Positions 1 through 64,000 of a stretch of DNA of 64,000 nucleotides are shown one piece after another. Positions within the stretch are counted from its first letter, which is position 1. The number at the start of each line of letters is the position of its first letter. The translations under genes and the position numbers were made by a program. The notes beneath the pieces were generated by a model. That model was not told the DNA's origin and searched no databases. It saw only the letters and a list, made by a program, of their open reading frames with translations. This stretch comes from Bordetella sp. H567. Its GTDB lineage: Bacteria > Pseudomonadota > Gammaproteobacteria > Burkholderiales > Burkholderiaceae_B. The stretch covers positions 2,678,084 to 2,742,083 of the forward strand of contig NZ_CP012334.1 of assembly GCF_001704295.1 (NCBI RefSeq). The letters run 5' to 3'.

Positions 1-1
1 C

Positions 2-1210
2 GGGCTGAACCTGGCCGGGGTCGCGGTGGAAGAGGTGGGACGCGGCGACTGGGCGGTGTCGCCGCTGATCCACGCGCCCACGCAGCGGCTGGACGCACGC
101 CTGCGACTGCTGGATTCGGAAGCGGCGGAATTGAAGCACTGGACGCCCGTGCGTCTGCACCTGGGCACCGCGGAAGTCCTGGCGCGCGTCGCCATCGGCC
201 GCGGCGCGGCGGTGGCCCCCGGCGCCGCGGCCGTGGTGCAGCTGCGGCTGGAAAAGCCCATCGCGGCGCTGCACGGCGACCGCTATATCCTGCGCGACCA
301 GGCCGCGCGCCGTACGCTGGGCGGCGGCGTGGTCATCGATCCGTATGCGCCGCGGCGGCGGATGGATCCGGCCGTGCGGGCGGCGCAGATCGACGCGCTG
401 TCGTGCGGCGACGCCGCCGATGCGCTGCAGGGGCTGCTGCGGTGTGCGCCCTCCGGCGTGGATATCCTCCAGTTCCAGCGTTGCTACAACCTGGCGCCGG
501 ACCGGCTGGAGAGCCTGCTGCGCGCCGCCGGTGTCATCGAGCTGGGCAGGACGCCCCGCCTGGCTTTCCCGCGCGCGATGATCGCGGCGATCGGCGAACG
601 CGTGGTGGCGGCGCTGGAGGCCCGGCATGGCGACGATCCGCGCTTCCTGGGCAGCGATATCGCGCACGTGGCGCGGCGCTGCGCGCCGCGATTACCGCAG
701 GCCGTCTTCGCGGCCATGCTGCGCATGCTGGCACAGGAAAAGAAGCTGGAACTGAACGGCAGCCTGGTATCGCTGCCACGCCTGCGCGCCACGGTGCGCG
801 CGTCCGACGAAGCGCTATGGCAAAAGGTGGCCCCCTTGCTGGACGCCGCGGGCTTCAAGATCCCGCCCGTGGAGGAAGTGGCGGCGGCCGCGAACATCAA
901 GCCGGCCGTGCTGGAGGACATGCTGTACCGCAAGCTGCGCGACGGCGATGTCTACCTGGTGGCGCCGGGCCGCTTCTGCCCGCGCGCGACCATCGCGCGG
1001 CTGGTCGTGCTGGCCGGCGAGGTGGCCGGCGAGCAGCCCGGCCGGCAGTTCACCGCCGCCCAGTTCCGCGATCGCTGCGGCGTGAACCGCAAGCTGGCCA
1101 TCGATATCCTGGAATGCATGGACCGCCACGGAATTACCGTGCGCGAGGGCAATGTGCGCGTCCTGCGCAAAGGCGTCGCCATGATGGAGGAGGAAGGGCA
1201 CCATGTCTGA
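2..1210 (+). CDS. selB: Selenocysteine-specific elongation factor SelB, C-terminal part (5' truncated by window edge)
   Basis: SelB is the GTPase that brings Sec-tRNA to UGA codons by binding a SECIS hairpin in the mRNA. The reading frame is already open at base 2 (GLNLAGVAVEEVGRGDWA), matching the end of the EF-Tu-like domain 3, so the GTPase domain lies upstream of the window. The rest is the winged-helix part that binds SECIS RNA. It ends in the typical last module (FTAAQFRDRCGVNRKLAID, then a short wing). The GTG at 26 is internal, not a start. The stop overlaps the next gene by 8 bp, so the two are translationally coupled. No selC tRNA or selenoprotein gene is visible here. Identity is by family resemblance. 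Confidence 0.93.
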   Translation, partial: GLNLAGVAVEEVGRGDWAVSPLIHAPTQRLDARLRLLDSEAAELKHWTPVRLHLGTAEVLARVAIGRGAAVAPGAAAVVQLRLEKPIAALHGDRYILRDQAARRTLGGGVVIDPYAPRRRMDPAVRAAQIDALSCGDAADALQGLLRCAPSGVDILQFQRCYNLAPDRLESLLRAAGVIELGRTPRLAFPRAMIAAIGERVVAALEARHGDDPRFLGSDIAHVARRCAPRLPQAVFAAMLRMLAQEKKLELNGSLVSLPRLRATVRASDEALWQKVAPLLDAAGFKIPPVEEVAAAANIKPAVLEDMLYRKLRDGDVYLVAPGRFCPRATIARLVVLAGEVAGEQPGRQFTAAQFRDRCGVNRKLAIDILECMDRHGITVREGNVRVLRKGVAMMEEEGHHV

Positions 1211-2117
1211 AACGGAACACGACGTTGTCGTCATCGGCTCGGGCATCACCGGCTTGACGGCCGCGCGGCAGCTGCTGCGCGACGGCTGCGGCGTGGCCAC
1301 CGTGGAACAGGGCATGTTCGGCGGGCTGGTCATCAACATCAATGAGCTGGACGGCAGCATAGGGGGCTCGGGCGCGGACCTGGCGTCCGACCTGATGATG
1401 GAAGTCGGCGACCTGGGTGTCGAGCCTCTTGCGCAGGCCGCGGTGGCGGTGGAACGGCTGGACGATCGCTGGCGCATCGCGCTGGCCGATGGCGGGGCCT
1501 GCGTCGCCGGCGCGGTAATCGTGGCGAGCGGCGCGCGCTTGAAGCGCCTGGACATTCCGGGCGAAGCGGAATTCGAGCATCGCGGTGTCGGCCAGTGCGC
1601 CGACTGCGATGGACCGCTGTACCAGGGGCAGGACGTGGTCGTGATCGGTGGCGGCGATTCGGCCTTGCAGGAAGCCCTGGTGCTGGCGCGGTACTGTCGC
1701 CAGGTGCATGTGATCGATCGCGAACCGGCGCTGCGGGCGCGGCGGCACCTGGTCGACGCCGTGCTGGCCTGCGAAAACATCGTGGTGCGGCACGCGAGCG
1801 AACCGCGGGCCATCCACGGCAGCGACGGCGTCGAAAGCGTGCGCGTGGAAAGCCTGACGGGCGAGGGCGCCACGGATATCGCGTGCAGCGGGCTGTTCGC
1901 CTATATCGGGCTGGCGCCCAACAGCGCATTCCTGCCCGCCTTCGTGGCGCGCGATGCGGGTGGCTTCGTACGCACCGATGCGTCGCTGTGCGCCGCGCCC
2001 GGCGGGCTTTATGCCGCCGGTGCCGTGCGTTCGGGATATCGCGGCTTGCTCGAACACGCCATCGAGGAAGGCACGCAGGCCGCCAGGCAGGCCATGCGCG
2101 ACATGGTGTCGTGGTAG
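1203..2117 (+). CDS. Thioredoxin-reductase-like FAD/NAD(P) oxidoreductase coupled to selB
   Basis: This 304-residue flavoprotein has the low-molecular-weight thioredoxin reductase fold. It shows an N-terminal FAD motif (VVVIGSGITGLTAARQ, residues 8-23), a redox CxxC in CADCDGPLY (Cys132 and Cys135, the same place as in TrxB), a second dinucleotide fold (VVIGGGDSALQEAL, near residue 145) and a C-terminal FAD segment (GGLYAAGAV). The usual NADPH-binding HRRxxxR is not intact; the matching stretch reads DREPALRAR, so cofactor preference may differ from TrxB. It starts inside the last codons of selB, which suggests a role linked to selenium or selenoprotein redox chemistry. That link is inference from position. 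It is probably not the housekeeping trxB. Confidence 0.85.
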   Translation: MSETEHDVVVIGSGITGLTAARQLLRDGCGVATVEQGMFGGLVININELDGSIGGSGADLASDLMMEVGDLGVEPLAQAAVAVERLDDRWRIALADGGACVAGAVIVASGARLKRLDIPGEAEFEHRGVGQCADCDGPLYQGQDVVVIGGGDSALQEALVLARYCRQVHVIDREPALRARRHLVDAVLACENIVVRHASEPRAIHGSDGVESVRVESLTGEGATDIACSGLFAYIGLAPNSAFLPAFVARDAGGFVRTDASLCAAPGGLYAAGAVRSGYRGLLEHAIEEGTQAARQAMRDMVSW

Positions 2118-2190
2118 GGGATGACGGCGGTATCAGCACGATGCCGCGATGGCGGATGGCCGCGCGATGGCGGTTCGCCAGGCGGCAAGC

Positions 2191-3120
2191 TCAGCCGCCG
2201 CCGTACACCAGCATCGCGGCGGCGAGGTCTTCCGAGGCGGCGCCCACCGCCTTGTAGACCGTGATTTCATCCGCCGCGCGGCGGCCGGGATGCTGGCGGC
2301 GGCACAGCGCTTCCAGCGTGGCCAGAACCCGATCGCGGCTGAAGACCCCGGCGGCGATGGGCGAGAGCAGGTCGCCCGATTTGTCCAGGGCTTCTTCCGT
2401 GTCGACGAATACCGAGGTATCGGCGAAAGTCGCGTCGTCGGATTCGCGCATGAAGGGCTGGAAGCTGCCGATCAGGTCGACATGCGTGCCGGCTTGCAGG
2501 CAGGCGCGCCGCACCAGCGGCTGCTGCGCCAACGTGGCGCAGCTGACGATCTCCGCTTCCCGGACGGCGGCATCCAGGTCCGGCGCGACCGCCGCGTCAA
2601 AGCCGCCCGCCGACAGCTTGTCCGCCAGGGCGGCAGCTTTCGCGGGATGGCGGTCCCATACGCGCACCTGCCGGATATCCCGCACGGCTGCATAGGCCGG
2701 AGCCAGCGCCGTCGCCACATTGCCTGCGCCCACCACCAGCAGCCGATGCGCGTCGGGCCGCGCCAGGAAGGACGCGGCCAGGGCCGAGGCCGCCGCCGTG
2801 CGCCGCACGGTGATCTGGTCGCCGTCGATCAGCGCCAGCGGCACGCCCGTGACGGCGTTGTACAGCGTGTAGGTCGAATGCAGTCCGGGCAGCTGCCGCG
2901 CGCCGTTGCCCGGAAAAATCGTCACGTGCTTGATGCCCAGGTAATCGTCCTGCCATGCCGGCATGATCAGCAGGCTGTCCTTGGCGCCCTCGCTTTCGCG
3001 CAGGATGTGATTGTGGCGGCGCGGCACCGTGCAGCCGCGGATGAATATCTGTTCCAACGCGGGGATGAGCCGGTCGAACGGCAGACGCGATTCAGTCGTG
3101 ACGCTGTCGAATATCTGCAA
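2191..3120 (-). CDS. Ornithine cyclodeaminase / mu-crystallin family protein (candidate imine reductase)
   Basis: This 309-residue protein belongs to the OCD/mu-crystallin family. Members include ornithine cyclodeaminase and NAD(P)H-dependent pyrroline-2-carboxylate reductases. It has the substrate-site Lys in GIKHVTIFPGN, the RTAAASALAA segment, a Rossmann motif (LLVVGAGNVATALA) and the catalytic-type Asp in THVDLIGSF. I place the start at a TTG (3120-3118), 1 bp after the TAA of the upstream gene. It has a GAGGA ribosome site four bases before it, and the family's usual start (LQIFD) follows at once. The ATG at 3183 would reach 62 bp into the upstream gene. It is the last gene of a leftward operon behind a D-amino-acid dehydrogenase, so reduction of that enzyme's imino product is a fair guess. 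Confidence 0.85.
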   Translation of the reverse strand: MQIFDSVTTESRLPFDRLIPALEQIFIRGCTVPRRHNHILRESEGAKDSLLIMPAWQDDYLGIKHVTIFPGNGARQLPGLHSTYTLYNAVTGVPLALIDGDQITVRRTAAASALAASFLARPDAHRLLVVGAGNVATALAPAYAAVRDIRQVRVWDRHPAKAAALADKLSAGGFDAAVAPDLDAAVREAEIVSCATLAQQPLVRRACLQAGTHVDLIGSFQPFMRESDDATFADTSVFVDTEEALDKSGDLLSPIAAGVFSRDRVLATLEALCRRQHPGRRAADEITVYKAVGAASEDLAAAMLVYGGG

Positions 3121-3121
3121 G

Positions 3122-4381
3122 TTATCCTCGGACAAAACGCAAGGGGGAGAAAGGGCGCAGATCGACGCGCGGCGTCGCGCCATCGATCAGTTCGGACACC
3201 AGCGCGCCGGTGACCGGTCCCATGGTCAGGCCCAGATGGCCATGGCCGAATGCCAGCAAGGCGTTGGGCGTGCCGGGCGCGGGGCCGATGACCGGCAGCG
3301 AGTCCGGCATGGACGGCCGGAAGCCCAGCCATTCCGCTTGCACCGCGCCGGGCGGACGGCGGTGGGCGCGGCGGATTTCCGGCACCAGCGCGCGCAGTTT
3401 GCGGAAGTCGGGCCGTGCCTGCAAGCCCGCGAACTCCACGCTGCTGGTGACCCGCAGGCGGCCGTCCTGGGGCGACATCACGATGGATTTTTCCGCCCAG
3501 AACACGGGTGCGCTGGCCAGCGTGCCGGCATCGGCGGCCAGCGCGAGGTGATAGCCGCGCTCCGTATCCAGCGGCACCGAAACGCCCAGGCCCGCGCACA
3601 GCGGCTTGGACCAGGCCCCCGCGGCGATGACGACATGGTCGGCGTCGTAGCGCTCGGTCTGGGTAAGCACGCCCGTGGCCACGCCATCCCTGCGTTCCAC
3701 GGTGACGGCCTCCGCGCGGATATGGGTGCCGCCGCCGGCCAGGAAGGCCTGGCCGTAGCGTTGTACGTAGGCGGCCGGATCGACGATCTGGTCGCACACC
3801 GGATGGGCGAACGCATGGCGGAAGATGGGCGCCAGGTTCGGCTCGCGCATCCGCAGTTCGTCCTGCCCCATGTAGCGGCATTCGATGCCGTGGTCGCGTA
3901 TGCGGCCGATATCGGCCTGCATGCCGCGAAACGCCTCGTCGGTTTCGCAGGCCTTGATCCAGCCGGCCGGACGGATCATCGCGGCCGCGTCCGCCGCCGC
4001 GGCCAGTTCCTGATGGCTTTGTTTGGCCGCCGCCAGCAGCGTGGCCAGGCTTTCCATGGCCGGTCCCAGGCGCGAGGGCGCACAGGCGCGCATGAAGCGG
4101 TAGAACCATGACACCATGCGTGGCGCATAGGCCCAACGCAGCGTCAACGGGCCGTCGCGGCTCAGTAGCAGCCGCGGCAACTGGCGCAGCAGCTCCGGCG
4201 TGCCGATCGGCACGCAGTCGCTGACCGCCAGGATGCCCGCATTCCCGGCGGACGCACCGCCGGCGAAGCCGCGCGGGTCCAGCACCGTGACGTGGTGTCC
4301 CCGCCGCTGTGCGTACAGCGCGGTGCTCAGGCCCACGATACCCGCGCCGATCACGACGACGCGCTTTCCGGAAGCTGACAT
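3122..4381 (-). CDS. FAD-dependent D-amino-acid dehydrogenase (DadA/DAO family)
   Basis: The 419-residue protein is a DAO-superfamily flavoenzyme of the DadA (D-amino-acid dehydrogenase small subunit) type. It would oxidise D-amino or cyclic imino acids and pass electrons to the quinone pool. The ADP-binding motif is at the N-terminus (VVVIGAGIVGLSTALYAQRRG). The C-terminal FAD segment PALPVIGPAPG-like (SLPVIGPAPGTPNALLAFGHGHLGLTMGP) is clear. The start at 4381 puts this motif about seven residues in, as in the family; the open frame upstream overlaps the dipeptidase gene in another frame. It lies 7 bp after the dipeptidase stop and 1 bp before the OCD-family start, so the three are one transcript. 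The exact substrate cannot be read from the sequence. Confidence 0.9.
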   Translation of the reverse strand: MSASGKRVVVIGAGIVGLSTALYAQRRGHHVTVLDPRGFAGGASAGNAGILAVSDCVPIGTPELLRQLPRLLLSRDGPLTLRWAYAPRMVSWFYRFMRACAPSRLGPAMESLATLLAAAKQSHQELAAAADAAAMIRPAGWIKACETDEAFRGMQADIGRIRDHGIECRYMGQDELRMREPNLAPIFRHAFAHPVCDQIVDPAAYVQRYGQAFLAGGGTHIRAEAVTVERRDGVATGVLTQTERYDADHVVIAAGAWSKPLCAGLGVSVPLDTERGYHLALAADAGTLASAPVFWAEKSIVMSPQDGRLRVTSSVEFAGLQARPDFRKLRALVPEIRRAHRRPPGAVQAEWLGFRPSMPDSLPVIGPAPGTPNALLAFGHGHLGLTMGPVTGALVSELIDGATPRVDLRPFSPLRFVRG

Positions 4382-4388
4382 GCGCGGC

Positions 4389-5396
4389 TCAACCCCAGAT
4401 GCGGCGGTACAGGCGCAGCCAGTTGCCGCCCAGCACCTTCTTGATGTCTTCCTCGCCAAAGCCCCGCGCGAGCAGGCCGCCGGCCAGCGACCACAGCTTG
4501 TCCGGCGTTTCGATGCCGGCCGGGTAGTAATAGGGCGGCTCGGGATACGATTCGGCGGACCACACGCCCCAGGCGACGCGTTGGCGAAACAGCTGCATGG
4601 CATCCTCGTCGGAGGAGAACGGATGCTGGCCCAGGTAGTAGTCGATGCCCAGCCCCACGTGGTCGATGCCGACCAGGCCGGCGATGTGCTCGATGTGGTC
4701 GATGAACTGATCCAGCGAAGGACGCGGGTCGGCGGACACGAAATTCGGAAAACCGACCACGCCGATCACGCCGCCGCTACCCGCGATGGCGCGATAGAGC
4801 TCGTCGGGCACGTTGCGCGGCACGTTGCGCACGGTGCGCGAATTCGCGTGGGACAGCACGACCGGTTCGGTGGACGCCTCGATGGCGTCCATGGACGTGC
4901 GAAATCCGGTGTGCGAGCAGTCCACCACGATGTGCGTTTCGTTCAGGCGGCGCACCACGGCGCGGCCGTAGCGGCTCAGGCCGGCGTCGCTCGGTTCCTC
5001 GCAACCGTCGCCCACGTGGCAGCGCTTGTTGTAGGTCAGCTGCACGACGCGCAAGCCCATGGCGTGATAGGCGTCGATGATGTCGATGCTGCGGTCCAGC
5101 ACTTCGGTGCCCTGGAAGTGCAGGATCACGCCGATCTTGCCGTCCTTCTTGGCTTGCACGATGTCGTCGGCCTTGCGCACCACCACCAGGTCGTCGCGCT
5201 CGCGCGCCAGGCGGTTCCAGTAGCCGAAGCTCAGGATGGCGTCGGCGCTGGTGCCGGTGTTGGCGCGCACGGTGGGCGCGACCGCGGTGGCGCCGCCTTT
5301 CTGGTACAGGCCCAGATGGGTGGCATCGTTCTGCAGCAGGGGGCAGGTGGCGTCGATGACGATGGCTTCTTCGTGGATGCGCTTGGCGGTGTCCAT
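4389..5396 (-). CDS. M19 (renal/membrane dipeptidase) family protein with altered metal-site motifs
   Basis: This 335-residue protein has the TIM-barrel layout of peptidase family M19, whose members cut dipeptides, often with a C-terminal D-residue. Conserved blocks are DCSHTGFRT, VVLSHANSRTVRNVPRN and GIDHVGLGIDYY (the substrate-side DHxGxGxD block). Two metal-site signatures are changed. The N-terminal DGHxD motif is replaced by IDATCPLLQ, and the stretch that normally reads IEG reads HFQGTE. The two later His residues remain. It may bind metal differently or act on a related substrate. The start at 5396 (MDTAKRIHEEAIVID) fits the family; the extra upstream frame is low-complexity. It sits between the Bug receptor and the D-amino-acid dehydrogenase. 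Confidence 0.82.
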   Translation of the reverse strand: MDTAKRIHEEAIVIDATCPLLQNDATHLGLYQKGGATAVAPTVRANTGTSADAILSFGYWNRLARERDDLVVVRKADDIVQAKKDGKIGVILHFQGTEVLDRSIDIIDAYHAMGLRVVQLTYNKRCHVGDGCEEPSDAGLSRYGRAVVRRLNETHIVVDCSHTGFRTSMDAIEASTEPVVLSHANSRTVRNVPRNVPDELYRAIAGSGGVIGVVGFPNFVSADPRPSLDQFIDHIEHIAGLVGIDHVGLGIDYYLGQHPFSSDEDAMQLFRQRVAWGVWSAESYPEPPYYYPAGIETPDKLWSLAGGLLARGFGEEDIKKVLGGNWLRLYRRIWG

Positions 5397-5482
5397 GGGG
5401 TCCTGGCGGGTGAAATGCGCCCGGGTGCGGGGGCATCCGGCGGGCGGTCGATCGGCGGGGGCGGAGCTGCCTGTCTGACGCT

Positions 5483-6547
5483 TTACTCTTCCTGCTTGGG
5501 AATCTTCGCCTCCTTGACGACCTCGTTCCATTTGGCCAGCTCGCTCGCCATGTATTGATGGAATTCCGCCGCCGACGCATCCACCTTGACCTCGGCGCTC
5601 ATGCCGCGCATGGCCGTGATGTACTCCGGATCCTTGGAAATCGCGATCAGGGCGTTGCGGATTTTATCGGTGGCGTAGGCGGGCGTGCCCTTTGCGGCGC
5701 CCAGCCCTAGCCAGCTGGTGGTCTCGAAGCCGGGCAGCGTTTCGGCCACCGTGGGCACATTCGGGAAAGACGGGTTGCGCTGCGCCGACGTAATGGCCAG
5801 CGCCTTGGCCTGGCCACCTTTCACCTGCGCGGTCGCCGCGGGCAGCGAGCTGAACATGAAGGAAATCTGGCCGCCGATCAGGTCGCCCGAGGACTGGCCG
5901 CCGCCCTTGTAGGGAATATGCGTGGCCGCCATGCCGGTCTTCAGCTTGAGCAGTTCGGTGATCAGGTGCGGCGAGCTGCCCAGGCCGTAGGAGCCATAGG
6001 ACAATTCGGTCTTGCCGTCCTTGCCGGCCTTGATCAGATCGGCCAGGGTGTTGTACGGCGAGTTCTTGCTGGTGACGAGGATGTAGGGGTATTCGGCCAG
6101 ACGCGATACCAGCGCGAAGTCGTCGATGGGGTCGAACGGCATCTTGTTCACCATCGCCGGCGTGAACGAATGCAGGCTGCCGGACATCACGGCGTACATA
6201 TAACCATCCTTGGGCGCGCGCAGCACCGCCATCGTCCCGATATAGCCGTTGGCGCCGGCGCGATTCTCCACGATGATGGACTGGCCCAGTTTGTCGCTGA
6301 GCTTGCGCGCGGCCAATCGCGCGATGACGTCGGAGGTGCCGCCGGCGGGCGAGGGCACGACGAAAGTGATGGGGCGGCTGGGATAGCCCGATGCGTCCTC
6401 GGCGGCCGCCTTGCCCGGTGCAACGGCCGTTGCCAGGCCGGCAGCCAGCATCAGGGCGACGGCAGCGGCGCGCGGTGGCCGCATATCGAAGAGGCGCGGG
6501 CCGCGGCCGCGGGCGCCGGCAAAGCGGATGTTCAGGCAATTCAGCAT
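5483..6547 (-). CDS. Bug-family (TctC-like) periplasmic solute receptor
   Basis: The 354-residue protein is a tripartite-tricarboxylate-type extracytoplasmic receptor. This family is hugely expanded in Bordetella and relatives and binds small carboxylates, amides or amino acids. It has an Ala-rich signal peptide ending near AAAEDASGYPSRPITFVVP. The family signatures are PSPAGGTSDVIAR (ligand-binding loop), RAGANGYIG and LSYGSYGLGSSPHL. The start at 6547 has AGGGG nine bases upstream; a start at 6484 is also possible. There are no TctA/TctB membrane genes nearby, so it must borrow a transporter or act as a sensor. It is the first gene of the leftward dipeptidase/D-amino-acid dehydrogenase/OCD operon and diverges from an XRE-cupin regulator. 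Confidence 0.9.
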   Translation of the reverse strand: MLNCLNIRFAGARGRGPRLFDMRPPRAAAVALMLAAGLATAVAPGKAAAEDASGYPSRPITFVVPSPAGGTSDVIARLAARKLSDKLGQSIIVENRAGANGYIGTMAVLRAPKDGYMYAVMSGSLHSFTPAMVNKMPFDPIDDFALVSRLAEYPYILVTSKNSPYNTLADLIKAGKDGKTELSYGSYGLGSSPHLITELLKLKTGMAATHIPYKGGGQSSGDLIGGQISFMFSSLPAATAQVKGGQAKALAITSAQRNPSFPNVPTVAETLPGFETTSWLGLGAAKGTPAYATDKIRNALIAISKDPEYITAMRGMSAEVKVDASAAEFHQYMASELAKWNEVVKEAKIPKQEE

Positions 6548-6664
6548 GGATCGATTCCCCTGGGTCGTTGTCGCGCTGGCTCGGGCGGAGCGCATGCGGA
6601 ATCACCGTTCGCATCGTTGCCGTTGTCCACGTATGAGAAGCGGCGAGCTCAATTCGGCGATAAA

Positions 6665-6680
6665 TTATCGTATCCGATAA
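6665..6680. promoter_or_regulatory. Inverted repeat in the divergent promoter region (candidate operator)
   Basis: Six-base arms TTATCG and CGATAA are separated by TATC. The repeat sits in an AT-rich island between the Bug receptor (start 6547) and the XRE-cupin gene (start 6811). This is where an operator for the regulator would be expected. Binding is inference only. Confidence 0.45.
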
Positions 6681-6810
6681 AAATCTCTTTGTTAAGATAG
6701 ATTTCTAGTGGTTATCCCGGCATTGTCGGATCCGGCTTCAAATAGGCGTTTGCTAGAATCCGCGTGGTTTCAGAGGCGCGAGTCATCGATATGGTCGTAC
6801 GGGAGCCTTC

Positions 6811-7503
6811 ATGGACAGAGCAGTGAAAGCACGGCCCACGCGCAACGAAGGGCCGGCAAATCCGGCGGCGCGTGACGCTGCGTCAGGCGCACCCCATCGC
6901 GGGAATGACCCTGCCTCGGCCGACAGCCTGCTGTCGCGCAAATTGCGCCGCCTGCGCCGCGAGGCCCAATTGACCCTGCAGCAATTGAGCGCGCGCTGCG
7001 GGATTTCCGTGTCGACGCTGTCCAAGATAGAGAAAGGCCAGTTGTCGCCCACCTACGAGAAAATCGCGGCGCTGGCGCAAGGCTTGAACATCCAGGTGGG
7101 CGAGCTCTTCAACGACGAGCCGCTGGCCGCCCCCACGGCCCGCCGCAGCCTGACGCGCCGCGGCCAAGGCGTGATGCACGCCACGGAACAATACGACTAT
7201 GAAGTCCTGTGCGCCGAACTCGCGCACAAGCAGTTCGTGCCCTTGCTGGCCACCATCAAGGCCCGCACGCTGAAGGCCTTTCCCGCGATGCTGCATCATG
7301 CCGGCGAGGAGTTCATCTACGTCCTGCACGGCAGGATCACCGTGCACACCGATTACTACCAGCCCATGGAACTGGCCGAAGGCGATTCCTGCTATTTCGA
7401 CAGCACCATGGGCCACGCCTGCGTGGCGGGCGACGAGGATGCGCGAATCCTGTGGGTGTGCTCGAACCCCACGCTGCCGCGGGCGGGCGAAGTCGCTGTT
7501 TGA
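6811..7503 (+). CDS. XRE-family transcriptional regulator with C-terminal cupin sensor domain
   Basis: A 230-residue regulator. After a disordered leader of about 40 residues comes a Cro/C1-type helix-turn-helix (residues 43-100; LTLQQLSARCGISVSTLSKI). A small cupin barrel follows (about 135-225; HHAGEEFIYVLHG, then EGDSCYFDSTMGH). Proteins of this build usually sense a small metabolite through the cupin and control adjacent amino-acid, polyamine or sugar genes. The ATG at 6811 has GGGAG six bases upstream. It is divergent from the Bug/dipeptidase/DadA/OCD operon, the likely target. The His residues of the cupin are mostly kept, so metal binding is possible. Confidence 0.92.
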   Translation: MDRAVKARPTRNEGPANPAARDAASGAPHRGNDPASADSLLSRKLRRLRREAQLTLQQLSARCGISVSTLSKIEKGQLSPTYEKIAALAQGLNIQVGELFNDEPLAAPTARRSLTRRGQGVMHATEQYDYEVLCAELAHKQFVPLLATIKARTLKAFPAMLHHAGEEFIYVLHGRITVHTDYYQPMELAEGDSCYFDSTMGHACVAGDEDARILWVCSNPTLPRAGEVAV

Positions 7504-7509
7504 GCCGCG

Positions 7510-7543
7510 CTGCCCATCCGGCCATGTCGCGCCGGATAGGCAG
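7510..7543. terminator. Hairpin between convergent genes (probable bidirectional terminator)
   Basis: Thirteen-base arms (7510-7522 and 7531-7543) pair with one mismatch around an 8-base loop. It lies just after the stop of the XRE-cupin gene and before the stop of the convergent AhpD-like gene. There is no long T-run, so termination strength is uncertain. Confidence 0.55.
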
Positions 7544-7569
7544 TGCAAGGCGGCCCGGCCGGTGCGCCG

Positions 7570-8109
7570 TCAGCGGTTCAGCGCCGGCGCGGCCGGGAAG
7601 TCCACGGGTACCTTGGTCGTGCCATGCAGGTAGTTGGTCACCGTCATGTCAGCGATGGTGCAGATCACGTCGACCAGATTCCCCTTGTCCCAGCCCGCGG
7701 CGAAAAAGGCATCCACCACCGACGGGTCCGGATGTCCATGGCGCACGACGATGTCCTTGGCCAGGCGCGCCAGGGCATCGAGCTTGGCGTCGAACGTGGC
7801 CCTGCCGCCGCGGATCTCCAGCATCTGTTCGTCGCTCAAGCCGTTCTTGCGGCCGATGATGGTGTGCGCGGCCAGGCAGTATTCGCATTGATTGACCTCG
7901 CTCACGGCGAGATTGACGACTTCGCGCGCCTTGCCCGTGATGCTGCTCTTGGCGCTCTGGGAAGCGAGATAGTTGCCCAGCGCGTGCTCCGAATGGGCGA
8001 AGGTGGCGTACAGGTTGGGCACGCGGCCCAACTTCTTCTTCAAGGTATCGAAGATGGCCTGGTTGGCGGGGGATACCTCTTCGCGGGTCGGTACGTTGAT
8101 GGCGCTCAT
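7570..8109 (-). CDS. AhpD-like carboxymuconolactone decarboxylase family protein
   Basis: The 179-residue protein is an all-helical AhpD-like member of the CMD family. The redox/catalytic motif CEYCLAAH (Cys75, Cys78, His82) is intact, as in AhpD-type peroxidase partners. The start at 8109 has AAGGAG seven bases upstream; longer frames run into non-coding sequence. It is convergent with the XRE-cupin gene and separated from it by a hairpin, so it is probably its own unit. A role in thiol-based peroxide defence is known for the family but not shown here; the substrate is unknown. Confidence 0.88.
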   Translation of the reverse strand: MSAINVPTREEVSPANQAIFDTLKKKLGRVPNLYATFAHSEHALGNYLASQSAKSSITGKAREVVNLAVSEVNQCEYCLAAHTIIGRKNGLSDEQMLEIRGGRATFDAKLDALARLAKDIVVRHGHPDPSVVDAFFAAGWDKGNLVDVICTIADMTVTNYLHGTTKVPVDFPAAPALNR

Positions 8110-8642
8110 GGCGATGCTCCTTGTCGATGATGAAAGCCGAAGCCGGTTCCGCCCATGGCTCGCTGGGAGCCTGGCCGTCCGCGGCCAGGCTCGTCGCGCC
8201 GGCTTGTGCAAGCCCGCGTGAGCGGCTTGCGCAGGGATGGCGGGAAAGGCCGACGCAAGTGTGCCTGATTGTGCGGTGTGGCCGCCAGCGGCGGCGATGC
8301 ACTGGCCGGCAAGAAAGGGGACCTGCCGCCGGGCAGCGACGATACGGTGGCCATCACGGGCGAGCGCCGGGGCGGTGGCGCGGCCGATGGCGGCCAGGGC
8401 GCCGGTGACCGGGAGCGGTCGCGCTTGCTCAGGGTGATGGGCCTGCGGTGGCGCGGCGCACGCGCGCTTGCCGACGCACCGCGGGGCCGTTCAATCGTCC
8501 GCCTACCACTGTTTGGCGTAGAAGCAGTACGGTTACGCCGCCAGAATAAAAGCAAGCGTATTCTGATCAGGCGATCCCAGTCTCCCTGAGCGGTGGCGGC
8601 AAGGCCAGGGCCAGCATATGTCGTGCCTTCACGAGGGTCCGC
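8110..8642. other. Long intergenic region upstream of the RND efflux operon
   Basis: 533 bases without a supported gene. It carries the promoter of the AhpD-like gene (leftward) and, at its right end, that of the efflux operon. Bases 8110-8500 are GC-rich with open frames on both strands that lack family resemblance or plausible starts. The AT-richer part is 8505-8580, where an inverted repeat lies. No adjacent TetR or two-component regulator for the pump is present. Confidence 0.6.
8543..8564. promoter_or_regulatory. Inverted repeat upstream of the RND operon (candidate operator/promoter)
   Basis: Arms AGAATA (8543-8548) and TATTCT (8559-8564) flank a 10-base spacer, about 80 bases before the adaptor-protein start. 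The spacing fits a dimeric repressor site of the TetR kind. No cognate regulator gene is adjacent, so this is a weak inference. Confidence 0.35.
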
Positions 8643-9881
8643 ATGTCCAAACGCCTCTTTGTGACCCAAGCGTTCCTGTGGGCACTGCTGTCCGGATGCC
8701 ACAAGGCACCGGTGGACCTGCCCCGTGAACCCGTCGCCGTCAGCATTCAAACCGTCGCTACCCGCGATACCCCCGTCGCCTTCGAATTCACGGCCCAGAC
8801 GCAAAGCTCGCGCGAGGTCGAAATCCGCGCGCGCGTGGACGGCTTCCTGGACAAGCGCACCTACGTCGAAGGCGATCTGGTGCGGGAAGGCCAGACGCTG
8901 TTCCTGATGGACCCTAGGCCGTTCCAGGCAGCGCTGCAGACGGCCAAGGGACAACTGGCCCAGCAGCAGGCGCGCTGGACCGTCACGCGCGCCAACCTGG
9001 CGCGCGTGCGGCCGCTGGTGGCCCAGAACGCCATCAGCAAGAAGGACCTGGACGACGCCGTGGGCAACGAACAGATGGCCGCCGCTGCCGTCATCGCCAC
9101 GCAGGGCCAGGTGCAGGCCGCCGAACTGAACCTGAGCTACACCACGATCAAATCCCCGCTGAAGGGCGTGTCCAGCTTCGCGCGGCAACAGGATGGCAGC
9201 TACGTGACCGCCACCACCCAAAGCCTGCTGACCTACGTCTACCAGGTCGATCCCATGTGGGTGAACTTCAGTATTTCCGAGAACGAACTGCTGTCCTATC
9301 GGGACCAGATCAACAAGGGGCAATTGCGTTTTCCGCCCAGAAGCCAGTTCGATGTCGCGGTCATCCTGGCCGACGGATCGCAGTACCCGCAGGTCGGGCA
9401 TATCGACTTTGCCAATCCCGCGTTCAGCACCCAGACCGGCACGTTCCTGGTGCGCGCATCGTTCTCCAATCCCGACAGCGTGCTGCGGCCGGGCCAGTTC
9501 GTGCGGGCGCGCGTATCGGGAGCGATACGCCCGAATGCCGTCCTGGTGCCGCAAAGAGCCGTATTGCAGGGCTCGAAAAGCCATTTCGTCTGGGTGGTGG
9601 ACAAGGATGACAAGCCGCACCAGCAGGTGGTGGAGGTCGGCAGCTGGCAGGGCGATGATTGGTTCATCCTGGAAGGCTTGAAGGCGGGCGAACGGATCGT
9701 CGTCGATGGCGCGATACGGGTCGCGGCCGATACACCGCTGAAGATCGTGCCGGATGGGGCGGCCGGCGGCAGTGGCGGCGGCCCGGGCGGGGAAAGCGGC
9801 GCCGCGGGCAATGCCGGGCAGCGCGAGCACGGAGATGCCGCGGGTCCGCCACGCCAGGCTGACAGCAGGTCCAACGGTTGA
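8643..9881 (+). CDS. RND efflux periplasmic adaptor lipoprotein (AcrA/MexA type)
   Basis: The 412-residue protein is the membrane-fusion subunit that links an inner-membrane RND pump to an outer-membrane channel. The signal peptide ends in a lipobox (LLSGC, Cys19), so it is lipid-anchored in the periplasm. The lipoyl half-motif (RARVDGFLDKRTYVEGDLV), the coiled-coil hairpin (about residues 95-160) and beta-barrel region (IRPNAVLVPQRAVLQG) follow in the usual order. The last 40 residues are Gly/Ala-rich and probably disordered. It is the first gene of adaptor-pump-channel, with the pump start 15 bp downstream. Confidence 0.95.
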   Translation: MSKRLFVTQAFLWALLSGCHKAPVDLPREPVAVSIQTVATRDTPVAFEFTAQTQSSREVEIRARVDGFLDKRTYVEGDLVREGQTLFLMDPRPFQAALQTAKGQLAQQQARWTVTRANLARVRPLVAQNAISKKDLDDAVGNEQMAAAAVIATQGQVQAAELNLSYTTIKSPLKGVSSFARQQDGSYVTATTQSLLTYVYQVDPMWVNFSISENELLSYRDQINKGQLRFPPRSQFDVAVILADGSQYPQVGHIDFANPAFSTQTGTFLVRASFSNPDSVLRPGQFVRARVSGAIRPNAVLVPQRAVLQGSKSHFVWVVDKDDKPHQQVVEVGSWQGDDWFILEGLKAGERIVVDGAIRVAADTPLKIVPDGAAGGSGGGPGGESGAAGNAGQREHGDAAGPPRQADSRSNG

Positions 9882-9896
9882 TCGCCGGAGCCGAGG

Positions 9897-12800
9897 ATGA
9901 ACATTTCGCACTTCTGCATCGACCGCCCGATCTTCGCCTCGGTAATTTCCATCATCATCACGCTGGCAGGGGCCGTCGCGATGCTGGTGCTTCCCGTCGC
10001 GCAGTATCCGGAGATCACGCCTCCCCAGATCACCATCAGCGCGACCTATCCCGGCGCAAGCGCCGATGTGGTGGCGAACAACGTCGCGGCGCCCATCGAG
10101 CAGCAGGTCAATGGCGCCGACAATATGATCTACATGAATTCGTCCAGCTCCTCCACGGGGAACCTGACGATCAATGCGTTTTTCGAGATCGGCACCAATC
10201 CGGAACTGGCGCAGGTGGACGTGCAAAACCGGGTGAACCTGGCCTTGCCCCAGGTGCCGCAGTCCGTACAGGCCCAGGGCATACAGGTGCAGAAGAAGTC
10301 TTCCGCCTTCATGATGGTGATCGCGGTGTACTCGCCCGAGCAGCGCTACGATGCGACGTATATCGCCAACTACACGAATATCTATGTACTGGACGCACTG
10401 AAGCGCATACCGGGCGCCAACCAGTCGGCCATCTTCGGCACGCCGGACTACGCGATGCGCATCTGGCTCAAGCCCGATCGCATGGCGCAGCTGAAGGTCA
10501 CTGCTGCCGACGTGCAGAAGGCGGTGTCCAACCAGAACGAACAGTTCGCCGTGGGCCGTATCGGCCAGTCGCCGACCGGCGGCCCGGTGGAGCAGTCCTT
10601 CGCGGTGACGACCCGCGGCCGCCTGACGGAGCCCGCCGAGTTCGAGAACATCATCATCCGGGCCGCCAGCGGCGGTGCCGCCATTGTGCGGCTGAAGGAC
10701 ATCGGCAGGGCCGAACTGGGGCAGAAGGACTATTCCATACGCAGCCGCTACCAGGGCAAGCCGGCGACCGTCCTGGCGGTGTACCAGCAACCGGGCGCCA
10801 ACGCGCTGGACGTGTCCAACCGGGTGCGGGCCACGCTGGCCGAGCTGAAGAAGACCTTTCCGGAAGGGCTGGAGTACAGCATCGCGATGGATACCACGGA
10901 ATTCACGCGGGCCTCCATCAGCGATGTCATCCACACCTTCTTCGAAGCGCTCGTGCTGGTGGTCATTGTGGTGTACGTCTTCCTGCAGAGCCTGCGCGCG
11001 ACGCTGATTCCCATCGTCGCGGTGCCGATCTCGATCGTGGGGACCTGTGTCGGCATGCTGGCGCTGGGATTTTCGATCAACATGCTGACGTTGTTCGGCA
11101 TGGTGCTGGCCATCGGCATCGTGGTCGATGACGCCATCGTCGTGATCGAAAACGTCGAACGCAATATGACCGTGCACAAGCTGGATCCCAAGGCCGCCGC
11201 CAAGCGGGCCATGGACGAGGTGGCCGGCCCCGTCGTGGCCATTGTCCTCGTGCTGTGCGCGGTATTCATTCCGGTCGCCTTCATCGGCGGGATCACGGGA
11301 CAGCTCTACAAGCAGTTCGCCATCACGATCGCCATCTCGGTGGTGCTTTCGGGGGTGGTCGCGCTGACCCTGTCGCCCGCCCTGGCGGCTTTGCTGCTCA
11401 AGCCCGGCCACCATGAGAAGAAAGGCTTTTTCCGCTGGTTCGAGCGCAACTTCACGCGGATGACGAACGGCTATACCAGCGGGGTCAAATGGATGATCCG
11501 GCGCTCCGCGATCGGGCTGCTGCTGTTCGCCGGTCTGGTGGGGCTGTCGGTCTGGATGATGCGCATCCTGCCGACTTCTTTTCTGCCGCCGGAAGACCAG
11601 GGCTACCTGCTCGGCCAGGTCATCATGCCGGACGCGGCCAGCCTGGATCGCACCGGCGACGTGTCGCGCCGCGTGACGGACTATTTCCTGGAACAGCCCG
11701 CCGTCGCCGCCGTGGCCATGGTCGACGGCTATAGCCTGCTGGACAACCAGAACAAGAATAATGCCGCGACATTCTTCGTCGGATTCAAGTCGTTCGACGA
11801 GCGGTATACGTCGGATAACATCCGCACGCAGAACGCCCGGGCCGTGCTGCTGGCGGCCTACGCCAACCTGGCGCATGTGCAGGAGGGCATCGTCGTGCCC
11901 GTCAATCCGCCCGCCATTCCGGGGCTGGGGACGACCGGCGGCACGGAGGTGTGGATACAAAGCCAGGGCGACGCCACGATCGCGCAGCTGGCCGGCGTGG
12001 TGCAGCGCTATATCGCCAAGGCACAGCAGCGGCCCGAACTGGCGCGGGTGACCTCCACCTTCAACGCCTCCTCGCAGCAGCTCCTGGTGGAGGTGGACCG
12101 CGACAAATCCGAAACGCTGGGCGTGCCCGTGGAGGACGTGTACAGCGCCATGCAAACCATGTTCGGGTCCTTGTACGTGTCCCAGTTCAATCGCTCCAGC
12201 CGGCTGTGGCAGGTGATCCTGCAGGCGGAATCGGCTTACCGCCTGCGGCCGGAAGACCTGTCGCAAATCTACACCCGCAGCAAGAACGGCGACATGGTGC
12301 CCTTGAGTTCGGTGGTCCGGACCCGGTACGTCACGGGCCCCGACCTGGTGACGCGCTTTAACAACTTCCCCGCCATCAAGGTAACCGTCAACACGGCGCC
12401 GGGCTATAGCGCGGGCCAGTCCACGCAGGTCCTGGAAGAGATCGGGGCCGAGGTGCTGCCTTCCGGATACTCGCTGGGATGGAGCGGCGAGGCCTACGAA
12501 TCGCGCAAGGCGGGCAATACGTCCGTCCTGGTCTTTGCCTTCGGGCTGGTGATGGTATTCCTTATCCTGGCGGCGCAATACGAGAAGTGGAGCCTGCCGC
12601 TGGGCGTACTGATGACCGTGCCTTTCGCCTTGTTCGGGGCGCTGGCCGCCACGCTCGCCAGAGGCCTGGAAAACGATGTGTATTTCCAGATCGGCCTGAC
12701 CATGCTGGTTGCCCTGGCGGCAAAGAACGCCATTCTGATCTTCGAGTTCGCGGTGCTGAACCGCCAGACCGGCGCATCGATCTACGATGCCGCCGTCGTC

Positions 12801-13145
12801 GCGGCCAACGAGCGGCTGCGGCCCATCATCATGACGTCGCTGGCCTTCATCCTGGGCTGCGTGCCGCTGGCCATCGCCACGGGTGCCGCCGCCAACAGCC
12901 GCCATTCGATCGGCACCGGGGTGATCGGCGGCATGCTCGGCGCCACGGTCATCGCCGTGTTCTTCATTCCGATGTTCTTCTATGTCCTGGAGAGAATGTC
13001 GGAGAAAAAGGGCGGGCAGCCCGCGCCCGAATCGCCGGCCGCGGCGGACGTGGCCGCCGGCAGGCACGATGCGCCGCCGGGCGGCGTGGCGCATGGCGCG
13101 GCCGCGGTCGGCCCGCGGCCGTCGGCCAAGCGCGATGGCGAATGA
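9897..13145 (+). CDS. RND multidrug efflux pump, inner-membrane subunit (AcrB/HAE1 type)
   Basis: This 1082-residue proton/drug antiporter has the full 12-helix, two-porter-domain length of the HAE1 family. Proton-relay residues are present: the Asp pair in VVDDAIVVIENVER (Asp411-Asp412) in TM4 and the Lys in AAKNAILIFEFA (near 943) in TM10. The N-terminus (SHFCIDRPIFASVISI) is typical. The tail after the last helix is Pro/Ala-rich. It is between the adaptor and an outer-membrane factor gene that begins at its stop. Substrate range cannot be predicted; AcrB/MexB-like pumps export hydrophobic drugs, dyes and solvents. Confidence 0.97.
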   Translation: MNISHFCIDRPIFASVISIIITLAGAVAMLVLPVAQYPEITPPQITISATYPGASADVVANNVAAPIEQQVNGADNMIYMNSSSSSTGNLTINAFFEIGTNPELAQVDVQNRVNLALPQVPQSVQAQGIQVQKKSSAFMMVIAVYSPEQRYDATYIANYTNIYVLDALKRIPGANQSAIFGTPDYAMRIWLKPDRMAQLKVTAADVQKAVSNQNEQFAVGRIGQSPTGGPVEQSFAVTTRGRLTEPAEFENIIIRAASGGAAIVRLKDIGRAELGQKDYSIRSRYQGKPATVLAVYQQPGANALDVSNRVRATLAELKKTFPEGLEYSIAMDTTEFTRASISDVIHTFFEALVLVVIVVYVFLQSLRATLIPIVAVPISIVGTCVGMLALGFSINMLTLFGMVLAIGIVVDDAIVVIENVERNMTVHKLDPKAAAKRAMDEVAGPVVAIVLVLCAVFIPVAFIGGITGQLYKQFAITIAISVVLSGVVALTLSPALAALLLKPGHHEKKGFFRWFERNFTRMTNGYTSGVKWMIRRSAIGLLLFAGLVGLSVWMMRILPTSFLPPEDQGYLLGQVIMPDAASLDRTGDVSRRVTDYFLEQPAVAAVAMVDGYSLLDNQNKNNAATFFVGFKSFDERYTSDNIRTQNARAVLLAAYANLAHVQEGIVVPVNPPAIPGLGTTGGTEVWIQSQGDATIAQLAGVVQRYIAKAQQRPELARVTSTFNASSQQLLVEVDRDKSETLGVPVEDVYSAMQTMFGSLYVSQFNRSSRLWQVILQAESAYRLRPEDLSQIYTRSKNGDMVPLSSVVRTRYVTGPDLVTRFNNFPAIKVTVNTAPGYSAGQSTQVLEEIGAEVLPSGYSLGWSGEAYESRKAGNTSVLVFAFGLVMVFLILAAQYEKWSLPLGVLMTVPFALFGALAATLARGLENDVYFQIGLTMLVALAAKNAILIFEFAVLNRQTGASIYDAAVVAANERLRPIIMTSLAFILGCVPLAIATGAAANSRHSIGTGVIGGMLGATVIAVFFIPMFFYVLERMSEKKGGQPAPESPAAADVAAGRHDAPPGGVAHGAAAVGPRPSAKRDGE

Positions 13146-14574
13146 TATGCGTGTAGCCGCCATCGCCCCGGTCGTCTGCATGCTCCTTGGCGGATGCCTG
13201 CTCGGCCCGGACTACAAGCACCCCGAGATCGATACGCCGCCGTCCTTCCGATTCGCCGACCAGGAAGCGCGCGAGGTCGTCGATACGGTGTGGTGGCGGC
13301 AATTCCAGGATCCGACCCTGGACACGCTGATCGCGCAGGCGCTGGCCGGCAACAAGGACGTGCAGATCGCCGCCGCCCGCATCGAGCAATACCTGGGACA
13401 GCTGCAGACCACCCGCGCACAACTGTTTCCGCAGGTGGGCGCCGGGGTACAGGCGGAACGACAGGGACTGCCGATCGGCTCGGTCGGCCTGCCGGAGAAC
13501 GTCGGGCCGGTATTCAACCAGTATTCGGCCACGCTATCCGCATCCTGGGAAATCGATGTGTTCGGGCGCCTGCGCCGGCAGACCGAAGCCGCGCGCGCCC
13601 TGCTGCTGTCCAGCGAAGAGGGCAGGCGGGCGACGATCCTGGCGCTGGTCGCCTCCGTGGCGTCCGCCTATATCAACCTGGTGGCACTGGATCGGCAACT
13701 GGACATCGCCCACGCCACCGCGGACAGTCGCGGCGAATCCGTGCGCATCTTCACGCTGCGCTACAGCTATGGCGAAGTGTCCGAAATGGAGCTGGCACAA
13801 AGCCAGTCCGAATACCAGGCCGCGTTGGCCACGATACCACAACTGGAGCTGCAGATCGGGCAGCAGGAAGACGGGCTTTCGATCCTGCTGGGCCGCAATC
13901 CCACCGCCGTCCCGCGAGACCGTGCACTGGGCCAGCTGGTGCTGCCCGACCTGCCGGCGGGACTTCCGTCCCAGCTGTTGACGCGCCGGCCCGACCTGCG
14001 GCAGGCGGAGCAGAACCTGATCGCCGCCAATGCGCTGATAGGCGCGGCGCGCGCGCTGTATTTTCCGACGATTTCGCTGACGGGCGCATTCGGAACCGCC
14101 AGCACCCAGTTCTCCAATCTGTTCACCGGTGCGTCGAAGGTCTGGTCCTTTGCCGGTGTGGTCACGGTGCCGATCTTCACGGCCGGCGCCATCGGCGGCC
14201 AGGTGCGGCAGGCCGAAGCGCAGCACCAGCAGGTCCTGCTGCAATACGAGAAATCCATACAGGTCGCCTTCCAGGAGGTGTCCGACTCCCTGATCAGCCT
14301 GCGCAAAACGCGCGAGGCGCTGGCTGTGCAGGGCAAGCAGGTGGAGGCGCTGGGCCGTTACGCGCGCCTGGCCCGCCTGCGGTACGAAGGCGGCTACACC
14401 AGCTATATCGAAGTGCTGGACGCCGAACGCAGCCTGTTCAACTCACAGCTGCAGCAGGCGCAGACCCAAGGTGCAGTCTTCGCGTCCATGGTCCAGCTGT
14501 ACAAGGCGATGGGCGGAGGCTGGGTACTGGATGCGGAGCGCATGACCGGGCCGGAAACCGCGGCTTCGGATTGA
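13135..14574 (+). CDS. RND efflux outer-membrane channel lipoprotein (OprM/NodT family)
   Basis: The roughly 479-residue protein is the TolC-like outer-membrane factor of the efflux system. The lipobox LLGGC gives a lipidated Cys (Cys21 from the chosen start). The motif LLGPDYKHPEIDTPPSFRF is typical of the NodT family, and two repeated outer-membrane-efflux domains follow (about 60-250 and 265-460). The start at 13135 overlaps the pump gene by 11 bp. An ATG at 13147, just after the pump stop, is equally possible and would remove four residues. In either case translation is coupled. Confidence 0.94.
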   Translation: MANDMRVAAIAPVVCMLLGGCLLGPDYKHPEIDTPPSFRFADQEAREVVDTVWWRQFQDPTLDTLIAQALAGNKDVQIAAARIEQYLGQLQTTRAQLFPQVGAGVQAERQGLPIGSVGLPENVGPVFNQYSATLSASWEIDVFGRLRRQTEAARALLLSSEEGRRATILALVASVASAYINLVALDRQLDIAHATADSRGESVRIFTLRYSYGEVSEMELAQSQSEYQAALATIPQLELQIGQQEDGLSILLGRNPTAVPRDRALGQLVLPDLPAGLPSQLLTRRPDLRQAEQNLIAANALIGAARALYFPTISLTGAFGTASTQFSNLFTGASKVWSFAGVVTVPIFTAGAIGGQVRQAEAQHQQVLLQYEKSIQVAFQEVSDSLISLRKTREALAVQGKQVEALGRYARLARLRYEGGYTSYIEVLDAERSLFNSQLQQAQTQGAVFASMVQLYKAMGGGWVLDAERMTGPETAASD

Positions 14575-14746
14575 AGGGGGAGGGCAGGTAGTGTGCGTGC
14601 ATCGCTAATGTTCATCGGGAAACCATGTCGCGCATCGCGACGACCGGGAAACTGGGGAACACGCCGTCGGCAATCCTACACCGCCAATAGAGATCGACAT
14701 CGATAGGAATCAGTCGCCGACGCGCTGCCCCCGGTACCGGAAACGT

Positions 14747-17515
14747 ATGGGGAATGCCATGAAGAACGGAACAGGCAGTGGCCAGCAACTGGACCATTTG
14801 TTTGCGAACTCGGCCGCGCGCGCGGATCGCTGGCGCGATCTGAATGCCAAGGCGCAGACTTGGGCCGCGCAAGCACGCGGCGGCAAGGAAAGCAGGGACG
14901 TGGACGCCGTGCGCGATGCGCTGTCGGCGCTACGGCCCATGGAAAGCTATTTCGCCTATCCCGGCGCGCATCTGCTTCGGGTCCTGGACGAGCGCATCGC
15001 CGATAGCGATGCCTTGGGCGCGGCAAGGTTGATCCTGCGCATGAGCAACGCGCTGCTCTCAGGCAGCTACCGCTACAACGACGGGGAATGGGAAGCCAGG
15101 GAGGACGCGGTCGATGAAGCGCCCGATCGCAGGCCCCCGGGGCTGGGCGGCGCCCAGGGACGGCGCCCGTATTTCGAGGCCTTGTTCGTTTCCCCGGCCC
15201 CGGCGGCACGCCTGCCTGCCATGGCCGAGGAAATCCGTCGTCTGCGACGGCCCGATGACTTCGCGATCTACGAACCTGTCATGGTCGGCAGCTTCGAGGA
15301 TGCCTTCCTGGCCGCGGTGCTGAACGGGAAGATAGAGGCGGTGGTGATCTACGACGGCATCCCGGTGCCGTCCCAGCATGACGTGCCGCTGCTGCGCGAC
15401 TTCCTGACGGTCTACCAGAACCTGGATACATCGACGGACGCGCCGCGCGAGGTCGGTGTCAAGCTGGCGAGCGTGCTGAAACGACTGCGTCCCGAGCTGG
15501 ACATTTATCTGCTGACCGACCGCGAGGTCGAGAAGCTGGCCGGCGATCGGGCGGCGTCGGCGATCCGGCGGGTCTTCTACGAGGTGGAAGAACCCATGGA
15601 AATACACCTGAATATCCTGGAGGGCGTGCAGGACCGGCAGGAGACGCCGCACTTCGACAATCTGAAGCGCTATGCCTCGCGTCCCATCAGTACCTTCCAT
15701 GCGCTGCCGATCGCGCGCGGAAAATCCATCATCAAATCGAACTGGATACGCGATTTCGGCGAGTTCTACGGCTTGAGCCTTTTCCTGGCGGAGACCTCGG
15801 CGACCACCGGCGGACTGGACAGCATGCTCGAGCCCACGGGCAATATCAAGGCCGCGCAGGAGAAGTTCGCCCGGGCCGTCGGGGCCGACCACGTGTTCTT
15901 CGTCACCAACGGCACTTCCACCTCCAACAAGATGGTCTACCAGGCGGTGACCAAGCCGGGCGATATCGTCATCGTCGATCGCAACTGCCATAAGTCCCAC
16001 CACTACGGCATGGTGCTCTCCGGCGCCCAGCCGCTGTATGTGGAAGCCTTCCCGATGACGGAGTATTCGATGTATGGCGCGGTGCCGCTGCGCACCATCA
16101 AGCAGGCGCTGCTGGCGCTGAAGGCCGAAGGCAGGCTGGACCGCGTGGCGATGGTGACCTTGACGAATTGCACCTTCGACGGCCATATCTACAACACGCG
16201 CCGGGTCATGGAGGAATGCCTGGCCATCAAGCCGGACCTGATATTTCTGTGGGACGAGGCGTGGTTCGGCTTCGCCCGGTGGTCGCCGTTTCTACGGCAG
16301 CGCACGGCCATGGGCGCGGCCGAAGCGCTGCAAGCCTGGCGCGCCGAACCGTCGGCGATGGAGGCCTGGAACGCACAGGCACAGGAGCTGGGCGAAGATC
16401 TCGATCCCCAGGATCCCCGCCTGCTGGATCGGCGCCTGGTGCCCGATCCCCGCAAGATGCGCATACGGGTGTACGAAACGGATTCCGTCCACAAGTCCAT
16501 GTCCTGCCTGCGACAAGGCTCCATCGTGGCCGTGCGTGACGAGGACTACAACCATCATGCCTCCGCCTTTCGCGAGGCGGTCTTCATCCACGCGTCGACC
16601 TCGCCGAACGCGCAGATTATCGGTTCGCTGGACGTGGCGCGCCGCCAGATGGAGCTGGAAGGCTACGAACTCGTGATGCGCGCGATCGAAATCGCGCTGG
16701 CCATCCGCAAGGCGGTCGCGGGTCATCCCCTGATCTCCAAGTATTTCAGCGTGCTGGGCGCGGACAAAATGGTTCCCGCGGAATTCCGGCCATCCGGATT
16801 CGTCGACTACCTGGCGCCTGGAACCAACTGGCTGACGGCGGCCAAGGCGATAAAGGAAGACGAGTTCGTGCTGGACCCGACGCGCATCACGCTGGTTTGC
16901 GGCACGGCGGGGTTTGACGGGACGAGCTTCAAGAACCTGCTGGCCTCCCGCTACAACATCCAGTTGAACAAGACTTCGCGCAACAGCGTGCTGTTACAGA
17001 GCAACATCAACAACACGCGCAGCGACGTGGCGCTGCTGATCAAGGTGCTGCTGGAAATCTCCGAGGAAATCGAAGCGGGGCTCCAGGAAGCAGGCGAGGC
17101 CGGTCAGGAGGCGTTTGCCGCCAAGGTGAGGAGCCTGATGGAGGACGTGCCCAACCTCCCGAATTTCAGTCGCTTCCATGACGGCTATCGCGAGGATCCA
17201 GGCAGCGACACGCTGGAGGGCGACATGCGTACCGCCTTCTTTGCCGCCTACAGCGAGGAGGATTGCGAGTATCTCCCCCTGACCGGCACGTCGCTGGACG
17301 ACAGACTGGCGAATGGTCCGGAACTGGTGTCGGCCAATTTCGTCATCCCCTATCCACCCGGCTTTCCCATCATGGTGCCGGGGCAGATCATCGACACGGA
17401 CACGATAGGGTTCATGCGCAAGCTGGATGTGAAGGAGATCCATGGTTACAACGCGGCACGAGGCATCAAGCTGATCAAGCCATCGATCATCGGGAAGACA
17501 CGCGGTACGCGCTAG
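14747..17515 (+). CDS. Large fold-III PLP-dependent amino-acid decarboxylase (Orn/Lys/Arg decarboxylase family)
   Basis: The 922-residue protein belongs to the bacterial inducible ornithine/lysine/arginine decarboxylase family. The order is: about 150 extra N-terminal residues, a response-regulator-like wing domain (about 165-310), the PLP domain with ETSATTGGLDSMLEPTG (near 348), WDEAWFGFARW (the Asp that contacts the PLP nitrogen) and DSVHKSMS (PLP lysine Lys583), then the C-terminal domain. Classic members are 710-760 residues. Here the extra length is the N-terminal block plus a charged insertion between WDEAWF and the PLP lysine. An ATG at 14759 with GGGGA before it is an alternative start. 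Two AspT-type exchangers follow, so it probably drives decarboxylation-coupled exchange. The substrate is unknown. Confidence 0.9.
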   Translation: MGNAMKNGTGSGQQLDHLFANSAARADRWRDLNAKAQTWAAQARGGKESRDVDAVRDALSALRPMESYFAYPGAHLLRVLDERIADSDALGAARLILRMSNALLSGSYRYNDGEWEAREDAVDEAPDRRPPGLGGAQGRRPYFEALFVSPAPAARLPAMAEEIRRLRRPDDFAIYEPVMVGSFEDAFLAAVLNGKIEAVVIYDGIPVPSQHDVPLLRDFLTVYQNLDTSTDAPREVGVKLASVLKRLRPELDIYLLTDREVEKLAGDRAASAIRRVFYEVEEPMEIHLNILEGVQDRQETPHFDNLKRYASRPISTFHALPIARGKSIIKSNWIRDFGEFYGLSLFLAETSATTGGLDSMLEPTGNIKAAQEKFARAVGADHVFFVTNGTSTSNKMVYQAVTKPGDIVIVDRNCHKSHHYGMVLSGAQPLYVEAFPMTEYSMYGAVPLRTIKQALLALKAEGRLDRVAMVTLTNCTFDGHIYNTRRVMEECLAIKPDLIFLWDEAWFGFARWSPFLRQRTAMGAAEALQAWRAEPSAMEAWNAQAQELGEDLDPQDPRLLDRRLVPDPRKMRIRVYETDSVHKSMSCLRQGSIVAVRDEDYNHHASAFREAVFIHASTSPNAQIIGSLDVARRQMELEGYELVMRAIEIALAIRKAVAGHPLISKYFSVLGADKMVPAEFRPSGFVDYLAPGTNWLTAAKAIKEDEFVLDPTRITLVCGTAGFDGTSFKNLLASRYNIQLNKTSRNSVLLQSNINNTRSDVALLIKVLLEISEEIEAGLQEAGEAGQEAFAAKVRSLMEDVPNLPNFSRFHDGYREDPGSDTLEGDMRTAFFAAYSEEDCEYLPLTGTSLDDRLANGPELVSANFVIPYPPGFPIMVPGQIIDTDTIGFMRKLDVKEIHGYNAARGIKLIKPSIIGKTRGTR

Positions 17516-17524
17516 CCTTCGCGC

Positions 17525-17546
17525 GGCGCCGGCTACGCCCGGCGCC
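17525..17546 (+). terminator. GC hairpin between decarboxylase and first exchanger (possible attenuator)
   Basis: A perfect 8-base stem, GGCGCCGG/CCGGCGCC, with a 6-base loop. It starts 9 bases after the decarboxylase stop. No T-run follows, so it may protect the upstream mRNA or partly terminate, giving less exchanger than enzyme. Confidence 0.45.
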
Positions 17547-17578
17547 ACGCCACTCAATAAAAGCAAGGAGAAACGGCC

Positions 17579-19279
17579 ATGGTATGGTTTTTCGGATTTC
17601 TGAAGGCGAACCCTTACGTGCTGCTCTTTTTTACCGTCGGGCTATCCGTGTGGCTGGGGCGGGTCACCATCAAGGGGTATGGCCTGGGCATGGTGGCGGG
17701 CGCCGTCATCGTGGGCGCCGTACTGTCCATCTGGGCGTCCACATACGGTATCAAGCTGCAGCTGGACAACTTCGTGCGGCTTCTTTTCTATTACCTGTTC
17801 ATGTACGGAGTCGGCCTGCGCGTCGGCCCGTCGTTCATCAATAGCCTGGGGCGCGACAGCCTGCGCTTTACCTTTCTGGCGGTGCTCGCGCCGGTGCTCG
17901 GCCTGGCCCTGGTCGTGATAGGGACGCGGCTGGCCGATCTGCCGGTAGGCGCGGCGGGGGGCATCCTGGCGGGCAGCCAGACGATGTCCGCGGCAATCGG
18001 TTCGGCCGAACAGGCCGTCCTCGACGGCGTGGTGGCCTTGCCCCCGGGCATGACGCCCGAAGCGGCGACGGGAATGATTGCCTTGTCCTACGGCATCACC
18101 TATATCTGGGGCACGGTCGGCATTATCCTGATCGTCAAATATTTGCCGCGCTGGTGGGGGCTGGACGCGAAGGCCGCGGCCAGGCAGTACGAGGAAGCGT
18201 ACGGCGTGAACAATGTCGATGCTGCCGGGCTGTCCGGTTACCGGGCGGGCGGCCTGCGCGCCTACCAGCTGGAAAACCCCGACACGGCGGGCAAGACCAT
18301 CGCCCAGTTCCGCCACGACCATCCGGAATACCGGGTCATCAACGTCCGCCGGGGCAATGAGTCGCTGGGCGCGGAACCCGATACCGTGCTGCGCTTGGGA
18401 GATGTCGTGGCGCTGGGGGGCCGTCTGGAAATGCTGACCGCGAAAATGGGGCTGCTGGGTCCGGAGGTGGCCGACCCGAAAGCGCTGAACGTGCCGCTGG
18501 ACCAGGCCGAAATCCTGGTCACGTCCAACGATGTTGTCGGCAAGCCGCTGAAGTCCTTTCGCGATTCGGATATCGCCGGACAGGTACAGCTGACCAAGAT
18601 CGAACGTTCGGGCGTACCCATGCCCATCGGCCTCGAAACCACGCTGAAGAAGCGTGACGTGCTGTTCATCACCGGCCTGAAGCCCGCGGTGACCCGCGCA
18701 GGGGAGATCTTCGGCATCATTGCCCGCCCCAGCACCGCGACGGATCTGTTGACCTTGGCGGCCGGCATGATCCTGGGCTTTCTGATCGGAAAGATCGACT
18801 TCCCGGCTTTCGGCAGCAGGGTGGGACTGGGAAACGCGGGCGGCCTGCTGGTGTCCGGAATCGTCGTTGCGTCGATTTCGTCGCGGCTGCGGTTCTTCGG
18901 CAGCACGCCCAATGCGGCACGCAACATCCTGGAGGACCTGGGCCTGGTGGTGTTCGTCGCCATCGTGGGCCTGAACGCCGGGGCGACCTTGCTGGAGCAA
19001 TTGACCGGCGCCATCGCATTGAAGATATTCCTGGTGGGCTTCGTCGCCTGCACCATTCCGCCCTTCATCGTCTGGGCGATCGGACACCACCTGTTCAAGA
19101 CCAATCCCGCGGTATTGATGGGCGTTACGGCGGGGGCGCGCAGCCATTCCGGACCGTGCCGCGAAGCGGCGAAGGAAATCGACAGTTCGGTACCCTGGAT
19201 CGGCTTCCCGGTCGCGTATGCGGTGTCGGGAGTGCTGCTGACGATATTCGGGTACTTCGCCATGATGTTGGCTCACTAG
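17579..19279 (+). CDS. AspT-family aspartate:alanine-type exchanger, copy 1
   Basis: The 566-residue membrane protein has the AspT/YidE layout: an N-terminal membrane half (about 1-185), a soluble middle with TrkA-C-like (RCK_C) lobes (about 200-380), and a C-terminal membrane half (about 385-566). The repeated GxxAGxx motifs are seen as GILAGSQTMSAAIGSA and GVTAGARSHSG. AspT couples entry of an amino acid with exit of its decarboxylation product. It follows the PLP decarboxylase by 63 bp with a good GGAG ribosome site and precedes a second paralogue. Exchange of the decarboxylase's substrate and product is inference from context. Confidence 0.9.
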   Translation: MVWFFGFLKANPYVLLFFTVGLSVWLGRVTIKGYGLGMVAGAVIVGAVLSIWASTYGIKLQLDNFVRLLFYYLFMYGVGLRVGPSFINSLGRDSLRFTFLAVLAPVLGLALVVIGTRLADLPVGAAGGILAGSQTMSAAIGSAEQAVLDGVVALPPGMTPEAATGMIALSYGITYIWGTVGIILIVKYLPRWWGLDAKAAARQYEEAYGVNNVDAAGLSGYRAGGLRAYQLENPDTAGKTIAQFRHDHPEYRVINVRRGNESLGAEPDTVLRLGDVVALGGRLEMLTAKMGLLGPEVADPKALNVPLDQAEILVTSNDVVGKPLKSFRDSDIAGQVQLTKIERSGVPMPIGLETTLKKRDVLFITGLKPAVTRAGEIFGIIARPSTATDLLTLAAGMILGFLIGKIDFPAFGSRVGLGNAGGLLVSGIVVASISSRLRFFGSTPNAARNILEDLGLVVFVAIVGLNAGATLLEQLTGAIALKIFLVGFVACTIPPFIVWAIGHHLFKTNPAVLMGVTAGARSHSGPCREAAKEIDSSVPWIGFPVAYAVSGVLLTIFGYFAMMLAH

Positions 19280-19324
19280 ACCGTGTCCTGACGACGCGCT
19301 GCCCCCGGGCAGCAAGGAGTAGCC

Positions 19325-21022
19325 ATGTCTTTCGAATGGGCCGTGGCATTGCTGCGCAAGTCGCCGGAGCTGGCGATGTTCCTGGCCGTGCCGATCGGCT
19401 ATGTCCTGGGCAATATCCGCCTGGGCCGGTTTTCGCTCGGGACCGTGACCGGGGCCTTGATCGCCGGCCTGGTCATCGGCCAGGCCGGTATCAACATCAA
19501 CCGCGAGCTGCGATGGAGCCTTTTCTACCTTTTCCTCTTCGCCAACGGGTATTCGGCGGGTCCGCAATTTTTCCAGGCGCTTAAACGGGACGGTGCCAAG
19601 CCCATGGTGCTGTCCGTGGTGGTTGCCGTCGTCGGCATCACCCTCGCGATGCTGATCGGGCGGCTGCTGGGACTGGATCCGGGAATGACCGCGGGCCTGT
19701 TCTGCGGCGCGCTGACGCAGTCCTCGGCCATCGGCACGGCGACGGACGCGATCATGGCATTGCCAATCTCGCCCGAGCTGCAAAGGCTGCTGGCCAGCCA
19801 CGTCGCAGTCGCGGATGCGCTGACGTATGTGTTCGGCGCGATCGGGTCCATCCTGTTCATCAGCGTATTCGCGCCCCGCATATTGCGTATCGATATGCGC
19901 GCCGAGGCCGTACTGCTGGAGGCGCAGTACGGCATCAAGACCATCGCCGAAGGCGTGGTATCGGGCTACCAGCGGTTTGCCGCCCGGGCGTATCTGGTGC
20001 GCGCCGACGCGGACTTCGCGGGCCGGCGGGTGGGCGAGGCCGAACGTGCCCATGTCGGCTTGCGCTATTTCGTGGAGCGCATCCGGCGAGGCGACCAGGA
20101 TATCCCTGTGCAGCAGGACACCGCGCTGCTGCCGGGCGACGTGGCGGTCGTCCATGGCCGCACGGAAGCGCTGGTGGCGGCCGGCCCGGGCTTCGGGACG
20201 GAAATGCACGAGGCCGGACTGCTGGACTTCCCGGTCGCCATCCTGCGGGTCGTGGTCACCAATCGCGCGCTGCTCGGGCCCACCCTGCAGGAGCTGGTCG
20301 ACGCCCGCACGCTGGAATTGCGCAGCGTCGGGCTGCGTACGCTGACGCGCGGCGGCCACGAAATTCCCTTCGGCGCCGCCAGCCGCCTGAACCGCGGCGA
20401 CATCGCGGAGCTGATCGGCCCACGGCATGCGGTGGAACGCGTGGCGGCGAGCGTCGGCCATCCGCTGCGGCCGACCAGCGCCACCAATCTCTCCATCGTC
20501 GGCTTCGGCATCCTGATCGGCGCCCTCATCGGGCTGCCGTATATCCAGGCCGGTGCCCTCAAGCTGACGCTGGGCAGCAGTGTGGGCGTGCTGGTGGGGG
20601 GACTGTTCTTCGGCTGGCTGCGCACGGTAAGGCCCACCCAGGGCGAAATTCCGCAGTCGGCGCTGGACTTCATGATCACCTTCGGATTGGCCGCGTTCGT
20701 GGCAGGGGCAGGGCTGCAGGCCGGGCCGGAGTTCCTGCATGCCGTCCAGGAACTGGGGCTGGCGATATTCCTGGCCGGCGTGGCGGTCACGCTCGCCCCG
20801 CTGGCCGCCGCATTACTGGTAGGCCGTTATGTGCTGCGTATGAATCCCTTGCTGCTGCTGGGCGCATTGGCGGGCGCGCAGACATTTACCGCCGCGCTGG
20901 CCGCCGTGCAGGAAAAGGCGGGCAGCAAGATTCCCGTGCTGGGCTATACGGTGCCGTACGCGGTCTCGAATATCCTGCTGACGACCGGCGGGGCAGTGGT
21001 GCTGACCCTGGCGGCAGGTTGA
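19325..21022 (+). CDS. AspT-family aspartate:alanine-type exchanger, copy 2
   Basis: A 565-residue paralogue of the upstream gene with the same membrane/RCK_C/membrane order. Signature segments are GALTQSSAIGTATDAI and LGALAGAQTFTAALAAVQEK, and the C-terminus reads VPYAVSNILLT. AAGGAG lies shortly before the ATG. The copies differ clearly: here the motif glycine region is followed by Thr/Ala, in copy 1 by SHSGPCREAA. The tandem pair may form a heteromer or handle different substrates. The stop abuts, with no gap, the stop of a convergent gene. Confidence 0.9.
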   Translation: MSFEWAVALLRKSPELAMFLAVPIGYVLGNIRLGRFSLGTVTGALIAGLVIGQAGININRELRWSLFYLFLFANGYSAGPQFFQALKRDGAKPMVLSVVVAVVGITLAMLIGRLLGLDPGMTAGLFCGALTQSSAIGTATDAIMALPISPELQRLLASHVAVADALTYVFGAIGSILFISVFAPRILRIDMRAEAVLLEAQYGIKTIAEGVVSGYQRFAARAYLVRADADFAGRRVGEAERAHVGLRYFVERIRRGDQDIPVQQDTALLPGDVAVVHGRTEALVAAGPGFGTEMHEAGLLDFPVAILRVVVTNRALLGPTLQELVDARTLELRSVGLRTLTRGGHEIPFGAASRLNRGDIAELIGPRHAVERVAASVGHPLRPTSATNLSIVGFGILIGALIGLPYIQAGALKLTLGSSVGVLVGGLFFGWLRTVRPTQGEIPQSALDFMITFGLAAFVAGAGLQAGPEFLHAVQELGLAIFLAGVAVTLAPLAAALLVGRYVLRMNPLLLLGALAGAQTFTAALAAVQEKAGSKIPVLGYTVPYAVSNILLTTGGAVVLTLAAG

Positions 21023-21460
21023 CTACGCGTCCAGTCCGAAGCTGGCCAGCGTCTCCAGCCCCAGCGCCAGGCCGGGCAAAAACGATTGATCGATGACGGT
21101 CGCCCCGGAGAATCGGAAACCGCTCGCCGGCTTGGGACGGATGACGAAGTCCAGATGGATGGAGCCCAACCGCGGGTCGACCACGCGCAGGCCCAGTTCA
21201 AGCACGCCTTCCATGGCCTGGAACGACACTTCCGCCGGCGCGCGGCCGGCCGCGATGGCCTCGTGCATCGCGTCCAGGCGCTGGCGCAAGGCATCGAATT
21301 CGACGCGCATCAGCATCCATTCCTTTTCGGTCCGGATGCCCGGGACCTCGGCGGTCATCCGCACCGTGATCCAATCGCGGCGGCGATCGTTTTCCTCGTC
21401 GGCGACATAGGTCACCGGCGTCATCGTCAGGACGAAGTCTCCAGCCGGAATCTCGAACAT
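21023..21460 (-). CDS. Small hypothetical protein (145 residues)
   Basis: I do not recognise this family. The predicted soluble protein begins MFEIPAGDFVLTMTPVTYVADEEND, has alternating hydrophobic strands, then a helix (EFDALRQRLDAMHEAIAAG) and further strands. This suggests a small alpha/beta or beta-sandwich fold. There is no signal peptide or membrane segment. The start at 21460 (after AAGTGA) is preferred over one 14 residues upstream because the extra residues look non-coding. Its stop abuts the second AspT gene's stop. No operon partner suggests a function. Confidence 0.7.
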   Translation of the reverse strand: MFEIPAGDFVLTMTPVTYVADEENDRRRDWITVRMTAEVPGIRTEKEWMLMRVEFDALRQRLDAMHEAIAAGRAPAEVSFQAMEGVLELGLRVVDPRLGSIHLDFVIRPKPASGFRFSGATVIDQSFLPGLALGLETLASFGLDA

Positions 21461-21598
21461 GGTCACTTGTACACGAAATGGAAAATGGTCCGGACGAAAC
21501 AATGAAATCGAAGCCGGAATTTACCTTCCCATGGCGGTGTCCGTGTGTCCGCTCACAAGCTGAAAAGATCTTTTCGCCAGGAAAAGATGGTTTTGCCG

Positions 21599-23389
21599 TT
21601 ACACCCGCCGTGCTTTGGAGAACCGCTGCTGCAGCCGGTGCAGGGGCGTGCGGCGGAAGGTTTCGAAACGCTCTTCTTCTTCGGAGAACGCCAGCGACGG
21701 CTTGACCAGGTCGCTGCGGCTGATGATGCCGACCAGGCGGCGCGACTGGGCGTCGGTCACGACCGGCACGCGTTCCAGGCCATGCACGGCCAGGCGGTTG
21801 GCGACGGTGCGGCAGGTTTCGCCGGGCAGCGCCATGATCGGCACATTGGCGCCGAACAGATCGGCCATCCGGTGCGCCGTGGGATTGGCCAAGCCTTCCA
21901 GCAAGGCGTTGCGTTCGATCATGCCGACCAGCGCGCCATCGCGCACCACGGGATAGGCGCGATGCGTCTGCCGGGCGTCGAAGTAGGTTTCCAGCGCGTC
22001 GCGCAGCGGCGTATCGGCGTCGATGGTGCGCAGCTCCTGGGTCATGACTTCGTTGACGAAGTGGCGCTCCAGCGGGTCGATGCCGTATTCACGGTAGATG
22101 TGATAGCCGCGCCGCGCGATTTTTTCCGTCAGGATGGACCGGCGCATCACCAGCACGGTAAAGCCGTAGGCGCAGGCCGAGGCGGTCAGCAGCGGCAGCA
22201 GCGCATTGATGTCGTGCGTCAGTTCGAAGGCGAACAGCACGGACATGATGGGCGCGCGCATCATGCCGCCCAGCGTGGCGGCCATGAAGATCATCGGCCA
22301 CAGGCCCGGTTGGCCGCCCGGCATGTAGGGGCCGGCGATCACGCCCACGGCGGCTCCCATCATGAGCAGCGGGGCCAGCACGCCGCCGGAGGTGCCGGAA
22401 GCCAGCGAAATCACCCAGATCACCGCCTTGACCAGGATCAGCCCGACCACCACGCCCACGGCCAGGTTGTTGTGCAGCAGGTCCCCGATGACGTCATAGC
22501 CCACGCCCAGCGCGCGGGGCTGGAAGTAGCCGCCGATGCCGATCGCCAGGCCGCCCAGGGCCGGCCACCACATCCAATGGAAAGGCAGCTTCAGGAAGAG
22601 GTCTTCCATCTTGTACAGCGAGGTGGACAGGCCCCAGGACAGCGCGCCCGTGATGACGCCCGCGACGGCGCAGGACACCAGGCCGACGGGGCCCAGCACC
22701 TCCGTCTGCAGCGGAAACAGGGCGCCGCCTTCCATGATGAGGGGGCGGCAGAAGCCCGCCACCGCGCAGGCCACGGCCACCGGCAGGAAGCTGCGCGGCC
22801 GCAGTTCGAACAACAGCAGTTCCACGGCCAGCATCACGGCGGCGATGGGCGTGCCGAACACGGCCGTCATGCCGGCCGTGGCGCCGGCCACCAGCAGCGT
22901 CTTGCGTTCGGCGCTGGTCAGGTGGAAGTACTGGGCGATGAGCGAGCCGATGGCTCCGCCCGTCATGATGATGGGGCCTTCCGCGCCGAAGGGCCCGCCG
23001 CTGCCGATGGCAATCGCCGAGGACAGCGGCTTGAGGACAGCCACCTTGGGGGACATCTTGCTCTTGCCGAACAGGATGGCCTCGATGGCTTCGGGGATGC
23101 CGTGGCCGCGGATCTTTTCCGTGCCGTAGCGCGCGATCAGGCCGATGACCAGGCCGCCGATGGCCGGCATCGCGATGACCCACAGGCCCAGCGTGTTCTC
23201 CGCGGGCGAACGGCTGTCGAGCGACAAGGTCTGGAAGAAAAACAGATTGGTGAAGAAGCTGATCAACCGCAGCAGGCAGTACGCGGTCAACGTACTGAGC
23301 ATGCCGATGACCGCGGCGATCGCCGCAATGCGCAGCAGCCGCGCGCTGGCGGCGAAATCGCCCTTGGATTTATCTGCGTGCACGTTCAT
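21599..23389 (-). CDS. ClC-family chloride channel/antiporter with C-terminal CBS pair
   Basis: The 596-residue protein has the ClC membrane core (about 20-440) and two CBS domains (about 455-580). Ion-path motifs are GHGIPEA (replacing GSGIP), GSGGPFGAEGP (gating Glu137 in place of GREGP) and the SGTSGGVLAP filter segment. Glu195 in FELRP lines up with the internal proton glutamate of E. coli ClcA, so coupled 2Cl-/H+ exchange is possible; this is alignment by eye. The CBS pair could sense adenine nucleotides or ionic strength. The start at 23389 is chosen because upstream residues are low-complexity; its ribosome site is poor. It is monocistronic. Confidence 0.92.
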   Translation of the reverse strand: MNVHADKSKGDFAASARLLRIAAIAAVIGMLSTLTAYCLLRLISFFTNLFFFQTLSLDSRSPAENTLGLWVIAMPAIGGLVIGLIARYGTEKIRGHGIPEAIEAILFGKSKMSPKVAVLKPLSSAIAIGSGGPFGAEGPIIMTGGAIGSLIAQYFHLTSAERKTLLVAGATAGMTAVFGTPIAAVMLAVELLLFELRPRSFLPVAVACAVAGFCRPLIMEGGALFPLQTEVLGPVGLVSCAVAGVITGALSWGLSTSLYKMEDLFLKLPFHWMWWPALGGLAIGIGGYFQPRALGVGYDVIGDLLHNNLAVGVVVGLILVKAVIWVISLASGTSGGVLAPLLMMGAAVGVIAGPYMPGGQPGLWPMIFMAATLGGMMRAPIMSVLFAFELTHDINALLPLLTASACAYGFTVLVMRRSILTEKIARRGYHIYREYGIDPLERHFVNEVMTQELRTIDADTPLRDALETYFDARQTHRAYPVVRDGALVGMIERNALLEGLANPTAHRMADLFGANVPIMALPGETCRTVANRLAVHGLERVPVVTDAQSRRLVGIISRSDLVKPSLAFSEEEERFETFRRTPLHRLQQRFSKARRV

Positions 23390-23692
23390 TCCTGGGAATC
23401 GACGGGAAAAGGGTGGCCAGCACGCGTCCGGCACCGCGCGGCGGAAAGAGGGGAAAGAGCAGGGGGCATAAGACCGCGATGGGAGAATGGACAGCGTAGG
23501 GACCGGAGTGCCGGCCGCCTGCGATTATATCGTAATACGATCTACCAACGGCCCAGGCGCTTTTCCGTTCGCCGTATGGGTCGACACCCCTTGCCATAGG
23601 GCGGCGGCCGCCCGGACAGCCGGCCGCGCCGCCACGGACCTACCCCCGCCGTTTAGGCGCCGTGTAAACTGCCGGATTTTTGATTCGGCGCT
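23390..23692. other. Divergent promoter region between ClC gene and the DUF3348 operon
   Basis: 303 bases with no supported gene. An AT-rich patch around 23520-23545 contains a perfect 6-1-6 palindrome. The part from 23550 to 23692 would hold the leader of the DUF3348-DUF802 operon. Confidence 0.6.
23529..23541. promoter_or_regulatory. Perfect palindrome ATCGTA-A-TACGAT (candidate operator)
   Basis: Six-base arms around one base in the divergent region between the ClC gene and the DUF3348 operon. The form resembles GntR-type sites (ATnGTA...TACnAT). Which gene it would control is not known. Confidence 0.45.
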
Positions 23693-24439
23693 ATGGACCC
23701 AGCACCCCGGCGCACAGGCCTGAGCGGACCGACCCTGGTTCGCCTGCTCGCCCGCCTCGCGGACATCGACGTCTCCGAACCCAGGCAGTCCCTGCCGGAC
23801 CGGCTCAGCCTCTGGCTGGGCTGGACGGACGCGATCGCCCTGTCCACGGTGCTGAACAGCAATCCGCCCGTTGCGGCCGCGCCAGCCCAGGAAGCCGATG
23901 ACACCGCGGAGCAGGAATGCGCCCGTGTGCGGACCGCGCTGGCCAACGCCATCATGGAGAAAAATCGCGCCCCCAGGGCCACGGACGACCACGCGCGCAA
24001 CCGCGCCCGGCGGCCGTCCGGCGTCCCGCAGGCGCCGGTCGACTACGCCATTTATCGCCAGCGGTATCTGTCGCTGCAACAGGCCATGGAGACCGGCATC
24101 GCCGGCCTGCGCACGCGGCTGCGCGGCATGATGGCCGGCAGGACGCCGGCCATGACGCAGCTCGCGGCCGTGGACGCCATCATGGAAGGGGCGCTGGGCG
24201 CGCGCGAGCACAACGCCTTGGCGGCGGTGCCGGGGCTGCTCGAAACCCATTTCCACCGCCTGCGCCGCGCGGAGGCGGCCGCCCTGGCCGAGGCGGAATC
24301 CGCCGGCCAGGCGGCCCACATAAAGCCTGGCGCGTGGCTGGACGCTTTCCGCCAGGACATGCGTGGCGTACTGCTCGCCGAACTGGATATTCGTTTTCAG
24401 CCTGTCGAAGGCCTGCTTGCGGCGCTGCGCGCCAGCTAA
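23693..24439 (+). CDS. DUF3348-type protein, first gene of a stator-like operon
   Basis: The 248-residue soluble protein matches what I know as DUF3348, found mainly in Burkholderiales and without an assigned function. It has an N-terminal conserved region (LSGPTLVRLLARLADIDVSEP), a variable linker rich in Arg/Ala (about 65-115), and a helical C-terminal half (YAIYRQRYLSLQQAMETGI; WLDAFRQDMRGVLLAELDI). There is no signal peptide. It is followed by the DUF802 gene after 12 bp, so it is probably a cytoplasmic partner of the DUF802/OmpA membrane complex. The assignment to the family is from memory of its pattern and gene order. Confidence 0.8.
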   Translation: MDPAPRRTGLSGPTLVRLLARLADIDVSEPRQSLPDRLSLWLGWTDAIALSTVLNSNPPVAAAPAQEADDTAEQECARVRTALANAIMEKNRAPRATDDHARNRARRPSGVPQAPVDYAIYRQRYLSLQQAMETGIAGLRTRLRGMMAGRTPAMTQLAAVDAIMEGALGAREHNALAAVPGLLETHFHRLRRAEAAALAEAESAGQAAHIKPGAWLDAFRQDMRGVLLAELDIRFQPVEGLLAALRAS

Positions 24440-24451
24440 ACCCGGGATGTC

Positions 24452-27028
24452 ATGACCAGAATTCTCTCTATCGCTGCTTTTCTCGTGGGGTTGGCCGTCG
24501 TCGGCTGGATCGGCGCCGGCTATGTCGGCTCCAACCCCCTGGCGCTGGCGGTAACGGCGCTGATCGGCGTGGCCTATCTGGCGGGTACCTGGGAACTGCG
24601 GCGCTACCAGCAGGCGACCGCAACGCTGGCCCGCGCCCTGGCGGCGCTGTCGGACGCGCCGGCGGGCCTGGCGGGCTGGCTGGACCAGCTGCATCCCAGC
24701 TTGCGCAGCCCGGTGCGCCTGCGGGTGGAGGGCGACCGCGTGGCACTGCCGGGGCCCGCGCTGACACCCTATCTGGTCGGCCTGCTGGTGCTGCTCGGCA
24801 TGCTGGGCACATTCCTGGGCATGGTGGCCACGCTACGCGGCACCGGCATCGCCCTGGAAAGCGCCACCGACCTGCAAGCCATACGGGCATCGCTGGCCGC
24901 ACCGGTCAAGGGCCTGGGCTTCGCTTTCGGCACCTCCGTCGCCGGGGTGGCGACCTCGGCCATGCTGGGGCTGCTGTCGGCCTTGTGCCGGCGCGAGCGG
25001 ATACTGGCTGCCCAGCAGCTGGACACGGGCATCGCCACCACGCTGCGCGGCCACACGCTGGCCCATCAGCGAGACGAAACGTTCCGGCTGCTGCAGCGAC
25101 AGGCCGAAACGATGCCCGTGCTCGTCGACCGCCTGCAGGCGATGGTGACGGGCATGGAGCAGCGCAACCAGGCGCTGAACGCGCAACTGGCGGACGGCAT
25201 GGCCGCCATGGAACGCCAGCACGCGGCCCTGAGCGAGCGGCTGGCCGCGGGACAGGCCGCGCTGGACCAGCGGCTGGCGTCCGGACAACAGGCCTTGAAC
25301 GAACGCCTGGGGGCGGGGCAGGAAGCCTTCCACGGCAAAACCGAGGCCGCCTATGCCGGACTGGCCGCATCGGTGCAGCAGACGCTGAAGGAAAGCGCGG
25401 CCGAAAGCGCGCGGCTGGCCGCGACCGCGCTGCAGCCCGTCGTCGAAGCGATGATGGCCACCTTGTCCGGCCGCTTCGAAACCACGGCCGCCGCCGTGGG
25501 CGATGTCTGGAACCAGGCATTGACGCAGCACCGGCAGGCCAACGACACGCTGGCGCAGGATCTGCGCGCGACGCTGGACCGCTATGCCGATACGTTCGAA
25601 CAACGCTCCACGGGCTTGATCGAGGGCGTGGCGGCCAGGATGGACAGCGCGACCGGCGGCATGACGCAGGCGTGGGCCGATGCGCTCGCGCGGCAGGAGC
25701 AGACCAACGGTCGCCTGGCGCAGGACAACCAGCAGGCCTTGGCCGCCGCCGCGGCCACCTTCGAACGGCATTCCGCGACGCTGCTGGAAAAGGTGGAAGC
25801 CCATGCGTCGGCCTTGCTCGAGAAGGTCGAAGGACAGTCCGTATCCCTGCTCGACAAGGTCGGAGGCCATTCCGTGTCGCTGATCGACAAGATCGAAGGG
25901 CATTCCGCGTCGCTGATCGACAAGGTGGAAGGGCACTCCGCGTCGTTGATCGACAAGGTGCAAGGGCATTCCGTATCGCTGGTCGACAAGGTCGAAGGAC
26001 ATTACCTGGCGCTGCTCGACAAGGTCGAAGGACATTCCCTGTCGCTGCTCGGGCGCGCGGACACCCACTCCTCGTCGCTGATCGAAAAGGTGGATGGACA
26101 CTTGTCGTCGCTCGCCGGCCGGATGGAAGACCATGCCTCGGCATTGCGGCAGGGCCTGGGGCAGCACGCCACGTCCGTGCTGGAAAACATCCAGCAGCAT
26201 TCCGCCGCGCTCCTGCAGGCGGTGGAACAATCGCAGGCGCGCCAGCAGGCCACGCTGGAATCGCGCGACCAGGAGCGGCTGGACGCCTGGACCGGCAAGC
26301 TGGACGCCATCGCCCATGAACTGAGCGAGCAATGGCGGCAAACCGGCGAGCAGACCGCCGCCCGTCAGCAGGAGATCTGCGAAACGCTGTCGCGTACCGC
26401 GCGGGATATCACCGAGCAGACGCAGGCGCGGGCGCGCGACACCATCGCGGAAATCGAACGTTTGGTGCAGGCCGCCTCCGAAGCGCCGAAGGCCGCCGCC
26501 GACGTCGTGGCCGAGCTGCGCCAGAAGCTGTCCGACACCATGGTGCGCGACAACGCCATGCTGGAAGAGCGCGGCCGCTTGCTGGATACGCTGGGCACGC
26601 TGCTGGACGCCGTGAACCGTGCGTCCACGGAACAACGCGACGCCGTGGACGCCTTGGTCGCGACGTCCTCGGACCTGCTGGCGCGTGTCGGCGGCCAGTT
26701 CACCGACACCCTGGAGGCCGAAACCGCCAAGCTGGCCGAAGCGGCCGGCCAGGTCTCCGGCAGCGTGGTCGAAGTCGCCAGCCTGGGCGACGCCTTCGGC
26801 ACGGCCGTGCAGGCCTTCGGCGAATCGAACGAAAAACTGATGGCGCATCTGCAGCGCATCGAGGGCGCGCTGGAAAAATCCATCGCGCGCAGCGACGAAC
26901 AGCTTGCCTACTATGTCGCCCAGGCCCGCGAAGCAATCGACCTGAGCGTCATGTCCCAGAAGCAAATCATCGAAGACCTGCAACGGCTCGCCGAACAGCG
27001 GGCATCGGCCGGTAGCGAAGCGGCATGA
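24452..27028 (+). CDS. DUF802 protein: MotA/TolQ/ZorA-like membrane core with long His-phased coiled coil
   Basis: The 858-residue protein has hydrophobic segments at about 5-25, 28-47, 104-128 and 153-178. The last two carry GMLGTFLGM (116-124) and GLGFAFGTSVAGVATSA. This pattern is like MotA/TolQ/ExbB and especially ZorA: a GLLGTF-type helix, then a polar-glycine helix ending at a basic boundary. About 650 residues of cytoplasmic coiled coil follow. It includes short 11-residue repeats near 255-295 and fourteen contiguous 11-residue units at 436-589, 13 with His at position 5. The C-terminus is also helical. It overlaps the OmpA/MotB-like gene by 4 bp. I infer a proton- or ion-driven complex; no function is established. 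Confidence 0.85.
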   Translation: MTRILSIAAFLVGLAVVGWIGAGYVGSNPLALAVTALIGVAYLAGTWELRRYQQATATLARALAALSDAPAGLAGWLDQLHPSLRSPVRLRVEGDRVALPGPALTPYLVGLLVLLGMLGTFLGMVATLRGTGIALESATDLQAIRASLAAPVKGLGFAFGTSVAGVATSAMLGLLSALCRRERILAAQQLDTGIATTLRGHTLAHQRDETFRLLQRQAETMPVLVDRLQAMVTGMEQRNQALNAQLADGMAAMERQHAALSERLAAGQAALDQRLASGQQALNERLGAGQEAFHGKTEAAYAGLAASVQQTLKESAAESARLAATALQPVVEAMMATLSGRFETTAAAVGDVWNQALTQHRQANDTLAQDLRATLDRYADTFEQRSTGLIEGVAARMDSATGGMTQAWADALARQEQTNGRLAQDNQQALAAAAATFERHSATLLEKVEAHASALLEKVEGQSVSLLDKVGGHSVSLIDKIEGHSASLIDKVEGHSASLIDKVQGHSVSLVDKVEGHYLALLDKVEGHSLSLLGRADTHSSSLIEKVDGHLSSLAGRMEDHASALRQGLGQHATSVLENIQQHSAALLQAVEQSQARQQATLESRDQERLDAWTGKLDAIAHELSEQWRQTGEQTAARQQEICETLSRTARDITEQTQARARDTIAEIERLVQAASEAPKAAADVVAELRQKLSDTMVRDNAMLEERGRLLDTLGTLLDAVNRASTEQRDAVDALVATSSDLLARVGGQFTDTLEAETAKLAEAAGQVSGSVVEVASLGDAFGTAVQAFGESNEKLMAHLQRIEGALEKSIARSDEQLAYYVAQAREAIDLSVMSQKQIIEDLQRLAEQRASAGSEAA
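25757..26218 (+). repeat. Fourteen tandem 33-bp coding repeats (11-residue units) in the DUF802 gene
   Basis: Units start every 33 bases from 25757. The core is well conserved at the DNA level from 25790 to about 26053; outer units are diverged. The typical unit is KVEGHSASLID. Position 5 is His in all units except the third, which has Gln. The repeat is in frame and encodes a right-handed (hendecad) coiled coil. Confidence 0.92.
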
Positions 27029-27813
27029 GCGACGAGATCGACGGCGGCATCGAGCCCGCGGTCCCCACCTGGGCGGTGTTCGGCGACCTGATGTCGGCGG
27101 CGCTGGGGGCCTTCGTCCTGATCCTGGTCGGCGTGATCGGCCTGCAACTGCAGCTTTCGGCCAAGCTGGACGAAGAGGTCAAGCAGCGCCAGGCCGAAAC
27201 GCAGCGCCGACAGACACTGGAACAGGCCCTGGCCGTGCCCCTGGCCGCTGGCCGCGTGACGCTGGTGAACGGCCGCATCGGCATCAGCGGCAGCGTGCTC
27301 TTCGCCCTGAATTCCAACCAGCTGCAGCCCGAGGGACGGGACGTCCTGAAAAGCCTGGCGCAGCCGCTGTCCGACTACCTGCGCAACCGCGACGAGATCC
27401 TGATGGTCAGCGGGTTTACCGACAACCAGCAGGTGCACGGGAATACGCGCGGCTTTGCCGATAACTGGGAGCTTTCCGCCCAACGCGCACTGACGGTGAC
27501 GCGCGCCTTGATCGACGACGGCGTGGATCCGAAGTCCGTCTTCGCGGCCGCCTTCGGCGCCGAGCAGCCCGTGGCGTCGAATGCCGATGCGGAGGGCAGG
27601 GCCAGGAACCGGCGCGTGGAAATCGCGCCCGTGCCCAGGCTGGCCGGGCAAGGACAGGCCGCGCCGGGCCAGGCGGCGGAAGACGCGCGGGGCGCGCCCG
27701 GGCCGAGTCCATCGCAAGGGCCGTCCGCACAGGAACAAGCAGGTCCAACCCCGGCGGCCCAGCGCCAGCCCGAGGCGGCGGGCCCGCCCGCCATCAAGGC
27801 TCCGCCCCGGTGA
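27025..27813 (+). CDS. OmpA/MotB/ZorB-like single-pass peptidoglycan-binding protein
   Basis: The 262-residue protein has a short cytoplasmic N-terminus, then one membrane helix beginning TWAVFGDLMSAALGAFVLIL. Asp21 sits where MotB has Asp32 and ZorB its ion-carrying Asp. After a coiled linker (about 43-75) comes an OmpA domain (about 85-205) with LFALNSNQLQPEG, SGFTDNQ and the peptidoglycan-contact block ARNRRVEI. The last 55 residues are Pro/Gln/Ala-rich. It overlaps the DUF802 gene (ATGA) and the DUF2894 gene (GTGA) by 4 bp each, which argues for fixed stoichiometry. It is probably the peptidoglycan-anchored partner of the DUF802 motor-like subunit; this is inference. Confidence 0.88.
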   Translation: MSDEIDGGIEPAVPTWAVFGDLMSAALGAFVLILVGVIGLQLQLSAKLDEEVKQRQAETQRRQTLEQALAVPLAAGRVTLVNGRIGISGSVLFALNSNQLQPEGRDVLKSLAQPLSDYLRNRDEILMVSGFTDNQQVHGNTRGFADNWELSAQRALTVTRALIDDGVDPKSVFAAAFGAEQPVASNADAEGRARNRRVEIAPVPRLAGQGQAAPGQAAEDARGAPGPSPSQGPSAQEQAGPTPAAQRQPEAAGPPAIKAPPR

Positions 27814-28493
27814 GCGACGACGCGAAAAACCCGGACAGCGCTTGCGATCCCCTGGCCCTGCTGGCCGCATGGCGCGCGCAGGGGGCCGACCGGCTCAACC
27901 CTATCCGCTTTCATTTGATCGACGCGTTGTCGCGGCGCGCCGCGGCGCAGCGCGGGCATACCCGACGCCTGCTGGACGACCGTCTGGCGACGCTGGTGCA
28001 AGCCTACAAGGGGGAAGTGGCGGCCGCCGATAGTCGCGCCATGATCCAGCCGCAAGACCCCGCACCGGCAGGCCCGGCGTCGGCGCCCGCCCAGGCGGGA
28101 CCGCTGGCCGAGCTGGTGGCCCGGCTCGCCGACCGGCGACCGGCGACGCCGCAGGACGCCGATGACGCCGCCATACCGCCGGCTCCGTCCACCTATCCCG
28201 AGTTGCCGCTGCTGGACTACTTCCGCGACACCTGGTCGCGCTACAGCACCCGGCATCAGTTGCGGCAATCCGAGGAACGCGTGCCCGAAAATGCCGGCCC
28301 GCTGAATTCCAGCCTGCTTGTGCACCGCGCGCTATCCCTGATGCGCGAGGTCTCCCCCGAGTACCTGCATCAGTTCCTGTCCTATGTCGATGCGCTCTCC
28401 TGGATGGAGCAGGCCACCCGCGTCGACCTCCTGATGGACAAGGAGGGCACCCGTAGCGGGCCTTCCAGGAAAACCGCACGCCGCTCCCGTTAG
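27810..28493 (+). CDS. DUF2894-type protein, last gene of the stator-like operon
   Basis: The 227-residue soluble protein matches the family I know as DUF2894. Conserved segments are DPLALLAAWRAQGADRLNPIRFHLIDAL near the N-terminus and LLDYFRDTWSRYSTRHQLRQS plus LMREVSPEYLHQFLSYVDALSWME in the second half. A Pro/Ala linker (about 78-125) separates them, and the tail is basic. The start is a GTG overlapping the OmpA stop. There is no signal or membrane segment. It always seems to travel with DUF802/OmpA genes as far as I recall, so it is probably a cytosolic effector or assembly factor. Function is unknown. Confidence 0.8.
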   Translation: MSDDAKNPDSACDPLALLAAWRAQGADRLNPIRFHLIDALSRRAAAQRGHTRRLLDDRLATLVQAYKGEVAAADSRAMIQPQDPAPAGPASAPAQAGPLAELVARLADRRPATPQDADDAAIPPAPSTYPELPLLDYFRDTWSRYSTRHQLRQSEERVPENAGPLNSSLLVHRALSLMREVSPEYLHQFLSYVDALSWMEQATRVDLLMDKEGTRSGPSRKTARRSR

Positions 28494-28557
28494 CGGCAGC
28501 CCTGCCTTCGTGCTCCCGTAGTACTCAGTTACGCCTGCTCCCCTCCAAAGGCCCGCC

Positions 28558-28573
28558 GTTTGCTAGAGCAAAC
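28558..28573. promoter_or_regulatory. Perfect 7-2-7 palindrome upstream of the lipoprotein gene
   Basis: GTTTGCT and AGCAAAC flank AG. It lies 99 bases before the lipoprotein start and 64 bases after the DUF2894 stop. It is most likely an operator; a weak hairpin terminator without T-run is the alternative. Confidence 0.5.
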
Positions 28574-28671
28574 ATTGGCATGGGGCCGCGGCTCGTTGCG
28601 CGCCCTGCATTCTTCCCTCGAAATCTTTCAACCCGCGCGCGTTGCCGTCGCGCCGTTCAAGGAGAATTCGA

Positions 28672-29802
28672 ATGACATTGCCAAAATCCATCGCCACCAT
28701 GGCGCGCATCGCGTCGGCCTGCCTGGCCATCGCCATCATCCAGGGTTGCGCCACACGCCCCGAGAGCAATGAGCCGCTGGTCCCCACCTTCCAGGGCCAG
28801 CGTGTCTGGAACGGCGTGACGACCACGCCGGAAGGCCGTGTATTCGTCAGTTATCCGCAGGCGGACGGCGCCGGCATGCAGGTGGCCGAACTGGACGCCC
28901 AGGGCCGGCCATATCCCTTTCCCGATGCCAGTTGGAATGGTCCGCAGAGCTGGGCACCCGGCACCGTCGGCACGGGCTATGTGCGCGTGAACGCACTGCG
29001 CATCGGTCCCGATGGCAAGCTGTGGATCGTGGATGCCGGCGCGCCCGGCATGGGGCAGGCGGCGGTGAAGGGCGGGGCGCGCCTGTTCCGCTTCGACCCA
29101 CAGACGCGCCAGCTGCTGCAGACCTACGACCTGGCGACCGCCGTGTATCCGTATAGCTATATCGACGACGTCCGGTTCAATGGCCGCCATGCCTACATCA
29201 CCGATGCCGGCGCGCCGGGATTGATCGTGCTGGATCTGCAAACCGGCGCGACGCATCGGGTCCTGGACAACAACAATGCCACCACGGCCACGCGCCCCTT
29301 GCGCGCCGATGGCCGCGCCATTCTCGACGCCAAGGGCCAGCCCGTGCGCGTGCATGCCGACCAGCTGGAAGTTTCCCCCGATGGGCAATGGCTGTACTTC
29401 CAGCCCGCCTCGGGCCCCATGGCACGTATCGCGACGCGCTGGCTGAACAATCCGGCCATCTCCGAAAAGGAAGTCGAGTCGCACGTCGAGCTGGGCTGGG
29501 CCGATACGCCCAGCACCGGCGGCACGGCGATCGACGCACAGGGCAATCTGTACACGACGGATACCGACAAGCGCCGCATCCTGCGGATATCTCCCGACGG
29601 CAGGGTATCGACGCTGATTCAGGACGACCGCCTGGTCTGGGCCGACGCGCTGTGGATCGATAGCCAGGGCTTCCTGTGGATACCGGCGTCTCAATTGAAC
29701 CTGACGCCGGGCTTCAACCACGGCCGTATGGAAGTGAAGTATCCGGTCTGGATCTACAGGCTACAGATCCACGCGCGACCCAGCCCGCTCGATCATTCCT
29801 GA
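28672..29802 (+). CDS. Yellow/major-royal-jelly-type beta-propeller lipoprotein
   Basis: The 376-residue protein resembles the MRJP/Yellow family (bacterial members are often called L-dopachrome tautomerase-related), close to SMP-30-type six-bladed propellers. The signal peptide ends with a lipobox (IIQGC), so it is a membrane-anchored periplasmic protein. Blade motifs include GRVFVSYPQ, VDAGAPGMGQ, SYIDDVRFNGRHAYITDAG and TSTGGTAID-like GGTAIDAQGNLYTTD. The start at 28672 has AAGGAG eight bases upstream. It is a single transcription unit. Substrate and reaction are unknown; ligand binding without catalysis is possible. Confidence 0.85.
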   Translation: MTLPKSIATMARIASACLAIAIIQGCATRPESNEPLVPTFQGQRVWNGVTTTPEGRVFVSYPQADGAGMQVAELDAQGRPYPFPDASWNGPQSWAPGTVGTGYVRVNALRIGPDGKLWIVDAGAPGMGQAAVKGGARLFRFDPQTRQLLQTYDLATAVYPYSYIDDVRFNGRHAYITDAGAPGLIVLDLQTGATHRVLDNNNATTATRPLRADGRAILDAKGQPVRVHADQLEVSPDGQWLYFQPASGPMARIATRWLNNPAISEKEVESHVELGWADTPSTGGTAIDAQGNLYTTDTDKRRILRISPDGRVSTLIQDDRLVWADALWIDSQGFLWIPASQLNLTPGFNHGRMEVKYPVWIYRLQIHARPSPLDHS

Positions 29803-29949
29803 TCAACAAGGATAGAATCCAGGCGCACGACACCCGCCGCCGGGCGGTGCAGAGATGCGCCGGGATTTCTGTTCACGTTGTCCGAATGAGCGTCTGGCTC
29901 ATGGCGGCCTGCGTCGGCGCCATGGACGATCGTTGTTGGAGAAACTCAG

Positions 29950-30687
29950 ATGCTCAAGGAAATATCGGGGGTCCGTATCCCGGACAGCAAAATCGCGCGC
30001 GAAGTGACCGAGCTCATTCGCGATACCGAAAGCGATTTGCTGTTTCACCACTCGCTCCGCGTCTATTGTTGGGGCGCCTTGACGGGAAACCGCATGGGAT
30101 CCACATTCGATCCCGAACTGCTTTACGCAGCGTGCATGTTCCACGACGTCGGCCTCACCCCACGCTATAAAGACAGCCAGCTGCGCTTCGAGGTTGACGG
30201 CGCGAACGCCGCGCGTGATTTCCTCCGGGGGCACGGTATCGCCGAACGCGATATCGAGACCGTCTGGAACGCCGTCGCGCTACACACCACGCCGGGCATA
30301 CCGCAATTCATGCGTCCGGAGATCGCGCTGGTGCAGGCGGGGGCCGCCATGGATGTCGCGGGCCTGGGCTACGACGAGTTTCCCGACGCGCAGCGTGAGG
30401 CCGTTATCGCCGCCTTTCCCCGCGAAACGGATTTTTCGCATGAAATCATCGATGCCTTCTATCAAAGCATGAAGCATCGTCCCGACAGCACCTTGGGGAC
30501 ATTCAATGATGACTTCCTGGCGTTCAAGGATCCGCATTTTCAGCGGGTGGATATGTGCACCGTTATCCTGGCTTCCAGCTGGAACAGCCGGAATAACGGC
30601 TCTGCCCCCGCAGGGCATGCCTCCACCGCCGGCCACGGTTGCCACGGTGACCATAGCCACTGCGACGCTGGACATGGCAAGGGATGA
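29950..30687 (+). CDS. HD-domain metal-dependent hydrolase with His/Cys-rich C-terminal tail
   Basis: The 245-residue protein has an HD domain: HHSLRVYCWG (first His), AACMFHDVGLTPRY (HD pair) and ALHTTPG. This is close to the cyanamide-hydratase-like branch of HD hydrolases. The last 24 residues (from about 222) contain six His and two Cys in HGCHGDHSHCDAGHGKG, which is unusual for the family and looks like a metal-binding tail. The ATG at 29950 has GGAG eight bases upstream. It stands alone between the lipoprotein and VOC genes. The reaction is not known; a metal-dependent hydration or hydrolysis is likely. Confidence 0.85.
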   Translation: MLKEISGVRIPDSKIAREVTELIRDTESDLLFHHSLRVYCWGALTGNRMGSTFDPELLYAACMFHDVGLTPRYKDSQLRFEVDGANAARDFLRGHGIAERDIETVWNAVALHTTPGIPQFMRPEIALVQAGAAMDVAGLGYDEFPDAQREAVIAAFPRETDFSHEIIDAFYQSMKHRPDSTLGTFNDDFLAFKDPHFQRVDMCTVILASSWNSRNNGSAPAGHASTAGHGCHGDHSHCDAGHGKG

Positions 30688-30789
30688 ACAGGCGTAGCGA
30701 TCGGGCGCCAGGTGCGCCGCGATCGCGGGCTACCGGCGCTTCGAAAAGCTAGAAACGAGATTCAGGTACTCGCCTAACGGGCTGAAATT

Positions 30790-30807
30790 GAAAGAGAATG
30801 TTCTTTC
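30790..30807. promoter_or_regulatory. Inverted repeat GAAAGA-N6-TCTTTC
   Basis: Perfect 6-base arms with a 6-base spacer in the AT-rich island upstream of the VOC gene. It is a candidate regulator site. Confidence 0.4.
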
Positions 30808-30819
30808 TTCTGCGCGGAT

Positions 30820-30882
30820 CTTAAAGTGTATTCTTAAGTGCTTCCGCTGGCCTCGCGCTCACTTAAAGTAGTTTGTGAAGTG
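30820..30882. promoter_or_regulatory. Cluster of CTTAA(A)GTG-like elements
   Basis: CTTAAAGTG (30820), CTTAAGTG (30833), CTTAAAGTA (30862) and GAAGTG (30877) lie within 63 bases. The first two together also form CTTAA-N9-TTAAG. Repeated short elements of this kind suggest cooperative binding. No regulator can be assigned. Confidence 0.35.
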
Positions 30883-31069
30883 CGGGGCAGGGAGCGCGCC
30901 ATTACTCGCGTTATGTCTTAGATATGCGGCTTAACCCGATGATTAAAAAAGGATAAATCACCTTGCGCTAGCTGCGGTGCCAGCCTATCCCGCCGCCGAT
31001 AGGCCGTCCCGGCGCTGGCGCGCAGTCTCTTACACTCATAGCACTGTTTCCAAGACGGCGGAGGCCCCC

Positions 31070-31465
31070 ATGCAAACCACAGGAATCGATCACGTCGTAC
31101 TACGCGTCCAGCACATGGACCGGATGATTGCGTTCTACCGGGACGTCCTGGGGTGCCAGGTGGCACACCGGCAGGACGACTTGGGCTTGGTGCACCTGCG
31201 CGCGGGGGCTTCGCTGATCGACCTGGTGGACGTGGCCGGCACGCTGGGCAAGCGGGGCGGAGACGCGCCCACGGGCACGGCGAACAATATGGATCACCTG
31301 TGCCTGAGGGTGGCGGATTTCGACGTGCAGGCCATCCGCGGCGAACTGCAGGCGCAGGGCGTCGAAGTCGGCGAAATCGCCGAGCGCTACGGCGCATCGG
31401 GACGCGCGACGTCCATTTATCTGCGCGATCCCGAAGGCAACGGACTGGAACTGCGCGCGGGTTGA
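31070..31465 (+). CDS. Glyoxalase/bleomycin-resistance (VOC) family protein
   Basis: The 131-residue protein is a single-module-pair VOC metalloprotein. The repeated beta-alpha-beta-beta-beta units begin IDHVVLRVQHMDRMIAFYRD and MDHLCLRVADFDVQAIRGE. The metal ligands of the family are visible as His7 (IDH), the His of MDHLC and the Glu of GNGLELR. The start at 31070 gives the normal length; the open frame upstream is intergenic. It is convergent with chrA, 16 bp away. Substrate is unknown: glyoxalase, dioxygenase and resistance proteins share the fold. Confidence 0.9.
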   Translation: MQTTGIDHVVLRVQHMDRMIAFYRDVLGCQVAHRQDDLGLVHLRAGASLIDLVDVAGTLGKRGGDAPTGTANNMDHLCLRVADFDVQAIRGELQAQGVEVGEIAERYGASGRATSIYLRDPEGNGLELRAG

Positions 31466-31481
31466 GCCCGTGGCCCCCGGC

Positions 31482-32666
31482 TCAGGCCATGGCCGCGAAC
31501 AGCCAGCCGCCGACGGCGGCGATGGCGACGATGACCAGCGGCGGCCACCGCATCACGACCAGCAGCGCGAAGCACAGCAGCGCCAGGCCGAAATCCAGCG
31601 GCGTGCCGATGGCGCTGGTCCATACCGGGTTGTACAGGGCGGCCAGCAGGATGCCCACCACGCCCGCATTGATGCCGGCCACGACGTTCTGCACGCCGGG
31701 CCGGCTTCTGAGCAGGTTCCAGAAGGGCAGTGCCGCGATGACGAGCAATGCGGCCGGCAGGAATATCGCCACCAGCATGGCCAGCCCGCCCGACCAGCCC
31801 GACAGCGGTCCGTTGGATACCGCTCCCAGGAAGGCCGCGAAGGTGAACAGCGGCCCGGGCACGGCCTGCGCCGCGCCGTAGCCGGCCAGGAAATCGGCGT
31901 TGCTGACCATGCCGCTGCCCACCGCGGTGGATTGCAGTAGCGGCAGCACCACGTGCCCGCCGCCGAACACCAGCGCGCCGGAACGATAGAATCCGGCGAA
32001 CTGCGACAGCCATGTCTGGTCCGACATCGGCGCCAGCAAGGGTAGCCCCACCAGCAGCAGGAAAAACAGCACGATGGCCAGCAAGCCCACGCGGCGGCTC
32101 ACATTCAGCGTCATCGCCGACGGCAGGGCCCGTGGCGGCACCTTCAGCAGCGTGGCGCCCACCAGCCCGCAGGCGACGATGGCGCCGATCTGGCTCAAGG
32201 CGGTCGGCAGCACCAGCGTGAGCAACGTGGCCGCTACCGCCAGCATGGCGCGCGGCCTGTCCGGACACAGCGACTTGGCCATGCCCCACACCGCCTGCGC
32301 CACGATGGCGACGGCCACGATCTTCAGGCCATGCACGATGCCGGAATCGGCGAGACCGCTATAGCGCGCCAGCCCCACGCCGAAGAGAATCAGCAGCAGC
32401 GCGGAGGGCAGCGTGAAGCCCACCCATGCCGCCAGCATGCCGGCCCACCCGGCGCGCATCAGGCCGATGGTCATGCCCACCTTGCTGCTGGCCGGCCCAG
32501 GCAGGAACTGGCTTAGCGCGACGATATCCGAATAGGTATGTTCATCCAGCCACTTGCGGCGCTCGACGAATTCGCCCCGGAAATAGCCCAGGTGGGCCAC
32601 GGGTCCGCCGAAAGAGGTGAGTCCCAGGCGCAGGAACAGCAGGAAGACTTCAAGCGATGCGGGCAT
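31482..32666 (-). CDS. chrA: Chromate transporter ChrA (two-CHR-domain form)
   Basis: The 394-residue membrane protein has two homologous CHR domains. It carries the N-terminal signature FLRLGLTSFGGPVAHLGYFR and QFLPGPASSK in the first domain, and FGGGHVVLPLL and GYGAAQAVPGPLFTFAAF in the second. ChrA exports chromate, perhaps using the proton gradient. The start at 32666 (MPASLEVFLLF) fits the family. It is a single gene with no chrB regulator next to it, so its regulation is not visible. Some ChrA homologues do not confer chromate resistance, so the substrate is a family-based inference. Confidence 0.92.
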   Translation of the reverse strand: MPASLEVFLLFLRLGLTSFGGPVAHLGYFRGEFVERRKWLDEHTYSDIVALSQFLPGPASSKVGMTIGLMRAGWAGMLAAWVGFTLPSALLLILFGVGLARYSGLADSGIVHGLKIVAVAIVAQAVWGMAKSLCPDRPRAMLAVAATLLTLVLPTALSQIGAIVACGLVGATLLKVPPRALPSAMTLNVSRRVGLLAIVLFFLLLVGLPLLAPMSDQTWLSQFAGFYRSGALVFGGGHVVLPLLQSTAVGSGMVSNADFLAGYGAAQAVPGPLFTFAAFLGAVSNGPLSGWSGGLAMLVAIFLPAALLVIAALPFWNLLRSRPGVQNVVAGINAGVVGILLAALYNPVWTSAIGTPLDFGLALLCFALLVVMRWPPLVIVAIAAVGGWLFAAMA

Positions 32667-33117
32667 GATGCGGGTCGGTCGAAATGCGGTGCGTCTGTAT
32701 AGCACAGCATGTTTACACGGCCCAGCCCGCGGTCGGACATGGCTACCCCGGCGGTCGGCCCGGCCGCTGCGCGGGGGATCGCGCGGCGTATGGCATCAAC
32801 GCGCGCTGCCGGCCTGGACATCGGCCGTCGTGCCTATGCTCAGGCCGGGCTGCATCTCGATGTTCAGCCATTTATCACCAGGCTCGCCACGCAGCGTGCC
32901 GGCGGCGCCGGGCGCGAGGTGGTATTTGCGGCGCATCAGGGCATGTGCGTCCTGCCGTGCTGCCGAATCCGGCATTAGGTAGCCCACCCCCCGGCGATGC
33001 GCCGGCGGGCCGATCGTCTAGGCGCGCATCCACCGCCCGCAGCACAGGCCGGCCCACCATGGATCACCCTGGATGAGCTAGAGCATTAAACCTTTGTACG
33101 GGCGCGTCCGGCGTCGT
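32667..33117. other. Intergenic region between chrA and an orphan ABC receptor gene
   Basis: 451 bases with no gene I can support. A leftward frame at 32796-32987 (63 codons) has no ribosome site or family resemblance. The region begins with the chrA promoter (leftward). GC content is a little lower than in coding DNA around 32690-32740. Confidence 0.55.
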
Positions 33118-34062
33118 TCATCGCCCCGCCTCACGTGCCACGCTGGGATCCATCATGCCCGCCAGGGCCTCACGCGGCCTGGGCGGCCGCTTCTGCACGC
33201 TGGCGGCCCAAGGCTCCATGTCGGTCAGCACGGACAGCAGCGACACGGTGTCCAGACGGGCGGGAAAGCGAAATTGCGGCCATGCCTTCGCGATGACATC
33301 CACCGGCGCGTTGACGGCCTGGGACAGGGCGGGCCAGTGCTTGCGCGGGTTCGCCGTGAGTTCATGCGAGACCTCGGCGATGGTCCGCACCGAACGCACC
33401 AGCGCGGCGCGCCGGCGTGGGTCGTTCAGTACCGTTGTGGTGGTATTCAGGTTGAAGCGCTCGAAATAGGCGTGCGGCGGCTTCCTCGGATCGGTCATCA
33501 CGATCGCGTCCTTGCCCAGCAGATCGATGGCATTCTGCGGATGCGGTTCCCACATGGCCATGGCGTCCGCCTGCCCCTGGACAAGCGCCGGCGGCATGGC
33601 TTCGGGTTCCAGCTTGATCGGGGTGACATCGCCCAGGTCCAGGCCGGCCGAGCGCAGCATGACGCGCAGAAAATATTCCGACGAGGTGGCCGGCGTATAG
33701 GCCACCCGCTTGCCGCGCAGGTCGGCGATGCCCTGTATGCCGGCACTGCGGCGCCCCACCATCCGGTAGTGGCATTCGGCCAGTGTCAGGATGATGCGCA
33801 ACTGCGGCTGCAGTACGGCGCTGAGGGTGGCTTGCGTTTCGCTGCCCGTCGCGGCATCGACCTGGCCCGCGACCAATTGCGCGGATGCCGCGCGGCCGTT
33901 CGGCAGGCGCACCACCCGCAACCCCGGCGCATTGCCGATCAACAAGGGGCCGCTTTCGATCGTGGTCTGGTTGACCGCTACCGGCATCAGGGCGTCGCCG
34001 GCGCGCGCCACCGAGATCCAGGGCGCGGCCGCAAGCAATCCCAGCAAATCACGTCGTTGCAT
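33118..34062 (-). CDS. ABC transporter periplasmic substrate-binding protein (NMT1/SsuA-like), orphan
   Basis: The 314-residue protein has an Arg-Arg-containing signal peptide (MQRRDLLGLLAAAPWISVARAG), possibly Tat-type. The type II binding fold is of the sulfonate/nitrate/thiamine-precursor group: DAATGSETQATLS, ADLRGKRVAYTPATSSEYFL, and MAMWEPHPQNAIDLLGKDA. The start at 34062 has AAGGAG upstream. No permease or ATPase gene is adjacent; neighbours are a divergent gap and an esterase upstream in the same direction. It must use a distant transporter or have another role. The ligand is unknown. Confidence 0.87.
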   Translation of the reverse strand: MQRRDLLGLLAAAPWISVARAGDALMPVAVNQTTIESGPLLIGNAPGLRVVRLPNGRAASAQLVAGQVDAATGSETQATLSAVLQPQLRIILTLAECHYRMVGRRSAGIQGIADLRGKRVAYTPATSSEYFLRVMLRSAGLDLGDVTPIKLEPEAMPPALVQGQADAMAMWEPHPQNAIDLLGKDAIVMTDPRKPPHAYFERFNLNTTTTVLNDPRRRAALVRSVRTIAEVSHELTANPRKHWPALSQAVNAPVDVIAKAWPQFRFPARLDTVSLLSVLTDMEPWAASVQKRPPRPREALAGMMDPSVAREAGR

Positions 34063-34133
34063 CGATGTCTCCTTCCATGAACGTATCGGCGTCGCGGCGC
34101 GCAGCGCGGCCGCGGCGATGGGTGCAGCTTGCG

Positions 34134-35204
34134 CTACGATTTCTTTTCGATATTGCGGTCGATCCAATCGAGCAGCCAGTCAGCCACCTGCAGGCTGTTG
34201 CGGTCCTGCATCAACATATGCGAATTGCCGTGAAAGCCGACTTGCGGCAGCTCCACCAGCCGGGCCTTGCCGCCGGCCTTCGCCACCGCGTCGATGAATT
34301 CCCGGCATTTCTGCAACCGGGGCGCCCAGCGCGGCGCGATCTCGACGTTGTCGCCATAGACGACCAGGATGGGTATCTTGGTGTAGGGCCCAAGATCGCC
34401 CGTGGGCGCGGGGCATACGGTGGGCTCGAGCGCCACGATGCCTGCGATGCCGCTCGTGCTGAGCGCCGCGGCCTGGAACGGGTAGACGCCCCCTTGTGAG
34501 TGGCTCATCAGGACCGTGCCGCGCAGGCGCTGCGCCAGGGCGGAAAGATTCGGCACGGTGGGATTGGGCGAGGGCAGGGCCGCGTACAAGTCCGGCACAA
34601 GCTGCTTCCACAATTCCGCCTGCGCCTGCAGGGGAAACTGCAGGTTCGGATAGGGCTTGGGGTACTCCGGGCCGAAGCGGAACACCGACCAGGCTTCCTC
34701 GTGCCCGGCGGCAAACAGCGCCGGCAGCGTGTCCGGCGCCGTTTTGCCCATTTTCACGCTGTTGATGGTGGAGGGATCGAAGGCGGAGCGCCCACGCGCG
34801 ACCTGGTCGATCGTGTACGTCGCGTAGCCCTTGCGGACGAAGTATTCCTGCCAGCCCATGCGCCCGTCGGGTGTGGTTTCCCAGGACTTGCCTGTCAGGC
34901 AGCAGCCGTGGATCAGCGTGATGGGGTAGCGCCTGGCATGCAGCGGTATCTGGTAGCTGACATACATCTGGTCCACGGTGATGGTGCCATCGGCGCCGCG
35001 TCCCGGCGCGGTGGACAAGGTATCCGAATGCACGTCGCGGCCGCCGACAAAGAAACTGCCTTGCGCCTGTATCGTCAAGGGGCGGATGTCCGCCTGTGCC
35101 GGGCTCCCGGCCAGTGCGGGCGTCGTGCCCGCCGCTACGGTCAATACGGCGCCCGCCAAGGCGCCGCGTATCGCATCGCTGCACCGCGAACCGGATATCG
35201 TCAC
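34134..35204 (-). CDS. Exported alpha/beta-hydrolase (esterase-like)
   Basis: The 356-residue protein has a signal peptide (ending near TTPALAGSPAQA) and an alpha/beta-hydrolase fold. Visible are the oxyanion region ITLIHGCCLTGKSWE, the nucleophile elbow SHSQGG and the likely catalytic His in GFHGNSHMLMQD near the C-terminus. The start is a GTG at 35204 with GAGGAG seven bases upstream. The binding-protein gene starts 71 bp after its stop, so the two may be co-transcribed. A periplasmic esterase that frees a ligand for the downstream receptor is possible but unproven. Confidence 0.87.
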   Translation of the reverse strand: MTISGSRCSDAIRGALAGAVLTVAAGTTPALAGSPAQADIRPLTIQAQGSFFVGGRDVHSDTLSTAPGRGADGTITVDQMYVSYQIPLHARRYPITLIHGCCLTGKSWETTPDGRMGWQEYFVRKGYATYTIDQVARGRSAFDPSTINSVKMGKTAPDTLPALFAAGHEEAWSVFRFGPEYPKPYPNLQFPLQAQAELWKQLVPDLYAALPSPNPTVPNLSALAQRLRGTVLMSHSQGGVYPFQAAALSTSGIAGIVALEPTVCPAPTGDLGPYTKIPILVVYGDNVEIAPRWAPRLQKCREFIDAVAKAGGKARLVELPQVGFHGNSHMLMQDRNSLQVADWLLDWIDRNIEKKS

Positions 35205-35441
35205 GCTATGTCTCCTCTTTTGTGGGGTGGCGCGAGCACGCGGCCTGGAGCCGGCATCCGTCGTCCGCCGAGCAGCGTACCGGGGACCGGCTGACGGCGG
35301 ACTGACGGCTCGCTGCTTATTCGCCGATTGTCACATCGCCGTCACGGTGCGGCGGTATTGATGGGCGCCTGTGCGGCACCCAGGCCGCGCGGCGGGGGCG
35401 CATCGTCCTTCGTCGACCGACTCATACATTGCTGTCTTCCC

Positions 35442-36476
35442 ATGGATACCTCCACTCGCACGGACCCGCTGGCCGGGCGCAACCGGCTGTTGACATTGGC
35501 CGCCGGCCCCGGCGGGCTGATCTGCGCTTTCCATTTCCGCGCTGGACAGGCCGTGCGCTTGAACTGGGCTGACATCCAGGGCGGCCCGCCCGCCGCGCCC
35601 GGCGCATTCACCTGGATGCATCTGAAGACAGCCGACAGCCGTATCCACGACTGGCTGGAACAGGCGCAGGACCTGCCCGAGGCCGCGCGCACCTTCCTGG
35701 CCGGCCGCGAGAGCCGTCCGCGCCTGCATATCATCGACGACGGCGTCTACGGCCTGCTGGTGGACCTGAAAATGGAAGCCGACGGCCAAGACGACGAAAA
35801 AGGCGTCCTGCATTTCTTCATGGACGGCACGCGGCTGATCACCGTGCGCACGCGTGCCTTGCGTTCCACCGACAAGCTGCGGAGGCAGATCGAAGAGGGC
35901 GTCGGGTATGGCTGTACGCTGGATCTGCTGGCCGGGCTGCTGCAGTGCCTGCACGAAGGCTTCCTGGAAAAGCTGGAGTCCCTGACCGACGAGGTCGACG
36001 ATATCGAGGCGTCGGTGCTGTCCGATCGGCAAGAGGCCGACCGCAGCGCACTGAGCGCCGTGCGTCGCCAGCTGGCGGAATTCCGCCGCTATATCAATCC
36101 TGAACGGAACATACTCGGGCGTCTATGCACGCTCGGACACGCCTGGGCCGACAGCGAGGCGCAGGATCGCCTGGCCCAGGTCATCGACGCGCTGCACGGC
36201 CTGGCCGGCACCATCGACGCCCTGTACGAACGCGCCAAGCTGCTGCAGGAGGAAATCGCCGCGCAGATGGCCGAACAGATGAACCGCAACCTGATGGTGC
36301 TGTCGGTCCTGACCGCCTTGCTGATGCCCGGCACGCTGCTGTCCGGCATCTTCGGCATGAACATGGCCGACGTGCCCGGCTTGCAATCGCCGGGCGCGTT
36401 CTGGTGGGTGTTGGCCCTGATGGGATTGCTGGGCCTGGGGATGCTGCTGCTCTTGAAGAAGCTGAAACTCTTCTGA
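35442..36476 (+). CDS. CorA/ZntB-family divalent cation transporter
   Basis: The 344-residue protein has the CorA-superfamily build: a large cytoplasmic N-terminal domain, a long helix (ERNILGRLCTLGHAW onward) and two C-terminal membrane helices. The pore signature GMN occurs in SGIFGMNMADVPG, and the end LLLLKKLKLF is like ZntB. ZntB moves zinc, with proton coupling in the enterobacterial member. The start at 35442 (MDTSTRTDPLAGRNRLL) has a weak ribosome site, so translation may be low. Metal specificity cannot be decided here. Confidence 0.9.
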   Translation: MDTSTRTDPLAGRNRLLTLAAGPGGLICAFHFRAGQAVRLNWADIQGGPPAAPGAFTWMHLKTADSRIHDWLEQAQDLPEAARTFLAGRESRPRLHIIDDGVYGLLVDLKMEADGQDDEKGVLHFFMDGTRLITVRTRALRSTDKLRRQIEEGVGYGCTLDLLAGLLQCLHEGFLEKLESLTDEVDDIEASVLSDRQEADRSALSAVRRQLAEFRRYINPERNILGRLCTLGHAWADSEAQDRLAQVIDALHGLAGTIDALYERAKLLQEEIAAQMAEQMNRNLMVLSVLTALLMPGTLLSGIFGMNMADVPGLQSPGAFWWVLALMGLLGLGMLLLLKKLKLF

Positions 36477-36537
36477 TGCGCGGCGGCGGCCGCGAGGCTC
36501 GCGGCGCGCTTGAACCTTCCGGCGACGCCGCTTGGGC

Positions 36538-36600
36538 TCAGAACAGGTGGCGCAGGGCCCAGTACAGCACCCCCGACAGCACCATCGCCCCCGCTGGCAT
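36538..36600 (-). CDS. Possible 20-residue hydrophobic peptide after ppk2 (weak)
   Basis: An ATG-started frame encodes MPAGAMVLSGVLYWALRHLF, which would be a single membrane helix with a basic end. It begins 22 bp after the PPK2 stop on the same strand. It has no clear ribosome site, so any translation would need coupling. It may be chance or the remnant of a longer membrane protein. Confidence 0.2.
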   Translation of the reverse strand: MPAGAMVLSGVLYWALRHLF

Positions 36601-36622
36601 CGGCGTGGCCCGGCGCGCTATT

Positions 36623-37540
36623 TCAATACCGCTCGGGCACCATCATTTCGGGCGGTACCGGGTGCCGCACATAATCGGCATGGCGATCGCGCGGTGGCAG
36701 GACGATGCTCGGGCGTTCGATCTCGTGGTACGGCATCCGGGTCAGCAGATGGCTGATGCAGTTCAGCCGGGCGCGCTTCTTGTCCACCGCCTGGACGACC
36801 CACCACGGAGCTTCCGGGATGTGGGCGCGCTCCAGCATGGTTTCCTTGGCGCGCGTGTAGGCTTCCCAGCGGCGGCGCGATTCCAGGTCCATGGGACTCA
36901 GCTTCCACTGTTTCAGCGGGTCGTTGATGCGGCCCAGGAAGCGCAGATGCTGCTCTTCGTCGGTGATCGAAAACCAGTACTTGATCAACTGGATGCCGGA
37001 GCGCACCAGCATCTTCTCGAACTCCGGCACGGTGCGGAAGAACTCTTCGTACTGGTCGTCATTGCAGAACCCCATGATGTGCTCGACGCCGGCGCGGTTG
37101 TACCAGCTGCGGTCGAACAGCACGATCTCGCCGGCGGCGGGCAAGTGGGAGACGTAGCGCTGGAAGTACCACTGCGTACGTTCGCGGTCATTGGGCGCGG
37201 GCAGGGCGGCCACGCGCGCGACGCGGGGATTCAGGCGCTGCGTGATGCGCTTGATGACGCCGCCCTTGCCGGCGGCATCGCGGCCTTCGAACAGGATCAC
37301 CACCTTGTGGCCGGTGGCCACGACCCAGTTCTGCAGCTTCACCAGCTCGCCCTGCAGTCTGAACAGCTCGCGGAAATACGTGCGGCGCCAGGCTTTTTCC
37401 TCGTCGGACGGCATGTAGGCAGGATCGCCCTGCAATTCCTCGAAGGCGCGGTCTTCCAGCTCCAGCTCGAGTTCTTCGTCGTAATGGTCCGCCAGGTCGC
37501 GGTGTATCCGCCGTACCAGGTCGTTGTCGATCGCGTCCAC
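36623..37540 (-). CDS. ppk2: Polyphosphate kinase 2 (class I PPK2)
   Basis: The 305-residue enzyme uses polyphosphate to phosphorylate nucleoside diphosphates (or the reverse). The P-loop-like Walker A FEGRDAAGKGG (residues 84-94), Walker B LFDRSWYNRAGVEH (about 140-154) and lid FLGRINDPLKQWKLSPMD are all intact. The start is a GTG at 37540, chosen because AGGGAG lies six bases upstream and the family core (DNDLVRRIHRDLADHYDEE) follows directly. Longer frames upstream are not protein-like. Class I members prefer GDP or ADP; which one cannot be told from sequence alone. Confidence 0.94.
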   Translation of the reverse strand: MDAIDNDLVRRIHRDLADHYDEELELELEDRAFEELQGDPAYMPSDEEKAWRRTYFRELFRLQGELVKLQNWVVATGHKVVILFEGRDAAGKGGVIKRITQRLNPRVARVAALPAPNDRERTQWYFQRYVSHLPAAGEIVLFDRSWYNRAGVEHIMGFCNDDQYEEFFRTVPEFEKMLVRSGIQLIKYWFSITDEEQHLRFLGRINDPLKQWKLSPMDLESRRRWEAYTRAKETMLERAHIPEAPWWVVQAVDKKRARLNCISHLLTRMPYHEIERPSIVLPPRDRHADYVRHPVPPEMMVPERY

Positions 37541-37848
37541 TTCCAGCTCCCTGTTGATAGCCGGGATGCTATGACGCGTGGGTGACAACGAAGTTACGGT
37601 ATGGCCAGGCCGCGCCCCCGTCCGGCGTGAGCGGCCTGATGCTTTTCCCCACCATACGGCCGATGGGAAGGAGGGGGCGGCCCATGCCAGCATGCACGCA
37701 CGCCGTACCACCGGCGAAACACGAGGTGTAAGGCATCGGCAGTCGTCCGATGTCCTGGGATCTCGGCTCCCCATGCCTCGTGCCGCCATGCGGCGTGCCG
37801 GTGCGATACCGGCATCCCCTTCGGTCAACCTGAGGCAACCCGTTCATC

Positions 37849-38868
37849 GTGCAAAAAGAAGACGTGGAATCCCTGCATGCCCTCGGCACGGCAATCCCCG
37901 GGCCGGCCCGCGATCGCGGCCTGGATGCGCCCACGCGCGCGATCGCCGGCTTCGTCTTGATCGCCTCGCTGGTCTGGATCGTGCTGCACGCCTGTTATAC
38001 GGCGTTTCCCATGATCCGGCCCGGCGCCGACATCGTCATGGAGGCCAAGTTCGAGTCCCTGGTGAAGGCACGCCTGTTCTCCTCGGAGGATCGCTTCCGC
38101 GTCCTGGTATTCGGCAACAGTAAAACCCTGGCTGGATTCCGCCCCGAGCAGTTCGACGCCGCGTTCAAGCCCGGCGTGCATTCCTACAACCTGGGCCTGC
38201 CCGGCGACGCCCGCATCCTGCCCATACTGGAAGCGGCGCTGGCCGCCGGCAATGTCCCCACGCACGTGCTGCTGACCATACCGTGGGACAACAAGCCCAA
38301 GCCGACGCTGCTGGACCGCCTGCGGGACGACGAGTCCATCCTGTACACCCTGGTGCCGTTCCGCGATCTGCCGCGCGACATCGTGGCCTTTATTGCCACC
38401 AGCCATTTCCAGTTTCGCGCGCGCTACGAGGAGAGCCGGCAGGAGCGCGACAGGATGCTGGCGCAGCGAGGATGGTATTTCATCAAGGGCCAGCGCTTCT
38501 TTCCCAGCGGCGAGCTGCCCGACGATTACAGTATCCCAACGGATCATCCGGACGAATTCCTCGCCCGCGACGTTCCGGCCAGGTCTTTCGTCCTGAGCGA
38601 GCTGGAGCGCCTGTCCCGCGCCTACGGATTCAAGGTCGTGCTGGTCCCCGGCAATATGCGGCGCCACGCCCAAGCGTCGGCGCCGGCCGCCGACGGACAG
38701 CGCAGCGTGGCCGTTGCGGACCACCCGGACATGCGCATCATCGGGCCCGACTATTGGATATATCCACCGGCGGATTACGCCGACTCGGTGCATCTGAACC
38801 CGGTGGGCGCCTCCGAATACACGCGCGACCTGGCACGTCTGGTGGCCGATAGCGGGATGTTGAACTGA
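37849..38868 (+). CDS. SGNH-hydrolase-like membrane-anchored protein paired with MBOAT
   Basis: The 339-residue protein has one N-terminal membrane helix (about 32-52, RAIAGFVLIASLVWIVLHACY). A periplasmic domain follows with the SGNH/DltD-like nucleophile segment FGNSKTLAGFRP and a C-terminal ADSVHLNPVGASEYTRDL that supplies the Asp-x-x-His pair. It overlaps the MBOAT start (TGATG). Such pairs transfer acyl groups across the membrane: MBOAT exports the acyl group, SGNH places it on a polymer. The start is a GTG at 37849; a GTG at 37864 is also possible. The acceptor polymer is unknown and no capsule or alginate genes are adjacent. Confidence 0.8.
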   Translation: MQKEDVESLHALGTAIPGPARDRGLDAPTRAIAGFVLIASLVWIVLHACYTAFPMIRPGADIVMEAKFESLVKARLFSSEDRFRVLVFGNSKTLAGFRPEQFDAAFKPGVHSYNLGLPGDARILPILEAALAAGNVPTHVLLTIPWDNKPKPTLLDRLRDDESILYTLVPFRDLPRDIVAFIATSHFQFRARYEESRQERDRMLAQRGWYFIKGQRFFPSGELPDDYSIPTDHPDEFLARDVPARSFVLSELERLSRAYGFKVVLVPGNMRRHAQASAPAADGQRSVAVADHPDMRIIGPDYWIYPPADYADSVHLNPVGASEYTRDLARLVADSGMLN

Positions 38869-40307
38869 TGCTATTCAATTCCTTCGAATTCTTCGCCTTC
38901 TTCCTCGTCTTCCTGGCCGTGTTCTTCTCGGTCCCGGCCAGGCGCCAGCCGCTGGTGCTGCTCGTGGCCAGCTACCTGTTCTACATGGGCTGGCGTCCTT
39001 CCTTCGCCATCCTGCTGGCCTTCACGACAGTCGTGGACTACGGCACCGCGCTGGCCATGGAGAAGGCGCGCACGCCGGCAACGCGGCGCCTGGCGATGAT
39101 CACGGCCCTGGCCATCAACCTGGGCATACTGGCGACGGTGAAGTACCTGGATTTCATGATCGCCAATATCGTCGGCATCACGGGCTTCTTCGGCATCGAG
39201 ATCCCGGCTTACGCGCTGGGACTCATCCTGCCCGTGGGGATTTCCTTCTACACCTTTCAATCGGTGGGCTACACGCTCGACGTCTACCACCGGCGCATAC
39301 CCGCGGAAAAAGACTTCGTCACCTACGCCCAGTACGTTTCCTTCTTTCCGCAGCTGGTGGCCGGGCCGATCGAGCGGGCCGGGCACATGCTGCCGCAGTT
39401 CCGGCGCGCGCATGTGTTCCGCTACGACAACCTGGTCAGCGGCGGCTGGCTGATCGGCTACGGCCTGTTCAAGAAGATGTGCATCGCCGATGTCATTTCC
39501 CCCTTCGTGGCGGGCGTCTACGGGGATCCGGGTGCCTACCCGGGCGGCTACCATGCGCTCGCCGCGGTACTGTTCGCCGTGCAGATCTATTGCGATTTCT
39601 CGGGGTATTCGGACATCGCCCGGGGCGCCGCGCGGATCATGGATTGCGAACTGATGATCAATTTCAGGCAGCCGTACTTTTCCGCCAGCCTGACCGAATT
39701 CTGGCGGCGCTGGCATATCTCCTTGTCGTCATGGTTTCGCGACTACCTTTATATGCCCTTGGGCGGCGGCCACCAGCGCGCGGGCCGCGCCGCGCGCAAC
39801 GTCGTCATCGTGTTCGTGGTCAGCGGGATCTGGCACGGCGCCGCATGGACCTTCATCATCTGGGGCGCCCTGCATGGCCTGGGCCTGGTGGTGGAACGCT
39901 GGTTCCGCGATACGCCGCTGAAACAGCGCCTGGCGCGGACACTGCCCGCGCTTGCGTCGGTATTGGGCCGCGGCTGGACGCTCTTGCTGGTGCTGGCCGG
40001 CTGGATATTCTTTCGCGCCGGTTCCTTGCACGATGCCCTCGGCGTCTTCGGCCACCTCGGCACGGGCGGCGCGTTCTCGTATGGCACCTTCAACAGCCTG
40101 GGCTTGTCCGCCTTCCAAAGCCTGACGCTGGCGACGTCGCTGTTGCTGTTGTTCGCCATCGACTTCCAGCTGGTCTACCACCCGGAACGCCTGAGCCGGT
40201 TGGCCAGCTTGCGCCCCGTCAACACCCTGGCCGGGGTCGCGCTTGCCTACTACGTCGTCCTCTTCGGCGTATTCGGCCGGACGGAATTCATTTACTTCCA
40301 ATTCTGA
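38868..40307 (+). CDS. MBOAT-family O-acyltransferase (AlgI-like)
   Basis: The 479-residue membrane enzyme has about eleven hydrophobic segments. MBOAT hallmarks are VGISFYTFQSVGYTLDVYHRR, FFPQLVAGPIERA, YCDFSGYSDIARGAA, FWRRWHISLSSWFRDYLY and the catalytic His323 in SGIWHGAAWTFIIWG. The family AlgI/DltB/PatA O-acetylates or D-alanylates surface polymers. It is coupled to the SGNH-like gene upstream. The start at 38868 shares bases with the upstream stop. No third component is present, as AlgF would be. Confidence 0.95.
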   Translation: MLFNSFEFFAFFLVFLAVFFSVPARRQPLVLLVASYLFYMGWRPSFAILLAFTTVVDYGTALAMEKARTPATRRLAMITALAINLGILATVKYLDFMIANIVGITGFFGIEIPAYALGLILPVGISFYTFQSVGYTLDVYHRRIPAEKDFVTYAQYVSFFPQLVAGPIERAGHMLPQFRRAHVFRYDNLVSGGWLIGYGLFKKMCIADVISPFVAGVYGDPGAYPGGYHALAAVLFAVQIYCDFSGYSDIARGAARIMDCELMINFRQPYFSASLTEFWRRWHISLSSWFRDYLYMPLGGGHQRAGRAARNVVIVFVVSGIWHGAAWTFIIWGALHGLGLVVERWFRDTPLKQRLARTLPALASVLGRGWTLLLVLAGWIFFRAGSLHDALGVFGHLGTGGAFSYGTFNSLGLSAFQSLTLATSLLLLFAIDFQLVYHPERLSRLASLRPVNTLAGVALAYYVVLFGVFGRTEFIYFQF

Positions 40308-40354
40308 GCAGCCGGCCTGTTGGTATCATCGCGGCACCGCCAACGGAGCACGCC

Positions 40355-41245
40355 ATGGACCGCCGCCGCCTCGAATGCTTCCTGGCCTTGGCCGAGGAAC
40401 TGCACTTTCACCGCGCAGCGGTGCGCTGCCACATGACCCAGCCCGCGCTCAGCCAGCAATTGCGCGCGCTGGAAGCGCAGCTGCAGGTACAGCTGGTGTA
40501 CCGCAGCAAGCGCCACGTATCGCTCACGCGCGCCGGCGAGGTATTCCTGGACGAAGTACGCAAGATCCTGCGCACCATGGACGTCGCGGTCGATGTGGCG
40601 CGCCGCACGGAAAAGGGCGAGATCGGCCAGTTGACCATAGGCGTCACGGCGCCGGCGCTGTACATCGTGTTCCCGGAGATCGTACGCGAATTCAATCGGC
40701 GCCTGCCGGACGTCGGCATGGTCGTTCACGACATGACGACCGCCGAACAGGAGCAGGCCTTGCGCAACCGCGCCATACAGCTGGGAATCGTGCATCCGCC
40801 GCTGGAAGATGCGTCTTTGTCGTGCCAGACGATCGCCACGACCGCGTTCAATATCGTTCTGTCGGACCGCAATAGCCTCGCCCGGCGCAGGCGGCTGACG
40901 CTGCGGGATCTGGCGAACGAGCAGTTCATCATCTTTCCCCGCACCATCGGCCCGCAACTGTACGACCACATCATCAGCCTGTGCCAGGCCGAAGGCTTCA
41001 GCCCCAAGGTCATCCTGGAAACCACGCCGGCCCAGTCCATCATCGCCATGGCCGCGGCCGATTTCGGCATCGGCTTCATCGCGTCGGAATACCAGATGCT
41101 GGCGCGGCCCGGGGTGGTATTCCGCAAGCTGTCGGGGGTGATGCCCTACCTGTCGCTGGGTGTGGCCTACGACGCCGCCGATGTGTCGCCCGCGATGAAG
41201 GTGTTCCTGGACATCGCGCAGCGCGTCGGCGCACAGGTGCGTTAG
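40355..41245 (+). CDS. LysR-family transcriptional regulator of the sugar-acid operon
   Basis: The 296-residue regulator has the N-terminal winged helix-turn-helix (MDRRRLECFLALAEELHFHRAA; QPALSQQLRALEAQL) and a type 2 periplasmic-binding-like effector domain from about residue 90. It reads the same way as the operon that follows at 41361, with a 115-bp AT-rich gap. It is the likely activator of the dehydratase/TRAP genes. The start at 40355 has CGGAG seven bases upstream. The effector is unknown. Confidence 0.93.
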   Translation: MDRRRLECFLALAEELHFHRAAVRCHMTQPALSQQLRALEAQLQVQLVYRSKRHVSLTRAGEVFLDEVRKILRTMDVAVDVARRTEKGEIGQLTIGVTAPALYIVFPEIVREFNRRLPDVGMVVHDMTTAEQEQALRNRAIQLGIVHPPLEDASLSCQTIATTAFNIVLSDRNSLARRRRLTLRDLANEQFIIFPRTIGPQLYDHIISLCQAEGFSPKVILETTPAQSIIAMAAADFGIGFIASEYQMLARPGVVFRKLSGVMPYLSLGVAYDAADVSPAMKVFLDIAQRVGAQVR

Positions 41246-41295
41246 CCGGGCAGAACGCTGATAAGAAAAACTACTCAATAGAGTCAAAAAAAGAA

Positions 41296-41325
41296 TTGGA
41301 GCTTTTCTAGCCCCGATCCTATCGT
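41296..41325 (+). promoter_or_regulatory. Candidate promoter of the dehydratase/TRAP operon
   Basis: TTGGAG (41296-41301) and TATCGT (41320-41325) are 18 bases apart in an AT-rich gap between the LysR gene and the dehydratase gene. The match to sigma-70 consensus is moderate. The upstream sequence 41260-41295 would hold the LysR site. Confidence 0.35.
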
Positions 41326-41360
41326 GTCCTGCATACACCAATAACGCAGGAGACAAAGCG

Positions 41361-42575
41361 ATGACGCCCTTGCAGGCCGCCGCGCCCGAATCCGGGCCGC
41401 CCATCAAAATCGTCAGCGTGCGCACCATCGTAGTCAACGCCGAGATGCGCAACTGGATTTTCGTCAAGGTGCAGACGAACCAGGACGGCCTGTACGGTTG
41501 GGGCGAAGCCAGCCTGAACTGGAAGACCCGCGCGGTTACCGGCGCCGTCGAGGACCTGGAACCCCTGCTGGTCGGCCGCGATCCCCGCGACATCGAGCAA
41601 TGCGTGCGCGCCATGCACAAGCACAGCTATTACAAGCTGGGCATCATCGGCGTGACCGCGATCAGCGGCATCGAGCACGCCTTGTGGGACATCCATGCCA
41701 AGAGCCTGAACGTGCCGGTCTGGCGCCTGCTGGGCGGCAAGGTGCGCGAAAAGGTGCGCCTGTACACGCACCTGGGGCTGGGCGACATGAAGGCCGTCTA
41801 CGAGACCTTCGACCATGGCAAGCTGCGCGACAGCGCGCTGCAAGTGGTGGAGAAGGGGTACGACGCGCTGAAGGTCGTCTTCATCCCCTACGGCAACCAC
41901 GTGTCCTCGATCGCCGCGCGCAAACACGTCGGCAGGTTGATGGAAACCGTGCGCAACGCCGTGGGCGAATCGGTCGACATCATGGTCGACTTCCACGGCC
42001 GGCCCGGTTCCATCGCGGCGTCGTTGGGGTTCATCGAGGAACTGGCGCCGTACCGTCCCATGTTCTGCGAAGAACCCGTGCAGCCGGGCGACACGGCGGC
42101 GCTGCGGGAAGTCGCGCTGCGCGCCCCGTGCCCGATCGCCTCGGGCGAACGGCTGGTGGGCCTGAACGAATTCATGCCCGTGCTGACCGGCAAGGCGGTG
42201 CACGTGGCGCAGCCGGACCTGAATCACACCGGCGGCCTGCTGGAAGGCAAGCGTATCGCCGCGGTGGCCGAAGCCGAACTCATCGGCATCGCCCCGCACA
42301 ATCCCAACGGCCCGATCGCCGGCGTGGCGGCGCTTCATTACGACGTTTCGACGCCCAACTTCCTGATCCAGGAAGAAATGAGCGGCGCCGTTCCCTGGTA
42401 CGACGACGTGGTCCAGACGCCCTTGAAGCGCGTCGGCACGTATTGGGAAGTGCCGCACGGGCCCGGCCTGGGCGTGGAGATCAACGAAGCGGAGGCTGCC
42501 AAGCATCCCTTCAAGCAGGAAGTGATGCATGCCACGGGCGCGGTGCTGGATGACGGCACCATCGTCGAGTGGTAG
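41361..42575 (+). CDS. Enolase-superfamily sugar-acid dehydratase (galactonate-dehydratase-like)
   Basis: The 404-residue enzyme is in the mandelate-racemase/D-galactonate dehydratase branch of the enolase superfamily. These enzymes remove water from aldonic acids to give 2-keto-3-deoxy acids. Metal ligands are visible: Asp210 in MVDFHGRPG, a Glu of CEEPVQPGD (237 or 238) and Glu263 in IASGERLVG. A catalytic His313 lies in IAPHNPNGPIAG. The start has AGGAG upstream. It opens an operon with an iron-type alcohol dehydrogenase, a TRAP transporter and a D-2-hydroxyacid dehydrogenase. The true sugar acid is not known. Confidence 0.9.
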   Translation: MTPLQAAAPESGPPIKIVSVRTIVVNAEMRNWIFVKVQTNQDGLYGWGEASLNWKTRAVTGAVEDLEPLLVGRDPRDIEQCVRAMHKHSYYKLGIIGVTAISGIEHALWDIHAKSLNVPVWRLLGGKVREKVRLYTHLGLGDMKAVYETFDHGKLRDSALQVVEKGYDALKVVFIPYGNHVSSIAARKHVGRLMETVRNAVGESVDIMVDFHGRPGSIAASLGFIEELAPYRPMFCEEPVQPGDTAALREVALRAPCPIASGERLVGLNEFMPVLTGKAVHVAQPDLNHTGGLLEGKRIAAVAEAELIGIAPHNPNGPIAGVAALHYDVSTPNFLIQEEMSGAVPWYDDVVQTPLKRVGTYWEVPHGPGLGVEINEAEAAKHPFKQEVMHATGAVLDDGTIVEW

Positions 42576-42611
42576 GACCGCCGATTCGAACAAGCAAAAA
42601 CTGGACAGCGC

Positions 42612-43682
42612 ATGAAATTCACAACGCCTGGCGGCGTCTATAACGCCACACCTTCCCGCATCGTCTTTGCCGAGGGCGCCATCGACGGCGTGGCCGATGA
42701 AGTCGGCCGGCTGGGCGCGCGCCGCGCGCTGGTGGTCACCACGCCCGGACGCACTGCGCTGGGCGATCGCGTGGCCTCGCTGCTCGGCGACCGCTGCGCC
42801 GCGGTCTGGCCGCAGGCGGTGTCGCAAGTGCCCATCGAACTGGCCCGCCGCGGACGGCAGGCGGCCCGCGACGCGGGCGCGGACTGCATCGTCAGCGTGG
42901 GCGGCGGCGCGGCCGTGGGCCTGGGCAAGGGCATTTCCCTGGAACTGGCCTTGCCCATCATCGCCATTCCGACCACGTATTCCGGATCCGAGGTCACAGG
43001 CTTCTGCGGCATCACGATCGACGGCGTCAAGCGCATGCACACCAGCCTGAACATGCTGGCCTCCACCGTGATCTACGATCCGCGGCTGACGCTGGGACTG
43101 CCTGCCGACGTCAGCGCGGCCAGCGCCATGAACGCGCTGGCGCATTGCGTGGATGCGATCTACGTTCCCACCGTGGATCCCGTCACCGTGCTGGCCGCCA
43201 TCGAAGGCGCCCGGGTGATCGCCCGGGCCTCGCCGCGCGTCATCGCCCGGCCCGACGACATCCAGGCGCGCACCGAGCTGCTGTACGGCGCCTACCTGGG
43301 CGGCGTCGCCCTGACCGGCGGCTTCGCGTTGCAGCATGGCCTGGCGCACGTCCTGGGCGGCAGCTTCAACATCGCGCATGGTTTATCCCACACGCTGGTA
43401 CTGCCTTATGTCGCGCAGTACAACACCGCCCATGCGCCGGGGCCGCTGCAACAGCTGGCCGATGCGATCGGCGCGCCCAGCCTGGGAGCGGGCCTGTACG
43501 ATCTGGCACGCTCACTGCACATACGGATGGGCCTGACCGATACCGGACTGGACCCGTCGGCGCTGGACGCCGCCGCGCGCATCACGGTGGAAACGGACGA
43601 AGGCTACAACCCCGGCCCGGTCACCTTCGACGCAGTGCGACGCATCCTGGATGCCGCCTGGCACGGCGAACGTCCCGCTTGA
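42612..43682 (+). CDS. Iron-containing alcohol dehydrogenase / maleylacetate-reductase-like protein
   Basis: The 356-residue protein belongs to the Fe-ADH superfamily, maleylacetate reductase branch. The N-terminal dinucleotide fold has the IVSVGGGAAVGLGKGISL motif. The metal/substrate side shows IPTTYSGSEVT and LAHCVDAIY, and also GFALQHGLAHVLGG and AHGLSHTLVLP with His clusters. It lies 36 bp after the dehydratase. Reduction or oxidation of a keto-acid intermediate is likely. A true maleylacetate reductase would imply an aromatic pathway, but no ring-cleavage gene is near. Confidence 0.87.
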   Translation: MKFTTPGGVYNATPSRIVFAEGAIDGVADEVGRLGARRALVVTTPGRTALGDRVASLLGDRCAAVWPQAVSQVPIELARRGRQAARDAGADCIVSVGGGAAVGLGKGISLELALPIIAIPTTYSGSEVTGFCGITIDGVKRMHTSLNMLASTVIYDPRLTLGLPADVSAASAMNALAHCVDAIYVPTVDPVTVLAAIEGARVIARASPRVIARPDDIQARTELLYGAYLGGVALTGGFALQHGLAHVLGGSFNIAHGLSHTLVLPYVAQYNTAHAPGPLQQLADAIGAPSLGAGLYDLARSLHIRMGLTDTGLDPSALDAAARITVETDEGYNPGPVTFDAVRRILDAAWHGERPA

Positions 43683-43761
43683 ACGGGCGCCGGCGAGCCT
43701 GCCGCCCCGGTGTGCCGGGAGCACCTATAAAAACCGATATGGCCGCTGTATTGGAGACATG

Positions 43762-44769
43762 ATGAAGCTGACCCGCAGACTATTGTTCCAGGCCGCAGGC
43801 GCCGCCGCGCTGGCCACCGCCTTGCCGGCCGCGCGCGCGGCCGCCGAGTACTCGTGGAAGTTCGGCCATGGCTTTCCGCCCAGCCATCCCATCCACAAGC
43901 GCGCCGTCGAGGCCGCCGCCTGGATCAAGCAGCAAAGCAAGGGGCGGGTGGACATCGGCGTGTTTCCCAACAGCCAGCTGGGCGGGGACAACGATCTGCT
44001 GTCGCAGGTCTATTCGGGCGGCATCGAAATGTTCACCACCGGCGGCATCATCATGTCCACGCTGGTTCCCCACGCCGCCATCAGCGGGCTGGGGTTCATC
44101 TTCAACGATTACGCGTCGGTCTGGAACGCCATGGACGGCAAGCTGGGCGCCTTCGTGCGCGAGGCCTTCGCCAAGAAGGGCCTGCATGCCGTGGATCGGA
44201 TCTGGGACAACGGCTTTCGCGAAATCACCACCGGCAGCCGGCCCATCGCGGAGCCCAAGGACCTGGCCAACCTGAAAATCCGGGTACCCGTCAGTCCTTT
44301 GTACATCTCGCTGTTCAAGGCCCTGGGCGCAGCGCCGACCAGCATCAACCTGGCCGAGGTCTATACGGCCTTGCAGACCGGCGTGGTGGAAGGCCAGGAG
44401 AACCCGCTGGTGGTGACCGACACGGCCAAGTTCTACGAGGTGCAGAAATTTTGCTCGCTGACGAACCATATCTGGGATGGTTCGTGGATCGTGATCAACG
44501 GCGATGCCTGGGATGGCCTGCCGCCGGAGCTGCAATCCATCGTCAGCCGCGGCTTCAATGACCTGGCGCAACAACAGCGTGCCGATATCGCGCAGCTGAA
44601 CGACTCGCTCGGCGCCAGCCTGGCGCAGCGCGGTCTGAAGGTGAACCATGCCGATCCGGCGCCGTTTCGCGACGTGCTGCGCAAGGCCGGCTTCTACACC
44701 GATTGGCAAGCGAAGTTCGGGGCGCAGGCCTGGACGGTGCTGGAAGCCGCGGTCGGGAAGCTGTCATGA
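43762..44769 (+). CDS. TRAP transporter periplasmic receptor (DctP family)
   Basis: The 335-residue receptor has a signal peptide with TRRLLFQAAGAAALATALP, possibly Tat-dependent. The DctP fold signatures include SWKFGHGFPPSHP, ANLKIRVP (the Arg that clamps the ligand carboxylate) and EVYTALQTGVVEGQENP. Of two adjacent ATGs (43759, 43762) the second has better spacing from GGAG. The permease gene overlaps by 4 bp. With the dehydratase upstream, a sugar acid or related hydroxy acid is the likely ligand. Confidence 0.93.
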   Translation: MKLTRRLLFQAAGAAALATALPAARAAAEYSWKFGHGFPPSHPIHKRAVEAAAWIKQQSKGRVDIGVFPNSQLGGDNDLLSQVYSGGIEMFTTGGIIMSTLVPHAAISGLGFIFNDYASVWNAMDGKLGAFVREAFAKKGLHAVDRIWDNGFREITTGSRPIAEPKDLANLKIRVPVSPLYISLFKALGAAPTSINLAEVYTALQTGVVEGQENPLVVTDTAKFYEVQKFCSLTNHIWDGSWIVINGDAWDGLPPELQSIVSRGFNDLAQQQRADIAQLNDSLGASLAQRGLKVNHADPAPFRDVLRKAGFYTDWQAKFGAQAWTVLEAAVGKLS

Positions 44770-46706
44770 GCACGGCGCCCTGGACCGCGCAGGCCAAGGC
44801 GAACATGGGCACGCAAGCGGATGGCCGGCTGGATAAGCGTGCGGGAATGCCGGGGGACAGCGGCGCGGCGCCGGCCCGCATGACTCGCCCGGTACCGGCC
44901 GAGACCGCGTGGCGCTGGCTGGTCGAATACCCCGCGGCCTTGCTGGTTGTCGCCGAAGTGGTCATCCTGTTCACCGGCATCGTGGCGCGTTATGCGCTGC
45001 ACATGCCCATCACGTGGACCGACGAGGCCTCGTCCATCCTGTTCCTGTGGCTGTCGGCGCTGGGCTCGGCCGTGGCCATCCAGCGCGGTGAACACATGCG
45101 CATGACGGCCCTGGTGTCCAAATGCGCGCCGCGGACGCGCCTCTACCTGGACGCAGCGGCCTCCGGCGCGGCGCTGCTGTTCCTGGCAGCGGTCCTGCTG
45201 CCGGCCATCCGGTTCGCGGACAAGCAGGGCGCCTTTACCACCCCGGCGCTGGAGATCTCCGGCACCTGGCGCGCCGCCGCGCTGCCGGCCGGCGTCGCGC
45301 TGATGTTCGTCGCCAACGCCTTGCGGCTGGCCCGCACGGCCAACCACCGGGTCGTCCTGGCGGCGCTGGCCACGGTTGCCGCCGTCGCGCTGGCGTTCTG
45401 GGCCGCGCAGCCGCTGTTCGCGGGCCTGGGCAAGATGAACCTGTTGATCTTTTTCCTGGGCGTGGTCGTGGTGACGGTCTTCGCCGGCGTGCCGATCGCC
45501 TTCGGCTTTGGCCTGGCGACCTTCGGCTATCTGGCGCTGACCACGCGCATTCCGCTCGCGACCATGGTGGGGCGCATGGACGAAGGCATGTCGCATCTGG
45601 TGCTGCTGGCCGTGCCGCTGTTCATCTTCCTGGGCCTGCTGATCGAAATGACGGGCATGGCGCGGCGCATGGTGGCTTTCCTGGCCAATCTGATCGGGCA
45701 CAAGCGCGGTGGCCTGGCCTACGTATTGATCGGCGCCATGTACCTGGTCTCGGGAATCTCCGGTGCCAAGGCCGCGGACATGGCGGCGGTCGCGCCGGCG
45801 CTGTTCCCTGAAATGAAGAAGCGCGGCGCCAGGGAGGGGGACCTGGTGGCGCTGCTGGCCGCCACCGCCGCCCAGACGGAAACCATCCCGCCCAGCATCG
45901 TGCTGATCACCATAGGCTCGGTGACGGGCGTGTCCATTGCCGCGTTGTTCACCGGCGGGCTGCTGCCCGGCGCCTTGCTGGCCATCGCGCTGTGCGCGGT
46001 CGTATGGCGGCGCTACCGCAAGGAAGACCTGGCCGGCGCGGCCTGGCCTGGCGCGCGCGCGGTGTGGCGCTCGCTTCAGGCGGCCCTGCCGGCGCTGGTG
46101 CTGCCGTTCCTGATCCGCTTTGCCGTAGTCGACGGCGTGGCGACGGCTACCGAAGTTTCCACCATTGGCATCGTGTACGCGCTGCTGATCGCCTTGCTGG
46201 TGCAGCGCGGGTGCGACTGGTCGCGGCTGGTGCCCATCCTGGTCGAAACCGCGGCGCTGTCCGGCGCCATCCTGTTGATCATCGGCACCGCCACCGCGAT
46301 GGCGTGGTGCCTGACACGTTCGGGGTTTTCCACCGACCTGGCGGCGCTGATGGCGGGCCTGCCCGGCGGCAAGCTGGGCTTCCTGGCGGTGTCCATCGTG
46401 CTGTTCATCGTCCTGGGCAGCGTCCTGGAAGGCGTGCCGGCCATCGTGCTGTTTGGTCCCTTGCTCTTTCCGATCGCCCAGCAGGTAGGGGTCAACGAGG
46501 TGCACTACGCGATGGTTGTCATCCTGTCCATGGGCATCGGCCTGTTCGCGCCGCCGTTCGGGGTGGGGTACTACGTCGCGTCCGCCATCGGGCGGGCGTC
46601 GCCGGATGCCGGCATGAGGCCTATCACGGGCTACATGCTGGCCCTGTTCATCGGCGTGCTGGTGATCGCCGCCGTGCCATGGATTTCCACGGGGTTCCTG
46701 CGGTGA
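44766..46706 (+). CDS. TRAP transporter fused small and large permease (DctQM)
   Basis: The 646-residue membrane protein joins the small 4-helix DctQ subunit (about 50-225) to the large DctM subunit (about 225-646). Signature segments are TWTDEASSILFLWLSALGSA (DctQ) and FAGVPIAFGFGLATFGYLAL, then IPPSIVLITIGSVTGVSIAALFTGG (DctM). Uptake is sodium- or proton-driven. The first 40 residues are hydrophilic. It overlaps the receptor gene at its start and the hydroxyacid dehydrogenase at its end (GTGA), so the three are translated together. Confidence 0.94.
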   Translation: MSTAPWTAQAKANMGTQADGRLDKRAGMPGDSGAAPARMTRPVPAETAWRWLVEYPAALLVVAEVVILFTGIVARYALHMPITWTDEASSILFLWLSALGSAVAIQRGEHMRMTALVSKCAPRTRLYLDAAASGAALLFLAAVLLPAIRFADKQGAFTTPALEISGTWRAAALPAGVALMFVANALRLARTANHRVVLAALATVAAVALAFWAAQPLFAGLGKMNLLIFFLGVVVVTVFAGVPIAFGFGLATFGYLALTTRIPLATMVGRMDEGMSHLVLLAVPLFIFLGLLIEMTGMARRMVAFLANLIGHKRGGLAYVLIGAMYLVSGISGAKAADMAAVAPALFPEMKKRGAREGDLVALLAATAAQTETIPPSIVLITIGSVTGVSIAALFTGGLLPGALLAIALCAVVWRRYRKEDLAGAAWPGARAVWRSLQAALPALVLPFLIRFAVVDGVATATEVSTIGIVYALLIALLVQRGCDWSRLVPILVETAALSGAILLIIGTATAMAWCLTRSGFSTDLAALMAGLPGGKLGFLAVSIVLFIVLGSVLEGVPAIVLFGPLLFPIAQQVGVNEVHYAMVVILSMGIGLFAPPFGVGYYVASAIGRASPDAGMRPITGYMLALFIGVLVIAAVPWISTGFLR

Positions 46707-47677
46707 ACATATTCCTGGTGGGCGAAGCCGCCACGCACGCCGAAAAACTCGCCGACCGCCTGACGTGCGGTGCACGCATCGTGCCGCTGCCGCGCCAGGC
46801 GGCCCATGCGCCCGATCACGACGGCCAGATCGGGCCGCGAGACGTGGTGGTGTCGCTGCGCTTCAGCCGCCCGCCGGGCGCCACGCCCGTGTTCCGCTTG
46901 CTGCATGTCCCCGGCGCCGGGCTGGATGGCATCGACTTCGCCAGCGTGCCGCCTGCCGCGGCGATCTGCAATGTGTTCGAGCACGAGATTCCCATCGCGG
47001 AATACGTGACCCTGGCGATGCTGGAATGGCAGATCCGCCTGCGCGAGTTGACGGCGCGCTTCACGGCGCGAAGCTGGTCCGACCTGTACCGTAGCCGTCC
47101 GCCGCATGCGGAGCTGTACGGCAAGACGCTGCTGCTGATAGGCCTGGGCCGAATCGGCCGCGCCATCGCGACGCGTGCGCGGGCGTTCGGCATGCGCGTC
47201 CTGGCCGTCGACGGCCATGCGCAGCCTGCCGCCGGGCTGGTGGACAAGGTATTCGCGCCGGACGAATTGGACGACGCGCTGCCGACCGCGAATTTCGTCG
47301 TTATCTGCTGCCCCTTGACCGACGACACGCGAGGCATGTTCAACACGCGAACGCTGGGCCGCATGCGCGGCGACGCGGTACTGATCAACGTCTCGCGCGC
47401 CGAAATCGCGCAGGAAGAAGACCTGTACATCGCCTTGCGCGACAAGGCGATCGCCGGCGCCGTCCTGGACGTCTGGTATCGCTATCCCAAGGGCGCGGAC
47501 GACCACGTCGAACCAGCGTCACGGCCGTTCCTGGAACTGCCCAATGTCATCGCCACCCCGCACACCTCGGCCTGGACCACGGACCTGCCGTGGCGCAGAT
47601 ACGGCTTCATCGCGGCGAATATCGACCGGCTGGCCGGCGGCGACGCGCTGGCCAATGTCGTCCGGCCCGCCGCTTAG
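46703..47677 (+). CDS. D-2-hydroxyacid dehydrogenase family protein
   Basis: The 324-residue NAD(P)-dependent dehydrogenase reduces 2-keto acids or oxidises 2-hydroxy acids. The NAD-binding motif GLGRIGRAIA, the catalytic Arg in LINVSRAEI, the VLDVWYR segment and the catalytic His in IATPHTSAWT are in order. The start is a GTG that overlaps the TRAP permease stop. It is the last gene of the sugar-acid operon, 36 bp before a convergent gene. Its likely substrate is the imported acid or its keto product. Confidence 0.92.
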   Translation: MNIFLVGEAATHAEKLADRLTCGARIVPLPRQAAHAPDHDGQIGPRDVVVSLRFSRPPGATPVFRLLHVPGAGLDGIDFASVPPAAAICNVFEHEIPIAEYVTLAMLEWQIRLRELTARFTARSWSDLYRSRPPHAELYGKTLLLIGLGRIGRAIATRARAFGMRVLAVDGHAQPAAGLVDKVFAPDELDDALPTANFVVICCPLTDDTRGMFNTRTLGRMRGDAVLINVSRAEIAQEEDLYIALRDKAIAGAVLDVWYRYPKGADDHVEPASRPFLELPNVIATPHTSAWTTDLPWRRYGFIAANIDRLAGGDALANVVRPAA

Positions 47678-47713
47678 CGCGTCCAGCCGACCCTGTCTGC
47701 GAGGATAGTCTTT

Positions 47714-48505
47714 TCATCCCTGCCGAGGCGCGACATCCACCTGGCGCCGTACCTCGTCGGCGACGGGATGGATGTCCGGCGCGGAGGCGGGTGCCATCAC
47801 GCTGTAGCCCAGGCCCTGGTCCGACCATGCGTAGCCAGCCACGCCGTTCTGCGCGTGCGCCGACATCGGTGTGTCGCGCTCCACGGCCATCGGCCGCACC
47901 ATCATGGCGATCCGCGTGCCGCGCGCATCGTCGTACAGGAACAGTCCCGCCGGACCGTGTTCGGTGGCGATCAGGCGTCCCCCCATGAAGCGGTAGCCTG
48001 CCTGGACCAGGTCGGGCAGGGCGATGGGGCGCTCCAGCCGTTGGGAAATCCAGGACACGAGCTGCGCGCTGTCCGCCGCAGGCAGTTCCACCGGGCGCCT
48101 CGGGTCGGCCGCATAGACCTGGTAGCTGGCCGCGGCTTCCCGGGCCAGCGCCGCGATCCCGCCGGCCGGCGCCTCAGGCGTGCCGCGCAGGTTCCAGCCG
48201 CCCACGCCGCCGATACCCAATGCCAACACGATGGACGCGGCAATGCGCCACGGAACGCGGCGGCGCTGTCGATGCGCTTCCACCATGCGCGCAAGGTCCA
48301 GTTCCGGCGGAATGGGTTCTTCGGTGATGGGCGCCAGTGCCTCGCGCAACTGCCGGCGCAGCTGCGCATGGCCTTGCATCCGCGCCGCGACATCGGGATG
48401 CCTGGCAAGGTAGTCTTCGACCTGCCTGCGTCGCGGGCCCCCCAGGGCGCCGTCGACATAGGCGTGCAAGTCCTCTTCCCGAATGGGGGCCTCGTCCCTG
48501 CTCAT
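47714..48505 (-). CDS. Membrane anti-sigma factor
   Basis: The 263-residue protein has a cytoplasmic anti-sigma-type N-terminus (DLHAYVDGALGGPRRRQVEDYLARHPD), one membrane helix (about 86-107) and a periplasmic sensor domain of about 150 residues ending near the C-terminus. The zinc-binding HxxxCxxC of ZAS anti-sigmas is absent. It overlaps the ECF sigma gene by 4 bp (ATGA) and is the last gene of the leftward DUF305 operon. It should hold the sigma factor at the membrane until an envelope signal is sensed; the signal is unknown. Confidence 0.9.
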   Translation of the reverse strand: MSRDEAPIREEDLHAYVDGALGGPRRRQVEDYLARHPDVAARMQGHAQLRRQLREALAPITEEPIPPELDLARMVEAHRQRRRVPWRIAASIVLALGIGGVGGWNLRGTPEAPAGGIAALAREAAASYQVYAADPRRPVELPAADSAQLVSWISQRLERPIALPDLVQAGYRFMGGRLIATEHGPAGLFLYDDARGTRIAMMVRPMAVERDTPMSAHAQNGVAGYAWSDQGLGYSVMAPASAPDIHPVADEVRRQVDVAPRQG

Positions 48506-49053
48506 TTCACGCTCCGCAATACAGGCCGGTTGCCGCCTGCCGGCGCATCGCCACGGGAGCCGCCCGTGACGGCGCCCCGCATGATGCGCAGCAGCTTTTC
48601 CCTGGCCCGGGCCAGGCGCGATGTGACGGTCCCGGTCGGGATGTCCAGCACCCTGGCGGCTTCTTCATAGGTCATGTCTTCCACCGAAACGAGCAGCAGC
48701 ACGCTGCGCTGTTCGTCTGGCAACTGTTCCAGCGCGCGCAGCACATCGCCGTAGCGCAGCCCGTCTTCCTGGGCGGCGCGCACCGCCAGCATGGCGTCGT
48801 CCACGGCCTCCAGCGGCACGTCGTGCGCACGGGGACGCGCGCGCCGCAATTGATCCATCGCCAGGTTGTGCAGGATGGCGAACACCCATTTGCGCGTATC
48901 GCCGTCATTGCGCCTCTGGCCCCACCGTACGATGACGCGCTCCAGGCAATCCTGCACCAGGTCGTCGGCCCGCGCCCTGTCGTGCAACAGGGCGCGCGCA
49001 TAGCGGCGCAGCGCCGGGATCAGCGGCTCGACGAGCCGCATCATGTCGTCCAC
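48502..49053 (-). CDS. ECF sigma-70 factor
   Basis: The 183-residue sigma factor has region 2 (ARADDLVQDCLERVIVRW; KWVFAILHNLAMDQLRR) and region 4 (LPDEQRSVLLLVSVEDMTYEEAA; IPTGTVTSRLARAREKL). The start is a GTG at 49053 with GAGGA seven bases before; an ATG nearby (49044) is less favoured. It follows the propeller gene by 10 bp and is coupled to its anti-sigma. It probably controls its own operon, but I could not assign a promoter motif. Confidence 0.94.
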   Translation of the reverse strand: MDDMMRLVEPLIPALRRYARALLHDRARADDLVQDCLERVIVRWGQRRNDGDTRKWVFAILHNLAMDQLRRARPRAHDVPLEAVDDAMLAVRAAQEDGLRYGDVLRALEQLPDEQRSVLLLVSVEDMTYEEAARVLDIPTGTVTSRLARAREKLLRIMRGAVTGGSRGDAPAGGNRPVLRSVK

Positions 49054-49063
49054 GCAAATATCC

Positions 49064-50539
49064 TCAAAGACCTTGCACCTGCACCGGCGCCCCTGTCACG
49101 CCATCCGCCTGCGGCGCGATTACCAGATAGCGCCGCGCATCCTGTGCCGCCGCATCGGCCTGGACCAGTTGGCGTATCGGTCCGATGGCATTGACGATAG
49201 CCGATCCCGCCGGGTTGGCGACGAAGCTGGCCAAGGGCTGAAGCGCGCCGCTGCCGTCGGGCTGACCGGACAAGGCCAGCACATAGGCGTGCTTGGGTTC
49301 CAGGCCGGTGGCCGAGGCCTGCAGCACCTGCAGCAGGCCCTGGTCGAACAGGCTGACGGACGTGGGCGGCGTGTCGGACGCCACCGGTTTGCCGTCCTTG
49401 ACGGCCTGCAGGGTCAGGTGTGCGGCCTGTCCCGCCACGCCCAGCGGCTGCAGGTTCTGCATGCCGTCGCCTTGCGGCACCGCGCCGGGCACATAGGCAA
49501 TGGCCTGTGGCGCCTGGCCGATGGGTACGTTGCCGATCACCTTATTGGTCGCGGTATCGATGGCCGCCAGGGCGTCGGCGTTTTCCAGCCCCACATACAC
49601 CCGCGTGCCGTCGCCGGACGGCCAGACGCCGTGCGGCAGATTGCCGACCGGAATCGTGGCGACCTGCGTGTAGTCGTCGGTGCGGAACACCTTGACCTGG
49701 TTCAGCCCGCCCACCGTCACGTAGGCGAAACTGCCCGCTTGATTGCGGATGAAATTGACGTGGTTGGTGATGGGACCGGTATCCATGGTCTTCAGCAGCT
49801 TGAACGGCGGGCGGGCGTCGAACACCTGCACCTTGCCCACGTCCTTCAGCGTGAACCAGACCTGTTTGCCATCCGGCGTCGCCGCGATATTGGGGCAGAA
49901 GGGACTGGCCTGCTGTACCCGGCCGACGATTTTGTGGCTGGATACCTGCACCACGACCGTCTCGGGGTTGAACGACGAGCAGACATAGCCATACTTGCCG
50001 TCCGGCGAAAAGATCTGCATGCCGGGGCCCGCTGCCGTGGTGATGCGGGTTTTTTCCTTGTAGGTCGCCGCGTCGATCACCGATACGTAGTTCTCGCCGC
50101 GCACCGTGACCCAAACTTCCTTGCCGTCCGGCGTGTAGAACGCTTCATGAGGCGAACGGCCCACATAGGTGATGTGCTTTACCGCATTGGTGCCCGTATC
50201 GATGAAGGTGACGGAATTCGAGCCTATGGAGACGACCGCCAGGGTGCGATGGTCCGGCGAATAGCCCATGCCATGCACGAGTACCTGTCCGCGATACAAG
50301 GGGCTGAAATTGCCCGGCGCCGGATCGCCAAGGCGGATCACGCCCAGCAGCCGGTTATCGGCGGGATCCGTGACGGACACCGTATTGGAAAACTGCTCGG
50401 CCGCGTAGACACGGTCGCGGTGGCTGACCGGCACATCGGCGGCGGAAGAGGCCGCCGGCGCCTGGCCGGCCTGCGACGACAGGCTCGCGGCGCCCAGCAC
50501 GGCGGCCGCCAACACATTCAAGAAAAATATGCGCTTCAT
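49064..50539 (-). CDS. Periplasmic YncE/YVTN-type beta-propeller protein
   Basis: The 491-residue protein has a signal peptide (MKRIFFLNVLAAAVLGAASLS...). A propeller of YncE-like repeats follows: RVYAAEQFSNTVSVTDP, TLAVVSIGSNSVTFIDT, EVWVTVRGENYVSVIDA, KVQVFDARPPFKLLKT, RVYVGLENADALAAIDT. The last 130 residues form a separate domain rich in Gln and Ala. The start at 50539 gives a normal signal peptide; the frame upstream is inside the DUF305 gene. It is 22 bp after the DUF305 stop. Function is unknown; such proteins bind ligands or DNA or act in metal handling. Confidence 0.9.
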   Translation of the reverse strand: MKRIFFLNVLAAAVLGAASLSSQAGQAPAASSAADVPVSHRDRVYAAEQFSNTVSVTDPADNRLLGVIRLGDPAPGNFSPLYRGQVLVHGMGYSPDHRTLAVVSIGSNSVTFIDTGTNAVKHITYVGRSPHEAFYTPDGKEVWVTVRGENYVSVIDAATYKEKTRITTAAGPGMQIFSPDGKYGYVCSSFNPETVVVQVSSHKIVGRVQQASPFCPNIAATPDGKQVWFTLKDVGKVQVFDARPPFKLLKTMDTGPITNHVNFIRNQAGSFAYVTVGGLNQVKVFRTDDYTQVATIPVGNLPHGVWPSGDGTRVYVGLENADALAAIDTATNKVIGNVPIGQAPQAIAYVPGAVPQGDGMQNLQPLGVAGQAAHLTLQAVKDGKPVASDTPPTSVSLFDQGLLQVLQASATGLEPKHAYVLALSGQPDGSGALQPLASFVANPAGSAIVNAIGPIRQLVQADAAAQDARRYLVIAPQADGVTGAPVQVQGL

Positions 50540-50561
50540 TGCGTGGATACTCCCGAGGACA

Positions 50562-51002
50562 TCACATCTGGTGGTGGTGATTGGGCATGGACGGTGGCGG
50601 GGCTGGCGCGGGCGGCGCCACGTCGGGCTGTGTCGGGGCGGGCGCGGAGGGCGGCAATGCCAGGCCCAAGGCAAGGCGCATGGCGGCGATTTCCTGCTGC
50701 TGCTCGACGATGATTTCCTGGGCGATGCGCCGCAGCTGTTCATTCTTGCCGTAGCGCAGCTCGGCCTGGGCCATTTCGATCGCGCCCTGGTGGTGGGGCG
50801 CCATCATGGCGACGAAGTCCTGGTCGATGTCGCCACTGGGCTTGGCCGCCATGCCAGCCATCATCCGGTCCATGGCGGCGTTGTTTTCCGCGAGGAAGGC
50901 AGCCTCGTCGTCGCCGGCCGACCACGCGCTCGCGCCCAGTCCCAGGCTTGCCGCCAGCAGAACGGCGGCGCCATGTCTGACGCGCGCAAAAGGAATCCTC
51001 AT
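50562..51002 (-). CDS. DUF305 periplasmic protein, first gene of the sigma-factor operon
   Basis: The 146-residue protein has a signal peptide (MRIPFARVRHGAAVLLAASLGLGASAWSA). A compact DUF305 domain follows, with MDRMMAGM and FVAMMAPHHQGAIEMAQAEL, the His-His and Met-rich face found in this family. The tail is Pro-rich and ends MPNHHHQM, another possible metal ligand set. The start at 51002 has GGGGGAG before it. DUF305 proteins are often near copper genes; here no copper exporter is present, so metal binding is an inference. It leads the operon with YncE, sigma and anti-sigma. Confidence 0.9.
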   Translation of the reverse strand: MRIPFARVRHGAAVLLAASLGLGASAWSAGDDEAAFLAENNAAMDRMMAGMAAKPSGDIDQDFVAMMAPHHQGAIEMAQAELRYGKNEQLRRIAQEIIVEQQQEIAAMRLALGLALPPSAPAPTQPDVAPPAPAPPPSMPNHHHQM

Positions 51003-51126
51003 CGCTCCCCCCATATCGGAAAAAGTTCGCCAATACAGGGGTAGACGCACGAGACCGGCGCATCCTTCCATCGCCAGAAAAATTTTCGCGCGCGGGATTT
51101 TAGCTGCGGAAGTACTTGAATATAGC

Positions 51127-51151
51127 GTCTTAAGCTGTTGAATCTTAAGAC
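51127..51151. promoter_or_regulatory. Perfect 8-bp inverted repeat GTCTTAAG-N9-CTTAAGAC (candidate operator)
   Basis: Arms at 51127-51134 and 51144-51151. The right half overlaps a candidate promoter toward the MotA-type gene. The left half lies next to an AATATA (TATATT on the minus strand) that could serve the DUF305 operon. A dimeric regulator here could switch both directions. Confidence 0.6.
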
Positions 51152-51166
51152 TTATATTTGGATATT
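51138..51166 (+). promoter_or_regulatory. Candidate sigma-70-like promoter for the MotA/MotB pair
   Basis: TTGAAT (51138-51143) and GATATT (51161-51166) have a 17-base spacing; each matches consensus at four of six positions. The inverted repeat overlaps the -35 element. Distance to the start codon is about 210 bases, so the leader would be long. Confidence 0.4.
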
Positions 51167-51378
51167 CTGCCGCGACCCCAAGGCGCTGCGTGTTACAACC
51201 CCGCCGGCCACGCCACGGCGCCGGCATTCCTTCAACCGCCAGGTTTCGGGGGTTTTTCGCCCCTTTTTACGGCCGTTGGCATCGCGATCCGCTCACTAGA
51301 ATGGACCCCGTCCCGTCAAGTCGTGCGGGATCCGGCTGGCCTGACGGCCTGGACCGGCCGCCTTCCATGGGCCTCACA

Positions 51379-52287
51379 ATGAATGCTTCAACCCTGATCG
51401 GCATCGCCGTCGCCATCGCGACCCTGGCGGCTGCCATATTTTCCTCTTCGCCGGACGCCATCGCGTTCGTCAATCTTCCCGGGCTGGGCATCGTGGTGGG
51501 CGGCACCGCGGCGGCGGTATTCATCGGCTATCCGATGACGGAAGTCCGCCGCATCGGGCCGCTGCTGCGGCGGGTGTTCCGCAACGAGAAGCTGGACACC
51601 CAGCGCGACATCGACGAACTGGTCGCGCTGGCCCACAGCTGGGCGGGATCCAACGTGCACAACGTCGAACGCGAATTGCAGAAGGTGACCAATCCTTTTC
51701 TGCGCACCGGCGTCCAGCTGATCATCGACAACACCCCGGAAGAACAGATCGTCGAGCTGTTGCAGTGGCGCATCGCCCGCATGCGCGCCCGTGAACAGGC
51801 CGAGGCGCAAATGTTCCGCACCATGGCCAGCTTCGCGCCGGCCTTCGGCATGCTCGCCACGCTGATCGGCCTGGTCAACCTGATGACCGTACTGGGCTCG
51901 CAAGGCATGGACGTCATCGGCAAGCAAATGGGCATCGCCCTGATCGCGACCTTCTACGGCATCCTGCTGGCCAACCTGATCTGCAAGCCCATCGCGATCA
52001 AGCTGGAACGCCGCACCGAACAGCGGCTGGTGCTGATGAACATGGTGCTGCAGGGCATATCGATGATGTGCGAGCGGCGCGGCCCGGCCATGGTGCGCGA
52101 GACGCTCAATTCCTTCATGCAGAACTTCGAGGACGAAATCCGCGAGCAGCCGCCCCGGAAAAAAGGCAAGGCCGCCTCGGCCGCCGGTGCCGCCGGCGCG
52201 GCATCGCGGGCCGCGCCCAGCCTGGCCGGCCAGGGATTGCCGGATGCCGCGTCCTTGCGCAACCGGGCGAGCTCGCAGCGGCCATGA
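51379..52287 (+). CDS. MotA/PomA-type proton-channel subunit (non-flagellar context)
   Basis: The 302-residue membrane protein has four hydrophobic segments: about 5-21, 33-50, 150-172 and 182-202. The MotA features are the Pro helix FAPAFGMLATLIGLVNLM (Pro154) and IALIATFYGILLANLICKPIA. The large cytoplasmic loop between helices 2 and 3 contains VTNPFLRTGVQLIIDNTP. The C-terminal tail is Lys/Ala/Gly-rich and longer than usual. The start at 51379 is favoured; 51367 is in frame too. It overlaps its MotB-type partner by 4 bp. No flagellar gene is near, so it may be a stator for another device. Confidence 0.88.
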   Translation: MNASTLIGIAVAIATLAAAIFSSSPDAIAFVNLPGLGIVVGGTAAAVFIGYPMTEVRRIGPLLRRVFRNEKLDTQRDIDELVALAHSWAGSNVHNVERELQKVTNPFLRTGVQLIIDNTPEEQIVELLQWRIARMRAREQAEAQMFRTMASFAPAFGMLATLIGLVNLMTVLGSQGMDVIGKQMGIALIATFYGILLANLICKPIAIKLERRTEQRLVLMNMVLQGISMMCERRGPAMVRETLNSFMQNFEDEIREQPPRKKGKAASAAGAAGAASRAAPSLAGQGLPDAASLRNRASSQRP

Positions 52288-53162
52288 GTTCCACGCATTC
52301 CCGCGCATCCTGGATAGACGTCGCGATACAGCGCAAGGCGGAGGAAGAACGCCTGCAGCGCGAACGCAGCAAGACGGTGCGCCGCAACCGGTACGAGCGC
52401 TGGCATGTGCCCGAAACCCTGGACAGGGAGCCGGACAACTGGCTGATGACGTACCTGGACCTGATCACGCTGCTGTTGGCCCTGTTCGTGGTGATGCTGG
52501 CGCTGACGCGGATCGGCCCCGGCCCGGGCGCCAAGCCGCCGGAGGTGGCGGCCGGCGTCAGCCTGGCCAAGCTGCCGCCGGGACCCGTCGAACCATGGGC
52601 CGCGGACCTGCCCAAGATCCCGGAAGCATGGTCGCGGCTGCCGGACCCGCCACCGCCCGAAGCCACCGCGACGGCGCCGACCGAACCGCTGGAAAAGCCG
52701 GCGCCACCGGTCAAGATGCCGACGGCCGAGGAACTGGGCCTGGCCGATCTGGGCAAGTCGGTGGACGTGCAGATCAACCGCCGGACGGTCAGCTTCAGGA
52801 TCAGCAACGAACTGCTGTTCACGTCGGGGCAGGCCACCCTCAGCAAGGAAGGCGGCCCGCTGATCAAGAAGCTGGCCGACGTCATCAATCGCAGCAAGTT
52901 CCCCGTGTCGGTCGAAGGCCACAGCGACAACGTTCCCATCCTGACGCGGCAGTTCGCCTCCAACTGGGACTTGTCGACCAGCCGCGCCACATCGGTCCTG
53001 CGTGAATTGGTGCATGACGGCGTCGATCCGCAACGCCTGCGCGCGGTGGGCTACGCGGATACCCAGCCGCTGCAAAGCAATGACACGCAGGCGGGCAGGG
53101 CGGCCAACCGGCGCGTGGAGCTGATCATGCGTATCGTGCCGGACAAGGATACGGCGCGGTAA
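52284..53162 (+). CDS. MotB/OmpA-type stator partner protein
   Basis: The 292-residue protein begins with a charged cytoplasmic stretch (about 1-52). Then comes a membrane helix, NWLMTYLDLITLLLALFVVM, in which Asp59 takes the place of the ion-carrying Asp of MotB. A Pro-rich periplasmic linker (about 80-150) leads to an OmpA domain (about 165-285) with SVEGHSDNVPI, NWDLSTSRATSVL and GRAANRRVELI for peptidoglycan binding. The start overlaps the MotA-type stop. The N-terminal extension, longer than in E. coli MotB, might bind a partner. Confidence 0.9.
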   Translation: MSSTHSRASWIDVAIQRKAEEERLQRERSKTVRRNRYERWHVPETLDREPDNWLMTYLDLITLLLALFVVMLALTRIGPGPGAKPPEVAAGVSLAKLPPGPVEPWAADLPKIPEAWSRLPDPPPPEATATAPTEPLEKPAPPVKMPTAEELGLADLGKSVDVQINRRTVSFRISNELLFTSGQATLSKEGGPLIKKLADVINRSKFPVSVEGHSDNVPILTRQFASNWDLSTSRATSVLRELVHDGVDPQRLRAVGYADTQPLQSNDTQAGRAANRRVELIMRIVPDKDTAR

Positions 53163-53177
53163 GGCGGTGCCTGTACG

Positions 53178-54044
53178 TCACGCCCCTGCGGCGGCTTGCC
53201 GTTGCGGTGGACGGCTGCCCTGTTCTTCGGCGGACAGTATCCGCGTCAGGTAAGCGTGGTATTCCGTATGGCATCTCTCGTCCTCCACCGTGGCCTGGGC
53301 CCGCACGATCAATGCGCCAGGCGAACTGTGCAAGCTACTGAATACGAGCTGGCCGTCGCGCAGCGCGAAGTTCGAGGAGGCGCTGAGCGTCAGCTTGGGA
53401 CCGCGGTTTTCGCCGACATACAGCGCGACCAGGCCCAGGGGCAGCGTGGAAGGCAGTGACTGCAGGGCGTTGCGGGTGGCATCGATGCTGATCAGGCCGG
53501 CCGGCAGCGTCTCCGGCAAGGCGGACAGGCTGTTATACGAGACATCCAGCCTTTGAAGCTTGCCAGGCAGAAAAGCCGGCAAGGTTTCGAACTGGTTCTG
53601 CGCAAGAATCAGCGTTTGGATGCCGCATGGCAGCGTCGGCAGCCTGGTCAAGCGGTTTTTCGATAGATCGAGCTCGACCACATCGGGCAGCAGCGGCGGC
53701 GCCTGCCGCAGGTTCAGATTGCTCAGATTCAGTTTGGTGGCGCCGCGCTGCGCCAACGCGGCTTCGACTCTGCGGCGTGCCTCCGCACGCTTTTCCCCGG
53801 CGGCCCCTTCGCGGACATACCGGTCCATGATCGCGGCCATCCTGGCCTTCAGATTGGCCATTCCATCCACGGGCGCGCCCGGCACCGGGCTGGGCGCCGG
53901 GTCTACCGCGTTCAGCAAAGTCCCGATTTCCTTGGCGGTGCCATTGGCAGTACCGAATGACGCGGTAGTGCAGGTGCCGGCGAGCCCAGGCGGTTCGAGG
54001 GGGGCGACTGAGAATGAATAGGACAGCGTAGTAGCAGTGGTCAT
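53178..54044 (-). CDS. LPX-type leucine-rich-repeat protein (candidate secreted effector)
   Basis: The 288-residue protein has about 90 N-terminal residues with no recognised domain or signal peptide. About six short LRR units of the bacterial LPX kind follow (residues 105-200: VVELDLSKNRLTRLPTLP; LQRLDVSYNSLSALPETLP), and then a 60-residue C-terminal region. Similar LRRs occur in IpaH/SspH-type and YopM-type effectors delivered by type III secretion. The catalytic NEL ubiquitin-ligase domain is absent. It is a single gene, convergent with the MotB-type gene, with a weak ribosome site. Effector status is a guess from the repeat type. Confidence 0.82.
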   Translation of the reverse strand: MTTATTLSYSFSVAPLEPPGLAGTCTTASFGTANGTAKEIGTLLNAVDPAPSPVPGAPVDGMANLKARMAAIMDRYVREGAAGEKRAEARRRVEAALAQRGATKLNLSNLNLRQAPPLLPDVVELDLSKNRLTRLPTLPCGIQTLILAQNQFETLPAFLPGKLQRLDVSYNSLSALPETLPAGLISIDATRNALQSLPSTLPLGLVALYVGENRGPKLTLSASSNFALRDGQLVFSSLHSSPGALIVRAQATVEDERCHTEYHAYLTRILSAEEQGSRPPQRQAAAGA

Positions 54045-54308
54045 GGATGGAACGATAGGTAACGGTGAAGTAGGGTCATGGAGCGCGAAGGCGGTTCGTT
54101 ACGTCCATGATTACCGGGGTTCCGTGCGAATTCCGATCTTTCACTACGCCATTACGCGCAAGCGCCGGGCATCATTCCTACACGATACGAAACGGGCGGA
54201 CATGCCACGGCACGTCCACGGCACACGCGGCCTTTAACATAAGCGTCATCCAAACGGACTAGGATCAAAGCACGGTGGCGCGTAAGGCGTCGCGGCAGCG
54301 ACAGGCCC

Positions 54309-55469
54309 ATGACGATGAAAATCCTCTATACGAATTTCCATTGCGCAAACGGGGTAGGCGGTCATACCTCGTATATTGCGCGCCTGGCCACCGCACTGGC
54401 ACAACGCCATTGCGTCCACATCGCGGCGCCGGCCTCCAGCGCGCTGCGGCGCATAGGTAGCGAGCTGCCGGGCGTGCGGACACACGCACAGGAATTTCCC
54501 AGTCGTCTCTACCGGCTGCCTGCCGCGGTCCGGCAGTTGAACCATTTGCTCAGCACGCAGCGGTACGACATCGTGCACGTCAACGGCTCCAGCGATCACC
54601 GTCTCGTGCTGCTCGCTTCCCTGACGCTGCGCAAGCGGCCGAAGATCGTCCTGACCAAGCACAACGATCATCGCATCAAGGGGACCAGCGCGTGGTTGCG
54701 CATCCTGGCGGGCACCGACCATGTGATCGCCGTATGCGATCACGTCAAGCGCAAACTTGCCAGGAGTCCCTATGCCAGGAAAGGCGTGACGCGGGTCTTC
54801 AACGGGATCGACACGCGCCGGTTCACGCCGGCCGCCCAAGCGTCGCGGGCGGCCATGCGAGAGAAGTATTTCCAGACCGCTATGCCGGATCGCATCGTGC
54901 TGGGCAGCAACGCCGGCACATCGGACTACAAAGGCTGGATGTACATGGTCAGGGCGGTGGCCGAACTGCCTCGTCCGCTGCGCGACAGGTTCCACGTTGC
55001 CGTGGCGGGCGGCCCTCCCTCGGCGGCCGACCTGGAAGAGGTGCGCGCATTGAGCATGCACGAGCATTTCACCTATGTCGGGGACCTGGACGACGTGCGG
55101 CCTTTTCTGGCGGCCATCGACGTGGGCTTCGTGCTGTCGCATCGCACGGAGACCATTTCGTTTGCCTGCCGCGAGATGATGGCCACCGGCAAGCCGGTGA
55201 TCGTCACCGCGCATTCCGGCCTGCCGGAAAATATCACCCCCGGCATCGACGGCTGGATCGTGCCGCCGTGCTCGGCGACCGCGCTCTCTGCGCTGCTGAA
55301 GGCGCTGGAGTCCGGCGCGCATGACATCGCACGCATGGGGGCGGCCGCGCGCACGAAGGCCGTGCGCGAATTCGGCATCGAGCCTTTCATCGACGGTACC
55401 GAGCACGTCTACCTGGGCCTGATGAATCCTCTGCCCGGCATCCTGGAACTCTACGACCCGCGCGTGTAG
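54309..55469 (+). CDS. Family-4-type glycosyltransferase (GT-B)
   Basis: The 386-residue protein has the GT-B double Rossmann layout. The N-terminal half has KILYTNFHCANGVGGHTSYIARLA with the Gly-rich acceptor loop. The C-terminal half has the donor motif ETISFACREMMATGKPVIVT with Glu residues in the ExxxxxxxE pattern, then SGLPENITPGIDGWIVPP. It would transfer a sugar in lipopolysaccharide or polysaccharide assembly, retaining mechanism. It stands alone; a terminator-like hairpin follows. The start at 54309 or the ATG two codons later are both possible. Confidence 0.9.
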   Translation: MTMKILYTNFHCANGVGGHTSYIARLATALAQRHCVHIAAPASSALRRIGSELPGVRTHAQEFPSRLYRLPAAVRQLNHLLSTQRYDIVHVNGSSDHRLVLLASLTLRKRPKIVLTKHNDHRIKGTSAWLRILAGTDHVIAVCDHVKRKLARSPYARKGVTRVFNGIDTRRFTPAAQASRAAMREKYFQTAMPDRIVLGSNAGTSDYKGWMYMVRAVAELPRPLRDRFHVAVAGGPPSAADLEEVRALSMHEHFTYVGDLDDVRPFLAAIDVGFVLSHRTETISFACREMMATGKPVIVTAHSGLPENITPGIDGWIVPPCSATALSALLKALESGAHDIARMGAAARTKAVREFGIEPFIDGTEHVYLGLMNPLPGILELYDPRV

Positions 55470-55481
55470 ACGCCGGCAAGA

Positions 55482-55519
55482 ACGACGGCCCGCATCACCG
55501 AGGTGTTGCGGGCCGTCGT
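55482..55519 (+). terminator. Strong 13-bp stem-loop after the glycosyltransferase gene
   Basis: Perfect 13-base arms (55482-55494 and 55507-55519) with a 12-base loop, 13 bases after the stop codon. It faces the convergent membrane-protein gene. A T-run is lacking, but the stem is strong and GC-rich, so it is a likely bidirectional terminator. Confidence 0.75.
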
Positions 55520-55605
55520 GCGTACTGCGCCTTGCCGGGCGCCGGCAAGGCCTCTGGCCGCCAGCCGCGCGCATCTTCCATCGGATGAAGCGCCGGCGGC
55601 CCGGA

Positions 55606-56514
55606 TCACAGTACGGCGTCGCGCGTGCGGCCGCCGCGGGTGGCGGCGTAGCTGGACGAGAACGCGCCGATCAGCATCGAGATAAAGGCCCACAGCGCAA
55701 AGCCGACCGCGGCCTTGCGGGCCTCGTCGGCCGCCTCGCGCGCCTTTTGCTTGGCATCGTCCGCCGCTTGCTTGGCGCGGTTGATCGTGTCGTCGATGCG
55801 CTTTTCCGCGGTGGCCTGGTCCACGCCGGCCTGGGTGGAAATGACGCGGGCGACGTAGGTCTTGTCCTCGGGCGTGATGGATCCTCGCGCCAGGCTGGCG
55901 GCGACGATACGTCCGACCTCCGCCTTCGCGGCGTCGCCTTGCGTCGCATCGGGGCGATCCGAACGGAACAGGCTGTCGACGAAGTACTGTGCCGACGGCC
56001 CCGGCGTGGCGCTCGCGCCCGCGCCACTGCCCGCCGCCGCGGCCGTTGCCGCGGTGGCTGCGCCGGACACCGCGCTCGCGCCCACCTTGGCCGCGCCGCT
56101 GACCGCTGAGCTAACGCCGGACCCCAACATGAATGCGCTGACCACTGCGGCCACCGCCCATACCAGGAATCCATGCGCGGTATCGCGGAAATACACTTCG
56201 TCGGAATGCACGTCCACCCATTTGGTGCGCATGCGCCCCGCGATATAGCCGCCTAGTCCGGCCGATACGATCTGGATGACGACCAGCCAGATGATGAGGC
56301 CTATGCCGATGGTCTTGGCCGAGGCACCCTCGTCACCCCACGGCGACATGGAGGCGAAGCCGAACCCCGCCCCGGCTAACAGCAGCATCAGGTAAGTGGC
56401 GGCCGCCACGAAGGCCCCCGCCAGGACGGCGCCCCAGGAGACGGCCGAGCCGAAGGACTCGCGCTTGCCCAGTGACGCCGGCGAAACGCCGGTCTGCAAA
56501 GTGGTGCTTTCCAT
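55606..56514 (-). CDS. Conserved four-helix membrane protein of unknown function
   Basis: The 302-residue protein has membrane segments at about 22-52, 67-92, 115-137 and 275-297. The long middle part (about 140-270) is Ala/Ser-rich, then charged and helical (DDTINRAKQAADDAKQKARE), and probably soluble. The block VHSDEVYFRDTAHGFLVWAVAA is well conserved in proteins I have seen annotated only as hypothetical. The start at 56514 has GAGG upstream. It is a single gene. No function can be assigned; an envelope stress or scaffold role is possible. Confidence 0.78.
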   Translation of the reverse strand: MESTTLQTGVSPASLGKRESFGSAVSWGAVLAGAFVAAATYLMLLLAGAGFGFASMSPWGDEGASAKTIGIGLIIWLVVIQIVSAGLGGYIAGRMRTKWVDVHSDEVYFRDTAHGFLVWAVAAVVSAFMLGSGVSSAVSGAAKVGASAVSGAATAATAAAAGSGAGASATPGPSAQYFVDSLFRSDRPDATQGDAAKAEVGRIVAASLARGSITPEDKTYVARVISTQAGVDQATAEKRIDDTINRAKQAADDAKQKAREAADEARKAAVGFALWAFISMLIGAFSSSYAATRGGRTRDAVL

Positions 56515-56694
56515 GGAATAACCTCGCTCAGATAGGGTGACGAACCGCCGCCCTGAGCAATTGGCATACCTGGAGCACCGCCGCGCATCGCGACGCGGCA
56601 CGGGGCGTATCGCATCGGCACCCCCCTGGCGCGGCACATTGTCGGGTGCGCCAGGGGCGTCCGGCACGGCAAGGCCGGCCGCAGATCAGGGTGC

Positions 56695-57480
56695 TCAGGC
56701 GCCGAAGCCGCCGTCGATCGTCAGGCTCGCCCCGGTAACGAAGCCCGCCTCGGGACCGGCAAGATAAGCCACCATGCCGGCGATCTCTTCGGGGCGCGCG
56801 TGGCGCGGCAATGCCATCAGGCCGTGCAGCATCTCGGCGAACTCGCCGCTTTCCGGGTTCATGTCGGTGTTGGTCGGTCCCGGCTGGACGTTGTTGACCG
56901 TGATGCCGCGCGGGCCGAGATCGCGCGCCATGCCGCGCACCAGGCCTTGCAGCGCGGACTTGCTCATCGCATAGGCGGCGCCGCCGGGAAACGGCATGCG
57001 GTCGGCGTTGACGCTGCCGATATTGATGATGCGGCCACCGTCGGGCATATGCGGCAGCACCGCCTTCGATGCGACGAATACCGCGCGCACGTTCAAGTCC
57101 AGCGTGCGGTCGAAATCGTCCAGCGAAAAGGTCTCGATCGGCCCCAGGAACAGCGCGCCCGCGTTGTTGACCAGGATATCGACGCCGCCGAACTCGAGCG
57201 CCGCGGCATCGACCGCCTGGGCGACGGCTTGCGGGTCCGCGACATCGGCCTGCAGGGCCAGCGCGCGGGCGCCGCCGGCCTCCAATTCGGCCGCCAAGGC
57301 GCGAGCCTGCTGGGCCGAGCCGCGATAGGTGAAGGCGACATGGGCGCCGTCCCGCGCCAGGCGGCGGACGATGGATGCGCCGATCCCGCGTGCGCCCCCG
57401 GTGACGAAGGCGGTCTTGCCGGCCAGGGGCGCGCCGCGCGTGGCGTCATCGCGGCTTGCGGAAAGGACTGGAGAGTTCAT
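56695..57480 (-). CDS. Short-chain dehydrogenase/reductase (SDR)
   Basis: The 261-residue classical SDR has the cofactor motif TGGARGIGASIV, NNAGALF and the catalytic Ser-Tyr-Lys in GSVNADRMPF / YAMSKSAL. The C-terminus TGASLTIDGGFGA is typical. It is divergent from a LysR regulator (start 57597), which probably controls it. The start at 57480 gives the usual length. The TYRGS near residue 50 suggests NADP use. The substrate is unknown. Confidence 0.94.
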   Translation of the reverse strand: MNSPVLSASRDDATRGAPLAGKTAFVTGGARGIGASIVRRLARDGAHVAFTYRGSAQQARALAAELEAGGARALALQADVADPQAVAQAVDAAALEFGGVDILVNNAGALFLGPIETFSLDDFDRTLDLNVRAVFVASKAVLPHMPDGGRIINIGSVNADRMPFPGGAAYAMSKSALQGLVRGMARDLGPRGITVNNVQPGPTNTDMNPESGEFAEMLHGLMALPRHARPEEIAGMVAYLAGPEAGFVTGASLTIDGGFGA

Positions 57481-57596
57481 GATCGAGTACCTCGTGGGTG
57501 GTTTGAAAGTGCTGCCAGTATTCCCTTTCCGATCTGCTCGCGGTAGCCGATAATCGGTTGATGCATCTTCAACCTTGACTATCAAGTGGTTCGGAC

Positions 57597-58520
57597 ATGG
57601 AAGCCTTGAACCTGCTGGAATCTTTCATCCGCAGCGCGCAGCTGGGCAGTTTCTCGGCCGCGGCGCGGCGGCTGGGCATGACGCCGGCAGCGGTCAGCAA
57701 GAACGTCGCGCGGCTGGAGGCGCAGCTGGGCTTGCGGCTGTTCCATCGAAGCACGCGCACCCTGTCGCTGACCGAAGGCGGCGAGCGTTTCCTGGCCGAC
57801 GTGTCAGCCCACTTCGCCGGCCTGCAGGACGCGTTCGCGCATGCCGCGCAGCACGAGGGGCAGCCGTCGGGCGTGCTGCGCTTGAGCGTTGCGCTGGCCT
57901 TCGGGCGCGAATATCTGGTGCCGATGCTGGGCGACTTCCTGGCCCGCTATCCCGCCATCGTTCCTGACTGGCATTTCGACAATCGAGCGGCGGACCTGGT
58001 GCGCGAAGGCTACGACGCGGCCATCGGCGGGGGCATCGAACTGACCGAAGGCGTGGTGGCGCGGCAGTTGGCGGTGACGCACGTGGTGGCGGTGGCGTCG
58101 CCCGCCTACATGGCGGGCCGCCGCATGCCCGGGCATCCGGACGACCTGGCGGAGCTGGATGGCATCGTCCGGCGGTCGAGCCCCACCGGACGGGTGCGGA
58201 CATGGACGCTGCGCCACGCCAACGGCCAGGAGGCCAGCGCCGAATGCCGCACGCGCATGATATTCGATGATCCCGAAGCGATGGCCGCCGCGGCGAAGCT
58301 GGGCTATGGGGTGGCGCTGGTGCCTACGCCGCATGCCGCGCCATGGCTGGCCACCGGCGAACTCATCCGGCTGCTGCCGGGCTGGTGCGCCGTATGGGGG
58401 CCCATCTCCATCTACTATCCCAACAAGAAGCTGATGCCGCCCAAGACACGGGTCTTCGTGGACTTCGTCATCGCGTACTTCCGCGAAAAGCGCCTGGCCG
58501 CGCTTTTCGACCCGCGCTGA
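57597..58520 (+). CDS. LysR-family transcriptional regulator, divergent from SDR
   Basis: The 307-residue regulator has the N-terminal helix-turn-helix (LNLLESFIRSAQLGSFSAAARRLGMT; AVSKNVARLEAQLG) and a CrgA-like effector domain. The 116-bp gap to the SDR start holds the shared promoter. It probably represses or activates the SDR gene. The amidohydrolase convergent to it begins (stop) at the next base after its stop. Confidence 0.94.
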   Translation: MEALNLLESFIRSAQLGSFSAAARRLGMTPAAVSKNVARLEAQLGLRLFHRSTRTLSLTEGGERFLADVSAHFAGLQDAFAHAAQHEGQPSGVLRLSVALAFGREYLVPMLGDFLARYPAIVPDWHFDNRAADLVREGYDAAIGGGIELTEGVVARQLAVTHVVAVASPAYMAGRRMPGHPDDLAELDGIVRRSSPTGRVRTWTLRHANGQEASAECRTRMIFDDPEAMAAAAKLGYGVALVPTPHAAPWLATGELIRLLPGWCAVWGPISIYYPNKKLMPPKTRVFVDFVIAYFREKRLAALFDPR

Positions 58521-59630
58521 CTATAAATCCAGCCCCAGCAGGTGCTGCGCATTGCCGCCCAGAATGGCGATACGCTGCGCGTCGGTCAGCGTCCGGGTCG
58601 CGAACACCTGGTCCACCGGGTGTTCTTCCCACGGAATCGGATGATCGGTGCCCAGCACGACCTGGCTGGCGCCTACCTGGGCGACGAGGTGCCGCAGCGC
58701 CTCCGGGGTGAACACCAGGTTATCGAAGTACAGCTGGTTCAGGTATTCCGTCGGTTTTTTCTTCAGGACGATATCCGGATTGCAGTTCTGCGGCGATACG
58801 AAGCAGGAGTGATCCATGCGCGGCGCATACGATCCCAGATAGCCTCCGCCATGCGCGGCCAGTATCTTCAGGCGCGGAAACTTGTCCAGCACGCCCTCGA
58901 AAATCAGGTGTTGCAGCGCCAGCGTGGTGTCCAGCGGGTTGCCCGTCACATTCGATAGCCAGCCGTTGCCCTTCAAGCGTTTGGCCAGTTCCGGGGTGCT
59001 TTGCGGATGGATGAACAGGACGGCGCCTAGTTCTTCGGCCTTGGCCCATACCGGATGGAATTTCGGATCGGCGAACTCCTCGCCGTTCACGCTGCCACCG
59101 ATGGCGGCGCCGCGCAGTCCTTGCGTCCGGATCGCCGTCTCCAGCTCTTGCACGGCCAGGTCGGGATACTGCAGGCTAAGCGATGCGAAGGCGGCGAAGC
59201 GCTTGGGGTAGGCCGCGCACAGTTCGGCGAAGCGGGCGTTATGGATCTTCACGATGGCGGCCGCGGTGTCGTGGTCCTTGCGATACCAGAAGGGATTGAT
59301 GGACAACACTTCCATGTCGATGCCCATCGCGTCCATCGCCGCCAGGCGCTTCTGCACGGCCTCCTTGTTGTCTGCCGCGATGAAGTGTTCCGGTACGCCC
59401 TTGACCGGCGGCAGCACGCTCTTCGCATCGGCGCCCATCAGGTCGATGGCGTCCTGGAAGTAGCAATGCGAATGCGTGTCGACGGTGCGGACGCGCTTGC
59501 CATCGACGGTAACCGGTAGGTGCCATGACGTCTGGGGCGCCTGCGCACGGGCGGCATCCAGCAAGCCACAGGAGCAAAAGCCGATGCCCAGGCCGGTGGC
59601 GGATTTCAAGAAAGCTCGACGGGATTTCAT
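58521..59630 (-). CDS. Tat-exported amidohydrolase (ACMSD/amidohydrolase-2 family)
   Basis: The 369-residue protein has a twin-arginine signal (SRRAFLKSATGLGIG). The TIM-barrel metal hydrolase follows: TVDTHSHCYF (HxH metal pair), VLFIHPQST, LAAHGGGYLGSYAPR and VVLGTDHPIPWEEHP (catalytic Asp). The family includes decarboxylases such as ACMSD and hydrolases of aromatic or lactone acids. The start at 59630 has GGAG close by. Export of a folded, metal-loaded enzyme is unusual for the decarboxylase members. The stop abuts the LysR stop. Confidence 0.9.
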   Translation of the reverse strand: MKSRRAFLKSATGLGIGFCSCGLLDAARAQAPQTSWHLPVTVDGKRVRTVDTHSHCYFQDAIDLMGADAKSVLPPVKGVPEHFIAADNKEAVQKRLAAMDAMGIDMEVLSINPFWYRKDHDTAAAIVKIHNARFAELCAAYPKRFAAFASLSLQYPDLAVQELETAIRTQGLRGAAIGGSVNGEEFADPKFHPVWAKAEELGAVLFIHPQSTPELAKRLKGNGWLSNVTGNPLDTTLALQHLIFEGVLDKFPRLKILAAHGGGYLGSYAPRMDHSCFVSPQNCNPDIVLKKKPTEYLNQLYFDNLVFTPEALRHLVAQVGASQVVLGTDHPIPWEEHPVDQVFATRTLTDAQRIAILGGNAQHLLGLDL

Positions 59631-59964
59631 TCTGTCTCCATGGGTCTTGTCGTTATGAGGTATGTCGACGCGACGACCACGCGGCGGTCGTTCGCGCTGG
59701 GAAGCGGGCCGATCCCTCTCCTCCGCATTGGCCGCATGGCGGCCAATGGCATTTGATCGATCGCTAACCAAAGGGCAGCATACAGATAAAAGGGCCTGCG
59801 CCAAGGCAAGCCGTTTCCTCATGAGACTACCTTCTGCGACGGAAACAACAGGACGAAGCGCACACAGGCCGTTGAAAGCCGGAAGGCGCTAGCGGCGTGA
59901 TGTCTGGAATGCGAGTTGCTGGGCGCGTACGGCCTTCCGCACTTGTGCACAAGGACCCGCCGTC
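59631..59964. other. Intergenic region between amidohydrolase and MgtC-type genes
   Basis: 334 bases with no supported gene. It contains the leftward promoter of the amidohydrolase and the rightward promoter of the MgtC-type gene. I see no riboswitch-like Mg2+ leader of the mgtA/mgtC kind and no clear inverted repeat. Confidence 0.55.
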
Positions 59965-60690
59965 ATGAACATGCCGCTATCACCCACATGGCCCGACATC
60001 GCGCTGCGCCTGGCGCTTACCATGGTTGCCGGCGCGGTGATCGGCTTCAATCGCGAAGCGCGCGGCCATGCCGCCGGATTGCGCACCACCATCCTGGTGT
60101 GCCTGGCCGCCTCGGTGGCCATGGTGCAGGCCAACATACTGCTTACGCTTTCCGGCAAGACGCTGTCCTCGTTCGTCGTCATGGACCTGATGCGGCTGCC
60201 GCTGGGCGTGCTGACGGGCGTGGGCTTCATCGGGGGCGGCGCGATACTGCGCAAGGGCGACCTGCTTACCGGCGTCACCACCGCGGCCACCCTCTGGCTC
60301 GTCACCATCATCGGGCTTTGCCTGGGCGGCGGACAACTGGCGCTGGGCATCTGTGCCACGGTCCTCGGCGTGTTCACGCTCTGGGTGCTCAAACGTGTGG
60401 ACCTGGCGATCCCGCACGAACATTGGGCCCGCGTAGTGGTCCTGGATGACCCCGGCGCCGACACGCTGCGCGATTTGCCCGCGCTGGTCGCGGCGAAGGG
60501 GAGGGCAACGCATTGCCAGGCCTATTTCGAAAGCCGCCAGGAAACCGGCGAGCGCGCACAGGCTGAATACGCGTTCCGGCTTGCGTGGCGGTGCCGCCCA
60601 GGCACCGACATGTCGCTCCACGTGCTGACGTGGATCCAGTCCCGCTATCAGGTCAAGTGCTTCGACATGGCCAGCCAGGACAAGGGCTGA
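59965..60690 (+). CDS. MgtC/SapB-family membrane protein
   Basis: The 241-residue protein has the conserved MgtC core: ALTMVAGAVIGFNREARGHAAGLRTT, then GVLTGVGFIGGGAILRKG and GVTTAATLWLV (about 15-125, four to five membrane helices). A C-terminal cytoplasmic domain (about 150-241) is ACT-like in pattern. MgtC proteins help growth at low Mg2+ and inside phagocytes, in some cases by acting on the F-type ATPase. The start is one of two near ATGs (59965, 59971). It is a single gene. Confidence 0.93.
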   Translation: MNMPLSPTWPDIALRLALTMVAGAVIGFNREARGHAAGLRTTILVCLAASVAMVQANILLTLSGKTLSSFVVMDLMRLPLGVLTGVGFIGGGAILRKGDLLTGVTTAATLWLVTIIGLCLGGGQLALGICATVLGVFTLWVLKRVDLAIPHEHWARVVVLDDPGADTLRDLPALVAAKGRATHCQAYFESRQETGERAQAEYAFRLAWRCRPGTDMSLHVLTWIQSRYQVKCFDMASQDKG

Positions 60691-60831
60691 AGGACGGAAG
60701 GGCAGTGAAATCCCTAATGGCCGAGCGATTGCACATCAGCGGATATCGCGACTAGTATGTCCAGGATATTGGATCCAATTCCATTCCGGACGGCGTGAAT
60801 ACGCGCCGCCCGCCTGTGCAGGAACCGGCCG

Positions 60832-61605
60832 GTGCTGAATATCAGGCAGTTGAATGTCCGCTTCGGCGGCCTGCGGGTGTTGAACGATGCCACGTTCACC
60901 GTGCGCGACAAAGCGATCACGGGACTCATCGGTCCCAATGGGGCCGGCAAGACCACGCTGTTCAATTGCGTGACCGGTCTGCTGCCGGCGGCGCGCGGCT
61001 CGGTGGAATTCCAGGGCAGCGCGATCCTTGGCTGGCGGGCCGATCGCATCGCCCGGGCCGGCCTGGTCCGCACCTTCCAGCTGGCGCGCGGTTTTCCCCG
61101 CATGTCGGTATTCGAACACCTGATGCTGTACGGCAGGCAGCAGCCCGGCGAAGGCTTGCTGGCCGCCTGCCTGCGCAGCGCGGCGGCGCGCGAGCGCGAA
61201 CAGGCCTTGCGTGAACAGGCTTTCCAGGTGGCGCGGCGCCTGAAGCTCGCGCAGGTGCTGGACCATCTGGTGGTCGATATATCGGGCGGACAAAAGAAGC
61301 TGCTGGAGATCGGCCGCGCCCTGATGGCCGAACCACGCATGCTGCTCCTGGACGAGCCCATGGCGGGCGTCAATCCCACCCTGGCGCGGGAAATCGCCGA
61401 ACAGCTTGCGCGGCTGCGCGAAGACGGACTGACGGTGCTGTTGATCGAACACGATCTGGAACTGGTGCGCCTGCTGTGCGATGACGTGGTGGTGATGGCC
61501 GAAGGCGCCTTCCTGACCCGTGGCGGCTATGACGAGGTCATCGCGAATGCCGCGGTCCAGGATGCCTATCTTGGCCGGCGCCATCCGGCGAGGGCGGCCT
61601 CATGA
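60832..61605 (+). CDS. livG: Branched-chain-type ABC transporter ATPase LivG
   Basis: The 257-residue ATPase has Walker A GPNGAGKTT, a signature ISGGQKK, Walker B MLLLDEPMAGVNP and the LivG-type C-terminus. The start is a GTG at 60832 with AGGAA eight bases upstream. It is the first gene of the operon livG-livF-receptor-livH, with the second ATPase overlapping by 4 bp. Such systems import branched-chain amino acids, urea, or aromatic acids; the ligand is unknown. Confidence 0.94.
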   Translation: MLNIRQLNVRFGGLRVLNDATFTVRDKAITGLIGPNGAGKTTLFNCVTGLLPAARGSVEFQGSAILGWRADRIARAGLVRTFQLARGFPRMSVFEHLMLYGRQQPGEGLLAACLRSAAAREREQALREQAFQVARRLKLAQVLDHLVVDISGGQKKLLEIGRALMAEPRMLLLDEPMAGVNPTLAREIAEQLARLREDGLTVLLIEHDLELVRLLCDDVVVMAEGAFLTRGGYDEVIANAAVQDAYLGRRHPARAAS

Positions 61606-62336
61606 ATGCGCCGCTGCTCCGCGTGCACGGGCTGGCGGGCGGTTATGCGCCGTCGGATCGCGTGGTCAAGGGCGTGGACCTGGACATCCAGGCGGGGGAA
61701 CTCGTCGTGGTCGTCGGCCCCAACGGCGCCGGCAAGTCCACCTTGCTCAAGCTCATCGCCGGCCTGCATCACCTGGCCGAAGGCCGCATCGAACTGGAAG
61801 GCCGCGCACTGGCCACGCACACGCCGCTGGCGCGCGCCCGTGCCGGCATCGGCTTCGTGCCGCAGGAAAGCAATGTGTTCGGCGCAATGACGGTACGCGA
61901 GAACCTGGAAATGGGCGCCTACCTGCACGGGTGCGGCGAAGAGGCGCGCATCGAATCCATGTACGAGCGCTTTCCCGTGCTGCGCGAAAAACGGCGCGCG
62001 CCGGCGGGCACGCTATCCGGCGGGCAGCGCCAGGTGGTCGCCATGGCGATGGCCCTGATGGGCGAACCCCGCATGCTGCTGCTGGACGAGCCGTCCGCGG
62101 GCCTGTCGCCCGCGGCCTGCGAGGTGCTGTTCGATACGGTCCGCGAACTGGCCGACGGCGGACTGACCATCCTGATGATCGAACAGAACGCGCTGGCGGC
62201 GCTGGATATCGCCGATCGCGGCATCGTCATGGTCAGCGGCACCAAGCGCGCCGACCGCGACGCCCGCGACCTGGCCAACGATCCGGAAACGCGCCGCATG
62301 TTCCTGGGCGGCGCCGCCGAGACCACGGCCTGTTGA
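61602..62336 (+). CDS. livF: Branched-chain-type ABC transporter ATPase LivF
   Basis: The 244-residue ATPase has GPNGAGKST, the signature LSGGQRQ and Walker B MLLLDEPSAGLSP. The LivF-type end IVMVSGTKRADRDARDL differs from LivG. The ATG overlaps the LivG stop (ATGA). The two form the heterodimeric motor of the Liv-type importer. Confidence 0.94.
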   Translation: MNAPLLRVHGLAGGYAPSDRVVKGVDLDIQAGELVVVVGPNGAGKSTLLKLIAGLHHLAEGRIELEGRALATHTPLARARAGIGFVPQESNVFGAMTVRENLEMGAYLHGCGEEARIESMYERFPVLREKRRAPAGTLSGGQRQVVAMAMALMGEPRMLLLDEPSAGLSPAACEVLFDTVRELADGGLTILMIEQNALAALDIADRGIVMVSGTKRADRDARDLANDPETRRMFLGGAAETTAC

Positions 62337-62455
62337 CGCGCGAAGGAGCCCCGCATGGATTAACCGGCCCTGGCCGCTCATTGTCGACCTTGAATCCTTC
62401 GAATTTCCTTCCAGGACGATCCACCGTCCCCACCATCCGACCGAGGACCTCCGCC

Positions 62456-63667
62456 ATGTCGAACCTCCCGCACCGCCGCCGTTTCCTCAAGCTGGCCGCC
62501 GCCGGCGCCGCGCTGGGCGCGCAGCCCTATCTCGTGCGCGGCGCCTACGCGCAGGGCGGGGACCCGATCATGCTGGGGGCGCTATCGCCGCTGTCGGGTT
62601 CCGGCGCCCAATATGGCCCACCGATGCAGCAGGCCATCGCGGCGGTGGTGGACGAGGTCAATGCGGCGGGCGGCGTGCTGGGCCGGCAGATCAAGCTGTT
62701 GCGCGAGGACTGCCAGACCAGCCCGGAAGCCGCCGTGCGGGCGGCGCGCAAGCTGATCGACGTCGATAAAGTGGTGGCGATCATCGGCGTATGGTCGTCG
62801 CCGGTCACGCAGGCAGTGGCGCCGCTGTGCTGGGAAAGCAAGACGGTGATCGCGTGCGCCTCGGGCGCCGACAACCTGACGCACCTGCCGCACCAGGGCT
62901 ATCTGTTCCGCACGCAGCCCACCACCACGCTGCAGGGCCGCAAGTTCGGCGAATTCGCGCTGGCGCAAGGTGCGCGCAAGGTGGTCTATCTGTCGCCACA
63001 AACGCCGTTCGTGCAGTCCATGACGGAAAACATGGCCAAGGCCATGGCGGCGGCCGGCGGCTCGGTCACCACGCTGGTCTACGAAGACAAGAAGGCGAGT
63101 TACCGCACGGAAATCGACAAGGCGCTCGCCGGCAAGCCCGACATGCTCGTGCTGGGCGGCTACGTCGCCGATACCTCGGTGCTGGTGAAGGACATCTACC
63201 GGGCCGGCTACCAGGGCAAGATGCTGTCGTATGCCTATACCATCAACAAGCAGCTGATCGACTCGGTGCCCAAGGCGACGGTCGAAGGCATCTTCACCAT
63301 CGCGCCTTCGCCGGCTGCCGACGGCACCGCCTATGCGCGCCTGAAGAAAATCGTCAATTCGGACAGCCCCGATCCCTATACCGCCCAGGCCTATGACCAT
63401 GCGGACCTGGTCATCATGGCCATGGCGCAGGCCCGCGCCGCTTCCGGCGCGGCGATCAAGGACGCCATTCGCAAGTTGTCGGCGAATGGTGGAGAACGCG
63501 TGGACAACGCGGCGGCGGGCGTGAAAATCCTGGCCGGCGGCGGCAGCGTGGACTACGTCGGCGCCAGCGGCCCATGCCGCTTCACCGACATCGGCGATGT
63601 CGCCGAAGCCAGCTTCCGCTACGAACAGGTCAAGGATGGCAAGGCCGTCCTGCTCAAAATCGCTTGA
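62456..63667 (+). CDS. Liv-type periplasmic substrate-binding protein
   Basis: The 403-residue receptor has a Tat-like signal (HRRRFLKLAAAGAALGAQP) and the type I periplasmic-binding fold: LGALSPLSGSGAQYGP, EVNAAGGVLGRQIKLL and IIGVWSSPVTQAVAPL. The first signature is that of branched-chain/aromatic-acid receptors. GAGGA lies nine bases before the ATG at 62456. It sits between livF and livH. The ligand cannot be named; aromatic acids are common for this group in Burkholderiales. Confidence 0.93.
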   Translation: MSNLPHRRRFLKLAAAGAALGAQPYLVRGAYAQGGDPIMLGALSPLSGSGAQYGPPMQQAIAAVVDEVNAAGGVLGRQIKLLREDCQTSPEAAVRAARKLIDVDKVVAIIGVWSSPVTQAVAPLCWESKTVIACASGADNLTHLPHQGYLFRTQPTTTLQGRKFGEFALAQGARKVVYLSPQTPFVQSMTENMAKAMAAAGGSVTTLVYEDKKASYRTEIDKALAGKPDMLVLGGYVADTSVLVKDIYRAGYQGKMLSYAYTINKQLIDSVPKATVEGIFTIAPSPAADGTAYARLKKIVNSDSPDPYTAQAYDHADLVIMAMAQARAASGAAIKDAIRKLSANGGERVDNAAAGVKILAGGGSVDYVGASGPCRFTDIGDVAEASFRYEQVKDGKAVLLKIA

Positions 63668-63677
63668 AGGATCGCCC

Positions 63678-64000
63678 GTGACGGAGCTGTTGCAAGCGCT
63701 GGCGAACGGGATCATCGCCGGGGCCACGATCGCCTTGCCCGCGGTGGGGCTGTCCATGATGTACGCGGTGCTGCGCTTTCCCAATTTCGCCGTGGCGGGG
63801 GTGGCCAGCGTGGGCGCCTACCTGGCCTATATCGCCAACGTGCGCTGGGGCCTGCCTCCGCTGGCCACCATCCCGGTGGCCTTCTTGGGGGCGGGGCTGG
63901 TGGGGCTGGCCTGCGACTGGGTAGGGATGCGCCGCCTTCGCCGCGTATCCTCATCCGACGGCGGGCTGACCGTCGCGATCGTATCCATCGCCATCATGCT
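63678..64000 (+). CDS. livH: Branched-chain-type ABC permease LivH (3' end outside window)
   Basis: The open frame starts with a GTG at 63678, 10 bp after the receptor stop, and is open to the window end (107 codons). It reads MTELLQALANGIIAGATIAL and later MMYAVLRFPNFAVAGVASVG, which match the LivH permease start (the ALGLxLxYGVLRxxNFAHG pattern). The rest of the operon (remaining livH, livM) should lie beyond the window. Confidence 0.9.
   Translation, partial: MTELLQALANGIIAGATIALPAVGLSMMYAVLRFPNFAVAGVASVGAYLAYIANVRWGLPPLATIPVAFLGAGLVGLACDWVGMRRLRRVSSSDGGLTVAIVSIAIM

What the first reader, a model, noticed from the sequence alone, without database searches (positions are those of the whole stretch)
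23693..28493. DUF3348-DUF802-OmpA-DUF2894 operon looks like an ion-driven stator/Zorya-class complex
Seen: four genes in one direction, with a 12-bp gap and then two 4-bp overlaps. The DUF802 protein has membrane helices with GMLGTFLGM and a following GxxFAFGTSxAGVATS helix, the pattern of MotA/TolQ/ZorA. Its partner has one helix starting WxxFGDLM with an Asp at the MotB/ZorB position, then an OmpA peptidoglycan domain. Known: MotAB, TolQR, ExbBD and ZorAB are 5:2 rotary ion-driven units; ZorA has a long cytoplasmic tail. Inferred: this is a related motor with a 650-residue tail and two unknown cytosolic partners. It lacks the Zorya helicase and nuclease genes, so its job (defence, envelope, contact) is open.
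Basis: partly seen in the sequence, partly recalled or inferred. Interest (0 to 1): 0.85.

Follow-up and report, generated by a model that had tools for sequence, protein, structure and literature searches.

The report
Zorya type III anti-phage motor operon
This is a four-gene membrane motor already named Zorya type III, one relative of which protects bacteria from viruses; here it behaves like a fixed part of some whole genera and has a tail that grows by repeated modules, both unusual for a defence system.

Summary
In detail: four co-directional genes, a 12-bp gap, two 4-bp overlaps, and the described ZorA/ZorB-like core. The motor inference is right, but "its job is open" is not: DUF3348-ZorA-ZorB-DUF2894 is Zorya type III, named in 2021 and reported anti-phage in E. 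coli for a Stenotrophomonas copy. Profile hits tie the core to type I ZorAB; the membrane Asp21 is kept in 107 of 107 aligned rows. The four genes encode no recognised helicase or nuclease; both accessory proteins model as helical without a confident fold match.

Two properties I did not find in the papers searched. (1) Core-like distribution: DUF3348 in 40 of 40 good Achromobacter genomes and 83 of 86 of another genus, against 18 of 40 for a restriction-family control; none found in phage or viral collections. (2) ZorA's tail has a conserved tip and a variable middle; where tandem arrays occur, their units (mostly 11 to 131 residues) are near-whole numbers of helical turns. Whether its native job is defence remains testable.

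The parts
23693..24439 (+). DUF3348 protein, 248 aa (PADLOC-DB name ZorG3; called ZorF in the two papers). All-helical model.
   Evidence: PF11828 E 2.4e-89; PADLOC ZorG3 E 5.9e-98; AlphaFold2 pLDDT 87.7, pTM 0.83
24452..27028 (+). ZorA type III, 858 aa: membrane core (about residues 1-200) and long coiled-coil tail
   Evidence: PADLOC ZorA3 E 0; cross-hit ZorA1 E 9.9e-13, best stretch 110-189; PDB 8vvn_C E 1.1e-6
24779..25051 (+). Motor core of ZorA (residues 110-200) with invariant T120, T161, S162
   Evidence: T120, T161, S162 in 107 of 107 aligned rows
25761..26112 (+). 33-bp (11-residue) tandem repeats in the variable middle of the ZorA tail, about 9 copies
   Evidence: TRF, 79% and 76% matches, scores 293 and 210; window residues 451-570 face gaps in about 99% of 103 aligned rows
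26432..26971 (+). Conserved distal tip of the ZorA tail (residues 661-840), proposed docking site
   Evidence: mean commonest-residue frequency 0.73-0.87 per 30 residues, gap fraction 0.00, 103 rows
27025..27813 (+). ZorB type III, 262 aa: one membrane helix with Asp21, then OmpA peptidoglycan-binding domain (residues 92-196)
   Evidence: PADLOC ZorB3 E 2.4e-113; PF00691 E 7.2e-20; D21 in 107 of 107 rows
27810..28493 (+). DUF2894 protein, 227 aa (PADLOC-DB name ZorF3; called ZorG in the two papers), with a basic C-terminal tail
   Evidence: PF11445 E 1.5e-61; PADLOC ZorF3 E 2.4e-76; net charge of last 25 residues at least +3 in 81 of 86 rows

Best explanation
A Zorya type III operon. Shown here: four-gene anatomy, family membership, homology of the core to type I ZorAB, conserved candidate ion-path residues, and a coiled-coil-like tail with a fixed head, a fixed tip and a variable middle. 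Known for types I and II (PMC11890865): ZorA5B2 is an ion-driven inner-membrane motor; peptidoglycan binding by ZorB, the ZorA tail and ion flow matter for function. Inferred: in type III the motor is held inactive until the envelope is disturbed, as by phage entry; ion flow past ZorB Asp21 then turns or shifts ZorA, and the coiled-coil tail carries this as a shaft to its conserved tip, where the two helical accessory proteins dock. Since the operon encodes no recognisable helicase or nuclease, the output must come through these adaptors: most likely the DUF2894 protein binds DNA (or acidic lipid) through its basic C-terminus and holds or blocks incoming DNA, or recruits a host enzyme. Identity about 0.95; motor activity about 0.85; shaft and tip docking about 0.5; DNA binding by DUF2894 about 0.3.
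For: PADLOC type III models for all four genes. ZorA-head and ZorB profiles reach ZorA and ZorB chains in the PDB. In two type-I-like zorAB loci of the same bacterial family, Asp21 aligns with an Asp in both ZorBs, and the GTFLG and TS positions align in one of the two ZorAs. D21, T120, T161, S162 invariant in 107 of 107 rows, four of which repeat a genome. Operon order kept in 109 of 113 and in 40 of 40 loci, 38 of them new. Tail hydrophobic period 3.67, power 21.3 against a maximum of 10.9 in 500 shuffles; tip nearly as conserved as the membrane core while the middle varies; tandem-unit lengths keep helical phase, 0 of 20000 random sets as good. DUF2894 basic C-terminus in 81 of 86. Reported anti-phage activity of a relative in E. 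coli (PMC8565338, passages).
Against: No activity was measured here. Pfam MotA_ExbB is not listed for this ZorA at E up to 1, and the ZorA-head profile did not hit the second type-I-like ZorA locus at E up to 1. In Burkholderia cenocepacia K56-2, knocking down predicted defence genes (a Zorya III is among the predictions) did not change fitness under phage Bcep176, although its first gene or two changed expression; the authors give other possible reasons, such as a phage the systems do not act on (PMC12584637, passages). Distribution is core-like. No fold clue for the accessory proteins; the DUF2894 model has pTM 0.46. Basic C-termini also occur for other reasons.
Confidence: 0.78

Rival explanations
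1. The native role is a housekeeping one: a core, long-resident envelope or chromosome-associated motor of these bacteria, and the phage protection seen in E. coli is a side effect of expressing an ion-driven membrane complex.
For: DUF3348 in 6 of 6 genomes of the window's genus, 41 of 43 Achromobacter (40 of 40 good ones; the misses are 78% and 57% complete), 87 of 91 of another genus (83 of 86 good), one copy per genome as far as the rows show; 18 of 40 for HSDR_N as a patchy control. No PADLOC hit at 1e-5 among 10 flanking ORFs. No match in 50,697 phage records and none confirmed in viral contigs; 27 of 72,556 plasmid records, none conjugative, the 25 listed all 0.59-3.5 Mb replicons. No effect in the K56-2 CRISPRi screen.
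Against: A type III system tested in E. coli lowered plaquing (PMC8565338). No match in 135 of 200 genomes and 26 of 43 genera of the family, so dispensable over longer times; 3 of 13 good genomes of the genus of B. hinzii lack it and 3 of 86 of the other genus. Core defence genes are possible.
Confidence: 0.25
2. ZorAB is a gated ion leak: on infection the accessory proteins open it, the membrane is depolarised and the cell stops or dies (close to the regulator reading of the PADLOC authors).
For: No enzyme family was recognised in the operon; both accessory proteins model as small and helical; ZorF and ZorG proposed as regulators of ZorAB in PMC8565338.
Against: A long phase-keeping tail with a conserved tip is not needed for a leak; in types I and II the tail matters, and type II has a separate nickase effector (PMC11890865 abstract).
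Confidence: 0.25
3. An ordinary flagellar, Tol or Ton stator, unrelated to Zorya.
For: OmpA domain shared with MotB; the best PDB hits of the ZorB profile are OmpA parts of MotB and YiaD.
Against: No MotA_ExbB hit for this ZorA; the only PDB relative of its head is a ZorA; the window has a separate MotA/MotB-like pair.
Confidence: 0.02

Closest known systems
Zorya type III (Payne et al. 2021, PMC8565338)
   Same: All four genes: DUF3348, ZorA, ZorB, DUF2894, in one operon.
   Different: Nothing in gene content. Added here: core-like distribution in some genera and the modular tail.
Zorya type I (ZorABCD)
   Same: ZorA head and ZorB with membrane Asp and OmpA domain; long cytoplasmic tail.
   Different: No ZorC or ZorD hit among the four genes or the 10 neighbouring ORFs tested. 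ZorA3 tails vary widely (457 to 1029 residues after residue 200), while component size is said to be well conserved within types I and II (PMC11890865).
Zorya type II (ZorABE)
   Same: ZorA2 cross-hits to E 5.8e-9.
   Different: No ZorE hit. Type II ZorAB is described as substantially smaller than type I (PMC11890865).
Flagellar MotAB
   Same: General 5:2 stator plan (inferred), OmpA domain.
   Different: No Pfam MotA_ExbB match listed for ZorA3; extra tail and partners.

Membership tests
Zorya type III | ZorA: MotA/TolQ/ExbB-like membrane protein with cytoplasmic tail | tested here: met
   PADLOC ZorA3 E 0, cross-hit ZorA1 E 9.9e-13; PDB ZorA chain E 1.1e-6
Zorya type III | ZorB: membrane helix with ion-carrying Asp plus OmpA domain | tested here: met
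   ZorB3 E 2.4e-113; D21 107 of 107 rows; aligned to an Asp of two type-I-like ZorBs. That it carries ions was not tested.
Zorya type III | DUF3348 and DUF2894 genes flanking zorAB | tested here: met
   order kept in 109 of 113 loci
Zorya type III | Anti-phage activity | not testable with these tools
   reported for one relative in E. coli (PMC8565338)
Zorya (all types) | ZorA5B2 stoichiometry and ion flow | not testable with these tools
   known for types I and II (PMC11890865); no multimer prediction offered
Zorya type I | ZorC and ZorD genes | tested here: not met
   no such PADLOC hit in the four genes or 10 neighbouring ORFs
Zorya type II | ZorE gene | tested here: not met
   no such PADLOC hit
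Flagellar MotAB | MotA_ExbB domain (PF01618) | tested here: not met
   not listed at E up to 1 (filters drop most hits above 0.1); the 5 own-genome hits lie elsewhere
Mobile anti-phage system (general habit, not a defining feature) | Patchy presence within genera, mobile elements or defence islands | tested here: not met
   but patchy between genera

The most novel reading that the evidence does not exclude
Zorya type III is not primarily a mobile phage defence but a core, long-resident ion-driven rotary machine of Burkholderiales and Xanthomonadales-type bacteria, with a phase-locked, extendable coiled-coil driveshaft whose conserved tip drives two new helical cytosolic proteins; phage protection is one consequence of a still unnamed native function, or it is a rare case of an innate immune motor fixed in whole genera.
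Probability: 0.3. Interest if true: 0.75.

Novelty: already known. Interest (0 to 1): 0.42.

Why it matters
It corrects an 'unknown motor' to a named system and shows where that system is odd. Published work calls the distribution of the three Zorya types typical of anti-phage systems (PMC11890865); for type III, counts in two whole genera say otherwise, so its native role can be tested by deletion in hosts that nearly all carry it. The modular tail gives a natural length series in some genera: relatives whose ZorA tails differ by whole modules while head and tip stay alignable. This would let one ask whether the tail is a shaft, a ruler or a tether.

Tried and rejected
Multiples of 11: I expected within-genus tail-length differences to be multiples of 11 residues. 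They are not overall (28 of 257 pairs of distinct lengths, 0.109 against 0.091 expected); only the window's genus stands out (7 of 15). The better description is larger tandem units that keep helical phase, but 63 of 147 genes hold no array of at least 60 bp, and ZorA length does not correlate with residues covered by 33n-bp arrays (Spearman 0.04, n 147). In the 20 loci of g193 and in 13 of 19 Variovorax the best array, if any, was a short one of two to two and a half copies (units of 11 residues or less), so modules do not explain length there.

Vertical descent is not clean: in the quick tree (SH-aLRT support only) Variovorax is not one clade, the window's genus is split, and one Xanthomonadales-type clade sits among Burkholderiales, so transfers probably occurred. 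No species tree was built. In the window's own genus 4 of 6 loci share neighbours and the window and L040 do not; in g13 the 3 loci share none next to the operon. The class-wide sample shows DUF3348 is rare outside these groups: 8 of 370 genomes, the window's included. The type I control scored only the best 6 candidates per genome.

Counts and dropped rows: one search used 107 of 121 sources for residue conservation; dropped were 8 cut by contig ends, 4 with over-long ORF calls (L138, L142, L150, L158), and L088 and L090, where the zorA ORF stops over 1 kb before zorB. Two loci (L167, L173) repeat L090 and L084. Searches used 147 zorA genes (repeats and interrupted ones left out; the over-long calls kept); one search used 112 genes of 10 groups. 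One search used 133 TRF rows of at least 60 bp, in which one array can appear twice, with 20 distinct unit lengths (7, 9 and 10 residues kept although they fit poorly), and set aside 1 row whose period is not a multiple of 3. Units of related lineages are not independent, which the random sets do not allow for. Alignments A1-A4 used 70, 86, 67 and 66 rows chosen for diversity and length.

Literature: claims of 'not found in print' rest (open-licence PubMed Central only). PMC8565338, PMC11890865, PMC12584637 and PMC11953036 were read as passages, not whole; PMC13064858 was seen in listings only. That 8vvn and 8qyd are type I Zorya structures is recalled, not read in a call.
Full report
Observation. 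The four ORFs, the 12-bp gap and the two 4-bp overlaps are as described. Pfam names them DUF3348, DUF802 (best stretch in the tail, residues 338-390), OmpA and DUF2894.

Identity. PADLOC-DB models for Zorya type III match all four proteins: DUF3348 E 5.9e-98, ZorA3 E 0, ZorB3 E 2.4e-113, DUF2894 E 2.4e-76. Those models were made for this family, so they show membership, not kinship to types I and II. Kinship rests on other results. ZorA1 models hit with best stretch 110-189 at E 9.9e-13, and ZorB1 models hit the OmpA protein at E 5.1e-18, one of them (E 3.6e-17) over residues 14-200. NCBIfam ZorA models hit at E 6.5e-8 to 5.2e-5, below their cut-offs. A profile of 67 ZorA heads finds one ZorA chain in the PDB (8vvn_C, E 1.1e-6) and otherwise only a coiled-coil fragment at E 0.19. 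A profile of 66 ZorBs aligns from the membrane helix to the OmpA domain with 8vvn_B (positions 7-200, E 7e-8) and 8qyd_F (10-200, E 1.4e-6), although its best hits are OmpA-only MotB and YiaD chains (60 of 66 hits shown). Of two type-I-like zorAB loci from the same bacterial family, one ZorA aligns at the GTFLG and TS positions and the other was not hit at E up to 1; both ZorBs align an Asp with Asp21.

What is in print. Type III was defined in 2021 from 6,401 instances; a Stenotrophomonas nitritireducens copy lowered plaquing of at least one phage in E. coli (PMC8565338, passages). Types I and II are ZorA5B2 ion-driven motors with a bundled tail; [quoted passage not shown] In B. cenocepacia K56-2 the first one or two genes of Zorya I and Zorya III changed expression on infection, but no predicted defence gene altered fitness in a CRISPRi screen with one phage (PMC12584637, passages). 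The papers call the DUF3348 protein ZorF and the DUF2894 protein ZorG; PADLOC-DB has them the other way round.

Conservation. The order DUF3348-zorA-zorB-DUF2894 holds in 109 of 113 complete loci of 121 examined, and in 20 of 20 Achromobacter loci and 20 of 20 of a genus of another order (38 of these 40 are new; one Achromobacter locus has 1,027 bp between the zorA and zorB ORFs). ZorB D21 and ZorA T120, T161 and S162 are invariant in 107 of 107 rows.

Accessory proteins. The DUF3348 profile finds no PDB sequence at E up to 1 and the DUF2894 profile only weak coiled-coil-like ones, best E 0.032. The DUF3348 model is all-helical and confident (pLDDT 87.7, pTM 0.83); the DUF2894 model is helical and loosely packed (pLDDT 78.6, pTM 0.46). 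No fold match is convincing. DUF2894 has a conserved basic end: net charge of at least +3 in the last 25 residues of 81 of 86 rows, against 10% of all 25-residue windows. No enzyme family was recognised in the operon.

The tail. After residue 200 the ZorA tail is 457 to 1029 residues long, median 630, in 107 rows. Its hydrophobicity peaks at 3.65-3.68 residues per turn in 78 of 107 rows; in the window the peak at 3.67 has power 21.3, against at most 10.9 in 500 shuffles. Along the protein, the membrane core (91-180; 0.87-0.91) and the distal tip (661-840; 0.73-0.87) are conserved and ungapped, while the window's residues 451-570 face gaps in about 99% of 103 rows. The window's stretch is a 33-bp tandem array of about 9 copies. 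Of 147 zorA genes, 84 hold a tandem array of at least 60 bp. The best unit differs by lineage: 131 residues in 29 of 30 Achromobacter, 87 in 5 of 11 Cupriavidus and 5 of 19 Variovorax, 62 in 3 of 11 Cupriavidus and 4 of 6 Pandoraea, 11 in the window; the 20 loci of g193 show none of these. Where arrays exist, lengths tend to step by whole units: in Cupriavidus 600 and 662 residues (from the FGTS motif) with 1.9-2.0 and 3.0 copies of 62; in Variovorax 628 and 718 with 2.0 and 2.9 copies of 87; in Achromobacter 939 and 1070, a difference of 131, with 3.3-4.0 and 4.3-4.6 copies. Other steps are not whole units (Achromobacter 1041 and 1048), and Cupriavidus 886 and 973 differ by 87 although TRF gives 4.8-4.9 and 5.0 copies. 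The 20 distinct unit lengths lie close to whole turns of a 3.635-residue period (R 0.76; 0 of 20000 random sets as good, the period being scanned in both; without multiples of 11, 1 of 20000; at the heptad value 3.5 R is 0.10). So the tail is extended or cut by in-frame duplication that keeps helical phase, as a continuous coiled-coil shaft requires, while its absolute length is free. This argues against a strict ruler.

Distribution. The second and third rows that some genomes show are pieces of one gene. Controls: the HSDR_N restriction family is in 18 of 43 Achromobacter (18 of 40 good); a ZorA type I model is in 2 of 200 family genomes at E up to 1e-20, none above its cut-off. DUF3348 has no match in 50,697 phage records and no confirmed relative in the viral contigs. 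Of 72,556 plasmid records 27 match: 20 non-mobilizable, 7 mobilizable, none conjugative; the 25 listed are 0.59-3.5 Mb, the size of chromids. A type-I-like ZorA query matched 27 plasmid records, 3 of them conjugative; only 1 covers 80% of the query, and the five listed, three of them annotated as ZorA, are 37-513 kb.

Neighbourhood and tree. Of ten flanking ORFs chosen at 14.7-35.2 kb, nine have Pfam hits to enzymes, transporters and the like and one has none; none has a PADLOC hit at 1e-5. G+C of the stretch (0.69) is within the window's range of 0.63-0.70. Within genera the place is often shared: Achromobacter 8 of 8 the same two downstream neighbours, g43 4 of 4, g36 3 of 3, g15 6 of 7; in the window's genus 4 of 6 share and the window does not; in g13 none of 3; between genera it mostly differs. 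In the quick tree of 103 rows, Achromobacter (12 rows), Pandoraea, g43, g36, g15 with one named Bordetella and a Xanthomonadales-type group (12, 99) are clades; Cupriavidus is at 87; Variovorax and the window's genus are not clades. This fits long residence within genera with some transfer between them.

Verdict. Membership in Zorya type III is met on every feature testable here. It works, most likely, like types I and II up to the tail tip; beyond that the output is unknown because no enzyme is encoded. The system itself is already known. The core-like distribution and the phase-keeping modular tail are what I would pass on.

Noticed in passing
window 51190-53162 (+): A second stator-like pair: a MotA_ExbB-family ORF (own-genome hit at 51679-52041) followed by an ORF with a WLMTYLDLITLLLALFVVML helix and an OmpA-like end, of flagellar MotA/MotB kind (the second judged by eye).
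   Followed up: partly
window 24489-24587 (-): ARAGORN calls a tRNA-Gly (anticodon acc) antisense inside zorA, over the coding region of its N-terminus; probably a false call.
   Followed up: no
L088 and L090/L167 (Cupriavidus and Achromobacter): The zorA ORF ends more than 1 kb before zorB, so the gene looks interrupted there. Described only.
   Followed up: no
genus g36 (genus of B. hinzii): The three good genomes without DUF3348 are small (3.7-4.1 Mb), which may mean loss with genome reduction; one 3.7-Mb genome keeps it.
   Followed up: no
PMC8565338 and PMC11890865 against PADLOC-DB 2.0.0: The names ZorF and ZorG are swapped: the papers give ZorF to DUF3348, PADLOC-DB gives ZorG3 to DUF3348.
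   Followed up: yes
window 53178-54044 (-): ORF with what look like leucine-rich repeats next to the MotA/MotB-like pair (by eye).
   Followed up: no
window 14747-21022 (+): An Orn/Lys/Arg decarboxylase ORF followed by two Asp-Al_Ex family permeases, perhaps an acid-resistance or amino-acid exchange cluster.
   Followed up: no
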